Shown one piece after another: positions 1-64,000 of a DNA stretch of 64,000 nucleotides. Each line of letters opens with the position of its first letter. Positions within the stretch are counted from its first letter, which is position 1. The position numbers and the translations under genes were made by a program. The stretch covers positions 62,879,434 to 62,943,433 of the forward strand of contig OZ022506.1 in NCBI GenBank assembly GCA_963989385.1, read 5' to 3'. Source of the DNA: Ctena decussata (lineage: Eukaryota > Mollusca > Bivalvia > Lucinida > Lucinidae). The notes under the pieces were generated by a model. The model saw nothing but the letters and a program-made list of their open reading frames with translations, searched no databases and was not told where the DNA came from.

Positions 1-3000
1 GTAACGTTTGTAACATATGGAAAAAAAACTCCCCGAGATTAAGTATTGCTACTGCCAAATATGCGTAACCTTTATTATTTTGAGTAAAAAGATTTTTAGA
101 ATGACCGGTTTAAATCCAGTCATGTAACTCGTTATTGACAGCCCCAAGGTGGAGCATCAGTTCTGGTGTATCTATGTCATAGTTTGTGTTGTCCACTTAT
201 CTGTCGTCTTCGAAAACTCGCTTTGTTTCGTATGTATATTTGCCATCATTCTGGTATGTAACTGGCATGTATGGAAAAGGAAGGAAAATAGATGAAAATT
301 TTGTATGCCTAATTTTTATCTGGCTAGCTGCTAGTATCGTCTTACTACTTGTCTTATATCTTTATGCAGCTATAGACAGTTTGGTATCGTGGTAGGATTG
401 TTGCGCACATAACATTAATTCCAGCTCATTGCCCCTTTACTCTAATTTACCTTTTCTGTAAAAACAATGTATAAACCCAAAGTTGCCTTTTAGCATATAT
501 TTTCACCAAAGTAACGTACATAACAGATTAAAAAGTATGTGTAGTTTTTTCCTACTGCAGCTACAGTAAAGTACCGTTGGGCTACTGTGGAAAGCTTCCT
601 CGTACTTCGTCATATTCAAAATTATGTTGAGAATCATCTGGGCTCAATTTGAGTCAGTTAAGATGAAGCTGGTGCTAAGGACACCTTATTGCATTATATC
701 AAAAAGAAGGTATCATTAAAATAAAAAATATCATTAAAACTCATAAATCTAATCTTACAAATCGTTTACATTTGAATGTTGTAGATGTTACCTTTTTAAA
801 TACCAAACCAAGAAGTCAAAGTTAGTGAATTATCATTGACTCAGTTAAAAAGGCATTTTGGTAATGATTATAAAGTAATAACAATATGTCATTATCATCT
901 TATACCTGCCTCGAGGCAATATCATCCGATTTTGAAAGGAATCATTTAAACTGAGTCTGCTATGTTCTTGCTCGTGTGTGTTCCTCGCTTCAACATGATC
1001 TTCTGGCAAGTCTTTGTAATAATACTGTATTAATGTGAAAGGACACACCTCAGTATTTTACTGCAATTTGTTAATGAGAAACAATATTCTTTTCCGTAAA
1101 TGTTTCCTATTCGCTTCTGAGAAAGCTATAACCTTTCCAAAAAATGGTCTGCTCTTATGGGAAACATTTTTTTTACAGCAGCAAATTTTTTTAAAAGTTT
1201 TTTTCCCATTAAGAAAGGAGGCCAAAGTAAAATTGGAAGAATAACTTACGTGAACTTGTACTCCATCACCTTAAATTCTAATACTGATAAAAACTGATAA
1301 ACAATTAAATTCTGATGGATGAGTCTCTGGAAGCAAGGGATGAATCACAAAAAATAACAGCAACCTCGGTTTAACTAAGGAATGTAATGTTGCGACACTG
1401 CCAATGCCACCTAGCACCAGCTATTTCCTTTTCCAAACTAACTCAGAAAGAGCCCAGATGATTCCAAATGACCAGAACATGAAGTAAAAGGAAGCATTTT
1501 ACCTTAGCCACATGTCACTTGACACTAGCAGCAGTGGGGTAAAATATTTTTTTCTTTTTAAACTGTTATATTCGTTACTTCGTTTTAAATATATTCTATA
1601 CAGCCAAAAGTAATTAAACTATGGTTTCATATATTGCCTTCATAGGAGAAGGTCATTACAGGTAAAGAAGTGTAAAAGAGCAACGATCAGAAACAGATTC
1701 AACTAGTGCCACAACCCTCCCACAACACCAAACTAAAATAGTTACATAAAGCATACAACAAGTACTCAAACGATACTAGATGGTAACAAAATATACGTGC
1801 GCCCATTTCATGCAGCTGTCAACAAGTTAGCTTTCATCAAGCATACCCAGGCACACAAAATGTATATTTTCACCTTCTTTCTTTCTGTTTTTATATACAT
1901 CAGAATGATGGCGAATAAACAGACAAAACAAATCAATTTTTCGAACACTACAGATAAGTGGTCAAACAAACTATAACATTGCTACACAATAACGGATGCA
2001 TCGCCGTGGAAATTTCACTGATAAATTACATATGGTGGGTTTTAACCAGTCTAAAGCGCCGTTTTAAAAATATTCTTAACAAAACCAATGAGTTTTAGGC
2101 ATAGTTGTTAGTAACAGCACATAATCTCAGTGATTGTTTTCAAATAATGGTTACAAACGTTACCTTTCTGAGTACAAAACAGAAAGTTCTGATTAATAAA
2201 TTTATTACGATGTGATATTTTTAATGTCATTTGGATATTAATGGAAAAAATAAAAGTGTTCTATGGATAGATTAATTTACGAAGGTTTTCTTTCTAGTTT
2301 TAAGGACAATCTCATCTTTGCGTGCCATGTAAATAACACTGTTTGCTGCCGGATTAGTTTATTAAACAATGCAAAGATTTCATTTTACAATAGATAATAT
2401 ACTTATATATCACAACTGCGTTATTTAAAAGTCAGAATTTGAAAAGAGTTTTTTTTCTGGCGGGAATGATAGATGCTTTACGCAAACATTTTAATCTGTT
2501 AAGTACGTTACTCTGGCTAAAATGTGTTGTAAGGTCAAAAATAATTTTTAAGCTATTGTGTTATACAATGGTAAACATGATCTTTTTGCAAAAGGCCACA
2601 ATTGTTCAAGTTTAAATTGGTTATTAGCCATTTTTTATACGAACAATTATACGAAAAATGACTTTTCAGCCAAAAACAGGGAATACGTGTAACTGTTCAA
2701 CCGGACTTGGTTGACACAGTATAAAAGCTAGTGGTCTCATATTTGTTTTGCTAGAAACGTACTGAAAGGGGCCGATCGAAAATGAAGTAAAATGATCATT
2801 TTGGGCCTTTTTGTAATATAGTCTTTGTAGAATGCAACTAGTTAAGTTCCAATTTTAAATTTCCAAGGGGTACATGATATATTGTAACGAACGTAACAAC
2901 ACCAAAGTTCTGAACTGTTTCCTGAGCAGCCATATGCATAGCATATTAACTGTTCTTACAGAAAATTTAGATTTGGTACATTTATATAGCTTAAACACAT

Positions 3001-3766
3001 TGCTTATTGACTTCAATAAATATTTTTGATATTCAAAATTTAAAGGGGTAACGTAAATAACTGGCCACTACAGAGTTATGCAAGGTTTGCCAAGGTGGCA
3101 AACGCTGAATTTGAAAATTAGAGACCCAGACGATTATTTGATATATAAAAACAAATGTTACACTCCGTAGACCACTATCTTCCTTTTCTAGGCCACTTAT
3201 GCAATCAAATTTGCTCCACTAAAAGAACAGTAGCTGGAAAACTAATCTGGAGATACGGATATGAGTAATTATCTGAAACTCAATAAGTATTCCTCCGAAT
3301 GGCAGATATCATGAGTAGGCATCCGCAAATTTTGTCGCGACTATTATATAATCTTTACACAAAAAAACACAATAGAAAAAGTCAAGTCAAAATGTGGGGA
3401 TGACAACTAGATGCTATCATACGGGACAAACGTAGATGAGGTGGCTGGTGATTGCAATCATATCATAAACTGCTGGTGCCCTTAATGGAACAATGCAAAT
3501 TACTCCAGTGAAAACACAGACTGTGGTGATTCTACCTTCACATGTGACTAAACCTTTTTAAAGACAAAAATATTGAACAAGTAACCCAAAAACGTTTTAG
3601 GTATTATAACAATTGATAAATAAGAACCTAAACTTCAATGAACACATACAAGAAAGGAAAAATAAGGGTTTCAAGCTTTAAAATGTATCGAGCATTTTAT
3701 AAACAGTAACAGTGGATGCTCTCGAGACATTTTTTAAGGCTGTATAGATCACTTTTTCTGCCAACG
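1..3766. other. Gene-free AT-rich flank upstream of gene 1
   Basis: I see no convincing coding exon, RNA gene or mobile-element end in this stretch. Short open frames are scattered and lack splice context. A TATAAAAG string lies near 2720, about 1 kb before the first supported exon of gene 1. It could belong to a promoter with an untranslated first exon, but nothing else supports that. Confidence 0.5.
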
Positions 3767-3824
3767 ATGGATAAAGAGGCGGCTGAATTATCAACTGCTA
3801 AAGACAAAACTTGTGAAGAATTTG
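3767..3824 (+). CDS. Gene 1 exon 1: candidate start exon of a MIEAP-like protein
   Basis: The exon opens with ATG at 3767 (context ACGATGG) and encodes about 19 acidic, polar residues beginning MDKEAAELS. The donor G|GTAAGG at 3825 leaves one base, which fits the next exon (7167) needing one base to complete its first codon. A stronger GTAAGT donor lies downstream at 3919, but using it gives a phase that does not match exon 2, so I prefer the shorter form. The longer exon (3767-3918) could be an alternative first exon. The open frame also runs upstream of the ATG to 3716, so an earlier start cannot be excluded. Assignment to the same gene as the later exons rests on phase and strand only. Confidence 0.45.
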
Positions 3825-4192
3825 GTAAGGCACAGCGAGCAGCTCTACTTAAGGCTACCGGATGTCTCTCAGTATCAAACGAAAATGGTCAAAGTACCAA
3901 AATCATAAGTCCGACCTCGTAAGTCATTTTAACATTGACGATTCCGGAATATTTTAGATACCCAGATATGGACCCCAAAATAGAGATGTGAAGTAGTGAA
4001 GCTATATAAGTCCTATCCGGTTGTACTTTCATTCACCTGCATATGAAATAGAGACAGGCTGAAGACCTACTGGGAATCTTCAGTAAACATGATGTCCAGC
4101 CCATTAAAAAAGATACCTCACCTGCATGAATACTCCTACCTTATGGGGAAAGAAGACAAAACTTTAATATAATATGCTTCTTTCGGCTATTA

Positions 4193-6581
4193 GTGAAATA
4201 AAAGGAAAATTATGTCTCTCCCTTTTGGGGTCGACATATTGTTTTTCCCGTAGTTGTGTGTATGTCTGTCCGCCTGTTTGTCCTTCCGTCTGTCTGTCAC
4301 AAATCATGTTTGCTTAATAACTATGTAACCAATTGAGATAATTTCACGAAACTTCATACATATATGAAGCACCATGAGACGACACGCAGAGAAAAAGAAC
4401 CATAACTCAACCTACATTTTGATGAATTTAACCCTTTTAAAAACCTGTATATGAAAACCATGTCTGCTCTATAACTCTGAAACTATAGGAGTTTTTTTTC
4501 GCGAAACTTGTAACAAAAATAAAATATCATCACTTGATGCACAGAGAATAGAAACCGAAACTCTGCTTACATTTTTACAGAATTATGCCCCTTTGAAAAT
4601 TTAATATGGAAATCGTGTCCTCTCTATAACTATGAATCTATACGAGATATTTTCGTGAAACTTGGTACAAATATAAAGCATCAGCTGACAATGTGCTGAA
4701 AACAAGAACCGTAACTCCACTTACATTTTTACCAAATTATGCCCCTTTGAAAATGTCATTATAGAAATTGTGTCTGCTCCATAACTTTGGACTATATGAG
4801 ATATTTTCGCGAAACTTTCGCGAAACCTGGTACAAATATAAATATCATCAGACTATGTGTAGGGATCAAGAACTGTTACTCTACCTACATTTTTTTTAAT
4901 TATGGCTCTTTTTAAACTTAATTATAGAAATCTTGTCCGCTCAATAAGTCTATAACCCTTTGAGATAATTTCACGAAATTTAATACAAAAATGAAGCATC
5001 ATAAGATGAAATGAAGAGAAAAAAATATAACTCCATCTACAGTTTTACGAAATTATGCCCCTTGGAAAATCTTAATATGGAACAATGTTTGCCCCATAAC
5101 ACTGAAACTATATCAGATATTTTTCTGAAACTTGGTACAAATATTAAGCATCATTACTAGATGTGCAGACAACAGAAACCAAAACTCTACTTACATATTC
5201 TACAGAATTATGCTCCTTTGAAAATTTTAATATGAAAATCGTGTCTTCTCCATAGTTTTGACACTATATGAGATATTTTCGCGGAACTTGGTACAAATAG
5301 AAAGCATTGTTAGACGACCTACAGAGAATAAGAACCGTAACTCCAGATACACTTTTCATGAAATTATGCCCCCTTCTAAACTTTAGTATGGAAATCATGT
5401 TTGTTCTGTGACTTTAAAACTGTAACAGATGTTTCAATGAAACTTTGTACAAACAAAAAGCATCATTAGACCATTTGCAGAGAATAAGATCCATAACTTG
5501 ATCAACAATTTTTATGGAATAATACCGGGCCTTTGTAATTTTAATTATGGAAATGGTGTCCGTTCTATAACTTTTAAACAGTAAAAGATATTTTCGTGAA
5601 ACTTTCGCAAATTTAAATCATCATTAGACAGTTTTGCAGAAAATAATATCTATAATTCCATCTACATTTTTGATGGAATTATGCCCTTTCGTAATTTTTA
5701 GTCTAGCAATGCTGTGCGCTCTATAACTTTAAAACTGTAAAAGGTATTTTTATGAAACTTTGTGCAAATATAAAACATCATCAGATGATTTGCACAGAAC
5801 AAGACTGATAACTCCTTTTAATTTTTTACAAAATAATGACCGTTTGTAAACGTCAGTATAGAAATTGTGTTTGCTCCAGGCACAAACATAAAGCATAATC
5901 AGACGATGTGCAGAGAACAGGAACTGAAACTCCACCTTCATTTTTCTACGTAACTATGCCCCTTTGTAATTTTCAGTATGGAAATTGTGTCTGCTATATA
6001 AATTTAAAACCGTACAAATATTAATTATTAGCTGACAATGCGCAGTGAACAACAACCTACACTTGCATTAACCACGAAATAATTCCCCTTTGTAGTTTTC
6101 AGTATAATTGATATCCTGTTGACTCTATAACTGCAAAGCTGTTGAAGATATTTGATACAAATATAAGGCATCATCAGATAATCTACTGAGAACAAGAATC
6201 ATAACTCTATTTATAACTTTGATGGAATTATGCCACTTGGTATTTTAATTGAAATTTTCTCATCTCTGTAAGCGTCAAACCTCCATCTATATTATCATAA
6301 AACTTTGTACAAATATAAAGCAAACCATTGACAATAATATAAACCAGAGAACAAAAACCATAACTTTACCTACATTTTTACGGAACTTTGTCCTTTTTTA
6401 ATTCTTGTATGAACTACAACTTTAAAAAGTTGCATATATTTTTACGAAATTTACAACTAATATAAAGCATTGTCCATTAATGTTCAGAGAATACGAACCA
6501 TGACTTTACCCAAATATTGTATGAGGGGACAGGGAGGAAGTGTGGAGAAATCTGATTTTATTTAAAAAAAAAAACTTCTAG
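4193..6581 (+). mobile_element. Tandem-repeat-cored element (Helentron/pearl-like, degenerate)
   Basis: The left end (around 4205) has ATTATGTCTCTCCC followed by a GTCTGTCCGCC-type tract. The body is about a dozen degenerate copies of a roughly 165 bp unit with recurring strings AATTATGCCCCTTTG, GAAACTTGGTACAAATATAAAGCATC and CAGAGAATAAGAACC. The right end has GGGACAGGGAGG and finishes CTTCTAGTTTT near 6581. The partially inverted CTCTCCC/GGGAGG pair and the CTAGTT end fit the terminal plan of the better preserved elements in the window, but these ends are decayed. It lies in intron 1 of gene 1. Confidence 0.6.
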
Positions 6582-7166
6582 TTTTACCTGTAGACGTGGC
6601 CAAGGAATTCAGACTACAGTAGGATAAGACCTCTACCCAATGTCCATAAGGCTGATAAAACTGAAACGTAGGTTGTCCTCTGTCAGCTGTATGTTTTTGT
6701 TCCAGCTGAGTGTCCTGATTGTGATGGCAACCAAAATACTGAAAATAGCAGAATATTTACGTCAAACACGCCAGTTGCCAAAACTAAAAATCGGAACAGC
6801 TGAAGTTTTATAGAACTGCTCTATATATATAAGCCTCTACAAAATACACTAATTTGTACTAGTCAGTTTGTTAATTTGATTGTTATGCTAGTAATATTGG
6901 TATTTTACTCTCAATGGAAAATTGAAAATTGGCAATTATTGCCTTAGCTGTGCAGATAAAATCACATTTCTTTTACAAAAATGTCCCTTAGGTATTTTAC
7001 CATCAGAAATGGTTTGGTAGCGACTTTTGGTTTAGCCTGTGTCTAAATCTTGGTTCCACACAACACCTCATAGCCTTCTTGTTGAAAATGCTTGGTTATT
7101 AAAGGTGGGGCGGGGGATCATATCAAATAGACAGAGACCTCTTAAAATGACAATTGGCATCTTCAG
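6582..7166. other. Rest of gene 1 intron 1
   Basis: No feature seen apart from the 3' splice site at 7165-7166. In the frame used downstream a TGA at 7148-7150 closes the frame upstream, so the exon must begin after it. Confidence 0.5.
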
Positions 7167-7372
7167 GCAAATTGGAAAGTGTGTTAGTAATGCTTTCCAA
7201 AATAAGGAGGGTCACTATATCATGGAGAGACTATGTAAAATCTTCTACATACGAGTATAATAATCTTTTGCAGAAAAGCTATGAGTTTTGCCGAAATGTT
7301 GCAGATGAGCAAATGGACTGTTTGTGCAAAGTCTTCGAAAATCCATGCAAAGACATTCCCAAAGTATTGACG
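7167..7372 (+). CDS. Gene 1 exon 2
   Basis: A 206 nt exon between CTTCAG (7161-7166) and the donor ACG|GTAGGT (GT at 7373). Joined to exon 1 (58 nt) it gives 264 nt, an exact codon multiple, so it ends in phase 0 like the later exons. The product is a helical, charged stretch running from GKLESVLVML to PCKDIPKVLT with several cysteines (FCRNV, DCLCKVF, NPCKD). An internal TTTTGCAG|AAAAGC at 7266-7273 could serve as an alternative acceptor giving a 99 nt phase-0 exon, but the frame is open and protein-like across it, so I keep the longer exon. No family recognised from this exon alone. Confidence 0.55.
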
Positions 7373-7724
7373 GTAGGTACTGACATTGGTTGTTGCCAAA
7401 CGTCAAGTGTTAAAGTACGTTGTTTTCATTTTAATTTTTTTAGATGAAATTTGGTTGCCTTTTTCTATTGATGGAAAGTTTGTAAACTATATTCGTTTTA
7501 ATATTATTATACGCCAGGCGATGACGGGTCGTATTATGTCCTGGCCTTCGTCCGTCCGTGCGTCCGTTAACTTTCCGTGTCCGTTCCCTATCTCCTTAAC
7601 CGCTTGAAAGATTCTTTTTAAAACTCGGGTCAAATATTTGCCTTATCAGACGACGTGTAAAATTTATACTTCAACGATGTCCGACAAAGGTCAAGGTCAC
7701 ACTTAGAGGTCAAAGATCAAACGA

Positions 7725-8782
7725 CAGGGTGTCCACGGTCAGGGAAAAAGTCAGGGAAAAAATATTTTTTTAAGGTCAGGGAATTGTCAGGGAATTTTGA
7801 AATGTGTCAGGGAATTTTGGAATTTAAGCAAAAAGTCAGGGAAAAGACAGGGAATTTTGAAATAACAAGTCTATGAATGATAAAAACATCAAGAATAAAG
7901 GCTAAGGCAGTTTCTTTGTGTTTGGCTAAACTTACTGTACAACATATACATGTATGTTTTAAGATGTGGCAACTAAAACATTATTATTTGTTTGTATTAG
8001 TTAAATTTCATTCTGTCTTTTATAAGATTGACCAGTTATTCTATGATTTGTAGCTCAGTTAACTCTGTGGATAAGGACATTGTGGATTAGCATGCCAAAA
8101 TGGACAAAATAATAAGATTTACATCTCTTCATAAGTATGCACTTCAAAATGAAATTGATATGTCTTTTTAGGCACTTCAAAATATAATGATATAAAAATG
8201 ACTTGCATAAATCTTGTTAGCTTGTATTTTTGTCCATTTGGCATGCATCTAATTTCAAGCACCACATCCAACAGTATAGATTACTTTTTTGTAAATACAT
8301 GTACATGTATGTATGTAGAAAAAAAAAGAAAAAAAAATCAAAGAAAAACAATTAAAAAAACAAAATTAAAAATACAAAGAGTAATACAATGACAATTGGT
8401 AGTAAAAAGGTGGTAAGGGTTGGCTGCAGGGGAGGAGGAGGCCAACAGATTTCCCTATATTATGACATGCATATAATTTCAAGCACTCGATCTTCCAACA
8501 GTATAAATGACTTTTGAAAATACATGTACATGTATGTATGTAGAAAAAGAAAAATAGAAAATAAATTCAAAGAAAAACAAACAAAATTAGAAATACATGT
8601 ATAAAGAGTAATACAATTGCAGTTGGTATAGTAAAAGGTGGAATGGGTTGGCTGTAAGGGAGGAGGAGGCCAACAGATGTCAGAACTTTACGTGCAAAAT
8701 ACAAAAACGTTAGTCAGGGAAATTTGATTTTAGTCAGGGAAAAGTCAGGGACATTTGCTTTACTCAAATTGTGGACACCCTG
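7725..8782. mobile_element. 1,058 bp non-autonomous DNA transposon with CAGGGTGTCCAC ends
   Basis: Perfect 12 bp terminal inverted repeats CAGGGTGTCCAC / GTGGACACCCTG are flanked by a direct duplication AAACGA (7719-7724 and 8783-8788), which proves the insertion. Just inside both ends are repeated GTCAGGGAATTTT-type strings. No transposase frame is present. Superfamily is uncertain: the CAGGG end recalls hAT-like elements, but the visible duplication is 6 bp rather than 8. It interrupts the surrounding Helentron-like element between ATCAAACGA and TATCATTTC. Confidence 0.85.
8200..8690 (+). repeat. Internal direct duplication within the CAGGG element
   Basis: Two copies of about 230-250 bp (about 8225-8448 and 8460-8680). 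Each runs from CATGCATCTAATTTCAAGCA-like sequence through TACATGTACATGTATGTATG, an A-rich tract and GGTTGGCTG to GGAGGAGGAGGCCAACAGAT. Confidence 0.8.
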
Positions 8783-10010
8783 AAACGATATCATTTCGTG
8801 TCTGCTCCATATTACGAAAACCGTTTAAGCTGTCTTCATGAACGTTTGTACAAATATAAAGCAACATCAGACGCTGTGCATAGAAAAAGATCCATACCCT
8901 ACTTTTAGTTTTGACGGTATTATGTTCTTGTGTATTTTTCATTTGGTAATTTCATATCAGCTTTGTGTCCGCTCCAAATCTCGAAAACCGTATAGATTTC
9001 TTCATGAAAAATTGTATAAATATAAAGCATCATCAGACGATGTGCAGAAAAAAGAACCATAACCCTACTTTCAGTTTTGACGGAATTATGTCCGCTCCAT
9101 TTGTCGACAACTGTTTAAGATTTCTTCGTGAAAGTTTATACAAATATAAAGAACCATCAGATGATGTGCAGAGAAAAAGAATGATAACCCTATTCTCAGT
9201 TTTGACGGCATTATGTCCTTATGTTTTTTTTCGTAAAGTAATTTCATTTAAGCTTCGTGTCTGCTCCATATCTCGAAAACCGTTTAAGATTTCTGATGAA
9301 AGTTTGTATATAAATATAAAGCAGCGTAAGACGATTTGCAGAGAAAAGAACCATTACCCTACTTTTACTTTTAACAAAATTACGCCCCTTTGTATTTTTA
9401 TACATCTCCTTAACCCTTTGAAAGCCTTTTTTTAAATCTTGATTCAAAAGTTCACCTTATCGAGGCAACGAGCAGAACTTGTATTTTAGCAATGTCCGAC
9501 AAAGGTCAAGGTCACACTTAGAGGTAAAAGTTCAAACGGTAACAGTATTTGTCTGCTCCATATCTCAAAATCCGTATAAGATTTCTTCATAAAAGTTTAT
9601 ACAAAAATGAAGCATCATCAGACAATGTGCAGAGAAAATGAACCAATACCCTACTTTTAGTTTCGACGGAATAATGCACCTTTGTATTTTTCATATAAGC
9701 TTTGTGTCTGCTCCATATCTTGAAAAACATTTAAGATTTCTTCATGAACGTTTGTACAAATATCAGACGCTATACAGAGAAAAAGAACGATAATCCTTCG
9801 TTCAGTTCTGATGGAATTTTGCTCCTTTGTAATTTTTGGCTAGGAATTTCATATTAGCTTCGATTGTTTTGTAGTCATATATCGGCCTTATTATTGAAGA
9901 TTTAAGCTACTGACAAAGTTCTGTCATCTCTTGTTTTCTTTCCAAATTTAAGCCCAACGGGCGTATATTGCCCCGCTCAGCAGAGATCTTGTTTTTTAAT
10001 ATTCATGCAG

Positions 10011-10115
10011 ATGAAACTTCGAAAGGAAAAGATGCAGGTTACGCAGATGCAATACAAAGATGTGATGGACCTAAGAAAACAAATTGGTTTGAGGAAATCT
10101 GGTGATATTACAAAG
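10011..10115 (+). CDS. Gene 1 exon 3: short coiled-coil-like exon
   Basis: A 105 nt (35 codon), phase 0-0 exon between ATTCATGCAG (ends 10010) and AAG|GTAACA. The peptide is rich in K, R, Q, M and D (MKLRKEKMQV, QYKDVMDLRK, RKSGDITK), typical of an amphipathic or coiled-coil helix. Phase matches both neighbours. The upstream polypyrimidine region overlaps the T-rich 3' terminus of the Helentron-like element ending at 9993. Confidence 0.55.
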
Positions 10116-10465
10116 GTAACACATTCAATATTGCGTGTGCTAATTTTCAATGCATGCCAATCTAAATGTATTCTTAGTATTGATAAATAGTTCGATTTAA
10201 GAAACATATCCGTTTTAATAAAATCACCGCATGTCCTGCATGATACCCCGCCACTGCTGGGCATCAAAACTTATTTTTAGATATATGATAGCTACATAGC
10301 CACAGAACTAGGATAGACTGAGATACTTACTATAAATAGATATTAATATAAGTCACTCATTCGGCAGTCTTGTGAGATTTCTACCAATGTAGGGCATTCT
10401 GACCAGGGTAAATTTATATCAGGCTGTAAAGCATTTCTTTGAGCTGAGAGACTCCATTTCTTATT

Positions 10466-11345
10466 CAGTGGTGTTAAGGTGGTGATTTATGGTAAATGTA
10501 AAAATCTGCATAAAACCATAAAAAAGTAACGAATCTCCCTGAAAGTTAGCAGACTTTTTATTTTTGTTGTTCTTTACAGATTAGAATACAAAATAGACGT
10601 ACATGCTGCTTAAAAAAGTGTTTCTATAAGGAAAGATCAAAGGGTAATTTTCTGCGAATAAATCTGAAAAAATAATATCGTTATTGAAAATTTATGTAGT
10701 GCTGAAGGTGCATTATTGTATAATGAAGAGCGTCCTAGCAATTATTTATTCCAACTCTTTCTCAAATTGTAATGTAGACCAGATGAAAACGGTAGCTTTT
10801 TCTCAAATGTTCAACCATGTACAAAGTAAATGTACACTGGAGGCATTTATTAAATATAGGGTAGGCAAGCATACCTATGTTAACATCTATAATATAAATA
10901 ATACATTACTGACATGATCAGTGGTGTGTAGATGAAATTGTTCAACCTTGTTAAAATAGTATCACCTGTCTCACCTGTGTGTTTTGACAAAAAAATTTGG
11001 ACACAGACTGCATCTTTTTTCATCTGCTCAGCCTGATAATGTGTGACAGAGTTTAAAAAAATAATTGCTAGGACGCTCTCCATTATGCAACAAGGTACTC
11101 TAAGCACTAAGTATATTTTCAATAATGATATTATTTTTTCAGATTTATTCGCAGAAAATTACCCTTTGATCTTCTCTTATAAAAACACTTTTTAACATTA
11201 ACAAATGCTGCATTTTGGAATTCTAAATTATGAGAAACAACATAAAGAAGGCATCTGCTAAGTTTTGGAAAGATCAGTGTTATTTTGAGTGTTTTATGCA
11301 GATTTTTGTCTTTGTCCCAAATCAGTGATTATCACCATCTTAAAC
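10466..11345. mobile_element. Foldback element of about 0.88 kb in gene 1 intron 3
   Basis: Two imperfect arms of about 400 bp face each other. The left arm starts TTAAGGTGGTGATTTATGG and includes AAATCTGCATAAAAC, GGGTAATTTTCTGCGAATAA, AATAATATCGTTATTG and AGCGTCCTAGCAATTATTT. The right arm repeats these in reverse complement and ends ATCACCATCTTAA. A second member of the family is at 62376-63100. No coding capacity seen. Confidence 0.8.
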
Positions 11346-11725
11346 ATCGGTAAAGTTTCATTCAGATATTCCATGTAGTAAAGGAACTGCAGGTCAAAAC
11401 CATTTTTCAGATCTAACAATGGTGGATAACTCATGAATTGGAAAAATCAGAGTAACGATCCATAGTCTCATATAAAAACTTTGATGTTAGACAAACCTGT
11501 AAAGTTTCATTTAGATATTAAAAATAGAAAAGGAACAAAATATCATGAAACCGTTTTTCAGATCTTATTAAGGGTGGATAACTAATGAACTGGAAAGGTA
11601 AGAGTGACAGTCCTTAGTCACAATATGTAGCCGTTGATGTTCAACATATCTTTTAAGTTTCTTTTAGATATTTTTTATAAAAAGGAACTTCAGGTCAAAA
11701 ACCATTTATCAGATATGTCAGTTTG
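11340..11725 (+). repeat. Degenerate tandem repeat, about 165 bp x 2-3
   Basis: Recurring strings GTAAAGTTTCATT-AGATATT, AAAGGAAC--CAGGTCAAAACCATTTTTCAGATC and GGTGGATAACT-ATGAA-TGGAAA define two to three diverged units next to the right arm of the foldback element. No terminal structure recognised. Confidence 0.6.
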
Positions 11726-12081
11726 AGGATAATTTACAATTAATCTTAACAATGAGGTCAACGTCAACGTATGTTTAACGTACTTTACATTGACACAAAC
11801 ACTTGAACATTCATTTGTCATGCAAGTTACATGACTGTCATAGTCATAAAAGCAAAGCAAAAGTCTGCGATCCGTATAACTTTTTAATCATGGGGAATTC
11901 ACGCCTGAAGCATAGAAGTCCTTCCCCGAGAAATATTATAAAATGTCACATGCAGTAAGAGTTTCAGTTTCTCTACAAAAACAGATACTGATGAAACAGG
12001 TTTTGTGAACTTAATGGCTGGTTTTACTAAAAACAAGAACACCAGTATATTAATTAAATCGTGGTTCATATCATTTTACAG

Positions 12082-12402
12082 CAGTTCATTAGCGAAGAAT
12101 ATGAAGCGCTGGGAAAGGGAGATATGAAATTGAAATCTATGCTTGATGAGACAAAGGGCTACTATGAGAAGTGTGCTGAAGTTTGTTGGCAAATGGTACT
12201 TCTTGACCCCCCTGTGAAGATTGAATATCCTATTAAGCCTGGTGTCAAAATAGATACAGCCCGGTTCAGATTGTATGGAGGGAGTGGTGAGATACTGGAT
12301 TACGTCGTATGGCCACCAGTTGTAGTAGTAGATGGTGGACTTCTGGCAAAGGGTGTGGCCAAAGCCAAAAAGAATACTGCGCGCGCAGCAAAAAAGCCTT
12401 AG
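12082..12402 (+). CDS. Gene 1 terminal exon: MIEAP (SPATA18-like) C-terminal domain
   Basis: Begins after ATTTTACAG (AG at 12080-12081) in phase 0 and ends with TAG at 12400-12402 (107 codons plus stop set by 321 nt). The peptide starts QFISEEYEALGKGDM and contains CWQMVLLDPPVKIEY, then LDYVVWPPVVV and LLAKGVAKAKKN, with a basic tail (ARAAKKP). The order C-x-M-x2-x-PP-x-x-I, then an aromatic V-WP, then L-x-KG-x-A matches what I know of the C-terminal domain of mitochondria-eating protein, which acts in mitochondrial quality control in vertebrates. The whole four-exon model is about 229 residues, far shorter than vertebrate SPATA18 (over 500), so this would be a small family member keeping a short coiled coil and the C-terminal domain. 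Mitochondrial function here is inference. Confidence 0.7.
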   Translation, partial: QFISEEYEALGKGDMKLKSMLDETKGYYEKCAEVCWQMVLLDPPVKIEYPIKPGVKIDTARFRLYGGSGEILDYVVWPPVVVVDGGLLAKGVAKAKKNTARAAKKP

Positions 12403-12648
12403 CTGACTAGATACAAAAAAAAAGATAATACGATTAAGAGACCAGTTATCAGAACCTGACTATATAGTTGTTTTTTTTTTTTTTTTTTTTCGTCACTAGA
12501 AATGGTTTAGGCCTATATAACCACTAATTATAGGCTGTCTTTTGAATCCAACACCCTCGAAAAGTTATAGACTTTACATTAAGTGTATTTAAATGAATTT
12601 CAGGAATCATTTTAAGTGGTTGGTAGAATTCAGATCAGTATGCATTAC
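12403..12648 (+). other. Probable 3' untranslated region of gene 1
   Basis: Non-coding, with a T-run at 12471-12490. No AATAAA before the SINE; the first clear AATAAA downstream is at 13044-13049, beyond the SINE, so the native poly(A) site is uncertain. Confidence 0.35.
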
Positions 12649-12921
12649 AGCCGGGCCGCGTAGCGCAGACGGTAGGGCGCCTGACTCATAAGTCAGAGGT
12701 CCTGGGTTTGATACCAGGTCTGGCCACATACTTTCGTTTCTCCTTCGCTCATTCAAGAAGGGCAGTTGTCAGTTACCGGCGAAAGTATGCACATTAGTGC
12801 TGTTTAACCGCTTAGGAGGTCCAAACCTACCGAGGAATAGTGTGGTTAGGTTAACTGATCGTCCCGACATGGCCATAGCTGTTTACCGTGGACATAAAGC
12901 AACAAATCAATCAATCAATCG
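12649..12921 (+). mobile_element. SINE with tRNA-Met-like head and (AATC)n tail
   Basis: The head resembles elongator tRNA-Met (A-box TAGCGCAGACGG; anticodon loop CTCATAA with CAT; B-box-like GGTTTGATACC). It is followed by a body with GGCAGTTGTCAGTTACCGGC, TAACCGCTTAGGAGGTC and TGTGGTTAGGTTAACTGA, and a tail of ATCA/AATC repeats. It is flanked by perfect 11 bp direct duplications GTATGCATTAC (12638-12648 and 12922-12932). The head is not a functional tRNA: it is fused to the SINE body and the T-stem is imperfect. Other copies: 38421-38698 (full, minus) and 23609-23737 (5'-truncated, minus). Confidence 0.92.
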
Positions 12922-13069
12922 GTATGCATTACCTTTCAAAATAGGATTAGGGACTTTGTAAATTGAGTGATACCACAAGATAAAAGTGAGGCAATAGTAT
13001 GCTAAATTTAACAAATGTCACATTGTGATAACTGCATGCATGAAATAAATGTACGAAAGGACCTAAATG

Positions 13070-13790
13070 GTTTTAACCTCTTGAGTGCCACAACGTTATT
13101 ATGCCTGCGCTGTACTATTTGACGTTATTGTTTTCAGCGGCAACATCATCGAAAAATCACGCCATTGTAACGTCAGGCTGGCGGCGCACAGCTGTGAGGG
13201 TCGGTCTGTAAGTAACAGTTATGGGAAAATGCGCTGAATAAGTATATACATGTTTTCATACACAAGTAACATACAAATAACATATCACAAGATATTTGAA
13301 GCTATATTTTGATATGAGCGATAAGTCTGGTTGCATAATTAAAATAATGATAATAATAATAAAATTTATGATAAAAGAAACATATAGAATTATTCTATGT
13401 TTGGAAACATTAATTGTAATTTGTTTATTCATTTGTAGGTGTATTTGTATTATTGTGCATATTTAGATGGCTTAGCGCCGCTCCATAGCAAACTGTAATC
13501 CAAATTCAACTTTCCGTTGATAATGTAGCGCAAATTTGATCGCTCAAGGGTGGTTGATATTTTGATTTATCCCCTAACTAGAAAGCCGGAATTACTTGGA
13601 ACACTGACTCAGAAAGGCAGACAATTCTGAAGTGAAACTGGGCGAGTTGGATATAAAAAAATAAATTTGATTTTTGTGGATTTCATGGGTGTGTAAACAA
13701 CGCCAAGCAATCATAAAATTTCTAGAAGTACATCGTAAAATATCCATAGATTTTACGGTAAAATAGACGGGATGTGGCTGCCAATTCATT
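13070..13790 (+). repeat. Segmental duplicate, copy 1
   Basis: Starts AACCTCTTGAGTGCCACAACG and runs to the MITE start near 13733 and beyond. It matches 17757-18475 in the same orientation with scattered substitutions and small indels (shared GACGTTATTGTTTTCAGCGG, GTGAGGGTCGGTCTG, AATAATGATAATAATAAT, TTAGCGCCGCTCC, TTTGATCGCTCAAGGGTGG). No coding frame is preserved. Confidence 0.85.
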
Positions 13791-13925
13791 TACCGTTATT
13801 TTACGGGCGTCTGCCTGTAGAACATTTGTGGAAATAACGATGTGGTAGGGTTATGTTAACCGCCATTGCATAAACTTCCTGCTCAGTAACGGGCGAATTA
13901 TGCACCGCTTGTGAAGCTTTTGTTG
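13731..13925 (+). mobile_element. Composite fragment: MITE left half plus a Helentron-like 3' end
   Basis: Begins like the CACTGTAAAA MITE family (CCATAGATTTTACGGTAAAATA, GGCTGCCAATTCATTTACCG). It breaks off, and 13888-13922 reads AACGGGCGAATTATGCACCGCTTGTGAAGC-TTTTGTT in pieces, i.e. a relic of the 3' end seen at 49172-49209. Confidence 0.6.
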
Positions 13926-14137
13926 CACACTATTCCTGAGCATACACTAGTACATGTGTGTGGTGACAATGCCATGGCTATAGATCTGTCTGAGGGTACT
14001 GACTGGGGTTGAAACGGGCAACGGTTATATGCACTGCCCGCTTGCGGTGCTCATGTTGGCGATTCACTTTTTGATTTCGCAACTTTTTTGTGCTTCGCTA
14101 TGTGTATCTTGATAGTACATAGAGAAGTAGGGCTTCG

Positions 14138-14438
14138 TTTCCGTAGATTTTACGGTAGAATACCTGACAACCAGCTGCCAGTCCATTTTTTGTTATTTTT
14201 ACGGGCGTACATGTATGCCTGTCGAACATATTTTGAAATCTCGATATGGTAGAGTCATGTTAACTGACCGCACTCAAAAAGTGAAGGCCGAACAAATCAA
14301 TACCCGTCTTATTCTACCCTGCTCTGTGTGATGAAACCACCAATGTGTACGGGCGCCCGTAAAAATAACGGGAAATGGACTGGCAGATGGTTGCCAGGTA
14401 TTCTACCGTAAAATCTACAGACTTTTTTTTTACAGTGT
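14138..14438. mobile_element. MITE, CACTGTAAAA family
   Basis: About 300 bp with 70-80 bp inverted arms. Left: CCGTAGATTTTACGGTAGAA, ACCAGCTGCCAGTCCATTT, TTATTTTTACGGGCG. Right: the reverse complement, ending CTTTTTTTTTACAGTGT. The arms also contain short internal palindromes (GATTTTACGGT / ACCGTAAAATC). Other members: 13731, 15089, 18385, 18642, 19836. Confidence 0.85.
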
Positions 14439-14614
14439 ATAGATTTTGCTCTCAGCCAATTGTATTATTATCCAAATCTGTTTTTTACTTGCAATACATT
14501 TCGGGATGTGTTTCACAGTTGCTCCGATTTCCTTAATAGTTTTAAAGGATTGTACATCTGTACAATCAGATTGATATTTCCTGGTTTCAAGCAAAAAGAA
14601 AAGTTTAGAAAGAA

Positions 14615-14630
14615 ATAAAGAAAGAAAGAA

Positions 14631-14676
<46 letters not shown>
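14615..14676. repeat. Microsatellite (AAAG)n(CA)n
   Basis: GAAAGAAAGAAAG followed by about 18 CA units. It produces spurious cysteine/valine reading frames on the minus strand. Confidence 0.95.
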
Positions 14677-14680
<4 letters not shown>

Positions 14681-15088
14681 GTAGTTCTCTGCTGTATAAG
14701 AGGTTAGTACCTTTCCTGTGAAGCTACCATAAATGCTGAGTAAACAACCAACCATTCAAACTGCAAGCGGCTAAACATCCAACCGGGTTTGAACCTGCTA
14801 GTCTAGGGACAAAACCCGCTCCTGTCTAAGCTGTCGGGGCGAGATGCCCATGTCAGAGAGTAGCTTTCACCACCACCCAACCCCTTTTCCCCCACTCTAA
14901 AAGTTTTACCCACGGAAAAATGGCTATAATGTTTTGAGTAGAATCCAGCCTCCTCCACCCACACCTTACCCACCCCCACGAGAAATAAGCACTGCTGTAT
15001 GTGTTTTTGCAAAGCCGCCCCCCTCCCTACTCCCCCGCCGAACTGGATACCCTCCTGGTAATACGGTTACAGGAAAATAGACTATATA
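14677..15088. other. No feature seen
   Basis: C-rich low-complexity pieces (CCACCACCCAACCCC, CCCACCCCC) but no coding or repeat structure that I can support. Confidence 0.4.
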
Positions 15089-15397
15089 CATTGTAAAAAA
15101 TCCATAGATTTTACGGTAACCAGCTGCCAGACCATTTTCCATTATTTTTACGGGCGTTTGCCTGTAGAACATTTTTTTAAATCTCGATATGGTAGAGTTA
15201 TGTTAACTGGCCGTGCTCGAAAATACCTTTAAAGTGTTAAAGTGCTATATGACCAAAATAATACCTGTCTTATTCTACCCTGCTCTGCGTGATGATTTCG
15301 CCAATGTTTACGGGCGCCCGTAAAATTAACGGAAAATGGACTGGCAGCTGGTTGCCGGATAGTGTGCCGTAAATTTTACGTTTTTTTTGCCAGTGTA
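15089..15397. mobile_element. MITE, CACTGTAAAA family
   Basis: Begins CATTGTAAAAAATCCATAG and ends GTTTTTTTTGCCAGTGTA. Inverted arms carry ACCAGCTGCCAG / CTGGCAGCTGGTTGCC and TTTACGGGCG / CGCCCGTAAA. It shares the internal segment TCTCGATATGGTAGAGT with the copy at 14138. Confidence 0.85.
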
Positions 15398-17084
15398 GTT
15401 GAATTTGCTCCCTCCACACTCATGATAGTGAGCTCCAAAATTTGACACAGAAGTGCGAGTATGTGCCCGGAAAATACTGCCGGATAATACATGCTTGAAA
15501 CGCATACATGTGCTTACATGTATAAGTCCGTCGGGGAGATACAGCTAGGTACTTTCTCTCTGTCCGTGTCAGCGTGCGTACGCGGCCATGCGCATACCTT
15601 TGTACATGTGTATATTTGTAAGTTTATGCAAGCGTTCATTTATGCGTGCGCGCAGCGGACAGTTTGTACTGATGGATTTAGTGTTTCCCTTTCATACAGG
15701 GTTGGCTGGTTGTTTTGGATTTAAGGTAGACGGATACTGAATAAAAATATTGGTTCATTATACTAGCTGAATAGCCCACAGGGCTATAAAACATTTGGAT
15801 AAGAAAAAAAAACGTCTTGTTTTCCTAAAAAAATGTATTTGTACATACATTTTTACACATTTTTCATTTGAATCTATGTCTCTAGCACGTGGATGCACTT
15901 TCATTTCAGCAAATCATATAATCTTTAATATTAGGTTAGTTGAAAGAAAAAGGTAAGAAAAATTGGAATTATCTTGATAATAAGTATATTTTTACATTTT
16001 TTTTAAAAATGCAAGAAAATTGAATTTTATGAAAAACGTCACGAAAAATATAATTCAATCGATGGGGCATGCTTATGCATATTGTTTTAGTAAAACTTAC
16101 ATTGTATGATACATAATAAAACAAAACATTTCACCCTTTCGTTTCCTAGAATAACAATTCTTAAGTTCAACAATATCCCCAAAAAAGACTGCCCAAATTC
16201 TGCACCTGCTGCAAGCACAGCCGGTCCTTGCCCTGTTAATTATTTTCCTGTTGTTCCGGGTCTACCATAGAGTAATGCCTCAGAAATGCGCAGATGGAAT
16301 TGAATTTGTAAAGACCTTGATCCTAAGGAACAGGCTGATCTCGGCTTCCACTGTTTGTACAGACCTATGAGCCCGAAAACTAATAGACATTGTAAGTGTG
16401 TATTTATTCGACAGTTCATCGATTTCACCATGAACAATAACTCCGTTTGTGTTTTAACAAGTCAATACAGAGTTATTCTGTGTCTGAAGACCTTAACGAC
16501 TCTTTGAGAAAGTATTTCAGTCTATATTGAGCCGTCTCCCGGGAAGAAAATAGATAATGATAGGGGGGAGAAAAATGTTCAAACTACCCCCTACCTCACC
16601 TTCGGCAAGAACAATAGGCCCTTGCCCTTCTATTATCCAAACTGGTAGGACGCCCCGGCACAGAACGTCACTCAGCACCATCGCCCGACCATGATCAACC
16701 CCATGCAGGGAGTCCTGGGCTCAACTTCCATAGGGACACATTCCCGATTATTATCTTCAATCTATATAGGAAAATCCGCGCAGTGTGTCATGGGCTCAGG
16801 TAGTTTGTGATAGCAGTGATATGGCGTGAACCTTATGAAAGAGGCGAAACTGTACCTTAGGACACCGTAACGTGTCTGTTATGGTCTCGTACCCAGGGAC
16901 TGTGGCGACTGAACAAAATGCGCGTTCATCTGCGTGTTTGTTGGTCTACTTGTAAGCTGAAATGCATATTTGATAATTTGCATAACGTACTGTACATGTA
17001 CGTATGTATAGCGATATCGAGAAATCACACGGAAATGATTAAATTTTAAGTTATGCATACGAGTTTCCATGTGTCTGTATATTA
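15398..17084. other. No feature seen
   Basis: No protein-like exon, repeat family or RNA gene recognised. The short open frame 15491-15724 uses GTG/TG-rich sequence and has no splice support. Confidence 0.4.
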
Positions 17085-17400
17085 TCATAAAGGATAAATA
17101 AATAGAACGGCGAAGCAATGCAAATAAAACAATTACACCGTACCAGGGTAGACGTTTGAACACCCCCCGCGTTTGGCGCGACGTTACGTGACGTTAGTGG
17201 CGCCAAACGTTTCATTCTACTCTCCTCACATGACGTTATAAAAAATAACAACCCTTTAAAAGTCGATTTAGCGTCTATAAAAGCAACATTTTATATGTTT
17301 ATGAAACGACAGACTATTTTATAGAATGAAAAATATGTTTTCAACTATTTTTACGGAACCTTGGGACCGAATCACTCACACTTGAAAATGGACCAATGGT
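17085..17400 (+). repeat. Dispersed 0.32 kb repeat, copy 1
   Basis: Matches 21440-21755 in the same orientation (shared AAACAATTACACCGT, GACGTTAGTGGCGCCAAACG, CTACTCTCCTCACATGACGT, TTATGAAACGACA, GGGACCGAATCACTCACAC). Non-coding. It carries the symmetrical site at 17171-17208. Confidence 0.85.
17171..17208. promoter_or_regulatory. Symmetrical E2F/CRE-like site, copy 1
   Basis: GTTTGGCGC and GGCGCCAAAC are inverted around ACGTTACGTGACGT. TTTGGCGC fits the E2F consensus TTTSGCGC and TGACGT is a CRE half site. The arrangement is conserved at 21507-21544. Binding is inference. Confidence 0.35.
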
Positions 17401-17756
17401 CCATTTGGCACAGAACATGTTAATATCATAGTTGAATAAATCACTCATCATCGTCGGAGATCCAAAGGTAATTCATTACGTCACCTCCTTTATACCGCTG
17501 TGTACTTAAGCGGCTTTTTCGTCGTATGGATTTGGTAAGGATGACGTCATACGGATATTGCGTAATCAGCTACACAACCTGACATGTAGGTCAGGCACTA
17601 AGAAATGATTTTTGTATTTATACGATCAGAAAAGTTTAATTTAAGTTGCTTTAGAAAATGTTCCTGACAATCAATCTGCAACTTAGTTAAGACAGAACGA
17701 AATATGCCCAATATCATTGTAAAACAGATCTGTGAAATATTTTGTAAATGCAGATA

Positions 17757-18475
17757 TATTTAACCCTTTGAGTGCCACGACGTTATTATGTCTGCGCCGC
17801 ACTCTTTGACGTTATTGTTTTCAGCGGTAACGTCACCATAAAATGGCGCCATTGTTACGTCAGTCTGAAGGCGCGCAGCTGTGAGGGTCGGTCTGTGAGT
17901 AACATTTATGGGGAAAAATACGCTGAATAAGTTTTCACATGTTTTCATACACAAGTAACATATCACTAGATATTTGTAGCTATATTTTGATATGAGCATA
18001 AGTTTGTTTGCAAAATTAAAATAATGATAATGATAATAAATAATAATGATAAAAGAAACAGATTGGGTCATTCTATATGTTTGGAAACATTTACTGTACT
18101 TTGTTTACTCATTCATATTGAGCATGTTGAGAAGGCTTAGCGCCGCTCCGTAGCAAACTATAATCCCAACTCAATTTGGCGCAAATTTGATCGCTCAAGG
18201 GTGGAAACGTTGTTGATATTTTGATTTATCTCCTAACCAGAAACCTGGAAGTACTTGGAGCACTGACTAAGTATGGCAGAAAATTCTGAGGTGAGACTGG
18301 GCGAGATTGAATAAACAAATAATTTTTTTTTTTGATTTCATGGATGTGTAAACAACGTCAAGTAATCATAAAACTTCTAGAAGTACACTGTAAAAACAAT
18401 CCATAGATTTTACGGCAAAATACCCGGAATCTGGCTGCCAGTTCATTTACCATTGTTTTTACGGGTGTCTGCCTG
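17757..18475 (+). repeat. Segmental duplicate, copy 2
   Basis: Second copy of 13070-13790, about 4.7 kb downstream in direct orientation. Both copies carry the start of the CACTGTAAAA MITE at the corresponding place (13733 and 18386), after ATCATAAAA-TTCTAGAAGTACA. Confidence 0.85.
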
Positions 18476-18641
18476 TAGAACATTTGTGGAAACAACGATG
18501 TGGTACGGTTATGGTAATTGACAGCACTTGGAAATACATTGATAGCTGAAGGGCTACATGATAAGGAAAATACCCGTCATATTCTATCCTATTCTGCCTG
18601 ATTTTTCGTGCAAAAGTTTACGTGCGCCAATTATTTACCGT
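18385..18641. mobile_element. MITE, CACTGTAAAA family, right end decayed
   Basis: Starts ACACTGTAAAAACAATCCATAG with the standard left arm (GATTTTACGG, CTGGCTGCCAGTTCATTTACC, TTTACGGGTG). The right arm is reduced to TTTACGTGCGCCAATTATTTACCG before the next copy begins at 18642. Confidence 0.75.
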
Positions 18642-18970
18642 ACACTGTAAAAAATCCGTAGATTTTTTACGGTAGAATAACTGGAAACCAGATGCCAGTC
18701 CATTCCCCGTTATTTTTACGAGAGCTCGTAAAAATTGGCAGGAATTATCAAGCAGAGTAGGATAGAATGGAGCAGGTTTTGCTTCAGTCCTAGTGCCCTT
18801 TAACACTTTAAAGGCATTTCTAGTGAGGCCAGTAATAAAACATAACACTGCCATTTCGTTATTTCCAATAATGTTCTGCAGGCAAACACCCGTAAAAATA
18901 ACGGCGAATGTACTTGCAGCCGGTTGTCAGTTATTCTACCGTAAAATCTACGGATTTTTTTTACAGTGTA
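18642..18970. mobile_element. MITE, CACTGTAAAA family, complete copy
   Basis: Starts CACTGTAAAAAATCCGTAG and ends ATCTACGGATTTTTTTTACAGTGTA. Inverted arms of about 80 bp; its middle segment is inverted relative to the copy at 15089. A further partial end (ATCTACGGATTATTTCCAGTGTA) follows at 18971-18995. Confidence 0.85.
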
Positions 18971-19144
18971 GAATCTACGGATTATTTCCAGTGTAAAAGT
19001 AAACGTAATACCGGCTTTATTCCGTTTGTGACTGAATAGCCGGGAGATCATGCAATAAATGTCACAATTATCAAAATTATTTCTTATAATCAGACATATA
19101 AATTATTTGCCTGCCAATTTGAAAGTGTTAGCAAATAACGATTA

Positions 19145-19204
19145 CTTTTTTATTATTATTATTTTATTTTTTCTCTTTTTTATTATTATTATTTTATTTT
19201 TTCT
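19145..19204 (+). repeat. 30 bp T-rich unit repeated twice
   Basis: CTTTTTTATTATTATTATTT plus TATTTTTTCT is repeated head to tail with no visible difference. Confidence 0.9.
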
Positions 19205-19835
19205 CTTCCTTTCTATCTTGTCTAAAAGCAAATCGTTACGTCATTTATACTTGATATTGATGGTTGCCCCGTCCTCATCCCCCCACCCCCTCGGCGTATC
19301 AGATAATCAGATACGCACAACTCCAACAATTTTATTATTGAAATTTTGCATGATATTCTTGATGGTCTGAGGAAGTCGGAACAGAACGCTCATCATGTCA
19401 AATTCGATAGCTCATGGCCATACAAGAATATATTTTAATTTAGGCTGAACTATTTCTTCGCAGATTATCGGAGCCTTTTCTTCATGGAGTATCGAACCTT
19501 CATTCGGCTGTTGTACAGGTTACCCTGACTACTCAGAATAGCACTTTTCGATCCGGAATTCCTGATTTATTGATCTATACATCGTTTTATCTTTTTTTTT
19601 TATTTTGGTAAATTTTACTCCAACATTTGACATTTTCAGATGGTGTGTGTGGTTGTGAGAGATGGGGTGTGGCGGTTCATTTGCAAACGGCAATACTTAG
19701 ACTGGGAAACACGCACATTTTAAGAGATGTGGTCGCCCTGGATATTTAGATCCTGTAACGCATGAGACAGGAAAGTTATCACCGTTTCGCAGAGAACATA
19801 TAGGCAAAGACAAGCTTGTCAAAGAAAAGAGTTGA

Positions 19836-20154
19836 CCCGTAAAAAAATCCGAAGATTTTACGGTAGAATACCGGGAACCAGCTGCCAGCCCATTTCCCGT
19901 TATTTTTACGGGTGCCCGTAAACATTGGCGGAATCATCACGTAGAGTAGGGAAGAATAAGACAGGTGTTGTTTTGGTCACATAGCCCTTCAACACTTTAA
20001 AGGATGGAGTGCGGTCAGTTAGCATAAGTCTACCAAATCGAGATTTCTAAAAAATGTTTTACAGACAGACGCCAGTAAAATTAACGGGAAATGGACTAGC
20101 AGCTGGTTGCCAGGTATTCTACCGTCAAATCTAAGGAATTGTTTTTACAGTGTA
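19836..20154. mobile_element. MITE, CACTGTAAAA family
   Basis: Left arm CCGTAAAAAAATCCGAAGATTTTACGGTAG with GAACCAGCTGCCAGCCCATT. Right arm ATGGACTAGCAGCTGGTTGCC, ATTCTACCG and GTTTTTACAGTGTA. About 319 bp; the middle matches the copy at 18642. Confidence 0.85.
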
Positions 20155-20381
20155 TGCTTTTTCCTAGGCCATTGCTTACCGCATCATGGCCTTCCCTATC
20201 TATATCCTACATTCCATCAATTCGACCGCCAGTTTTTAAACAAATCCCACTATATACCAAATTTTCTAATAGCCAATTTCTGGTGGGGTGAGGGCGTGGT
20301 GGGAAGACTATGGGAAAAAAGTGGCTCTAAAAGATTCGAACAATACACTCCATTGTCTTTCTTCCTATAGACATATTTCGA

Positions 20382-20384
20382 AGT

Positions 20385-20415
<31 letters not shown>

Positions 20416-20429
20416 GTGAGGGGGGGGGT
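20382..20429. repeat. Microsatellite (GT)n followed by a G-run
   Basis: About 9 GT units followed by a long G-run interrupted once by TGA. The rest of 20155-20381 shows no feature. Confidence 0.95.
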
Positions 20430-21439
20430 TACTTTCTGAACTCTCTGACAGATCTTCCAAAACACAAAACGTATAGGAAATGCAAGAAAATTATAATTAT
20501 AGTAATTGTCTTTGATTTTTCGTGATAAATTTCCACCAACACTGCTGTTCCGGAAATATTTCTTCCGGAAATATTACTATAAAATGCAATCTTGACACCC
20601 CCCCCCCCCTCCCACACACACACTCATACATATACCCCGACTGCCACAGAAATATGGACTATATAGGAAATTCCCGCAGGAAAAGATCTCCTAGACCTAT
20701 TTTAGCATAACCGTCTTAACCTTTCAGTAGATTTACCCCGGCGGTTACATGAACATGTCTAGACTTTGCTCCCTTGCATGTCATAGGAGGGCTGTCCGAT
20801 GTTAAAACAGAAATAAAAAAAAATATTTGAACGAAAAAAATACCGCCCGATAAAAAAAGAATGTGTCTTCCTTCTTTCCATCAAATTTCTTTATTTGTAT
20901 TTATTTCTTTTTGGGTTTTGTTTTGGGGAGAATATCCAAAACGAAAGATCGAGATAGGTTGCCATGTTTGTCCTGAAAAATTTTCATCAGGTATTTTTTT
21001 CTGAAAATGCTCATAATATATAAACGTATCCATACCAATTTTAGTGCGATAGACGCGCGTTTCTGTATTTAACTTCTCCAGTGTCGCTAAACCCCAAAAG
21101 TTTGAAAGAAAAGAGATGATGGGCAGGTCTCGGCAGGCAACGAGAATTCCCTATTGTCGCATTCCGCGGGACACATTAGCTGCAGACATCAGGTAAGAGA
21201 CGCCTACGTATTAACTCGCGAGCGCAGGCGTCCCCCATCGAGCCACCTCAGTCCCTGTGTCTCGAGAAAAGCGACAGACAAGGAAAGAGATGTTCGATGC
21301 AGCAAGAACCCGCAAAAAGCCAAAACAGTTCAAAAGAATGGAAGCCAAACTCAGCTAAGATTCTTGTCGCTATGATAAGTTTGTCTTAGTTTTAGAAGAA
21401 TTTAGAAATTTTACCAAATAACATAAAAGACAATCAAAT
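20430..21439. other. No supported feature
   Basis: A CAG|GTAAGA string at 21189-21197 follows an open stretch (21154-21191) and could be a splice donor, but no partner exon or homology supports it. Confidence 0.35.
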
Positions 21440-21755
21440 GAAACGGCGACACAATGCAATTAAAACAATTACACCGTTCCAGTGTAAACGTTTGAACATC
21501 CCCCGCGTTTGGCGCTACGTTACGTGACGTTAGTGGCGCCAAACGTTTCATTTTACTCTCCTCACATGACGTAATCAAAAATAACAACCCTTCAAAAGAC
21601 GATTTTAGCGTCTATAAACATGATAAAAGCAATAATTTATATATTTATGAAACGACATACTATTTTATAAAAAAAAAAAAAAAACGTTATGTTTTCAATT
21701 ATTTTACGGAATTTTGGGACCGAATCACTCACACTAGAATTTGGCACAGAACATG
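21440..21755 (+). repeat. Dispersed 0.32 kb repeat, copy 2
   Basis: Second copy of 17085-17400, including the symmetrical GTTTGGCGC...GGCGCCAAAC site. It carries an A-run at 21669-21684 that is absent from copy 1. Confidence 0.85.
21507..21544. promoter_or_regulatory. Symmetrical E2F/CRE-like site, copy 2
   Basis: Same 38 bp layout as 17171-17208 with one visible difference (GGCGCT instead of GGCGCG after the first arm), although the flanking repeat has diverged more. Confidence 0.35.
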
Positions 21756-22760
21756 TTAAGAAAAACTTTCAGATAAAAAGTTGTTTACTTGTCACGCGCA
21801 GTTTCCCACAATGTCTCGTAAGTAATACTTTCGTGTACGTAAATTTGCCTACATACCGTGTTTATGTCATTTTAGGGTGTTAGAAAATCAAAGAAGAATT
21901 TCATATTACATTATACTGTTTGGTATCTATTGCCTCTGTTTCCACCAAACTTCCTCCGTGCATGCATCTGAACATTATGAGGCCGTGCGTGAAAGTAGAC
22001 AACCATGTCTTACTTATAATTGAAAAGCCTCTGTGGTTCCTATATTAAAAGCCGCTTTCTCAGAGTTGAAAACAATACAGATAATACACAAACTTGTTCT
22101 TCCTTGTATACTCTTTATAGTAAAGGAGGGGATGACCTATATTTCATGGTCCATTGATTTTGCTGCAAAATTCTAATACTATGTCATGGTTTTGCATTAT
22201 AGCCTAGGTTCATGGTTTATGTTTACAGCGTGACTGACCTCATTTTGTTTAGGCCAGTGCGACCTGTATTTCTTGGTCCGGTGACTTTAGTCAATTTCTC
22301 TAACACTTTTTACGGACTTTCATCATACTTGAGTTAGTGCATAGGGCTGACACTATGATTGACCTCATACGTGTACTTATTGTGAAAGGTGAAATATCAC
22401 TGTCGGAAATAAATTGTTCACTACATTATTGTAGCTATGGGTTATTCTTAAAACATGGTTGGCCATTAAAATAACAAAAAGAGCCAGAAAAGAATTGGAA
22501 CCATTTTGAATACAAATATTTAGCTTGAACGTAAGGCTAGATGAATTCGTTTTCTTTTTTCTTTTTTTTTTTGTTGTTGTTGTTGCTGTTTTTTTTTTCT
22601 TCTTCTTCTTCTTCTTCTTTTTGCGTTGACCTTTAGCAGAACTAAACTACGATTAATATTTTAGGCGTCCCATTTTTTAAAAGCGGACTCTTCATGTGCC
22701 GGTGAAGAGATAATGAGTATTCAAAGTTTTTCATGGATACCTGTAACTATGTTTCATTTT
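21756..22760. other. No gene seen; short T/TTC/TTG low-complexity run
   Basis: A T-rich run with (TTG)n and (TTC)n lies at 22547-22621. Nothing coding recognised. Confidence 0.4.
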
Positions 22761-23316
22761 AACTCACCTGAGCCAGTGGCTCCGGGGGAAGCTTATAGGA
22801 TGGTAAGGCTCTGTCGTCGGACGGTCCGTCCGTCGTCCGTCCGTCAACATTTTCAAAAGACTTCTACTCGGAAATCGCTGGGCCGATAGTAACCGAATTT
22901 CATGTACAGCCTCTAGGGGGCGGGGGAACGAAAAGTTGTTCCACCGGTCCTGGTCACATGAACAACATGGCTGCCACGCCCATATATGATAAAAATCTTT
23001 AAAATTCTTCTGCTCCAGAACCAATAGGCCGATGGCTTCAAATCGTGGTACATGTATGTAGCATCGGGTAAGTAAGTACTACCAAGATTGTTCAAATTAT
23101 GACCTTGATATGACCGAGACCTCTTTTAATATAAGGTCAAATTTGCTTTCTGTAGCTTTTATATGGAAAAATGCTAGAACATAAGATTTCGTGGAAACTA
23201 TTGAGGAGTTTGACCTGAAAATTGGTATATACAGTCATCCTAATGAGTACATAAAAATCTATGCGTAAAAGAGGTCAAGGTCATTCTTTGAACTTTGATC
23301 CTGGTCTGTCACATTT

Positions 23317-26300
23317 AAAACAGAGGACCAATGGTCCTGTAGCTCACCTGACACCTTCTGTCAACAGACACACTTTGTCATTTCGCTCATTTGTTACAAA
23401 TTTGAAACCAGTAGCTTAAAAGGTGTGCGTATTTTAATTTTAAAATCTCAGTAACCTTGAGCAACGTTAAATGACCTTGACCTTTGATGACCTTGATGAC
23501 CTTTCCAATTATTATATCTAGGCTTAAAAATCCATGAAATCAACTGTTTAAGCATTTTCCCATATAAAAGCATAACATACCAAAGTTGACCTTGTCATAA
23601 ATTAGGTCAATGATTGATTGATTGATTTTGTTGCTTAACGTCCACAGTAAACAACTATGGTCATGTCGGGACGGTCAGTTTACCTAACCACACTATTCCT
23701 GGGCAGGCTTAGCCCTCCTAAGCGGTTAAACAGTACAAAGTACAATGCACCGTCATGATTGTACAAACTATGATGGGCCCAAGTCCTCAATGCTACATGC
23801 CATTCCACGTGGTCATTGTGCCTTTGGTTCTGGAGAAGAAGATTTTTGAAGGAGTTTTACCATATATGGGCATGGTGTCCATCTTGGTCACATGACCATG
23901 ACCAGCTCAACAAACTTTGGTTCTTTTAACCCAGTGAAGCGCCGTATGAAATATAGCTTCAAATAGCCCAGTGGCTTCAGAGGAGATGTTTGAAAATGTT
24001 GACAGGCAACAGAATCACAGTGACCTTGAACAAAGGTCAAAGAATGACCTTGAGCTATAACAACCTATAACAACATAATATCTTAATAGGCTCACTTAGT
24101 TAAACAAAAAATACCAAATATCATATCTTAGACTTGAATGGTTTCTGAGTAATTCACTGTTTTAGCATTTTCCAATACATCAAAATTGACCTTGCCATAA
24201 ATTAGGTCACACTCAATGCACAGTCCTGATTTCTATGGATTATGATGGGCCCATGTTTCAAATGCTACATACCAAGTTTCAAGGTCATAGGCCCTTTGGT
24301 TCTGGAGAAAAAGATTTTAGAACGGGTTTTACCATATATGGACATGGCGGCCATCTTAGTCATGTGACCGAGATCCCGGGAACAAACTTTCATTCCCCCA
24401 TCCCACTAAGACTCCATATGAAATTTGGCGTCAATCCGCCCAGTGGTTTCAGAGGAGAAGCTGTTTGAAAATCTTGACAACAGATGGACGGAGAGAATGA
24501 CCTTTACCTTTAGTGACATAATTTCTTCATTTGTTCATTTAGTTGACCATGTATACCAAGTATTGTTCCTTAGACATAAATAGTTTCTGAGATATCCGCT
24601 GTTTAAGCGGATTGTTCATTTAGTTGACCATAAATACCAAATATTTTACCTAAGACTTAAATAGTTTCTGAGAAATCCCATGTTTAAGCTTGTTCCCATA
24701 TAAAGCCTAAGGAACCGAAGTTGACCGTGTCATACATTAGGTCAGGGTCATCGCAAGGTAATCATTTTTATAAACTATGATGGGCCCACATGCCCGATGC
24801 TACATAACAAATTTCAAGGTCATAGGCATTTTGGTTCAGGAGAACAAGATTTTTAAAGGGTTTTTACCATATATAGGCATGGTGGCCATCTTGGTCATGT
24901 GACCCAGACCCAGTGTACACTTTCGTTCCTCCATCCCTCTGAGACTCCATATGAAATTTTGCTTTAATTGGCCCAGTGGTTTCAGAGGAGAAGATGTTTG
25001 CAAATCTTGACGACGGATGGACGGACCCAATGACCTTGACCTTTAGTGACATAATATCTTCATTTGTTCATTTAGTTGACCATGTATACCAAGTATTGTA
25101 CCTTAGACTTAAATAGTTTCTGAGAAATCCACTGTTTAAGCGTTTTCCGATATAAAAGCCTAACATACCAAAGTTGACCATGTCATGAATTAGGTCAAGG
25201 TCATTGCAAGGTCATCATTTGTATAAACTATAATGGGCCCGCATGCCCAATGCTACATACCAAGTTTCAAGGTCATAGGCCTTTTGGTTCTGGAGAAGAA
25301 GATTTTTGAAGGGTTTTTACCATATATGGGCATGGCGGCCATCTTAGTCATGTGACCCAGACCCGGCGTATAAACTTTCATCCCCCTATCCCACTGGGAC
25401 TTCATATGAGATTTGGCTTCAAGCGGCCCAGTGGTTTCAGAGGAGAAGATGTTTGAAAATCTTGACGACGGATGGGCGGACCAAATGACCTTGACCTTTA
25501 GTGACATAATTTCTTCATTTGTTCATTTAGTTGACCATGTATACCAAGTATTGTTCCTTAGACATAAATAGTTTCTGAGATATCCGCTGTTTAAGCGGAT
25601 TGTTCATTTAGTTGACCATAAATACCAAATATTCTACCTAAGACTTAAATAGTTTCTGAGAAATCCACTGTTTAAGCGTGTTCCCATATAAAGCCTAAGG
25701 AACCGAAGTTGACCGTGTCATACATTAGGTCAGGGTCATCGCAAGGTAATCATTTTTATAAACTATGATGGGCCCACATGCCCAATGCTACATAACAAAT
25801 TTCAAGGTCATAGGCCTTTTGGTTCAGGAGAAAAAGATTTTTGAAGGGTTTTTACCATATATAGGCATGATGGCAATCTTGGTCATGTGACCCAGACCCA
25901 GTGTACAAACTTTCGTTCCTCCATCCCTCTGAGACTCCATATAAAATTTGGCTTTAATCGGCCCAGTGGTTTTAGAGGAGAAGATGTTTGCAAATCTTGA
26001 CGACGGATGGACGGACCGAATGACCTTGCCCTTTAGTGACATAATATCTTCATTTTTCATTTAGTTGACCATGTATACCAAGTATTGTACCTTAGACTGA
26101 AATAGTTTCTGAGAAATCCACTGTTTAAGCGTTTTCCGATATAAAAGCCTAACATACCAAAGTTGACCATGTCATAAATTAGGTCAAGGTCATCGCAAGG
26201 TCATCATTTGTATAAACTATGATGGGCCTGCATGCCCGATGCTACATTCCAAGTTTCAAGGTCAAAGGCCTTTTGGTTCTGGAGTAGAAGATTTTTGAAG

Positions 26301-26526
26301 AGTTTTTACCATATATGGGCTTGGCGGCCATCTTGGTCATGTGACCCAGATACCCGGAACAAACTTTCGTTCCCCCGACCTAGGTAGGCTCCATATGAAA
26401 TATGGATTTAATCGGCCCAGTGGTTTTAGAGAAGAAGATGTTTGAAAATGTTGACGACGGACGGACGACGGATGCCTGGCTATACTATAAGCTCACCCAT
26501 GAGCCTAAAGGCTCAGGTGAGCTAAC
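23317..26526 (-). mobile_element. Second Helentron-like element nested in inverse orientation
   Basis: Read on the minus strand, the 5' end is TTAGCTCACCTGAGCC (26527 leftward) with GTCCGTCCGTCGTC. The 3' end is CAGGTGAGCTAC, hairpin AGGACC-ATT-GGTCCT and CTCTGTTTT near 23317. The body contains two long copies of a 0.95 kb segment (about 24540-25240 and 25500-26210 correspond). Each has TGGTTCTGGAG, CATATATGGGCATGG, GTCATGTGACCCAG and TCATTTAGTTGACCATGTAT. The insertion splits a TCACATTT...TTTCACACATC stretch of the host element. Confidence 0.65.
23609..23737 (-). mobile_element. 5'-truncated SINE fragment (tRNA-Met SINE family)
   Basis: Tail (ATTG)n followed by TTGCTTAACGTCCACAGTAA, GGTCATGTCGGGACGGTCAG and CCTCCTAAGCGGTTAAACAG. 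It matches the 3' half of 38421-38698 and lacks the tRNA-like head. Confidence 0.9.
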
Positions 26527-26672
26527 ACTTTCACACATCTCCTCAAAAGCCACTGGGCCAATTGTAACCAAGTTTCATGCAGAGCCTCTAGGGGGCGGGG
26601 GAACGAAAATTTGTTCAAACGGTCCTAGTCACATGACCAACATGGCCGTCACCCCCATATATGGAAACAATG

Positions 26673-26705
<33 letters not shown>

Positions 26706-27490
26706 GATGGCCTTGAAACTTGGTATGTAGAATTGAGTACATGAGTACTACCAAGATTATTCAAATTATAACATTTGGGTTGACCTTGACTTTTTAACGG
26801 TAAGGTCAAATTTGCTTTCTGAAGCTTTGATATGGGAAATGTTAGAACATAAGATTTCTTTGAAACTGTTGAAGATTCTGACCTGAAAATTGGCATATAC
26901 AGTCATCTTAATGAGTACATGAAAATTTTTGCGTACAAGAGGTCAAGGTCATTCTTTGACCCTTGACCCTGGTCTCTCATATTTTGACAATTTCACACAT
27001 CTCCTCAAAAGCCACTGGGCCAATTGTAACCAAATTTCATATAAAGCCTCTAGGGGCTGAGGGAACAAAAATTTGTTCAAACGGTCTTGGTCAGATGACT
27101 AACATGGCCGCCATGTCCATATATGGCAAAAATATTTAAAAATCTTCTTTTCCAGAACCAAATGATCGATGGCCTTGAAAGTTGCTATTTAGCAACAGGT
27201 ACTTGGGAACTATCAAGATTGGTCAAATGATGACCTTGGGCTGACCTTGACCTTATTTAAGGCAATGTCACGTATGGGAAAATGCTAGATGGCAAGTGAA
27301 GAAGATTTTGGTATAAAAGTTGGTATATACAGTCGTCATAATTAGGCCATGGGAGATTTGCGGGTACAAGAGGTCAAGATCATTTTTTTTTACCTCTGAC
27401 CCATGTCTCTCATATTTTGACAATTTCAGACATCTCCTCAAAAGCCGCCATATTCAGGTGAGCGATTCAGGGCCTCATGGCCCTCTTGTT

Positions 27491-28629
27491 TTTATGTCCC
27501 CAACTTCGGTGAAGTTGAGAAGGCATATTGGTTTAAGGCGGTCCGTCCGTCTGTCCGTAACACATTTGGCAGCTGGGATACTCAAGAACCGCACATGCTA
27601 GGATCTTTAAATTTTATATGTGATATGTACATGAAAAATAAGCGGACCAGTATTTTTTTCTTTTTTCCGCTAGTCACGTATTTCCAGAATTATGCCCCTT
27701 TCTTCGACTTAGTCTATAGAACCTTGCGAACAAAATATCTCAAGAACCCCTGATGCTAGGACCATGATTTTTTGCAGGATGACATTGCCAAACGTGTAAA
27801 TGACCTGATTAACTTTTGAAAAAAATGTGAATTTTTGACCGAGTTATGCCCCTTTTTCGACTTAGTGCATTGTAAGCCTATGGAACCTTGTGAACAAAAT
27901 ATCTCAAGAATCCCTGATGTTAGGATTGTGATTTTTTTTGCAGGAAGACATTGCCGAAGGTGTAGATGACCTGATTAACTATTGAAAAAAATGTTAATTT
28001 GTGACCGAGTTATGTTCCTTTTTCGACTTTGTGCATTATAAGCCCATAGAACGTTGTGAACAAAATATCTCAAGAATCCCTGATGCTAGAATAGTGATTT
28101 TCTGCAGGAAGCCATTGCCCAAGATATAGATGACCTGATGAACTTTTAACAATCATTGGTGAATGTTTGACTGAGTTATGCCCCGTTTTCGACTGAGTGC
28201 ATTATAAGCCTATGGAACCTTGTGAACGAAATATCTTGAGAATCCCTGATGCTAGGGTCCTGATTTTTTGCAGGAATATATTGCCAAAGGTGTAGATTAC
28301 CTGATTAACTTTTGAAAATCAATGGTGAATGTTTGACTGAGTTATGCCCCTTTTTCGGAAATAGGTATTTTGTATAGGAACAAGCATGTGAATAAAATAT
28401 CTGATGAACCGCATAAGTTAGAATCCTTATATGGCATGCAGGTTTGGACTAAGGTGCAGATGACAAAGTACTTCTAAGCTATGTTCCTTATATTTGGCAT
28501 ACAGTTACAGGCTAAGATGTAGATAAACCGATTAAAACCCCTTTCTGACTTAAACATTATGGGATAAACCTTCTTTAGAGGCAAGCATATGGTTGGGGGC
28601 ATAGTGTTTCATAAACACATTTTCTAGTT
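27491..28629 (+). mobile_element. Helentron-like element, ATGTCCCCAAC type
   Basis: The 5' end is TTTATGTCCCCAACTTCGG followed by GGTCCGTCCGTCTGTCCG. Tandem units of about 170 bp follow (AGTTATGCCCCTTTTTCGAC, AAAATATCTCAAGAATCCCT, GATGCTAGGA, GATTTTTTGCAGGA, AGATGACCTGATTAACTTTTG). The 3' end has GGTTGGGGGCAT (inverted match to ATGTCCCCAAC), a perfect hairpin GTGTTT-CAT-AAACAC and CTAGTT at 28629. Its first base abuts the CTTGTT end of the preceding element. Confidence 0.75.
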
Positions 28630-30941
28630 ATATAAAAAAAAACAGTGACACCTTTCTACCTCTTCCCTAGTTTAGTTGCTTTTCTTTTCCTGGAGAGAAA
28701 TGTTCTAGTAAAGGAACCTATCGATGATACATGTACCATCATAGACGATGTATCGTGGAAGATGTTCTCGGTCTAACCCCTTTTGGAAGGACTTTGTCCT
28801 CCAGGGAAGTAAACACGGAGTCACCGAAAGCTTTTTGCTATGTCTAAAAATGGCGGAAAACATAAGGATGCGCCAATTTACCTTCACCTAACAACTATTA
28901 GTGTTAAGTGTCATCTCCCCTGTACTTCAAAATATTATGTATATTTTAGTCATTTGAATAAAATGATTCTCAAATGTTTGAAAACGAATTTGTTTAAAAT
29001 TATTTTTTAATTCCATAAAACTAATTCTAAAAATATAACTTTTCTGTGTGGTCCTACCAAGAAGGCACATGACATTGAAATTACGTCGTTCTGACGTCGA
29101 TGCGACCTACTGATGTCACATCAACGTAAATATGACGTCATTCCGAAGTTATGTGCCCGCTGGGCACTTTCAGTTCCAGCAGTCGTTCCAAAGCCCCTAT
29201 TAGAACAACTATTAACTTTAAAAAAAGCTTTGGTATACGCTAAGCACAATTTTTATGTAGTCATTCGATTGGCGGCTTGGTCTAATCGAGCTTGTACTAA
29301 GCCCAAGTCAGTCTTCATGGGTCTTATCGCACATTCTTGGTTTTAATCCAGTAGATCTCTGGCTGGCTTTCTAAATGCATGCATGTAACAGCTGTAAGCC
29401 ACTCAGTTAGCAGGGTTGGTCACCAAATAGAGAATCCCTGTGTTTAGAAATATTTGGCTCTTCGTGATACTACTAGACCGTGTCCACGTTGATTCTTTTC
29501 TGGTACTTGTTGACCTGATCAAACCTGCGCAAAAAGTCGATAGAAAATGACATTCAGTTTTCTAAAATGCTTCCGGAGCAAACGCTATTTCTAAGATTGT
29601 TTAAGCCCATGAGCGTAGACAATAATAATACTACTAATAATAATAATAATGACGTCAACATGTTTTGAAAAGATCGTTCTACACTTCCTTCCCTTCTGTT
29701 ACATGTAACACATCTGATTTTAATTACTTGGTATTAGTTCTTACGGTCACTGATGGAAACTGGCTATATAGTATGGCCCATAATTTAGAGTAGGAAAACG
29801 CGTGGCCGCGACGCCATATTTGTTCACGACCACAGTACGCCAGTTTGATGTGAGGTTTTTCCTTTCCTTCTTTTTGCCGTTTAAAGATTAGTTTTATAGA
29901 AAGCTACATGGCGCATGAGCTGCAATTAAGTTTTTCGTAATTTAACAACAATAAACTTGTTAACGAGCAATTTGCAGTTCTCAGTTTCACTTTGACACCA
30001 CTTACACAGGATCAGTTGCTTACTAAAGTGAGTGTCCGCGAAGTGTTTGCAAGTGCAAGGAGAAAACAAATTAAATGAATTGGCAAACAAAAATCTATAC
30101 CAACATTTGAATAATCAGCAGCTGTTTGAATTATACTGTTCGTAATTGTTAGTACCAGGGTGCTCTTTCTTTATCCGAAATCGCTACATTTGGGGACAAA
30201 CTGATGTGTGAGCTTTTACAATACAATATCAATTGATATCATTAAGACGCTAATTTTGATTGGCATATGAATGATTGAAAGCAACCTGTCCGTAATTTAT
30301 TTTATGTACCTGGCTAGAGAGAGCTGTAGCATAGGAATTGTTGACAACAATCTTGAAGTTCATAACAGCGGTCACCAGTGTATACTTCTGTCTGTCCTTC
30401 TATAGACAAAGCTTTATGCAGGCAGAGATACTCCCTACCTTTTCAGCTGTTTTCTTGAAATTTTATCATGCGTCACCTATGCATTACAATGCACAGCAGA
30501 CACTTTCTTTGGATTCATTTTAAAAACGCCCACTGCCTTTCGCACGTCAAATTCTTCGAGGAATGCCACCTACAGTATCGGCGATAATGAAAGACGCCAA
30601 CTTGTTTTGCACTCTGGACAACTAGTAAACTTGACTACGGATATAAGGCCATCGGCCAAGTGTCACCCGACGTTTGAAATCTGACACAACTGCAGCCCTT
30701 TATTCAGTTTCAGAGTTACTATATGCTCAAAAAAAAGCAAATATATGTATTATAGAACCTGGTAAGCAAATAATAACTGAAGCATAAAGAAAGACATATA
30801 TCCTATTACTTGAACTCTATGAAGTTATAAAATACTTGAGTTTAGAAAGGGGCATTTATGTGTAAAATTAGGTGACTGAAACTTTAGGCACTTACAGAAT
30901 GCCCAAAACATCAATACTCTATATATATACCCAATAACAAA
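28630..30941. other. Mostly unique DNA, no gene recognised
   Basis: It holds an (AAT)n tract (29624-29652). A patch at 29080-29165 has closely spaced ACGTC/GACGT palindromes ending GTGCCCGCTGGGCAC, possibly the end of a decayed DNA transposon. A short minus-strand open stretch (28705-28887) shares a WRTKSFQKG-like string with 53690-53730 (RRTKPFQKK), i.e. a small dispersed relic. Nothing else supported. Confidence 0.4.
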
Positions 30942-32790
30942 ATAACAAGGGCCATGATTCTGCTAACATGAATCTGATGAAAAATGAACAATGTATTCAG
31001 CCCATTTTATATATTTCTGGAGTTATCCCTTTCCTTTTAAGTCAACGATTATTAACCATGAAAGGGGAATAAATCTGTCATTAATCAATTTAGAACATCC
31101 TAACAATAATCACTTAATCAATTCATTAAATACTAAAAGCATACCAAATTTCAGCTCTCTCGGTCAAACGGTTCAAAAGTTGAAAAATGCCAAAAAACGT
31201 CAAAGGGCCATAACTTTGTACAAAACAAAACAATTGAAATGCCAAAATCACATGCACAACTTGAGATCATGATGAAACATTCTGCACAATTTAAAGTCCA
31301 TCTGATACAAGATGTGGCAGGAGTTGTGGGGACAAGGTCTGAGACAGCAAGGGCTAAAACTCCATCAAAAATGGCCGAAACAAAAATCAAAGTCCATATA
31401 CACATCTTCCTATCATAAGAATATAAGCTGTAAAACTGCAAATGAATCCGACGAAAGACGTAGGAGGAGTTGCGGGGACAAGATTTTGGAAGGTCTGAAT
31501 AAGAAAGGGCTGTAACTCCATCAAAAATGACCAAAACAAAAGTCAAAAACCACATGCTCATCTTCATACCATAATAATACAATCTGTAAAATTGCAAATC
31601 AATCCGATGAAATACATAGGAGGAGTTGCGGTGACAAGATTTCTGAAGGTCTGAGTCAGCAAGGGCTGTAACTCCATCAAAAATGGCCGAAACAAAAATT
31701 AACAAGAGCTCCGCTGAGCGGGGCAATATACGCCCGCTTGAAGTTGGAAAGAAAACAAGAGATGACAGAACTTTGTCAGTACCTTAAATCTTCTTCATTT
31801 TTCTCTGCACATTGTCTGATGATGCTGCATATTTGTACAGACTTTTATGAAGAAATCTTATACGGTTTTGAGATATGGAGCAGAAAAAATAATGTTACCT
31901 TTTGAACTTTGACCTCTAAGTGTGATCTTGAACATTGTTGGAATACGAGTTCTGCACGATGCCTCTATAAGGAGAACATTTGATTTAAGTTTCAAAAACA
32001 TCTTTCAAAGGGTTAAGGAGATATGGAGTGGACACAAATGTAATACAAAATTACAATACTAAAAATACAAAGGGGCGTAATTTTATTAAAATGAAAGTAG
32101 GGTTATGATTCTTTTTTTTCTCTACACATTGTCTGAATGTGCTTTATATGTATACAAACTTTCATGAATAAATCTTAAACAGTTTTCGAGATATGGAGCT
32201 GACACGAAGCTTAATTGTAATTACTATAAGAAAAATACAAAGGGAAATAATTCCATCAAAACTGAAAGTAGGGTAATGGTTCTTCTCTGTCGTCTGATGG
32301 TGCTTTAATTTGTACAAATTTTCATGAAGAAATCTTAAACGGTTTTTAAGATATGCAGCGGACACGAAATGTTACCTTTTGACCTTTGACCTCTAAGTGT
32401 GACCTTGACCTTTGTCGGACATCTTTGAAATATGCGCTCTGCACATCGTCTTGTTAAGGCAAACATTTGACCCAAAGTTCAAAAAAATCTTTCAAGGAGT
32501 TGAGGAGCTACGGATCGGACACGAAAAGTTAACAACAGACGGAAGGACGGACGGAGGCCACGACATAATACGACCCGTCTTCGAAGGGCGTATAAATTCC
32601 ACATGCATATCTTCATATCATAAGAATACAATCTGTCAAATTTCAAATAAATCCGATGAAAGATGTAGGAGGAGTTGCGGGGACAAGATTTCGGACGGAC
32701 GGACGGACGGACACACGGACGGACGCACGGACGGACGAGGGTTATTTCTATAGGTCCCCCCCCCCCTCCGCTTACGTCGGGTGACAATGA
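30942..32790 (-). mobile_element. Tandem-repeat-cored element, interrupted by 31701-32593
   Basis: Units of about 165 bp (CTGTAACTCCATCAAAAATG, GATGAAAGACGTAGGAGGAG, TTGCGGGGACAAGATTT) occupy 31300-31700 and resume at 32594-32690. A GGACGGACGGACACACGGAC tract and a C-run follow, near CCGCTTACGTCGGGTG. The left end has AACAAGGGCCATGATTC. Orientation is inferred from the GTCCGTCC tract, which sits near 5' ends in the other families. Confidence 0.6.
31701..32593 (-). mobile_element. Helentron-like element, ATACGCCC type, minus strand
   Basis: On the minus strand it starts TATACGCCCTTCG (32593 leftward) with CGTATTATGTCGTGG and a GTCCGTCC tract. It ends GCGGGCGTATATTGCCCC, hairpin CCGCT-CA-GCGGAG and CTCTTGTT at 31701. 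TATACGCCC / GGGCGTATA form the inverted subterminal pair. The body has AAGGTCAAGGTCACAC-type strings and the same 150-170 bp units as 7509-9993. Joining the flanks restores the 165 bp unit of the host repeat without an extra duplication. Confidence 0.75.
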
Positions 32791-33084
32791 CGAGACTATT
32801 TAATAAAGAAGATAAACGTCATGCTGAGGTGATGAGTTACTTAATGGACTCAGGTGCAGAAGCTCACGCTAAAAATACTTTTTTTTCAAGATGCGTAATA
32901 TTTTAAGAGAAAAGCTGCGTGCTAAACTTTAACAAAATTGGTTGCTAAAACTTGACCAAGCTTTTTGTGAAATTTATACTTATATTATGAACCAGACTTA
33001 CAGGAAATTCGCATAACTTTAAACTTTTTAGTGTTACTGGCAATTTCATGACATCGTAACAATTCGAGGTATTGGTACTTATAG

Positions 33085-33345
33085 GTCTAAGCAAACAGTA
33101 CAAAGCCATATCAGACTGCTCCAACAGGAGCAACCTAATCAGGGTCTACACTGCCATTCCATCTGCATTTTTGACGCATTATTGCATCTAATGTATGCGT
33201 TTATCAATACCGTAAAATGGCTGAATATTGGGACAGATTTGTCTCAACAAACACTATACACCCAGATCAGACTACTCCTGTAGGAGCAAGTCTGATCAGG
33301 GCCTGCACTGTTCGTCATTTCGTTAGCATTATTTCGTCGAATTAC
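33085..33345 (+). repeat. Diverged direct repeat, about 75 bp x 2
   Basis: ATCAGACTGCTCCAACAGGAG / ATCAGACTACTCCTGTAGGAG followed by AATCAGGGTCTACACTG / GATCAGGGCCTGCACTG. Possibly the relic of a small inverted-repeat element; ends not defined. Confidence 0.45.
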
Positions 33346-33831
33346 TGCATTAAATACCGAACTGTTCCATTTGAGGACAGTTACGGTAAATATTTTCGGT
33401 GTTACATTTTCTTTCTTTTTTTACATTTTGCGGTAGTTGTATTTCACAAAGACCAAACTGTCGTGTTTTTTTTTCAGTTTATTTAATACCGTTTATTAGA
33501 GATGAGGACATAATTCTTTCTGTCAAGTGTTTACATAATAACAATAATGCATATTTTCAGATTTTCTAACCGAACGTTCTTTGCAAGTATTACAAGCTTC
33601 AGTCTGGAGGAGAACTAGTAACTCACAGTCAATTATCATTTCCAAAAATAGGTTCAGTTTTGTGTAATTGCGGTATATTTACAACGTCTTATGTAATATC
33701 TAGACCACACAAAGATAATAAGTAAGTATTATAATAATAATAATAATAATAACAGTCAGTAAGAATGTGTCGACATTTCTCCCGAGGCAACCCACTGCAC
33801 ACAACACCAAATTCCAGTCCCCCCCCTCCCC

Positions 33832-34020
33832 GTGATGGAAAGTTTAGCTTTTAGAAAATATACGCAAAAACCTGGCATCGTCAGCCCGGTTACGCATGAG
33901 ATAACAAAAAATACAAGAAATTTTTATCAAGCACATCAACAGCTTCTGAACAATAATTGGATCAAAACTAGCACGAGCTTTGTGATTTATCATCATTTTT
34001 ACACTGCAGATGTCTTTCTG
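33832..34020 (+). pseudogene. Exon-like relic, plus-strand copy of an inverted pair
   Basis: Open frame reading MMESLAFRKYTQKPGIVSPV followed by THEITKNTRNFYQ, LLNNNWIKTSTSF and IYHHF. Amino-acid similarity to the minus-strand copy at 34115-34377 (SLAFRKYTQK, SPV-HEI, FLNN-RIKT, VI-HYF) is clear. There are no obvious canonical splice borders and no family recognised. Confidence 0.45.
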
Positions 34021-34114
34021 GTTGTTTTAATCCCCATGTCTCTGTTTTTGAGGTTTGCAAGAGGGTTTGAAAGAGGGTTTGCAAACAAACGGGGAATAAA
34101 AACAGCCTGAAAGT

Positions 34115-34377
34115 AACCTGAAAGGTATAAAGTAATGATTTATCACAGAGCTCATGTTAGTTTTGATTCGATCATTGTTCAGAAATTGTTTTTGTTTCTC
34201 ATAAATTTTCCTCACATTTTCTAATATCTCATGCGGAACCGGGCTGGCAATAACAAGCTTTTGCGTATATTTTCTAAAAGCTAAACTGTCCATCACGGAA
34301 AGCTTACTTCCAACGTAGTCCAGGAGCCCAGAAAGAAAAGAAGAGATTCGCTCTCCTTTAATAGTAGAGCTCGGCAA
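34115..34377 (-). pseudogene. Exon-like relic, minus-strand copy of an inverted pair
   Basis: Longer frame: KGERISSFLSGLLDYVGSKL, then VMDSLAFRKYTQKLVIASPV, PHEILENVRKIYEKQK, LNNDRIKTNMSSVINHYF. It faces the 33832 copy across a spacer of about 95 bp that includes GAGGGTTTGAAAGAGGGTTTG. Unknown function; looks like an inverted duplication of one ancestral exon. Confidence 0.5.
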
Positions 34378-34915
34378 CCCTACGCATTAAATTATACATT
34401 TATTTTACCTTAGATTTTGGCCCGGAGACATTTCGAGAAACGCCCAGGAGACTCAAAAATGACGATCTGCTCACCTGAGTAATTTCAACAGAGAATAGGC
34501 CTATCTGTTCTGTTGTGCTTCTTCCGGCAGTGAAACCAGTCTTTATTCAGCGATAATCTCTTCAACTATGGGTTTCGGCCTGTACAAGATGGCTTCAGCA
34601 TGACTTCACTTTGAGGCTGATGGTTCTTAGTTCTGGTAGTAATGGTTGTTGGACCTCTTGAGGGAGCGTAGTAACCAGCGACGGAGTCAATGGGGTTGGC
34701 CGTTCTTCTGTTCTTCAGATCTTTTTACAGACCTTTCATGCTCTCCCCGCCTGCTGTTTCATACCGGCTATTCTTCATATCCCACCTCTCAACAGAGAGA
34801 TCGCAAACATCTCTGGTGACCCAGGGTTTTGTCCTCTGCCGTTTCTTCCCAAGAATCTCACTGGTTGTGTGTGAGTCAATGCTGTATTGTAGTTTGTAAT
34901 CATGCTATCTATGTC

Positions 34916-35245
34916 GTGTTATCATGCTACCTTATGAAGCGCGGTGGCTCAGTGGTTAGTGTACTTGACTCTGAAGCCAGAGGTCGTGGGTTCGATCCTC
35001 CATCGGGATGAAATCTTCCTGTGTCCGAATGCGTTTTTCTAGCATCATTTGCAGGGATGATGTTAACAAGTGTGCCATCCTTCGGATCGGGACGTTAACT
35101 GGAGGCTCCCTGTGCAGGGAGAGTCATCCCCTGTGCAGGTTAAAGATCCCTACTATAACTACATGACTATATGTAGGCTTTCATCCTGCAACACCGGAGT
35201 GTAAACAAATACACCGTCTGTGTCCCCCTCTGGGGTTAAGACGTA

Positions 35246-35279
<34 letters not shown>

Positions 35280-35280
35280 G
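34916..35280 (+). mobile_element. SINE with tRNA-like head, conserved-core body and (TAGA)n tail
   Basis: Head with A-box TGGCTCAGTGGTTAG and B-box GGGTTCGATCC. The body has CCTTCGGATCGGGACGTTAA, CCCTGTGCAGGTTAAAGATC and GGCTTTCATCCTGC, resembling the shared central domain of invertebrate SINEs (Nin-DC/Meta type; family name from memory). The tail is about 8 units of ATAGATAG type. Flanked by an 8 bp duplication TCTATGTC (34908-34915, 35281-35288), so it inserted into the LINE relic. Confidence 0.9.
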
Positions 35281-35879
35281 TCTATGTCATCATCCCTCAG
35301 ATTGATGAGTGTTGCAAATTTCCTACTTATTGTTACTTGGAACGTGCATGCCACATCAGACTTTTTGAACTTCTCACGGTGATACATGTACCTGATGCTT
35401 GGCTAGGTTGTCTTTCTGGTCTCCTTCAGACCAACTCAAGAGGTTATCATCAATAGGTAATGCACACTTCCTATGTCTGCACTAAGAAATCTCCTTGTCC
35501 TCCTCACTGGAACCGCTTCTTTACCCAGTCAATCAGGTCTTGATGCTTCCTGTCTGGGCTGTGCTATGCCACCTTGTGGATGAATATGCGGGGCCCGGGG
35601 ATTTGTCAGTACTATATTGTTACAGTTGCAAATTTAGGAGTTTGACCTCTCTCATTTCTCTCGGCACTGCAGTAGGGTCTACACACGTCTCTCCAGTCTG
35701 TCTGTGATTCCTTTCCACTTACCATTACAATCACTTTGTACACCCAGAATGTCCTTCGTAGGAATTGGTCTATGATTTACTGGAGTTATTGGTAGAAATG
35801 GTCTACCTTCTTGTGATCTTGTTCAGATCTTTATGATTGTAACATTGAAAGGAGCTGCTTGCTGTACTTCTGCTGTGGT

Positions 35880-36440
35880 TTTCACTGTTGTTCTTGTGAA
35901 TATTTGTCGGGTCCGCTAGCAATCTGGCCACCTGTATAGCTGCCCACTTTGCTTCCCGTCGTGCTTTATAGTAAAATAATTAGAAAACAAGTGAAAATAG
36001 ATTTTAAATGTTTTTGTATCATTTGTTCTTATCGTCCACATTGTTGCATTCATTGGCCTGTTCAGTAAACTGCGATTGTTGTGGTTTGGTTGAACCGTTA
36101 CGGAGGCTAAGGGCGAGGTTTGGATCCTGTTAAACATGTTTAGCCCCCCCCCCTCACCCCCGAGTAATATTTTGCTGACCGTTCCAAGGCGGTACTTCTC
36201 TTGCGGTTCCTTAATGTTACATTGTGTTGTATCCGCTTGTCTATGTTCTTTGGCGGTTTGGTGGTCTCCTGTTTTGCTACCAAATCTGCCTTTTGTTTTG
36301 TTTTGTTATGTAAGTTAAAAGTAAAATAGATACAAAAAGATGCTGATGCTGTTTTGATTAGGGTAGCTGAATGACCACCTGTTTGGGAAAGAGCTGCTCA
36401 TTGGTTTACCGTGTGTGTCTTTCGTGAAATTGTGTCGTTT

Positions 36441-36479
<39 letters not shown>

Positions 36480-36580
36480 TCTTTCCCTTTTGGTTTTGAG
36501 AGCGGGATGTGGGATTTGATTGTGTTAATTCCTGATCATTGCCTTCCTTTTTATTTTGCAAACGGAGAGTCTGTTGCAGC
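35880..36580 (-). mobile_element. Family-X insertion, copy 2
   Basis: Reverse complement shares with 55652-56485 the strings TACCGCCTTGGAACGGTCAG, GAGCAGCT-TTCCCAAA, AGGTGG-CA-TCAGC and AATCAAA-TCCA. Ends are not defined here. It contains a (TG)n run at 36442-36477. Confidence 0.65.
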
Positions 36581-36890
36581 CTTTTTGGCAACCTAAGACA
36601 GCACTGACCATGTTTTTTATGCACTAGGAAACTTCTGTTTTACTGATGTAAACCTTGTTTCTGTCATATGTTGGCATTTCACCAAAGTTCTCAATGCATC
36701 TCTCAGAGCTCCAGTATTTTCCAGTGGTGCCTGTCTATTAACAAAATCACTTCTTTAAGTTTCCGGATGGCCTCAGAGCCCTCACATTCCAGGTTCTTAC
36801 TGAGATGTTCTCCCTACCTCTCATTTTCTTGACCTTTGTCACATCAGTCGCACACTTATCAACTACTTCCTTACGTCAAACGGTAGGCGT

Positions 36891-38409
36891 GATCATTGTT
36901 AAGCCGGTCCGCGACAGACCCATTATGCAAGTATCATTGGGTCTGTCTTCCATAGTGATACTTGGACAAAAATCAACCTGATGGAGCCCTTTCTTCTCCA
37001 GGCTGTTTATGTTGACCACAGCCGAATTCCATGAAAACTATATGGCTCGCTTTGGTCATGAACACGTGTCCGTTGGGTAATGGAGATATTCCATCCTGGG
37101 CGTTGTACTATTCTAGGAAGACGTTCACTCTATGATGTTGGGTCTACACCAACCCTAATTTAATCTCTAGGGTTGGGAGACTCATTGAGGTGGAAGCGGC
37201 GTCTTGTTTTTCCCAGCAAGCCACTGAATATAATATTTACAATCAGACTCAAAGGGACAAGCTCATTAGGCCTATACCTGTCAACAGTGATCCCTTAAGT
37301 CTAGATGTTGTACCAAGCTGAGCAAGCTCGCTCGGATCTTGCAAGTAACACACGACTGTTGAACTCATGTAGGAGCGCTACACTGGTCGTTGATTTCTGC
37401 TAGTAACCCAGTGATGCTGTTTTCACAGGTGCTGTTCAACACGTTTTGTTTACAGACCTAGCAATGTATTCCTAGGTGGACTGCCAACCAAGGCTAAGGA
37501 TTGCACCTACCCTTCTACATGTAGTTCTTATTACCCTCCAAGGCAGATGAGATCCATCTGCCCACATGCAACCGTAAGTATAGGACTACATGGTACCAGT
37601 AGCAGATTTTTTCTGCCTGGCCAGGGATTTCTTGTTTGCACAGATGCATACCCAAAGTCTTGTGCTGCAAGGCATTCCTTGTCCCTACTGCTGTATGTCC
37701 TGTATTGTTCTGGGAGGTTCAGGTTAATCCCACTGGAGACAGAACCTTTCTAACCTATACAGGGCTCCATCGCACACAGCAACGTCACTGGCTTGTCCAC
37801 TGCCTATCAAACATATATAAACAACCAGACTCACAGGGCCAAGGTAACTGGGCCTATCTCTACCCCCAAGTGACCCCCTTAAATCTAGATGCTTTAGCAT
37901 GCAAATGAACAGAAACAAGCATCTGTGGAAATCGTCCTGGAGCAGGTGAAGATAGTACTGACGATTAGGTTATATTATGCACTTATGCATTTTAAAGTTC
38001 GAAATAGCCCTGGTTCCACAAGTCTTTTAAATGAAATCATATCTTCATACAGTATATTGGAATTATATTTTGCATTTTGTATAAATTGTATTTTACATAT
38101 GAATATGTCCATATGTAACATACATGAATATGTAACATATACAAATCCGTAGCACGTATAAATCTGTATATATTCTCCATAAACAGGCTACTACCTTGTC
38201 GTGGTGAGAGAACTCTTTTGATACAGATTAAACAGGGCTGCAGCTTAACGGAGGGTAGACTTTTTCTTCAGGGTCTATATAAAATTAATATTTATGACCG
38301 GCATGTGTGCCAAATGTGCTTTAAATACGAGATTCGTATGTGTATTTAAACATTACATTATTCAAAATTCAAACGAAAATGTGTTATTCCATGACATTAA
38401 GAGACAGTT
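36891..38409. other. Probable upstream part of the RTE-like LINE; no gene
   Basis: Two diverged direct repeats (about 37190-37310 and 37800-37900) share CAGACTCA-AGGG-CAAG, GGGCCTAT and CC-TTAA-TCTAGATG. CTACCTTGTCGTGGTGAGAG at 38189 resembles LINE 5' leader sequence. No coding exon supported. Confidence 0.35.
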
Positions 38410-38420
38410 ATAGCTTAAAT

Positions 38421-38698
38421 TGATTGATTGATTGATTGATTTATTGCTTAACGTCCACGGTAAACAACTATGGTCATGTCGGGACGGTCAGTTAACCTAA
38501 CCACACTATTCCTTGGCAGGCTTAGACCTCCTAAGCGGTTAACCAGTACTAAGTGCACATACTTTCGCCAGTAACTGACAACTGCCCTTCTTAAATCAGC
38601 CGAAGGAGAAACGAAAGTATGTAGCCAGACCAGGTTTCGAACCCAGGACCTCTGACTTATGAGTCAGGTGCCCTACCAATTGCGCTACGCGGCCCGGC
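38421..38698 (-). mobile_element. Full-length SINE, tRNA-Met family, minus strand
   Basis: On the minus strand: GCCGGGCCGCGTAGCGCAAT, anticodon loop CTCATAA, GGGTTCGAAACC, a body as at 12649, and an (AATC)n tail at 38421-38440. Perfect 11 bp target duplications ATAGCTTAAAT (38410-38420 and 38699-38709). Confidence 0.93.
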
Positions 38699-38709
38699 AT
38701 AGCTTAAAT

Positions 38710-39307
38710 GTAAATAGCTCGGTCATGGGTTTCAGAGAATTTTGCATTCATATATCTCGTTTTACCGTGGCACGCCCGTTATCTCGAACAAAAATGTTAT
38801 GCACTTAAAAACTGTCACAGGCTATATGCAAACCCTCCATACTAACATAATATTAAAATCTCTTAGCAGTGAATCAGAACATAACATTTTTGTAGGGTGG
38901 GGTCAAAATTACGAAAATTATACTACTGGTAATTTACCCTTTACGGGACCCCTTTGGTGATACTTAACTCACCTTGGAAGGTCTTATTTATTAGAACACA
39001 TATGTGGCAACGTATATATGGGTCTAGTTTAATACAAAATTAAGACGACAGGATTTTTTTTTAAGATTAAAAAAAAAATGAGAGAAAATAGTCATTTTTT
39101 TTCATTTTTACAAATTCACCCTCTAGCGCCCCAGAGGGATTTCTCAGAATGTCTTTGGGCTTTATTATGTCCAGAGGGTTACAGGCTATATCATCCACAT
39201 GGGTGCCAAACTCTACTCTTTAGGGAGAGCGAAAGTGTTTTCTAGCCTAGCACTAACGTTTGGATTCACGCATACTGTAGTTCTGTTCACTTCTTTGCCA
39301 CTGACAA
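38710..39307. other. No feature seen
   Basis: No exon or repeat family recognised; T/A-rich patches near 39048-39110. Confidence 0.4.
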
Positions 39308-40662
39308 TAGTCCGGCAGAAAAATATTTTGACCTGGAACTAAGGTCTAAAGTTTTTTTCTTTACTGATTCATGTTCTACAGACATTACCTTTGAAGAATC
39401 CGAGTGATGCCACCTTGTCATCATTGAGCATTTTCATATTTTCAAGATGGCATCCAAGATGAAAGCGGACTTATGGCAAAATCTATATTTGACCAGCTTA
39501 TACCACTCAGTGGGGATTTTCTTTGCTTTTTTATGTTTTGCATAGCTTTTGAGTTACTACATGTCTATTTGTCTTCATCACAGATGTGTCTATGATATAA
39601 TGGATGGCATCCAAGATGGCAGCCAAATATATATTATGTACAAATGGCGTTTCTTTTCTTTATTTTACACAGAGCTTGCATTTGACACATAATACTAATG
39701 ATTAATTTTCATAAAAGGCATAGATCTTAAAATACTGGAGGTTTTGCTATTTCACCTTCATATACTTGTGTCGATACAAGATGGCAACCAAGATGGCTGC
39801 CAAAATATAAAATTTTACCAGAAAAAGGAAATTTTATATGGAGCCTGTGTTTGACATGTAATTCTAATGACTAATCTTTATGTAAGCCAAGGATTTTGAA
39901 GAACTAGAGATCTAACTGTTTACTACTGAGAGAAGATATATAGAATGGCATCCAAGATGGCAGCTGAAATATAGAAACTAAACGTAGGTTGTCCCAAAAA
40001 CGGGCATTTGACGCATAATGCAAAACATTTTCCGCAATCTGAGATAAGATGTAACAAATGTCTCATTCAAAAGTGATAAATAAGCAATGACCATCAAAAC
40101 TATCATTTCATCTTTGTACTTATTTCTTTGTGGGTCAAGTAGATGATGCCTTACACACAAAACAATATGTGCAGTTGCATGATGAAAACAGTGATTTGAG
40201 CTTTGCATCCTGGGATGTCCCGGCTCAGTTCAGTCTGACTAGGTTCATGCAGGTTGTTCATTTCCTTACTACCGATTGATTGGATAGAAATGAATTTGAT
40301 CAGACTGGGTAGATGCTCATTTTGATCTGAGTATTCATTGGGAACAAAGATGCTTTCATTGGTTTTTGCCATGCAACGGTTTATATAAAATACTTTCAAC
40401 CACATATATACTGAGCAAGAATGGCAGATACAGGCACATATGCCGAACAGTATAAAATACCACATCAGTATAATGTTATATGGTATAAGATTAGCATTTA
40501 AATAAATATTAATACACAGCATTTAACTTCAGCATCCACGAAGGCAAAATTGACTCATGTAGTGGACAAACGTCTGTCTATCAATTGTTAGAATAGAGCA
40601 AATAACTCTTAAGAAGCTACAAATAGCCAAATTGTGCACTCGCCTACTAGACATAAACCACT

Positions 40663-40998
40663 TTAAGCAACCACTGTCTGTTCATTCCCACATACGGTGC
40701 TGCCTTGGCAACCACAAAACATGGTACCACCAAGTCCTTCTCGGCGGCAACCACAGCGCATAGACGAACATGGATCATCGCTTTCACATCCACATTTTAT
40801 CAGTTTCAGTACATCATCTGGGACAAGAGCAACTCCTTTTGACACAGTAACTGGAACAAGAGTTTGAGATGCTTCATTTCTCAACCATTCATAATTCTGG
40901 GGTGAAAGGCCTGGAGGTTCTGTATCAAGTGCATTTTTTCCAAATGCACGCCTGAAGATGTGCTCGTTTAACGTTTTCTACAAATGACTCTGCAGTAG
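40663..40998 (-). pseudogene. C-terminal copy of the CXC-cluster protein (left arm)
   Basis: Minus-strand frame reading WLRNEASQTLVPVTVSKGVA, DVLKLIKCGCESDDPCSSMR, CGCRREGLG, MFCGCQGSTVC and stopping after NEQTVVA. It differs from the plus copy at several residues, including loss of one cluster cysteine (GLGG instead of GLGC). There is no upstream part beyond the loop boundary, so it is a truncated duplicate. Confidence 0.7.
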
Positions 40999-41658
40999 AT
41001 ATAAGAGAGACCGTACGAAGGAATAACGCTATTGTTCCTCATCTGATTGTTGCACATGCCCTTTCAGGATGTGACACGGTTGGCAGTTATTTTGGTATCG
41101 GTAAAGGCAAGGTAGTCAAGATGTTGGGAGATGGTTATATTCTTCCAAGTCTGGGTGACACAAATGCTGAATTACCTGATGTAGTTCAAGAATCGACTAC
41201 TTTCATAGCAGCATGCTATGAATTCCCACAGTGCGAGAACATGACAACAGCTCGACAAAAAATACGGAAGAAAATGGTAGGGAAACCCTCAAAGACAGTT
41301 GTTAAAGTTTCATCCCTTCCTCCTACTGCAGAGTCATTTGTAGAAAACGTTAAACGAGCACATCTTCAGGCGTGCATTTGGAAAAAATGCACTTGATACA
41401 GATCCTCCAGGCCTTTCACCCGAGAATTATGGATGGTTGAGAAATGAAGCATCTCAAACTCTTGTTCCAGTTACTGTGCCAAAAGGAGTTGCTCTTGTCC
41501 CAGATGATGTACTGAAACTGATAAAATATGGATGTGAAAGCGATGATCCATGTTCGTCTATGCGCTGTGGTTGCCGCCGAGTAGGACTTGGTTGTACCAT
41601 GTTTTGTGGTTGCCAAGGCAGCATCGTATGTGGGAATGAACAGACAGTGGTTGCTTAA
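40999..41658 (+). pseudogene. FEN/XPG-like helix-hairpin-helix segment plus CXC zinc cluster, frameshifted
   Basis: The loop and right arm encode HALSGCDTVGSYFGIGKGKV, then a linker (CYEFPQCENM, RQKIRKKMVG, SLPPTAESFVENVKRAHLQA, IWK). After a shift of frame at the A6 run (41382-41387) come LDTDPPGLSPENYGWLRNEA and the cluster CGCESDDPCSSMRCGC-x6-C-x3-CGC. S/TGCDT-x5-GIGKGKAL is reminiscent of the helix-hairpin-helix of FEN1/XPG nucleases (GCDY...GIG), and the C-terminus resembles CXC (tesmin/TSO1-like) zinc clusters. I recall this pairing as a multi-copy family in marine invertebrates, probably mobile-element-borne. The N-terminal catalytic part is absent here. Function is not established. 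Confidence 0.6.
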
Positions 41659-43063
41659 AGTGGTTTATGTCTAGTTTGCCCTTTAAGTTTCAACAAAGGA
41701 CCAATTTTATCAAGCAGGCGAGTGCACAATTTGGCTATTTGTAACTTCTTAAGAGTTATTTGCTCTATTCTAACAATTGATAGACAGACTTTTGTCCGCT
41801 ACATGAGTCAATTTTGCCTTCGTGGCTGCTGAAGTTAAATGCTGTGTGTTAATATTTATTTAAATGCTAATCTTATACCATATAATCTTATACTGATGTG
41901 GTATTTTATACTGTTCGGCATATGTGCCTGTATCTGCCATTCTTGCTCAGTATATATGTGATTGAAAGTATTTTATATAAACCGTTGCATGGCAAAAACA
42001 ATGAAAGCATCTTAATCCCCAATGAATACTCAGATCAAAATGAGCAGCTACCCTGTCTGATCAAATTCATTTCTATCCAATCAATCGGTAGTAAGGAAAT
42101 GAACAATCTGCATGAATCTAGTCAGACTGAACTGGGCCGGGACATCCCAGGATGCAAAGCTCAAATCACTGTTTTCATCATGCAACGGCACATATTGTTT
42201 TGTGTGTAAGGCATCATCTACTTGACCCACAAAGAAATAAGTACAAAGGTGAAATGATAGTTTTGATGGTCATTGCTTATTTTTCACTTTTGAATGAGAC
42301 ATTTGTTACATCTTATCTCAGATTGCAGAAAATGTTTTGCATTATGCGTCAAATGCACGTTTTTGGGACAACCTACGTTTAGTTTCTATATTTCGGCTGC
42401 CATCTTGGATGACATTCTATATATCTTCTCTCAGTAGTAAACAGCTAGATCTCTGGTTCTTCAAAATCCTTGGCTTACATAAAGATTAGGAATTAGAATT
42501 ACATGTCAAACACAGGCTCCATATAAATTACCTTTTTCTGGTAAAATTTTATTTTTTGGCAGCCATCTTGGTTGCCATCTTGAATCGACACAAGTATATG
42601 AAGGTGAAATTGCAAGACCTCTAGTATTTTAAGATCTATGCCTTTTATGAAAATTAATCATTAGTATTATGTGTCAAATGCAAGCTCTGTGTAAAATAAA
42701 GAAAAGAAACGCCATTTGTACATAATATATATTTGGCTGCCATCTTGGATGCCATCCATTATATCATAGACACATCTGTGATAAAGACAAATAGACATGT
42801 AGTAACTCAAAAGCTATGCCAAACATCAAAAAAAGCAAAGAAAATCCCCACTGAGTGGTATAAGCTGGTCAAATATAGATTTTGCCATAAGTCCGCTTTC
42901 ATCTTGGATGCCATCTTGAATATATCAAATTGCTCAATGATGACAGAGTGGCATCACTTGGATTCTTCAAAGGCAATGTCTGATATATGAGAACCAGCAA
43001 AGAAAAAAACTTTAGACGCTAATTCCAGGTCCTCTAAAAAATCTGCCTTTTTCTGCCGGACTA

Positions 43064-43607
43064 CAAGGTCTTTAGACTCAAAATCAAACAAGAGAATGCG
43101 ACTTTTCCCTACATGTATATATCGCCGAGATTGACCTTGAACACATGCTCCGCCGTACTAAATGCATATCTGCTGGTATTTTGGCTGCCAAGGGAGGAAA
43201 ACACGGATAAAAATATAACACTGCTAAATTACTTCCCGAAACTAGTTCATTTTCTTCCTGAACGTAGGATAAAACTGTAAGTACATATACATATATATAC
43301 ACCTAATTAATAGTGCTTAAACATTCGAGTACCTGAAAGTCTGCTTTCGAAGCACTGAGACAACAAACTAGTCTGCAAATGTAAGTATGGGTTGTTGTAA
43401 TATCGAAATATATACATGTACGTCATGTATTTCCAAACTACTTTCACTTTCGATTTAGCATGTTTTATACTGTAACTGTCTAAATCAACACAGCCACACT
43501 TATGACGGACCAGACAGCCGGTGTATGAATATATCCAACTAAATTACAGAGAAATGCTTATTGCAGCTAAAGCAGACGAAAAGCGTATTATCAGGTGTGT
43601 GTGTGCA
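43064..43607. other. No feature seen
   Basis: No coding or repeat structure recognised between the palindrome and the MITE. Confidence 0.4.
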
Positions 43608-43853
43608 CGGGGGTAATACAAATTTGCCTACCTGTGCTTTCGACCGAGTCAGTCAATTACCATACATGCAGAAGTGGCTGTCGACCGACACTATCGAAAG
43701 AGCTATCAGCTCGAACGACAGCCATTAACAATAGAACCATTTATCGTTATTGGTAATGCTTACGACCGTATTCTAGGTCGAAAGCCACTTTGTATAGTAC
43801 AGACTCGGTCGAAAGCACAGGTAGCCAAATTTGGTATTACCCCCGTGGTGTGG
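43608..43853. mobile_element. Short TIR element (MITE) with CACGGGGGTAATAC ends
   Basis: Left: CACGGGGGTAATACAAATTT, TGCCTACCTGTGCTTTCGAC, CGAGTC. Right: the reverse complement (GACTCGGTCGAAAGCACAGG, TAGCCAAATTTGGTATTACC, CCCGTG). Arms are about 45 bp with one or two mismatches and the element is 246 bp long. The centre has further GTCGACCGACA / TAGGTCGAAAG motifs. A C-run (43886-43910) follows. Confidence 0.85.
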
Positions 43854-43922
43854 GTTTGGTATGGTTCACCAAAATTTTTCCGACCCCCTCCCCCCCCCCC
43901 CCCCCCGCCCAGATAGATGACA

Positions 43923-45893
43923 AAACAAGAGGGCCATGAGGCCCTGAATTGCTCACCTGAACAATTGGCAAGGTGGCTTTTACTTATCATGTCTGAAATT
44001 GTCAAAATATGAGTTTTGGGTCAAAAGTCAAAGAATGACCATGACCACTTGTACTCATAAATCTTCATGTACTCATTAAGACAACCATATATACCATTTT
44101 TAGGCCAAAATCTTCAAAACTTTCCATGAAATTTTATGTTCTAGCATTTTCCCATATTTGACCATGCCGCGAAAAAGGTCAAGGTAAACCCAAGGTCACC
44201 ATTTGAACAGTCTTGGTGGTACTCTAGTACTCCATGCTATTTACCAAGTTTCAAGGCCATAGGTGTATTGGTTCTGGAGAAGAAAAATATTAAAAATTTA
44301 TACCATAAGTGTTAATGGCGGCCAAGTTGGTTATGTGACCTGGACCGTTTGAACAAATTTTCATTCAATTAACCCCTGGAGGCTCTATATGAAATGTGTT
44401 CACAATTGGCCCTTTGGCTTTTGAGGAAATGGTTGAAAATGTCAAAATATGAGCGATTTGGATCAAAGGTAAAAAAATGGCCTTGACCTCTTGTACTCAT
44501 AATTCTTCATGAACTTATTAAGACAACTGTATATACCAATTTTTTTAGGCCAAAATCTACAAAACTTTCCATGAAATCTTAAGTTCTACCATTTTCCCAT
44601 ATTTGACCTAGCTGTAAAATGGTCAAGGTCAACACAAGGTCATCATTTGAACAATCTTGATAGTACTCAAGTACCCAATGCTACATACAAAGTCTCAAGG
44701 CCATCTGTCAATTGGTTCTGGAGAAGAAGATTTTTAAAGGTATTTACCATATATGGGCGTGGCGGCCATGTTGGTCATGTGTCCAGGCCTGTTAGAAATT
44801 TTTTTCATTCCCTCAACCCCTTGAGGCTCTATATGACATTTTGTTACAATTGGCCCTGTGGTTTTAGAGCAGATTGTTTGAAATTGTCAAAATTTGAGAT
44901 TTCTGGGTCAAAGGTCAAAGAATGACATGACCTTGACCTCTTGTACTCACAAATCTTCCTGTACTCATTAAGATAATTGTATATACCAATTTTTAGGCCA
45001 AAATCTTCAACAGTTTCCAAGATATCTTATGTTGCAGCATTTTCCGATATTTGACCTTGCCGTACAAAAGGTCAAGGTCAACCCAGGGTCATAATTTGAA
45101 CAACCTTGATAGTACTCAAGTACCCAATGCTACATACAAAGTCTCAAGGCCATCGGTCTACTGGTTCTGGAGAAGATTTTTAAAGGTTTTTACCATATAT
45201 GGGCGTGGTGGCCATGTTGGTCATGTGACCTGGCCCGTATGAACAAATTTTCATTCCCTCAACCCCTGGAGGATCTATATGAAATTTGGTTACAATTGGC
45301 CTAGTTGTTTTTGAGGAGAAGACGTTTGATATTGTCAAAATATGAGAGTTCTGGGTCAAAGGTCAAAGAATGACCTTGACCTCTTGTACTCATAAATCTT
45401 CATGTAGTCATTAAGATGACTGTATGTACCAATTTTTAGGCCAAAATCTTAAACAGTTTCCAAGATATCTTATGTTGCAGCATTTTGCCATATAAAAGCA
45501 TAAGGAAGCAAATTTAATCTTACCGTAAAAAAGGTCAAGGTCAACCCAAGGTCATAATTTGAACAATCTTGGTAGTACTCGTGTACCCAATGCTAAATAC
45601 CAAGTTTCAAGGCAATCGACCTATTGGTTCTGGAGAAGAAGATTTTTTCAGGTTTTTACCATATATGGGCATGGCGGCGATGTTGGTCATGTGACCAGGA
45701 CCGTTTGAACAACTTTTCGTTCCTATGGTCCCAGGAGGCTCTATATGAAATTTGGTTACAATCGGCACAGCGGTTTCAGAGGAGAAGTTGTTTGAAAGTG
45801 TGTACGGACGACGGACGGACGACGTACGACGGACAACGGAGCCTTACCATCCCATAAGCTCCCCCGGAGCCGCTGGCTCAGGTGAGCTAAAAA
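43923..45893 (-). mobile_element. Helentron-like element, CTCACCTGAGCC type, minus strand
   Basis: The left boundary AACAAGAGGGCC-ATGA-GGCCCT is the reverse complement of the 3' hairpin and CTTGTT end of 22761-27490, followed by GCTCACCTGAA. The right boundary GGCTCAGGTGAGCT is the 5' end, preceded by a GGACGACGGACGGACGAC tract. The body has four to five tandem units of about 440 bp with TGGTTCTGGAGAAGA, ACCATATATGGGCGTGGCGG, TTGGTCATGTGACC and GGTCAAGGTCAA. Confidence 0.8.
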
Positions 45894-45922
45894 TTATAAG
45901 CCCCTCATCCCCACGTCCCAGC

Positions 45923-45955
<33 letters not shown>

Positions 45956-46119
45956 CATATTACCTGTTTTATGTCAGACTGGCCTCAATCAAAACCAGAA
46001 TGAAACACAAAGAATATTGTCTTACTCTAACAGGTTGATTAATCATGATCTATTTAAAATTTGTCTGCATTTCCTGCATTTTCTTCTGCGTATGGCCATC
46101 CAAAAATCTTTTTGTTGAT
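45894..46119. repeat. Short spacer with a (CA)n tract
   Basis: CA-rich run (45923-45954); otherwise nothing recognised. Confidence 0.7.
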
Positions 46120-46139
46120 CTATTCTATTCTATTCTATC

Positions 46140-47469
46140 CCATAACCTTATAAGGTCGTTAGGGCACCACAGATGACTTTGAAACAATGCCCTTCCGCCT
46201 TGGTTTGTTTTCAACTGCCCTAGTTGAGCTGGCAAAATCCATTCCTGTCTACTCTCCACTCTTTAATATTGTCTTCCCACCTCTTCTTGTGTCTACCTTT
46301 TCTTCTTTTTCCTTTCACTGTGCCCTGAAGAATTGTCTTTGCTAATCCAGAAGATTTTCAGACGTGGCCAAACCACCTTAGATTCCGTGTCTTGACCAGC
46401 GTCAGGAGTTCATCATAGTCTCTAATGGCTGTTTGGATCTTTCTGCGAACTCCTCATTGGTTATATGGTCCCTGTACAAAATGTTAATTAACATTCGGTA
46501 GCACCTCATCTCAAAGGCCTGCGTTCTTTTCTCTAACTCTGCTGTCAAGGTCCGCGATTCACAGGCATACGGAAATATGGAAATGACAAAGGAGCGCATA
46601 ATTTTCGCCTTTGGTGCAAGTGATATGTTGTTATCTCTCCAAATTGGTTTCAGCTTGGTAAGAGCTGAAGTGGTTTGTGCAATCCCTGATAGAACCTCTT
46701 GTTTTGAGCCATCATCTGAGACAACCGCTCCAAGGTATTTGAAGCTTGTTAAAGTACCCAGCTTCTGCTTTTTTTATCTTGATTTCCCTCTGGGTGCAAA
46801 CTGTACTGTTTGTCATCAGTTTGGTCTTATCAGCACTGATCTCCATCTTATACCTCGTGCAGGTTTGGTCGAGACTTTCAACTAGATCATTTAGCTCCTG
46901 CTCATCCTCAGCTAGAGCATCTATGTCATCGGCAAACTGCAGATTGGTAATATTTCTGCCGCCAATGCTACTCTTTCCGTCATGTTATTCCAGAGTATCA
47001 GACATGATCCGTTCCAGAAAAATGTTGAAGAGGTGGGTGACAGAGGACATTTTTGTCTTACTCCAACTAGTGTTTTGAACCATTCTCCTGTGCTGCCATC
47101 CATCAGGCCTGCACTTGTAGTCTTGTTGTATAGCTGCTCAATGATGCAAACTAGATTTGCACTGATATTGTACTTCCGCATGGTGGCCCATAAGGCTGCA
47201 TGCCATACCCTGTCAGAGTCTTTTTTTGAAATCAATGAAGACATGGTACAGATTTTGCTGATGTTGGATATACTTTTCACACAGGGTTCTAAGTTGAAGA
47301 TCTGTTCTGTGGTACTCCTCCTGGTTCGGAACCCAGCCTGTTCTTCAGCGATTATTTCTACAGCTTGTGGTTTAAGCCTGTTCAAGATGACTTTCAGCAT
47401 GACTCTGCTTGAATGACAAATGAGGCTGATGGTTCTGTAGTTCTGGCAGAGCTGTAGGTTGCCCTTTTT
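46140..47469 (-). pseudogene. LINE reverse transcriptase core and C-terminus (broken)
   Basis: Frames on the minus strand show KKGNLQLCQNYRTISLICHS, then ILNRLKP, EEQAGFRTRRSTTEQIF, DRVWHAALWATMRKYNISAN, and GVRQKCPLSP (RT domains 1-4). QFADDID-like coding lies near 46936. The C-terminal part has FPYACESRTLTAELEKR and MRCYRMLINILYRDHITNEE. Translation needs at least three frame changes. GVRQK replaces the usual GVRQG. Confidence 0.75.
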
Positions 47470-49209
47470 ATACGCCCGTTTTGGAAAAAACGGACGTATT
47501 ATGTCGTGGCGCTGTCCGTCTGTCCGTCCGTCCGTAAACATTCTTGTACACGCCATAACTCAGTAATCATTTGGGATATCTTCATGAAATTTGGTAGGCA
47601 TATGTATCAGGGTGGGGGAACGTGTTGCGTACAAGAATGGTTGCACCCCCTTTCTTACTTTTGAAGTTATGCCCCTTTGATTAATTTTTTCCCTGTAAGT
47701 CTTGTACGCGCCATAACTAGATAACCATTTGGGATATCTTTATAAAACTTCATAGCAATGCGAATGAAGTCCTATCGATGTGTCGCGTATAAAAATGGCT
47801 GCTCTACTTTTCTTCGTTTTTGAGTAAATCCCTTTCATTAGTTCTAAAAGGCTATTTTTGTGTTTTCTTGTACAATATATTGTCAAGGGAAAAAACTAGA
47901 AAAATTGTATATCTAGTGTATGTAGGTTATCTCCCTTGTTCAACTTAGATGATTTTTGGAATACTAACAGTATATCATGTGTTAAATATTTAGATGATGT
48001 TGCAGGCATTATACCCCCACTTTGAAAAAGTGTGTGGGGGATACTGGTTTACATCTGTCCGTCCGTCTGTCCATCTGTCCGTCCTTCCGTCCCCATTTGA
48101 TCAAATTTTTCATCAAAGATTTCTTCACAACCATACAAGCTAGACTGGTCATATTTGGCATACAGGCTGATGACGACATGTTGTATTGTTGGATTGAGAA
48201 CCAGCCTTCTCCTGCTTATTCTTCCCTGTATTTGTCCGATTTTCTTTCTTTCCATACTTTGAATAATGAAATTTTTCGTCAAAGATTTCTCCACAACCAT
48301 GCAAGCTGGAGTAGTCATATTTGGTATGCAGGTTGATGACGATATGTTGTATCTTTGGATTGAGAAACATCCTTTTTCTGCTTATTCTTCCCTGTATTTG
48401 TCCAATATTCTTTCTTTCCTTACTTTGAATAATAAAATTTTTAGTCAAAGATTTCTCCACAACCAAGCAAGCTAGAGTAGTCTTATTTGGTATGCAGGCT
48501 GATGACGATATGTTGCATCGTGGGATTGAGAACCAGCCTTTTTCTGCTTATTCTTCCCTGTATATGTCCAATAATCTTTCTTTCCATACTTTGAATAATG
48601 AGCTTTTTCATCAAAGATTTCTCCACAACCATGCAAGCTAGATCAGTCCTATTTGGTATGCAGGTTAATGATGACTTCCTGTATTGTGGGATTGAGAACA
48701 AGACTTCTCCTGTTTTTATTATCTGTATTTGTCTGATTTTCTTTCTCTCTTTACTTTGAATAATGCATTTTTTTCGCAAAAGATTTCTATGCATCTGTAA
48801 GTTAGAGTAGGGATTTTTGTATGCAGGTTGATGATAACTTGTTGTATTGTGGGATTGATAACCAGTCTTCTCCTGCTTATTCTTCCCTATATTTTTCCAA
48901 TTTTCTTTCTCTCCTGACTTTGAATAATGTAATTTTTTGTGGCAGATTTCACAGCTACCATTCTTTTTTGGTATACATGGTTACAATGATTTCCCTCCCT
49001 CTTTATGCTTTTTGTTACGAAAATAACATCATTTGATTTAAGCAATTAAGCGGGGGTATAGTCGGATTCGCTGACAGTTCTAGTTAATTATAGAGTGGTT
49101 GCACCTGTTTGTCTGCCTGTCAATCCTTTTGTAAACAATCTTGTTCCTTCTGTAACTCCTTTAGGACATTGAAACGGGCGTATTATGCGCCGCTTGCGAA
49201 GCCCTTGTT
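47470..49209 (+). mobile_element. Helentron-like element, ATACGCCCGTTT type, inside the LINE
   Basis: 5' end ATACGCCCGTTTTGG, then ACGGACGTATTATGTCGTGG and GTCCGTCCGTCCGT. 3' end AAACGGGCGTATTATGCGCC (inverted match to TACGCCCGTTT), hairpin GCTT-GCG-AAGC and CCTTGTT at 49203-49209. The LINE reads CCCTTTTT before and AGGGAGTGTC after. The related LINE at 34497 has CCTCTTGAGGGAGCG at this point, so nothing was duplicated on insertion. Confidence 0.82.
48009..49085 (+). mobile_element. Second-level Helentron-like element, TTATACCCCCAC type
   Basis: 5' end TTATACCCCCACTTTGAAAA with AGTGTGTGGGGGATAC and GTCCGTCCGTCTGTCC. Five tandem units of about 165 bp follow (TCAAAGATTTCTCCACAACC, CAAGCTAGA, TTTGGTATGCAGGTTGATGA, TGTTGTATTGTGGGATTGAG). 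3' end GCGGGGGTATAGTCGGATTC with CGCTGAC and CTAGTT (49085). TATACCCCC / GGGGGTATA is the inverted subterminal pair. Confidence 0.8.
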
Positions 49210-50395
49210 AGGGAGTGTCATAATCAGCGACTTAGTCCATGGGGTGGGCCATTCTTCCGTTCTCCAGTTCCTGTTACAAATATTTGTTAAAACATCAATC
49301 ATGGTCTCCCCGCCAGCTTGAACAAGTTCTGCTGGTATATCATCAACTCCTGCAGACTTCCCCTTTTTAGTGCTGCTACTGCAATCTCAACGTCCTCATG
49401 AAGGGTTGGTTTTTGAACTTTTTCAAAGTCTCATGGTTGTATAGTTCTGAGCAATGTTCTGTCCATCTGCTGAGAATCTCTTATTCCTCTTTAAGACATT
49501 TCCCAGACCTGTACTAGATAGTTGTGGATCTATCCTGTTTCTCTAAAGTTAGATCCTTCACCAACTGGTATGCTTTCTTGCTGTTGTTTTTGTTCAGGCA
49601 AGTTTTAATCTCCTAGCGTTGAGTACTTATCCAGTCCTGCTTAGCTTTCTTCACTGCCTTCTGAATCCTCTTGTTTGCTTCCATGTATTCTTTTGCTCCT
49701 CCTGCTTCATACCGCCTCTTCTTGAAGTTTCTCCGCTCATCACAGAGGCCGAGAACATCCGTCTGGTGACCCAGGGCTTTTTCCTGCGACTCTCATTCCC
49801 AAGTATCTCACTGACTGCATCAGTCACTAAGTACTTATTGTAGATGGTAATCATGGTATCTATGTCCATGTCATCGTTCCTCAGACCAATGAGTGGTGCG
49901 GACTGCCCACCTATTGTTGCTTGAAAAGTGCATGCCACAACTGGTTCCCTTAACTTCTTAAGATCACACTTCAGTCTTGGCTGGGTTGGTTTCTAACGCT
50001 CAGAAGGTCATCATCAGCAGGTCATGGTCACTTCCTATGTCTGCTCCAGGAAAGCTCCTTGTCCTATGGGTGTTAACTCCTGATCGGAAGCGTTTCCACA
50101 CCAAGATGCAAATAATCTGATTGTGGTGTTTCCCATTTGGCCTGTGCCATGCCATCTTCTTGATGGTTTGTTAGGGCCAAGGGTGTTTGTCAGTACTAGG
50201 CTGTTACAGGTTGCAAACTCTAGAAGTCTGAGACCTCTCTCATTTGTCTCGCCTTGTGTGTGTCATCTGTTGACATCTCACCAAAGTTTTTTTTCAAGCG
50301 TATCTCACAGAGCCCCAGTATGTTCCAGTGATACCTGTCCATTGCATGAGTCAGTCCCAGCTGGCCTCAGAGTCCTTTGTTGATGCTTAATAAGT
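49210..50395 (-). pseudogene. LINE segment upstream of RT (broken)
   Basis: On the minus strand, next to the insertion, the sequence encodes WTKSLIMTLP preceded by AGVDDIPAELVQAGGE-like and LHEDVEIAVAALK-like text, the usual entry to a LINE RT. Farther out it has TTGTCAGTACTAGGCTGTTA and CACTTCCTATGTCTGCTCC, shared with 34497-36890. Confidence 0.7.
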
Positions 50396-51606
50396 ATAAC
50401 TGTTAATAATAATTGGGATTCTCGGGGCGCTGGTCTGGGGCGTAGCCCCAAGAAGCCACAGTAGTTTTTCTGATGAAAAAGCACTGGAGAGCTGATATCA
50501 CAAATGCAGGCATTAAATTCAGTTGAGAACAAAATCATCTACTTGACATGATTTTATAGACACTTTTATACTTTTCTTCTAGCGAAACAATGAAAAAGAT
50601 CTGTTTTTGGATTCTCTGGATTTATGTAACAGGATTATATCTTGAAATTCTAGTACATTCTACAGTGTTTATTCTATGAAAAAGAGAAACGAAAATGATG
50701 TTATTTTATACATCTCCCACAAGAACGCAACTCATCTATCAACATGAACAAGTAATACATGTAGTTTTTGTCAAATGACTTGATGTTACACTCTTTCCCT
50801 CAACTTAAAGACAGATCTACAAAGTAAAGCTTTCTTTTATAAGTAATCATGCAGTGAAATGAAAAAAGTATTCACAGCAGTTACAGCAGTCATCTTTACA
50901 AATCATTACAAATGCAAAAACTATTTATTCAAAAACTTCTGCATGTAATAATTAAGTCTCATTGTGAAAGAGGCATGATTTTTTTGCGAAATCCCATCAG
51001 TTCGGACGATACATGTATGTATTTTTTAAAATCAAATACGAGTCTGTTTAATCTTAATTTTATTAGATTACGTAAAAGAAAAATATTCAATAATGACAAA
51101 AATTTGGACGAAAAGAAGGGAGAACGTAAATGACTAAAAGAATTAATTATAACGATCATAACAGACTGTCTGTGTGTAAAAAGTCTCGCGGATTTTCGTG
51201 ATATAACGCGACACCTCAGCGGTACATGCATGGGCAGAAATAGTATGAAAGGGGTTTAATTGAGACGATATTGCCTTTTCTTGATCGATATACAAGTCAA
51301 ACTCGTTTTACTTTTGTGACAAATAGTAATTGACCTAGAACACACAATTGTGGGATTTTACCAGTAACTGATTTCCAGTCGTATGTACTGCTACAAATAC
51401 CAACCTTGTATTCTCTTTGCCAAGAAAAAAATGCAAATCCACGGTAGAAAATTTCGGTCAATTTCATATTTTTACTAATTTTAACAACAAAATGAAATGG
51501 TTGTAGGGGTGCTTCGGAAAGAGATTCAAGTTGTATTAGCTCCTATATGACCAATGGATGGGGTATCATGAGCTACAATCAAGATTTCATTTTTGTATGG
51601 TTTAGT
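50396..51606. other. No gene recognised
   Basis: AT-rich; a few open stretches with no splice or homology support. GGTTTAGT at 51599-51606 is the left target duplication of the next element. Confidence 0.4.
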
Positions 51607-51651
51607 ACGAAAGCCTAATAGGATCAAATTGAAAAAGAAGAAAATAAGATT

Positions 51652-51880
51652 TTCTCGTTTGTACGAGAAAATATTCTCGAAGGAACGAGAAAAAATGTCA
51701 TACAAACGAGAAATTGTCTCGTCCGAACGAGAAAAATCTCGTACAAACGAGAATATTTCTCGTACAAACGAGAAAGTAATGTCGAAAAAACGAGAAAAAC
51801 TGTCGTACAAACGAGAAATATTCTCGTCCGAACGAGAAATGTTTCTAGAAGGAACGAGAAACCTTCTCGTACGAAAATTG
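51652..51880. repeat. Left array: about 11 palindromic CTCG...CGAG units, 21 bp period
   Basis: Units of type TTCTCGTACAAACGAGAAA. Unit starts fall at 51654, 51676, 51697, 51718, 51738, 51759, 51781, 51802, 51823, 51845 and 51866, i.e. steps of 20-22 bp. Three recurrent inner sequences: GTACAAAC, GTCCGAAC and GAAGGAAC. Confidence 0.9.
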
Positions 51881-51884
51881 GAAG

Positions 51885-52395
51885 TGAATGCTTTCGAATG
51901 TAGAGCTGAATGTTGATCCCACAACTCGATATTCAAACTGTATTTGTTTCGAATGCAGATCTGAATGTCGATCCCACAGCTCGATATTGCATTGAGTATT
52001 TTGGAATGCAGAGCTGAATGTTGATCCCACAGCTGGATATTCAAACTGTATTTGTTTTGAATGAGGAGCTGAATGTCGATCTCACAGCTCTATATTGGAG
52101 TTGAATGTTTTCGAATGCAGAGCTGAATGTTGATCCCACAGCTCGATTCAAACTGTATTTGTTTCGAATGCAGAACTGAATATCGATTTCACGCTCGATA
52201 TTGGAGCTGGATATTTTCGAAGGCAGAGCTGAATCTTAATCTCACAGCTCGATATTCAGGCTGAATAAAAGAAGAGCTGAATATCGATTCCACAGCTCGA
52301 CATTCCGATATGTTGTCGAATGCAGAGCTGAATATTAATCTCACTGCTCGATATTCAGGCTAAATAAAAGTAGAGCTGAATATCGATTCCACAAA
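51885..52395 (+). repeat. Central tandem block, about 60-65 bp units in two alternating types
   Basis: Units share GAATGCAGAGCTGAATGT, CGATCCCACAGCTCGATATT. They alternate between linkers CAAACTGTATTTGTTTC and GGAGTTGAATGTTTTC, giving a higher-order period near 125 bp. Later units are shorter and diverged (GGCTGAATAAAAG). Confidence 0.85.
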
Positions 52396-52509
52396 AAATA
52401 AAAGCGCAACATATATTTTCTTCTCGAAAATTTTGTAAACAATACTTTATTGACTATTTTCTCCATTATTGTATTTGTGCTACTACTCGTTATATATAAA
52501 GCGATTATT

Positions 52510-52885
52510 TCTCTTTCTTTCGAGAAAAATTCACGTTTGTACGAGATTTTTTCTCGACCGTTCGACATTATTTTCTCGTTTGTTTGAGAAATAGTCTCGT
52601 TCCTTCGAGAAAGTTTCTCATTCCTTCGAGAAAATTTCTCGTGCGGACGAGAATATTTCTCGTTTGTACGAGAAAATTTCTCGTTTGTACGACATTATTT
52701 TCTCGTTTGTACGAGAAATATTCCCGTTAGTACGACATTTTTTCTCGTTCCTTCGAGATTATTTTCTCGTGTGTACGAGAAATATTCTCGTTTGTACGAG
52801 ATTTTTCTCGTTCGGACGAGAAAATTTCTCGTTTGTACGACATTTATTCTCGTTCCTTCGAGAATATTTTCTCTTACAAACGAGA
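52510..52885. repeat. Right array: about 18 palindromic units, 21 bp period
   Basis: Unit starts from 52575 onward fall at 52596, 52617, 52638, 52659, 52680, 52702, 52723, 52744, 52766, 52787, 52807, 52828, 52849 and 52871, i.e. 20-22 bp steps. Inner sequences GTTTGTAC, GTTCCTTC and GT(T/G)CGGAC are the reverse complements of the three left-array types. Confidence 0.9.
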
Positions 52886-53023
52886 ATTTTTTTTTTCTTT
52901 TTCAATTTGATCCTATGAGGCTTTCGTAGTTTAGTGACTTCTATTTGATAAATAATTTTCCATCCGTCATTAGTCAATATATTTTTATAAGGTCGCTATT
53001 AAAATGGAAAAAAATCGCAGTTT

Positions 53024-53262
53024 CGAGCCGCAACACAACAAAACCAACAAAGTGGTTGTGCGCCCAGCGCAGACTCAGATCAGCCTGGGCATCCCACCCA
53101 GTCTGATCAGAGTCTTCGCTGTCCGCATGGAGGTAGCTTAGACCCTTAGCTACCCTTTAAGTGCTTAGTCAAAAATCTGATTGGAATGGGCAGATGCCCA
53201 GCCTGATCCGAGTCTGTGATGGGCGCACAACCACTTTGTTGATTTTCTCGTGTCAAGGCTCA
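53024..53262. mobile_element. MITE, GAGCCGCGACAC family, abutting a splice acceptor
   Basis: Ends GAGCCGCAACACAACAAAAC and TTTTCTCGTGTCAAGGCTC. Internal arms CCAACAAAGTGG / CCACTTTGTTG, GCGCAGACTCAGATCAGCCT / GCCTGATCCGAGTCTG. Second copy at 60912-61156. It ends about 12 bp before the AG of gene 2 exon 1. Confidence 0.88.
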
Positions 53263-53279
53263 TTTCTTTTTTCAGAAGG

Positions 53280-53414
53280 ATGACCACTGCTGCTACAAAA
53301 TACCTTGTCTCTTCTTTACCTCAATTAGAAGATTTCGTAGTCAAATTTGTGAAGGAAAAGCCCAAATCAACGGTTAAGAAATATTTTGATACATTAAAAG
53401 AGTGTCTTCAAAAG
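53280..53414 (+). CDS. Gene 2, first coding exon (unknown protein)
   Basis: After TTTCTTTTTTCAG (AG at 53274-53275) the exon begins AAGG then ATG at 53280. It encodes 45 residues starting MTTAATKYLVSSLPQLEDFV and ending KEKPKSTVKKYFDTLKECLQ-K, with donor AAG|GTGCGT at 53415. It ends in phase 0, matching the phase-0 exon at 58703. The peptide looks like two amphipathic helices (LPQLEDFVVKFVKEK; TVKKYFDTLKECLQK). An upstream untranslated exon is implied because the acceptor precedes the ATG. Family not recognised; the small helical segment could be a protein-interaction module. Confidence 0.6.
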
Positions 53415-54639
53415 GTGCGTATCTTTTCTTCATTTCTAATTTTGAAGATTTCGAGTACACGTGAAATTAATTCAGTTTGAATTTTCGAATCACTCAGCCC
53501 CGCAGTAACTCCCGATATTTTTAACTGAAACGCGTACATTTAGCAATGCAGAGCGCCTGAGTGTGTGTTTTCTTCAATTTACTGAGGTAAATGGGTACTG
53601 TATACCTTCAGGGTTTTTTTTGTTGTTGTTGTTGTGGTTGTTTGTTTCACCATTTCTTAAAAACGGGCACACCATTCCTGATGTACTGTGTGCTTCCCAG
53701 GAGGACTAAGCCCTTTCAAAAGAAATGGGAATTTTCTTTCAAGGGAACAATAATTTCTCAAAGAGAATTAAAATGGTAAAATGGTAACACTTTAAGGGGG
53801 CAAAGTCTGTGTGTGTGGAGTGGGGGGGGGGGGGGGTAACTGTTATTTTTATTTTTGCCCGGCCTTGCCATTTCCATCATGACTTGGCGTTTTACGTCTA
53901 TTTTGATAGTATTTCAGTCACATCAGGACGATGGATGGGTGATAATGGATGGCTGAGTACTATGGAACACCTGGTCCGGACCCTTTAGCCCAGCGGTTGT
54001 GTGCTCGCTTTATAATCTTGGGGTTGTGAGATCCATTCCCATTCGGCGGAACACTCGACGAAATTTTCTTTTACGATTTTTACCCCACCTACTCTACCTT
54101 ACCTTATCGACATTGATGTAATAGGCATTTACTTCTGCGACATTACCTCTAACGTACGGATAAATAAATGGATGACGCTGTTTTACAGCCCTTTCTAAAG
54201 TATTATAGCCTTATCAAGCCAACTGAAGGGTGGTAATGAACAGCTGTCTGCAGTGGTACCACGTTGAAAAGGTTTTCGTCTGCAGTGAAATTCCATACCG
54301 GTCCGCTATCTTTACAACAGGCTAGTGATTAACCCACTGAGCTCTGAGCTACTGGGTACCTTTAACGTCAGCAATGCCCCTGCTTGATCGAAAAGAAAAG
54401 TCTATTAATAATATTCTTAAGCAAAACATTCGATTCTGGCCCCTTTCCAATGGCTTCGACGAACCTCCGGCCCTTGAATGTACCCTTTCCTTAAACAGCA
54501 TTTGCGTAAAAAAGTACTTCTCTTCCCGGTATGCTGCTGTTTGTTTTGGGTCTTTGAGTCCCACTCACACACACAGACAAACATATACAATCCCGAATTT
54601 TCATGAAAACCTTGATATTAAAATATTACTGAAATAATG
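53415..54639. other. Gene 2 intron, 5' part; tRNA-like SINE relic
   Basis: Holds a G-run (53819-53838). A fragment at 53880-53930 (TTTTACGTCTATTTTGATAG, TATTTCAGTCA) matches the SINE at 62122. A tRNA-like stretch follows near 53985 (TTTAGCCCAGCGGTTG). No exon recognised. Confidence 0.4.
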
Positions 54640-54662
54640 GTAGACTATGCGACATCTAGACT

Positions 54663-55651
54663 ATGCTGTTCAGAGAACAGCTTGATAAAATCAGGAATAA
54701 ACATAAAGGCAACAAACCACCCTCAGTTCATGTACTAGGGGACTTCAACTTCCGAAATATTGTTTGGCCTGACAGACTCAACAAATCTGGTTCAGCCTTG
54801 AGTCAGTCGGAGGGACAAAAGTTGGTAGACATTATGAATGATCATGGATTGGAGCAGTTAGTCCACTTCCCTACAAGAGAAAGAAACACATTGGATTTAA
54901 TAATGACTTCCCTTCCTACTCAATTTGTAGACATCCACTCCCCAGACAAACTCAGTGATCATGACAAGGTTTCTGGAACTTTGAAAGTAGTTATTCCCCC
55001 CATCAAGAAACCTAGGAGGAAGGTTTATCGTTATCAGAAAGGTGATTATGAATCTATGAGGGCAGAAACACTTAAATTTGCAAAAGAAAAGTACTTTAAT
55101 GGTAACTCAGACACTCGCTCGGTCCAAGAAAACTTCAATCTGCTTACTTCTTTCATTCAGGACTCAGCTGATAAGCATATTCCATCAAAAACTAGTCGCA
55201 CGGTCTCCTCGGTTCCATGGATAACACCTGAAATAAGACGTAAGATTCGCAGAAGAAATGCAACTCATGCAAAAGCTAAGAAGACTGGTAGTGCAAAAAT
55301 TAGATCTAAATTTGAAACTTTACGGAGAGAAATCAAAGCTGATATTAGGAATCAGCATGCCATCTATGTGAATAACTTGGTTGGTGATGTTAAGGCTAAT
55401 CCCAGGGACTTTTATAGGTACATCAATAGTCAGAAAAAAGACACGCAAGGTATCCCCCCTTTAAAAAAGAGGAACGGAGGTGGGGTCGCCCAATCGGATT
55501 TCGAGAAGGCGGATGAATTTAATGGTCAGTTCACGGATGTGTTCACCAAAACAGAACACAACCAGGTCCCTCTTCTGGATAGATCAGCCCCATTCATGGA
55601 AGAAATTGTTGTTACTAAGGAAGGAGTTACAAAACTTCTTAAAGGATTAAA
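54663..55651 (+). CDS. LINE endonuclease C-terminal part and linker
   Basis: Open from 54663 (first in-frame ATG; the frame itself is 5'-truncated). Shows VLGDFNFRNIVWPD (residues 24-37) and SPDKLSDHDKVSGTL (about 92-106), the catalytic GDFN and SDHD motifs of the apurinic-type LINE endonuclease that nicks the target. A basic linker follows (IRRKIRRRNATHAKAKK, YRYINSQKKDTQGIPPLKKR). The frame leads to VTKEGVTKLLKGL, where the inserted element begins; a stop is met 30 bp into the insertion. N-terminal endonuclease motifs are missing, so the protein cannot be complete. Confidence 0.85.
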
Positions 55652-56485
55652 AGTAAAAAGTATGCAAAGACCAAGAACATAAACAATCAAAATCCAAATC
55701 CAGCCCTCAAACCATAGTTGGAAACAACTAAGATTACAAATAATCAAGATACAAAGAACATATGGCCAACCGAGTGAGCAGCTTGTTCCCAAAAGGTGGC
55801 CACTCAGCAACCCAAACCGAACCAAAAATAATAATAACATACATAAGGTAAAACATCACAGAAACTCTGACACCAAAAACAGGCAACAAAGAACCACAAC
55901 AGAACTACCGCCTTGGAACGGTCAGTAATGAATTACTGGGGGGCTTAAATCGATTTTACAGGCCCAACCTCACCCTCAGTTTCTGAAGTGGTACAAAACA
56001 TTTAGTTGGTTGTTCGGTTCGCATGATAACCCTCTAACTCGTCAATGAATCATCACGGTAAACACATAAATCAAATTTCAACACCATGAAGAAGCAAAGA
56101 CGAGGACTCAACAGATACAACGGGCCGTCTGACAGGTGGAGATCCCTGTCCTGCCAAACAACCCCACTGGAAATCTGAAGCAAAAGAAGGTCACCAGTTG
56201 AGCCCCGGTGGACCAAGCAACAGACAAAAAGGCTCCGGTCCCAACCAACTAAAATATATAGCTTTAGGTCGGGGCCATCATAGAGTCTGACGACCGATCC
56301 CCCGGTGTGCAATTAAAGAGTGCAGCAAAGCTATCAACCGTGATTGGGTTAATCACTAAGCATGCAGACTGTCGCATAACACTTAAATTATAGCCAATAC
56401 GTTTGTGACGTATTATTATTTTTCGGAATTGATCAGAAAAATCAGTCCTACCCTTAATCTTTTTGAATTTGTATACTAAGTCATC
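55652..56485. mobile_element. Family-X insertion, copy 1, inside the LINE coding frame
   Basis: 834 bp flanked by TAAA (55648-55651 and 56486-56489). Removing it with one TAAA leaves the LINE frame continuous, which fixes its borders. Ends are weakly inverted (AGTATGCAAA near the left, TTTGTATACT near the right). Inside: TACCGCCTTGGAACGGTCAG and GAGTGAGCAGCTTGTTCCC, shared with 35880-36580. No protein coding recognised; superfamily unknown. Confidence 0.8.
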
Positions 56486-56487
56486 TA

Positions 56488-57966
56488 AACCCATCTAAGG
56501 CCTTAGGACCTGATGAACTTCATCCTAGAGTTCTAAAGGAGTTGGCGACAGAGTTGGGTCCGGTATTTGCCCATCTTTTTCAACAATCGATTGATAGAGG
56601 TGAAATCCCTCGTGAATGGTCTCTTGCGAACATTTGCCCACTGTTCAAGAAGGGGGACAGGTCTCTTGCCCGTAATTATCGTCCGGTATCCTTGACCTGC
56701 ATACCTTGCAAGCTGCTTGAACATATTGTGTGTTCGAATATAATGGCCCATCTTGATGAACATAAACTTTTGTCAGACAAACAACATGCATTCAGAAAAT
56801 GGCATAGCTGTGAAACTCAGTTGACTACGGTGATAGATGATTGGGCAAAAGTGTTAGACAATAAGGGTCAGGTTGACACTTTTATATTAGATTTTGAAAA
56901 GGCTTTTGATACACCCCCGCATGAACTCCTTAAAAGCAAACTATTTAGCTACGGTATAGGTGGTTCAACATTGAATTGGATAAACGCTTTCCTATGCTTT
57001 AGACAACAAAGAGTAGTAGTAAATGGTGTTATGTCAGACTGGGCCCCTGTTGTGTCTGGTGTCCCACAGGGCACCGTTCTTGGTCCCTTGTTGTTCTCCT
57101 TGTACATAAATGACATCTCTGCAGACATTGAGTCTGAAATAAGACTCTTTGCTGACGATTGTGTTTGTTACCGTGAAATAAAAGGAATAGATGATACAGT
57201 GAAACTTCAGGAAGACATTGATCGTTTAGGATGTTGGGCTAGGAAATGGGGTATAAGATTTCAACCTGTCAAATGCAACATGATGCAGCTGACAAAAAAG
57301 CACAACAAAATCCAGGCTTCTTACACCCTTGAGGGTACAGTACTGGAAAATGTTGAAAGTATCAAATACCTTGGAGTAACAATTACAAGTGATTTAAAAT
57401 GGAATACCCATATCATTAATATTTGCACTAAGGCAAACAGAACCCTAGGATTCTTAAGGAGAAATTTGTTTTCTTGTCCCCAAGAAGTGAAAGAAGTAGG
57501 CTATAAGACATTGGTGCGTCCCATCCTCGAATATGGAAGCTCGGTCTGGGATCCCTATACACAAGGCCTTCAGGAAGAGTTAGAAAAGGTGCAAAACCGT
57601 GCAGCTAGGTTTGTAACTAGGAATTACACCCGAGAGGCGGGTAGCATGACTGGCATCCTTGAGCAACTTAAGTGGGAAAGCCTCAAAAAGAGGAGGAAGG
57701 ATAACCGACTCATATTGCTATACAAAGGTCTGAAAGGTAAAGCCAGAATACCTACAGGTGACCTTGTCCCCAAAACTAGGCGTTGCAGAAATCAACATTC
57801 CATGGCATTTCAGATACCCATTGCTTGTTTAGATGCATATAAATGTAGCTTCTTTCCCCAGACCATCAGGGACTGGAACGACCTCCCTGATTCCCTGATT
57901 TCCTCTGCTGAAATGTCAGATGATTGTGTGTCAAAGTTCTCATCTTTCGTGAGAGCTAGGGACTAA
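56488..57966 (+). CDS. LINE reverse transcriptase and C-terminal domain (intact)
   Basis: 492 open codons ending TAA. RT motifs in order: NPSKALGPDELHPRVLKEL, LFKKGDRSLARNYRPVSLT, DKQHAFRKWHSCETQL, FILDFEKAFDTPPHELLKSK (domain with catalytic Asp), SGVPQGTVLGPLLFSLYIND, LFADDCVCY (57145-57171; FADD in place of YADD), and KYLGVTITSDLKWN. After RT comes the typical thumb and C-terminal text LVRPILEYGSSVWDP, VQNRAARFVTRNY, GILEQLKWESLKKRRKDNRL and FFPQTIRDWNDLPDSLISS. No stop or frameshift. It would copy its RNA at the target site if supplied with a working endonuclease part. Confidence 0.92.
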   Translation, partial: NPSKALGPDELHPRVLKELATELGPVFAHLFQQSIDRGEIPREWSLANICPLFKKGDRSLARNYRPVSLTCIPCKLLEHIVCSNIMAHLDEHKLLSDKQHAFRKWHSCETQLTTVIDDWAKVLDNKGQVDTFILDFEKAFDTPPHELLKSKLFSYGIGGSTLNWINAFLCFRQQRVVVNGVMSDWAPVVSGVPQGTVLGPLLFSLYINDISADIESEIRLFADDCVCYREIKGIDDTVKLQEDIDRLGCWARKWGIRFQPVKCNMMQLTKKHNKIQASYTLEGTVLENVESIKYLGVTITSDLKWNTHIINICTKANRTLGFLRRNLFSCPQEVKEVGYKTLVRPILEYGSSVWDPYTQGLQEELEKVQNRAARFVTRNYTREAGSMTGILEQLKWESLKKRRKDNRLILLYKGLKGKARIPTGDLVPKTRRCRNQHSMAFQIPIACLDAYKCSFFPQTIRDWNDLPDSLISSAEMSDDCVSKFSSFVRARD

Positions 57967-58047
57967 TTTTCCTCCAGTCACGCCCCCCTGGTGAAAGATT
58001 GTCAATTTTGGCGTATCACCAGTAAACAATTCAGATTCAGATTCAGA

Positions 58048-58702
58048 TCAACACTGTGAATAACATATTACAAAGCAGAGCCTGACTAGAAAATGCGACA
58101 TTTAATACCGGAAACGTTACATGTGTATGTACGTATTCAAGACGTATCATTTTCACCTAAAACAACCGTCGGTTTAAGTATGGGACTGCAGATTCCATTA
58201 GCATATTTTTGTTACATTGTTTTTTGGTAAAAATGTCAAACTGAGTCTCTAGCTAAATTTGTACGTTACTGGTTAATACCAGGTGAACCCTCCACGTATA
58301 CGGATGACAGCCTTGACCCTACGTCTGATCCCTCCGGTCTGACGTTGAATGTAATGAATGGTCAGCTCTCGCCACTCGCGATGTAGAGCTGCTTTTGGTT
58401 CGTCCAGATTCTATGCAGGAGGTCTATTTTCTGTAGGCGACGTCCAAGAATGTCACAGACGCGTTGATTTATTCTTTGCCATAGACAAAAATGTCAGAGG
58501 GTGCTTAACCTTTTTCCTGGTGTATAGTGGAAAATGATTCGGATACTATCAACAGACATTCCAAACTGAAATGTAAATCGTTACTTTTAAATTACTGGTA
58601 AATCAAAATAAGGCTGAAGAGCAACGAAACTGTTTCTGTAAGCTTGTGTTCTCAATGGCAAAAACCCTTGGTTGATTTATTTTCATATCTGTGGGCAAAC
58701 AG
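58048..58702. other. Gene 2 intron, 3' part
   Basis: No feature seen; ends with the acceptor GGCAAACAG (AG 58701-58702), which has a weak pyrimidine tract. Confidence 0.4.
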
Positions 58703-58819
58703 GGAGCGACAAAAGAAGAAATCCGAACAGAAGCTGATAAACTGCTTTACGCCTTTCCGGGAATGGATGCCCAGTTTGTGAAACGTTACTTGAAAGAGCT
58801 CATTTTCCAAGATAGTCAG
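58703..58819 (+). CDS. Gene 2, second coding exon (unknown protein)
   Basis: 117 nt, 39 codons, phase 0-0, donor CAG|GTATGT at 58820. Peptide GATKEEIRTEADKLLYAFPG, MDAQFVKRYLKELIFQDSQ: three short helices by composition. With exon 53280-53414 it makes an 84-residue N-terminal segment of alternating charged and hydrophobic positions. No stop follows in the exon, so the gene must continue, most likely beyond 64000, because I found no further exon in the window. Family unrecognised. Confidence 0.6.
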
Positions 58820-58868
58820 GTATGTATTGCAATGGGCTATTCTCTGGCGTTTTACAATTTAACTTTTT

Positions 58869-60008
58869 ATCCCCACGCACCACGAAGTGGCGAGGGGATA
58901 TAGGTTTTGTCCCGTACGTAAGTATGTACGTACGTACGAACGTATGTTCACTTTTTGTCATCGCTCTAGCGCCTACATTTCTCAACGGATTTTTAAATAA
59001 CTTCACACAAATGTAGGGCATGACAATATCTCGAGCAAGTTTGACTTTCAGGGTGAAAGTCGAACTTGCCCCTAGGTCAAGGTCACTGTGACATTTTTTA
59101 GAAAAACTAAACTTCACACAAATGTAGGGCATGACAATATCTCGAGCAAGTTCGACTTTCAGGGTGCTGCGCCCAAGGTCAAGGTCACTTTGGCTATTTT
59201 TAGAAAAACTTTGTCAGCGCTTTTGCGCCTACATTTCTCAATGGATTTTAAAGTTAATTCACACAAATGTAGGGCATGACAATATCTCGAGCAAGTTAGA
59301 CTTTCAGGGTGCTGCACCCAAGGTCAAGGTCACTGTGGCTATTTTTAGAAAAAGGACCTTTTTCATCGCTCTAGCGCCTACATTTCTCCATGGATTTTAA
59401 AATAACTTCACACAAATGTAGGGTATGACAATATCGCGAGCAAGTTCGACTTTCAGGATGCTGTGCTTAAAGTCAAGGTCACAGTGGCTATTTTCAGAAA
59501 AAAAATGTCATTGCTCTAGCGCCTACATTTATCAATGGATTCTCATATAACTTCACAATATATCATTATATTAAAGGTGATCAGCATAGAGATAGATTCA
59601 ATAGGTGCAAAAGTGCTGGTGCCTGTCAGCATTCTAATGCTTGTCATGACTGAAATATTTTCTATCATGTGAGATCTAATCCCCCGAATTCTTACGATGT
59701 CAGTGTCATATACAACCTTCACAATAAGGTCACATGCTTTTTGTGGAGTGGGGTATAGTGCAGTGGTTAGCGTGCTGGCCTTGCAATCCAAGTGTCGAGG
59801 GTTCGCTCCTCCACTTCTCCAGTCTTTCGGATGAGACTCACCTTTGCTATTAGTGGTACATTAAACTTAAATCAGTCACTAAGCTGTCACAGGCTTTTTG
59901 TTTTTTCATCCACATAACTATTCTATGTCATGAAATTCCCCAGTTCAGTGTTTGCCCACACCAAGTAGTCTTGTGCGAGGGGATTTGTATCGCCTGCGAT
60001 GCCTTGTT
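58869..60008 (+). mobile_element. Helentron-like element, ATCCCCACGCAC type
   Basis: 5' end ATCCCCACGCACCACGAAGT, GGCGAGGGGATATAGG. Tandem units of about 150 bp follow (TCTAGCGCCTACATTTCTCA, CACACAAATGTAGGGCATGA, CAATATCTCGAGCAAGTTCG, AAGGTCAAGGTCACTGTGGC). 3' end TGTGCGAGGGGATTTG (inverted match to ATCCCC-CGCAC), hairpin ATCGC-CT-GCGAT and GCCTTGTT at 60008. A SINE fragment sits inside at 59745. It begins 49 bp after gene 2 exon 2. Confidence 0.8.
59745..59885 (+). mobile_element. 3'-shortened SINE with tRNA-like head
   Basis: Head with GTATAGTGCAGTGGTTAGCG and GGGTTCGCTCC, then TCTTTCGGATGAGACT from the conserved core. Flanked by a 16 bp duplication GTCACAKGCTTTTTGT with one mismatch (59729-59744, 59886-59901). 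Confidence 0.85.
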
Positions 60009-60911
60009 ATACAAAGCCTTCGGCTAGCAATGGGAGTCAAAAACAGTCACGGTGGTCTTTGAAGCCTGTCAGTCTGAGATACATGTACGCCAAGTAGCTC
60101 TTGATTCGAGACAAACATAAAAAAATTTGGTATGCGGATGCATGACAATAAGGAGATGCACGCCATGCGTGTCAAACAGTGAATATCCCGATTAGACACA
60201 TTCATAGTCACAGGTACGGTAATTCGATATACCTGTATTCGGGCAATGTAATTCAAGCCCTATATCTCTAGAGTTATTTATCAATGTAATTTACTCATGC
60301 ATGCCACATAGTGATGGCTGGTTTTTTAAAATGACACCCGAATAGTCTTCAGAGGAACATATGATTCCAGTCTCAGAGGCGGGCAAATTAACCACATGCG
60401 TATTTTTGGTTACGGTTATATACGTTACATATCTAGCTTGACATAATATTTTGAACCTTTATTTATTTGTTTATTTTTATGCATGAAATTATTTAAAAAC
60501 TGCATTTGTGACCTCAGTTGTTCTTTTTCTTGTAATCTGTTACCAGCGGCTGCTGTAATAGTTTATTTATCCCGCCTAGCATTCTGGCTATTTTCTAAGT
60601 AAAACGAAGAGAGAACTCACAACAACCATTTTTACTCTCCAACGACTGGCCTTAATGACCATGATGAAGGCATGAAAAACATTCATGCTTTACTACATAT
60701 GCCCCTGGACCAACACTAATATGGGTGATGTGAAATGGTGTCAGGCTCACGGATCATCTCCATGTTCAGGCGGACAAACCGTATTATATCTGCTACATGT
60801 TTATACTTTTCTCGTTTATTAGTGGTTGGACGCACAGAAGGCCAACCCAGGAGCTGTGATGAAACAAAAACCATCAAGGTATAACTGATTCGGTACAGTG
60901 TAGTAAAACAT
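60009..60911. other. No feature seen
   Basis: No exon or repeat recognised. Confidence 0.4.
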
Positions 60912-61156
60912 ATATGAGCCGCGACACAAGAAAACCAACAAAGTGTCATGTGCACTGGTGAAGACTCAGATCAGCCTGGGCATCCGCCCAGTCTGATCAG
61001 AGTCTTCGCTGTGCGCTTAAAAGGTAGCTAAGGGTCTAAGTTAGCTCCATGCGGACAATAAAGTCTCTTATCAGACTGGGTGAATGCCCAAGTTAATCTG
61101 AGTCCGCGCTGGGCGCACATGCCACTTTGTTGGTTTTGCCATGTCGCGGCTCATAT
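60912..61156. mobile_element. MITE, GAGCCGCGACAC family, complete copy
   Basis: Near-perfect ends ATATGAGCCGCGACA / TGTCGCGGCTCATAT. Internal arms AAAACCAACAAAGTG / CACTTTGTTGGTTTT and AGACTCAGATCAGCCTGGGC / GCCCAAGTTAATCTGAGTC. 245 bp. Confidence 0.9.
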
Positions 61157-61340
61157 CTGAATTAGTCCTACCGTCCCCGAAAAGACGTGTCAGCAGTGGA
61201 ATCTATCATGTGGCTCTGGTCTCGTTTGGCGTAATGCATTATTGGAGCAAGACAAAACCAGGGTTGGGAATAAGAAATAAAAACCTGGTCCAACCTAAAC
61301 CATGATGCACACATCTTGGTGAGGAAACCATGCCCAGGGG

Positions 61341-61473
61341 TTATAAAACTTGAGTACATTCTCAAACTCTAAATAAAGCACACTGATTGGCGGCTTCCGA
61401 GCACATGCTCGGAAGCAGCTAATCAATTTGCTTTATTTTGAGTTTGAGATTATTCTCAAGTTCTATAACCTCG
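61341..61473. mobile_element. Foldback element, about 130 bp
   Basis: GTTATAAAACTTGAGTACAT, TCTCAAACTCTAAATAAAGC, TTCCGAGCA / TGCTCGGAA, then the reverse complement ending TTCTCAAGTTCTATAAC. One long hairpin. Confidence 0.8.
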
Positions 61474-61639
61474 AACCCTATTTCTACATATTTTTGTCTT
61501 TTCCGTTGCACCACTGATAGCGATGGCGACATCCTTGAGAAACCTGCACATCCCATGACTTAACTGATTGACAGGTGTGACGCTGACAGGTGCGCAAGAC
61601 GCTGTTAGGCCGCAATTTCTCATTTGGCCAATTGGAAAG

Positions 61640-61885
61640 GCCGGGCCCCAAGGTCATTTTTTTTCATGCTCAACTCATCTGAGCATGAAATTTTTCCTGC
61701 TTATAAATAGCAAATAGTACAGTTGTTTACTTCCTCTGTGTAGCTGAGTATGAAATTTTCTCTGCTTATGAATATGAAAATGCCAACATTAGTTGGCATT
61801 TTCTTATTTATCAACAGAGAAAATTTCATGCTCAGCACAGTTGAGCACGAAAAAAGTTTTATAACCTCGGGGCCTGGCCTGTCAG
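61640..61885. mobile_element. Foldback element, about 245 bp, with repeated TGAGCATGAAATTTT
   Basis: Ends GGGCCCCAAGGT and ACCTCGGGGCC. Arms repeat TGAGCATGAAATTTTTCCTG, AGTATGAAATTTTCTCTGCT and their complement CAGAGAAAATTTCATGCTCA. Centre hairpin AATGCCAAC-ATTA-GTTGGCATT. Confidence 0.75.
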
Positions 61886-62121
61886 TAAAGTAATCTTGAT
61901 TGCGGGCATGCATGTTGTTAATATCGGAGAAGGTGGAGGTGGTTTCCTGACCTATATTTGCCGATAGCCATAATGGGAGGTAATAACTATTTCATGCCTT
62001 GTAACAGTCCACAGGTTTGCACCCATCGTTGCTGTGGATGAACTGATCCATGGTTGCTTGCGGCCTAAGGCCTTGGGCAGCACTCTATCAACTCGTCCAG
62101 TCTATCTCGGGGAGAAGACAC

Positions 62122-62285
62122 GATGGATGGATGGATGACTTGTGATTTTACGTCCATTTAAACAATATTTCAGTCAAATCAAATGGAACCCTGTTTACTG
62201 ATGAAACAATTTCCGCCTCCAGCGAGACTCGAACACGGACAGGCCAGCGCATAGTCCGCTGAGCTACAGAGGCCCATCGAAAGAC
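62122..62285 (-). mobile_element. tRNA-derived SINE, minus strand, with (CATC)n tail
   Basis: Minus strand: GGGCCTCTGTAGCTCAGCGG (A-box) and GTGTTCGAGTCTCGC (B-box). The body ends TGACTGAAATATTG...ACGTAAAATCAC and the tail CATCCATCCATC. The anticodon arm looks shortened. A related 3' fragment is at 53880-53930. Confidence 0.7.
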
Positions 62286-62375
62286 ATGAAACAGGTATAT
62301 TATATTACCCAACCAAATCCTAATCATCATCACGACAAGCATTTTGACTGTCTCATGCTAATTTAACCCAGGCTG

Positions 62376-63100
62376 CATACTTAAGACTGTTGTGATAATC
62401 ACTGATTTGGGGCAAGGATGAAAATAAGCATAAAGTGCTGAAAATATGACAGATGGTCCCAAAACTTAGCAGAAGCCTTCTTTATGGTGTTTCTCACACT
62501 TTTGAACCCCGAAATGCAGGACTTGTTGGTGTTAAAAAGGTTTAATTAAAAAAGACCAAAGAGTAATTTTCTGCGCAAAAATATTAAAAAGACATCGTTA
62601 TTGAAAATAAATTTAGGTCTGAAAGTACTTTAATGCATAAAGAAAGGCGTCCTAGTAATCTTTTTTCCAACTCTTTCACACTTTATTAGGTTGAGCAGAT
62701 AAAAAAGAAATTGCCTGTGTCCAAATGTTTTCAGTAAAACGTAGGTGGCTCTACTTTTTCAAGGTTGAACAATTACACTTTCACACCTGTCTTGGTCTCA
62801 GCAATGTAGTATTTATACTGTATGTGCTATATAGGTACACCCGCCTATCCTATTTTTCATGACTGCATCCGGTATACATGCACCTAATAGATGGTTGAAC
62901 ATTTGAGAATAAACTACTGTTTTCATTTGCTCTAACTTACATTTTTGGGGGAAAAAATAAACAAATAATTTCTAGAACACTCTTCTTTCAAATACTAAAC
63001 TGTTTAAAAAATACGTGTGTTAGCTTTTACGGAGATACGTTAATTTTTAATGGTTTTATACAGATTCTTGTATTTACCATAAATAAATACCTAAACGCCC
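62376..63100. mobile_element. Foldback element, second member of the 10466 family
   Basis: Shares TGATAATCACTGATTTGGG, AGAGTAATTTTCTGCGCA, ACATCGTTATTGAAAATA and GGCGTCCTAGTAAT with 10466-11345. The right arm, more diverged, ends GGTTTTATACAGATTCTTG. Confidence 0.7.
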
Positions 63101-64000
63101 CTCAGAACTGTTACACCATGTAAGGTTTTCTACTGTTGCTAAGGCATGTGATTTTTGACTGTTTCCTTTTTACTGATTTAACGCCATGCAGAACTGCGAC
63201 AGTGTGGTATTGTCTCGGCCACGTGATATGTTGCCAAAGTATGTAAACAATGATTTGTCCGTAAAAAGCCTGGATGATCTTAAAATCTGAGCTGGGCTAT
63301 TTCCTGTTCCATGTGGACAACAGTCAAAGATATCGGTAGCAGTCGTTGTGGACGATCCGTTGCTCTGTCACCCGAGGCCGCCATCTACAGCACCGCAGGA
63401 CGATACTTTTGACTGTTGTCTCTACAAGGCATCAAAGTATGTACCTCCACCCTCCCCATATAGGCTCCGATTCATTATATCAGAGGACTGTTCTGTGATG
63501 GGAGGAAGCCGCAAGAAGTAGTTCTCAGTTGAATAGAGGCTGGAAAACAGAAGGAAACAGTCAACCATTCATACTTGCCAGTACCGGGTTTTAAACTATG
63601 CGGCAGAGGTGCATGTGGACAGGTTAGAGACAAACCTCGCTGCCGACTGAGTTATAGGGGTGCCTATAACCAGTGTAATATCATGTTTCCAGCATGCTAG
63701 GAAGGCCCATTAACGTCTGACGTCACGTACTGTGGCGCGCGACCGGGCGAGGAAATCAAAAGTATCTTTTAAATAGATGGCGAACGTGCCGGGAGAAAAG
63801 GGAGACCGGGACTACTTGATGCAATTTTTAGACTGTCAAAAATATATTATTCTGCATATAGTGGGCTTGGTAATAATAACAACTCGCCCTCGCCTTGCTT
63901 TGGACGACCAACAGTGCATCAGGTCGTCCATAGCAAGTGTCTTGGAGAGACGGGTGAGGGGAGGGTGCCGGCATTGTTAGAAGGGAGAAAGGTCTGACTA
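63101..64000. other. No supported gene; tRNA-like relic and GC-rich end
   Basis: A minus-strand tRNA-like piece (CTATAACTCAGTCGGCAGC) lies at 63640-63665. The last 250 bases are GC-richer (GGCGCGCGACCGGGCG) with an open frame from ATG 63777, but it has no splice or homology support. Confidence 0.3.

Follow-up and report, generated by a model that had tools for sequence, protein, structure and literature searches.

Mobile elements with long inverted arms of 21-bp units in the bivalve Ctena decussata, probably of the IS3EU superfamily

What kind of sequence carries two facing runs of short CTCG/CGAG units spaced about two helical turns apart, and what might such runs be for? The question arises at a locus within a 64,000-nucleotide stretch of the Ctena decussata genome (hereafter the window), for which an earlier note had proposed a mobile element whose arms look like a phased protein-binding scaffold. 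We place the start of this element at 51606 rather than 51607 (Table 1). Its left end is written TACGAAAGCCTA, its right end in the window copy is GAGGCTTTCGTA, and the terminus given for the transposon (51606-52928, a member of what we call family A) is TACGAAAGCCT. The target duplication, formerly put at 7-8 bp, is actually 6 bp, GTTTAG, and the flanks do not match at lengths of 4, 5, 7, 8 or 9. Inverted termini are indeed present, but not as the 33-bp repeats that had been described, as the repeat spans the whole left arm. No second copy of the element was found within the 64-kb window.

Table 1 Parts of the window element and 21-bp arrays in bacterial sequences (a dot marks a feature without strand)
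Feature	Position	Strand	Remarks
Whole element	51606..52928	.	1323 bp; ends TACG...CGTA
Left target-site duplication	51600..51605	.	GTTTAG; 6/6 identical to 52929-52934
Right target-site duplication	52929..52934	.	GTTTAG
Left terminal domain	51606..51653	+	TACGAAAGCCTAATAGGATCAAATTG plus an A-rich stretch; aligns with the ends of other copies
Right terminal domain	52885..52928	-	Inverted copy of the left terminal domain
Left array	51654..51879	+	11 CTCG-N6-CGAG units, the last degenerate, the outermost reversed
Right array	52511..52884	-	18 units; inverted left array, 3 extra units inside and ~5 further units
Central tandem block	51877..52393	.	53-55 bp units in a 108-bp double repeat
AT-rich inner stretch	52394..52510	.	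Adjoins the right array; longer inner region in L064 and L065
Bacterial 21-bp arrays	L050 2761-3012; L011 2960-3970; L047 1119-1310; L032 244-350; L012 2051-2115

Exact CTCG-N6-CGAG units occur 15 times in the element and not once in the remaining window, against ~0.3 expected per 64 kb from base composition. The previous counts of about 11 left and 18 right units held up, with the last left unit degenerate and the left unit starts 51697 and 51866 added by hand to the pattern matches; the inner stretch, given before as 6-8 bp, is 6 bp in every unit listed. All 27 unit-to-unit steps fall within the 20-22 bp that had been reported for nearly all of them (18 at 21, seven at 22 and two at 20 bp; mean 21.19), and the three common inner types of the left arm (TACAAA, TCCGAA and AAGGAA) do return as their complements in the right arm. 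Their order, however, is not mixed. Counting inwards from either end, units 1-6 of one arm line up with units 1-6 of the other (18-20 of 20 positions), and right units 9-13 are the counterparts of left units 6-10 (17-20 of 20), so that what appeared to be a mixture is a single ordered array present twice, three units longer on one side. Aligned along the full length of the left arm, the two arms agree at 246 of 265 positions, with gaps of 64, 4 and 1 bp, the first of which amounts to three units; the outer 270 bp are inverted copies at 87% by BLAST, and the outermost unit is reversed at both element ends. Seven of the 11 listed family-A ends show the outer five-unit order of types again, with variants. 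Because the left arm of another family-A copy, L064, aligns to the window left arm with a 63-bp gap, it is most likely the window left arm that has lost three units.

Long open frames extend over the arms (window 51526-52089 and 52341-52694 on the minus strand, 51572-51916 and 52588-52929 on the plus strand). Several reading frames of the 21-bp unit are free of stop codons, so the arms yield long open frames, and these are probably spurious. Translated arms gave one weak protein match, P0001, which comes from an ENA contig, has a repeat of 7 residues (21 bp), matches the best retrieved loci at 54% and seems to be an arm of this kind annotated as a protein; a protein search with the translated left arm plus terminus gave no match. 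The window element contains no recognised gene.

The repeat period of the central block is 53-55 bp (~54 bp) within a 108-bp double unit, not 60-65 bp as had been thought. Its satellite is dispersed in the genome, where it forms arrays of up to 94 units without palindrome units, and the block looks like a passenger in the element. Such arrays at L080 562-6128, L081 598-5055 and L083 540-2372 hold 35-94 units; one orientation switch lies inside three of four satellite arrays, and the fourth (L082, 18 units) has none. The translated block is similar to ten ENA proteins (P0002-P0011).

We searched the source assembly (1.66 Gb) with the element and obtained 153 listed matches, many of which are the central satellite, and 17 end matches with the left terminus; the copy counts given here are lower bounds. 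Family A is represented by few copies. Five have both ends (the window copy, L064, L065, L066 and L070), and at all five the 6-bp duplication is exact (GTTTAG, GTATAT, ATTTAC, GCTGTG and GAAAAT, respectively). None of the lengths 4, 5, 7, 8 and 9 fits these five pairs, and random 6-bp flank pairs were identical in 45 of 120,000 draws. Copies that share these ends are between 190 and 2517 bp long, the smallest, L070, having five units and an exact duplication. At several other loci one end only was recognised; scoring was restricted to convergent end pairs, and the single family-A ends at L067-L069, L071-L074 and L114 lie outside it.

The pattern TTCTCG-N6-CGAGAA-N3-TTCTCG had 77 matches in the source genome and its backward control had none; the loci L091-L093, among these matches, make up family C, and the matches that belong neither to it nor to family A point to a further family, E. 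This sister of family A is more abundant, with at least 42 ends (40 of 175 candidates scored). Its terminus is TACGAAAGCCTA, as in family A, its end is also written TACGAAAGCCTATAAGGACATTTT, and its arms reach ~50 units with nearly all steps exactly 21 bp. One copy, L139 on C1, has arms of ~50 and ~28 units (a raw count of 51 includes one flank match), and another, L116, is 7488 bp long with arms of ~40 and ~38 units. The flanks of L116, AACCTG and AGCCTG, are identical at 5/6 positions, and when joined they align with sequence inside the same element that bears the site once, which constitutes a paralogous empty site. Seven further family-E convergent pairs gave six exact duplications (GGATTG, GTTTTC, GTGGCG, GCATTG, TAAGAT and AAAACA), and in one pair on C1 no 6-bp duplication was found. 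In a crowded stretch of C17 the duplication was absent from two wide family-E pairings and from one nearer pairing. Among the 42 ends, this scoring took in 14 in the seven pairs, the left end of L116, four in the two wide C17 pairings and one in the nearer pairing. In the C17 stretch (G000 C17:15518226-15542217) family-E ends are clustered within ~24 kb and one element has inserted into another; its outer flanks, TGCACCATTC and GAATGGTGCA, are mutual reverse complements.

In total, the 13 convergent pairs of families A and E include 11 with an exact 6-bp duplication, one with a 5/6 match and one with none; TA stands at the start and end in all 13, and of the lengths 4-9 scored in every pair 6 bp alone fits. 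The ends and duplications, the absence of which from genome copies the earlier note would have counted against itself, do exist, and with these duplications and the empty site of L116 its proposal that this is a mobile element is strongly supported for families A and E. Two further families, B (L113 and L115) and D (L094), start with TACGAAAG or TACAAAAG and have units at 21-22 bp. Neither gave a clean 6-bp duplication at these three short elements (4/6 at L094, 1/6 at L113 and 4/6 at L115).

To what class do these elements belong? Long inverted repeats packed with tandem repeats are a foldback trait, and the window element has it. Families A and E in addition have the 6-bp duplications and TA..TA termini of IS3EU elements, for which Kojima and Bao give TA..TA termini and usually 6-bp target duplications (PMC10045372, in the portions available). 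Some fungal IS3EU elements have terminal repeats of >30 bp that end in TAYGG..CCRTA (PMC12730594, likewise in part), and the end here has TACGA in place of TAYGG. The arms here also differ from IS3EU (IS3EU/GingerRoot) in being built of tandem repeats, of which the accessible parts of these two papers make no mention for IS3EU. A full-length relative encoding a transposase, which the earlier note had envisaged, was not recognised: none of the 18 interior ORFs searched in L116, L139 and L140, a subset of those listed, reached the Pfam cut-off, and two weak matches fell below it. A search of the genome with PF13683 gave 146 matches, many in open frames of >1000 residues, and no partner was singled out. 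Since no transposase was found, IS3EU membership is only probable; judged by their ends and duplications, families A and E probably belong to this superfamily. The window element itself is most likely a non-autonomous foldback-type transposon moved in trans.

Foldback elements of other superfamilies share much of this layout. Tetris of Drosophila virilis is a non-autonomous foldback element with a terminal domain, a tandem array and an internal domain, and its alleles differ by one whole repeat (PMC4079207, available text). Some copies of Galileo, of the P superfamily, have this anatomy too; like the element here, Galileo has long, internally repetitive inverted repeats whose repeat number can differ between ends (PMC3573991), and tandem repeats in such foldback ends have been proposed as extra transposase sites (PMC3573991, PMC4079207; each as far as its text was available). 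The shared architecture of terminal domain, tandem repeats and internal domain could therefore point to a Mutator (MULE) or P-superfamily foldback element of the Tetris or Galileo kind (PMC4079207, same portions). However, Tetris, which its authors assign to Mutator, has ~220-bp repeats and duplications of 8-10 bp (PMC4079207), and Galileo has ~210-bp repeats, 7-bp duplications and a known transposase (PMC3573991), again according to the text available. A duplication of 6 bp thus disfavours the superfamilies of both and, with 6 bp the sole fit across the 13 pairs and with TA..TA ends, we regard this assignment as highly improbable. Inverted repeats of short tandem units are also the build of Drosophila FB and sea urchin TU elements, whose unit sequence and duplication length differ from those here. 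To our knowledge, Helitrons and Helentrons have no terminal inverted repeats and no target duplications; both are present here, and we rejected this identity. Bivalve pearl/Helentron elements do have in common with the window element a central satellite-like block within a mollusc mobile element, whereas their inverted repeats are subterminal, according to the available parts of the sources, and here long terminal inverted repeats are joined by target duplications (PMC5139131, PMC11136912). The CgiSat43 satellite of Crassostrea gigas, with a 21-bp unit and 66.7% AT (PMC8268682, available portion), is a lead for comparison that matches the arms in unit length.

We found no published description of this layout (mollusc foldback elements, 21-bp or palindromic inverted termini, IS3EU together with satellites) in a search with Repbase and most subscription literature outside its coverage. 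As to the statement that no family like it is known, the element does have kin, as Tetris and Galileo are foldback relatives in form and the ends fit IS3EU. If the ends are truly IS3EU, these elements would represent a foldback variety of a superfamily in which we saw no such form described.

The reading that we favour, to which we give slightly better than an even chance, is that of a non-autonomous foldback DNA transposon, IS3EU most likely, which depends on a transposase supplied in trans and has a DNA-binding protein on successive units of its arms. A transposase made elsewhere would cut and join at the TA ends. A DNA-binding protein, either the transposase or a host factor, would occupy successive units, and longer arms would bind more of it; by analogy with the Galileo proposal, the arms might serve as repeated docking sites. 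Slippage or unequal exchange would lengthen and shorten them, mostly in steps of whole units, and the phase would thereby be preserved.

Is there evidence that the phase matters? The claim that every palindrome lies on the same side of the DNA holds within each arm if one helical turn takes 10.55-10.6 bp (coherence 0.95-0.96), but is weaker at 10.5 bp (0.92 left, 0.85 right). The order of steps in the window copy has no extra regularity compared to permuted steps (P = 0.50 left, 0.18 right), and phasing in this copy alone is nothing beyond that of a 21-bp tandem repeat. Among copies, every one of the 111 single steps counted for family A lies within 20-22 bp (79 at 21 bp), and 147 of the 152 for family E are 21 bp, in a count that tolerates no more than one half-site mismatch per unit and leaves out gaps of 30-35 bp; odd steps of 28, 30, 39, 47 and 51 bp are also present in the copies. 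Thus the free drift of spacing that the earlier note would have read as simple satellite expansion is not seen in the family-A steps, but length changes between copies do occur that are not unit multiples (gaps of 1-6, 9, 10, 16, 29 and 52 bp) next to others that are near them (63, 42, 105, 21 and 20 bp).

Written more fully, the arm unit is CTCGT-N4-ACGAG, and family E has its core, its step and the terminus in common with family A. We also compared the unit core with the spacer. With the register taken from the period alone, uniformity was higher in the core than in the spacer for 10 of 11 arms (family A, 0.78-0.92 vs 0.70-0.78; family E, 0.85-0.98 vs 0.86-0.90), with the order reversed in the remaining arm (0.85 vs 0.86); against the inner four bases, the core was the more uniform in every one of the 11. 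Between families, the consensus units of A, B, C and E in one orientation have 10/10 core positions in common and 5-8/11 of the others (5/11 for the spacers of A and E); family D, with mixed arms, was omitted. Three of the six family comparisons reach p = 0.012 and three are not significant (0.09-0.21). Cross-family agreement in core and step is partly built in, as the family-E bait demanded two units at 21 bp, families B and D came from DNA searches including units, and units were counted by their core; the shared terminus and the array length are not built in by the family-E bait. The first three spacer bases (AAA) are common to the families as well, and thus the arm unit may be better described as a directional motif, CTCGT-N4-ACGAGAAA.

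A neutral origin accounts for these arms nearly as well as protein binding does. A 21-bp unit duplicated early could have been expanded and homogenised by slippage and unequal exchange, with the phase a by-product without function, and we put this at somewhat less than an even chance. Tandem duplication by itself maintains a period, step lengths are inherited along with the order of units, and arm size runs from a few to ~50 units, with very short-armed copies (L070 and L065) that have moved. Neutral expansion also fits the gaps off unit multiples, the partial likeness of the family spacers and the substitution rates, which among family-A copies are similar for half-sites (0.093 and 0.065 per site) and spacers (0.098), compared to 0.103 for inner bases, 0.057 for the outer 25 bp and 0.078 for the central block between the window copy and L064. 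This contrast of half-sites and spacers is a weak one, as copy pairs are not independent, and copies drifting after insertion would be expected to differ little in it either way. In contrast, the more uniform core within arms and the full agreement of core positions between families are not what neutral expansion would lead one to expect. The scaffold proposed earlier is therefore favoured by core uniformity but not by the rates or the spacers, and for phased protein-binding sites in the arms the comparison of copies gives modest, indirect support.

A stronger form of the protein-binding reading would make these families a transposon clan in which arms of a few to ~50 sites, two helical turns apart, act as a conserved cooperative scaffold that holds a transposase or host protein on one face; this seems to us rather unlikely. 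We found no description of such one-face, phased-site recognition of ends for IS3EU-like transposons in the literature searched. The natural series of arm lengths, from a few to ~50 phased units with the same terminus, makes the proposal of extra transposase sites directly testable.

The arms could instead act through secondary structure, with one long hairpin, formed as foldback DNA or as double-stranded RNA, or hairpins of single units feeding small-RNA silencing or replication-based amplification. Predicted folds are consistent with this: the two arms pair in the 1322-nt strand (a prediction without shuffled controls at that length), the left arm alone has z = -9.1, and unit 20-mers form hairpins of 5-8 bp at -3.7 to -6.7 kcal/mol. 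However, any long inverted repeat would be predicted to fold in this way, and the dyad is imperfect. Of the 26 like-oriented units of the window copy, 19 have C-G as their outermost pair and seven have G-G, and a compensating change at this pair was never seen in these units, which served as a covariation test of the dyad. The right half, CGAG, is nearly invariant across the 26, and family-A inner bases are not self-complementary; 'palindrome' is an approximate term for the family-A unit. In family E, self-complementarity is confined to a 14-bp core, where pairs are complementary in 81-96% of units except for one inner pair at 42%. We consider a role of this kind quite unlikely. A heat-shock-element-like spacing of the units was also considered and dropped.

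Outside the source genome, the unit, double-unit, terminal and central-core patterns matched 6 (no arrays), 1, 0 and 0 loci in IMG/VR, respectively. The double-unit pattern matched 48 loci in prokaryote genomes, among them a few bacterial 21-bp arrays, which we do not treat as relatives. The half-site they share with the element was selected for, as TTCTCG/CGAGAA was in the search pattern; the long period was not. These arrays of imperfect palindromes come from MAGs labelled Bacteroidales, Tannerella or Prevotellaceae (isolates Gx485_bin*), and L050 has a constant GAAGTTTTC in alternation with a near-palindrome of 12 bp that differs in sequence from unit to unit.

In the window, a short inverted-repeat element, CAACAAAGTGGTTGTGCGCCC...GGGCGCACAACCACTTTGTTG, lies directly beside the foldback element at 53045-53241, and a relative of it at L119 (~433-627) adjoins decayed family-E-like units. 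Remains of a LINE with endonuclease-like and reverse transcriptase frames are found at 54660-57966, and a MIEAP-type ORF was noted in the sequence analysis.
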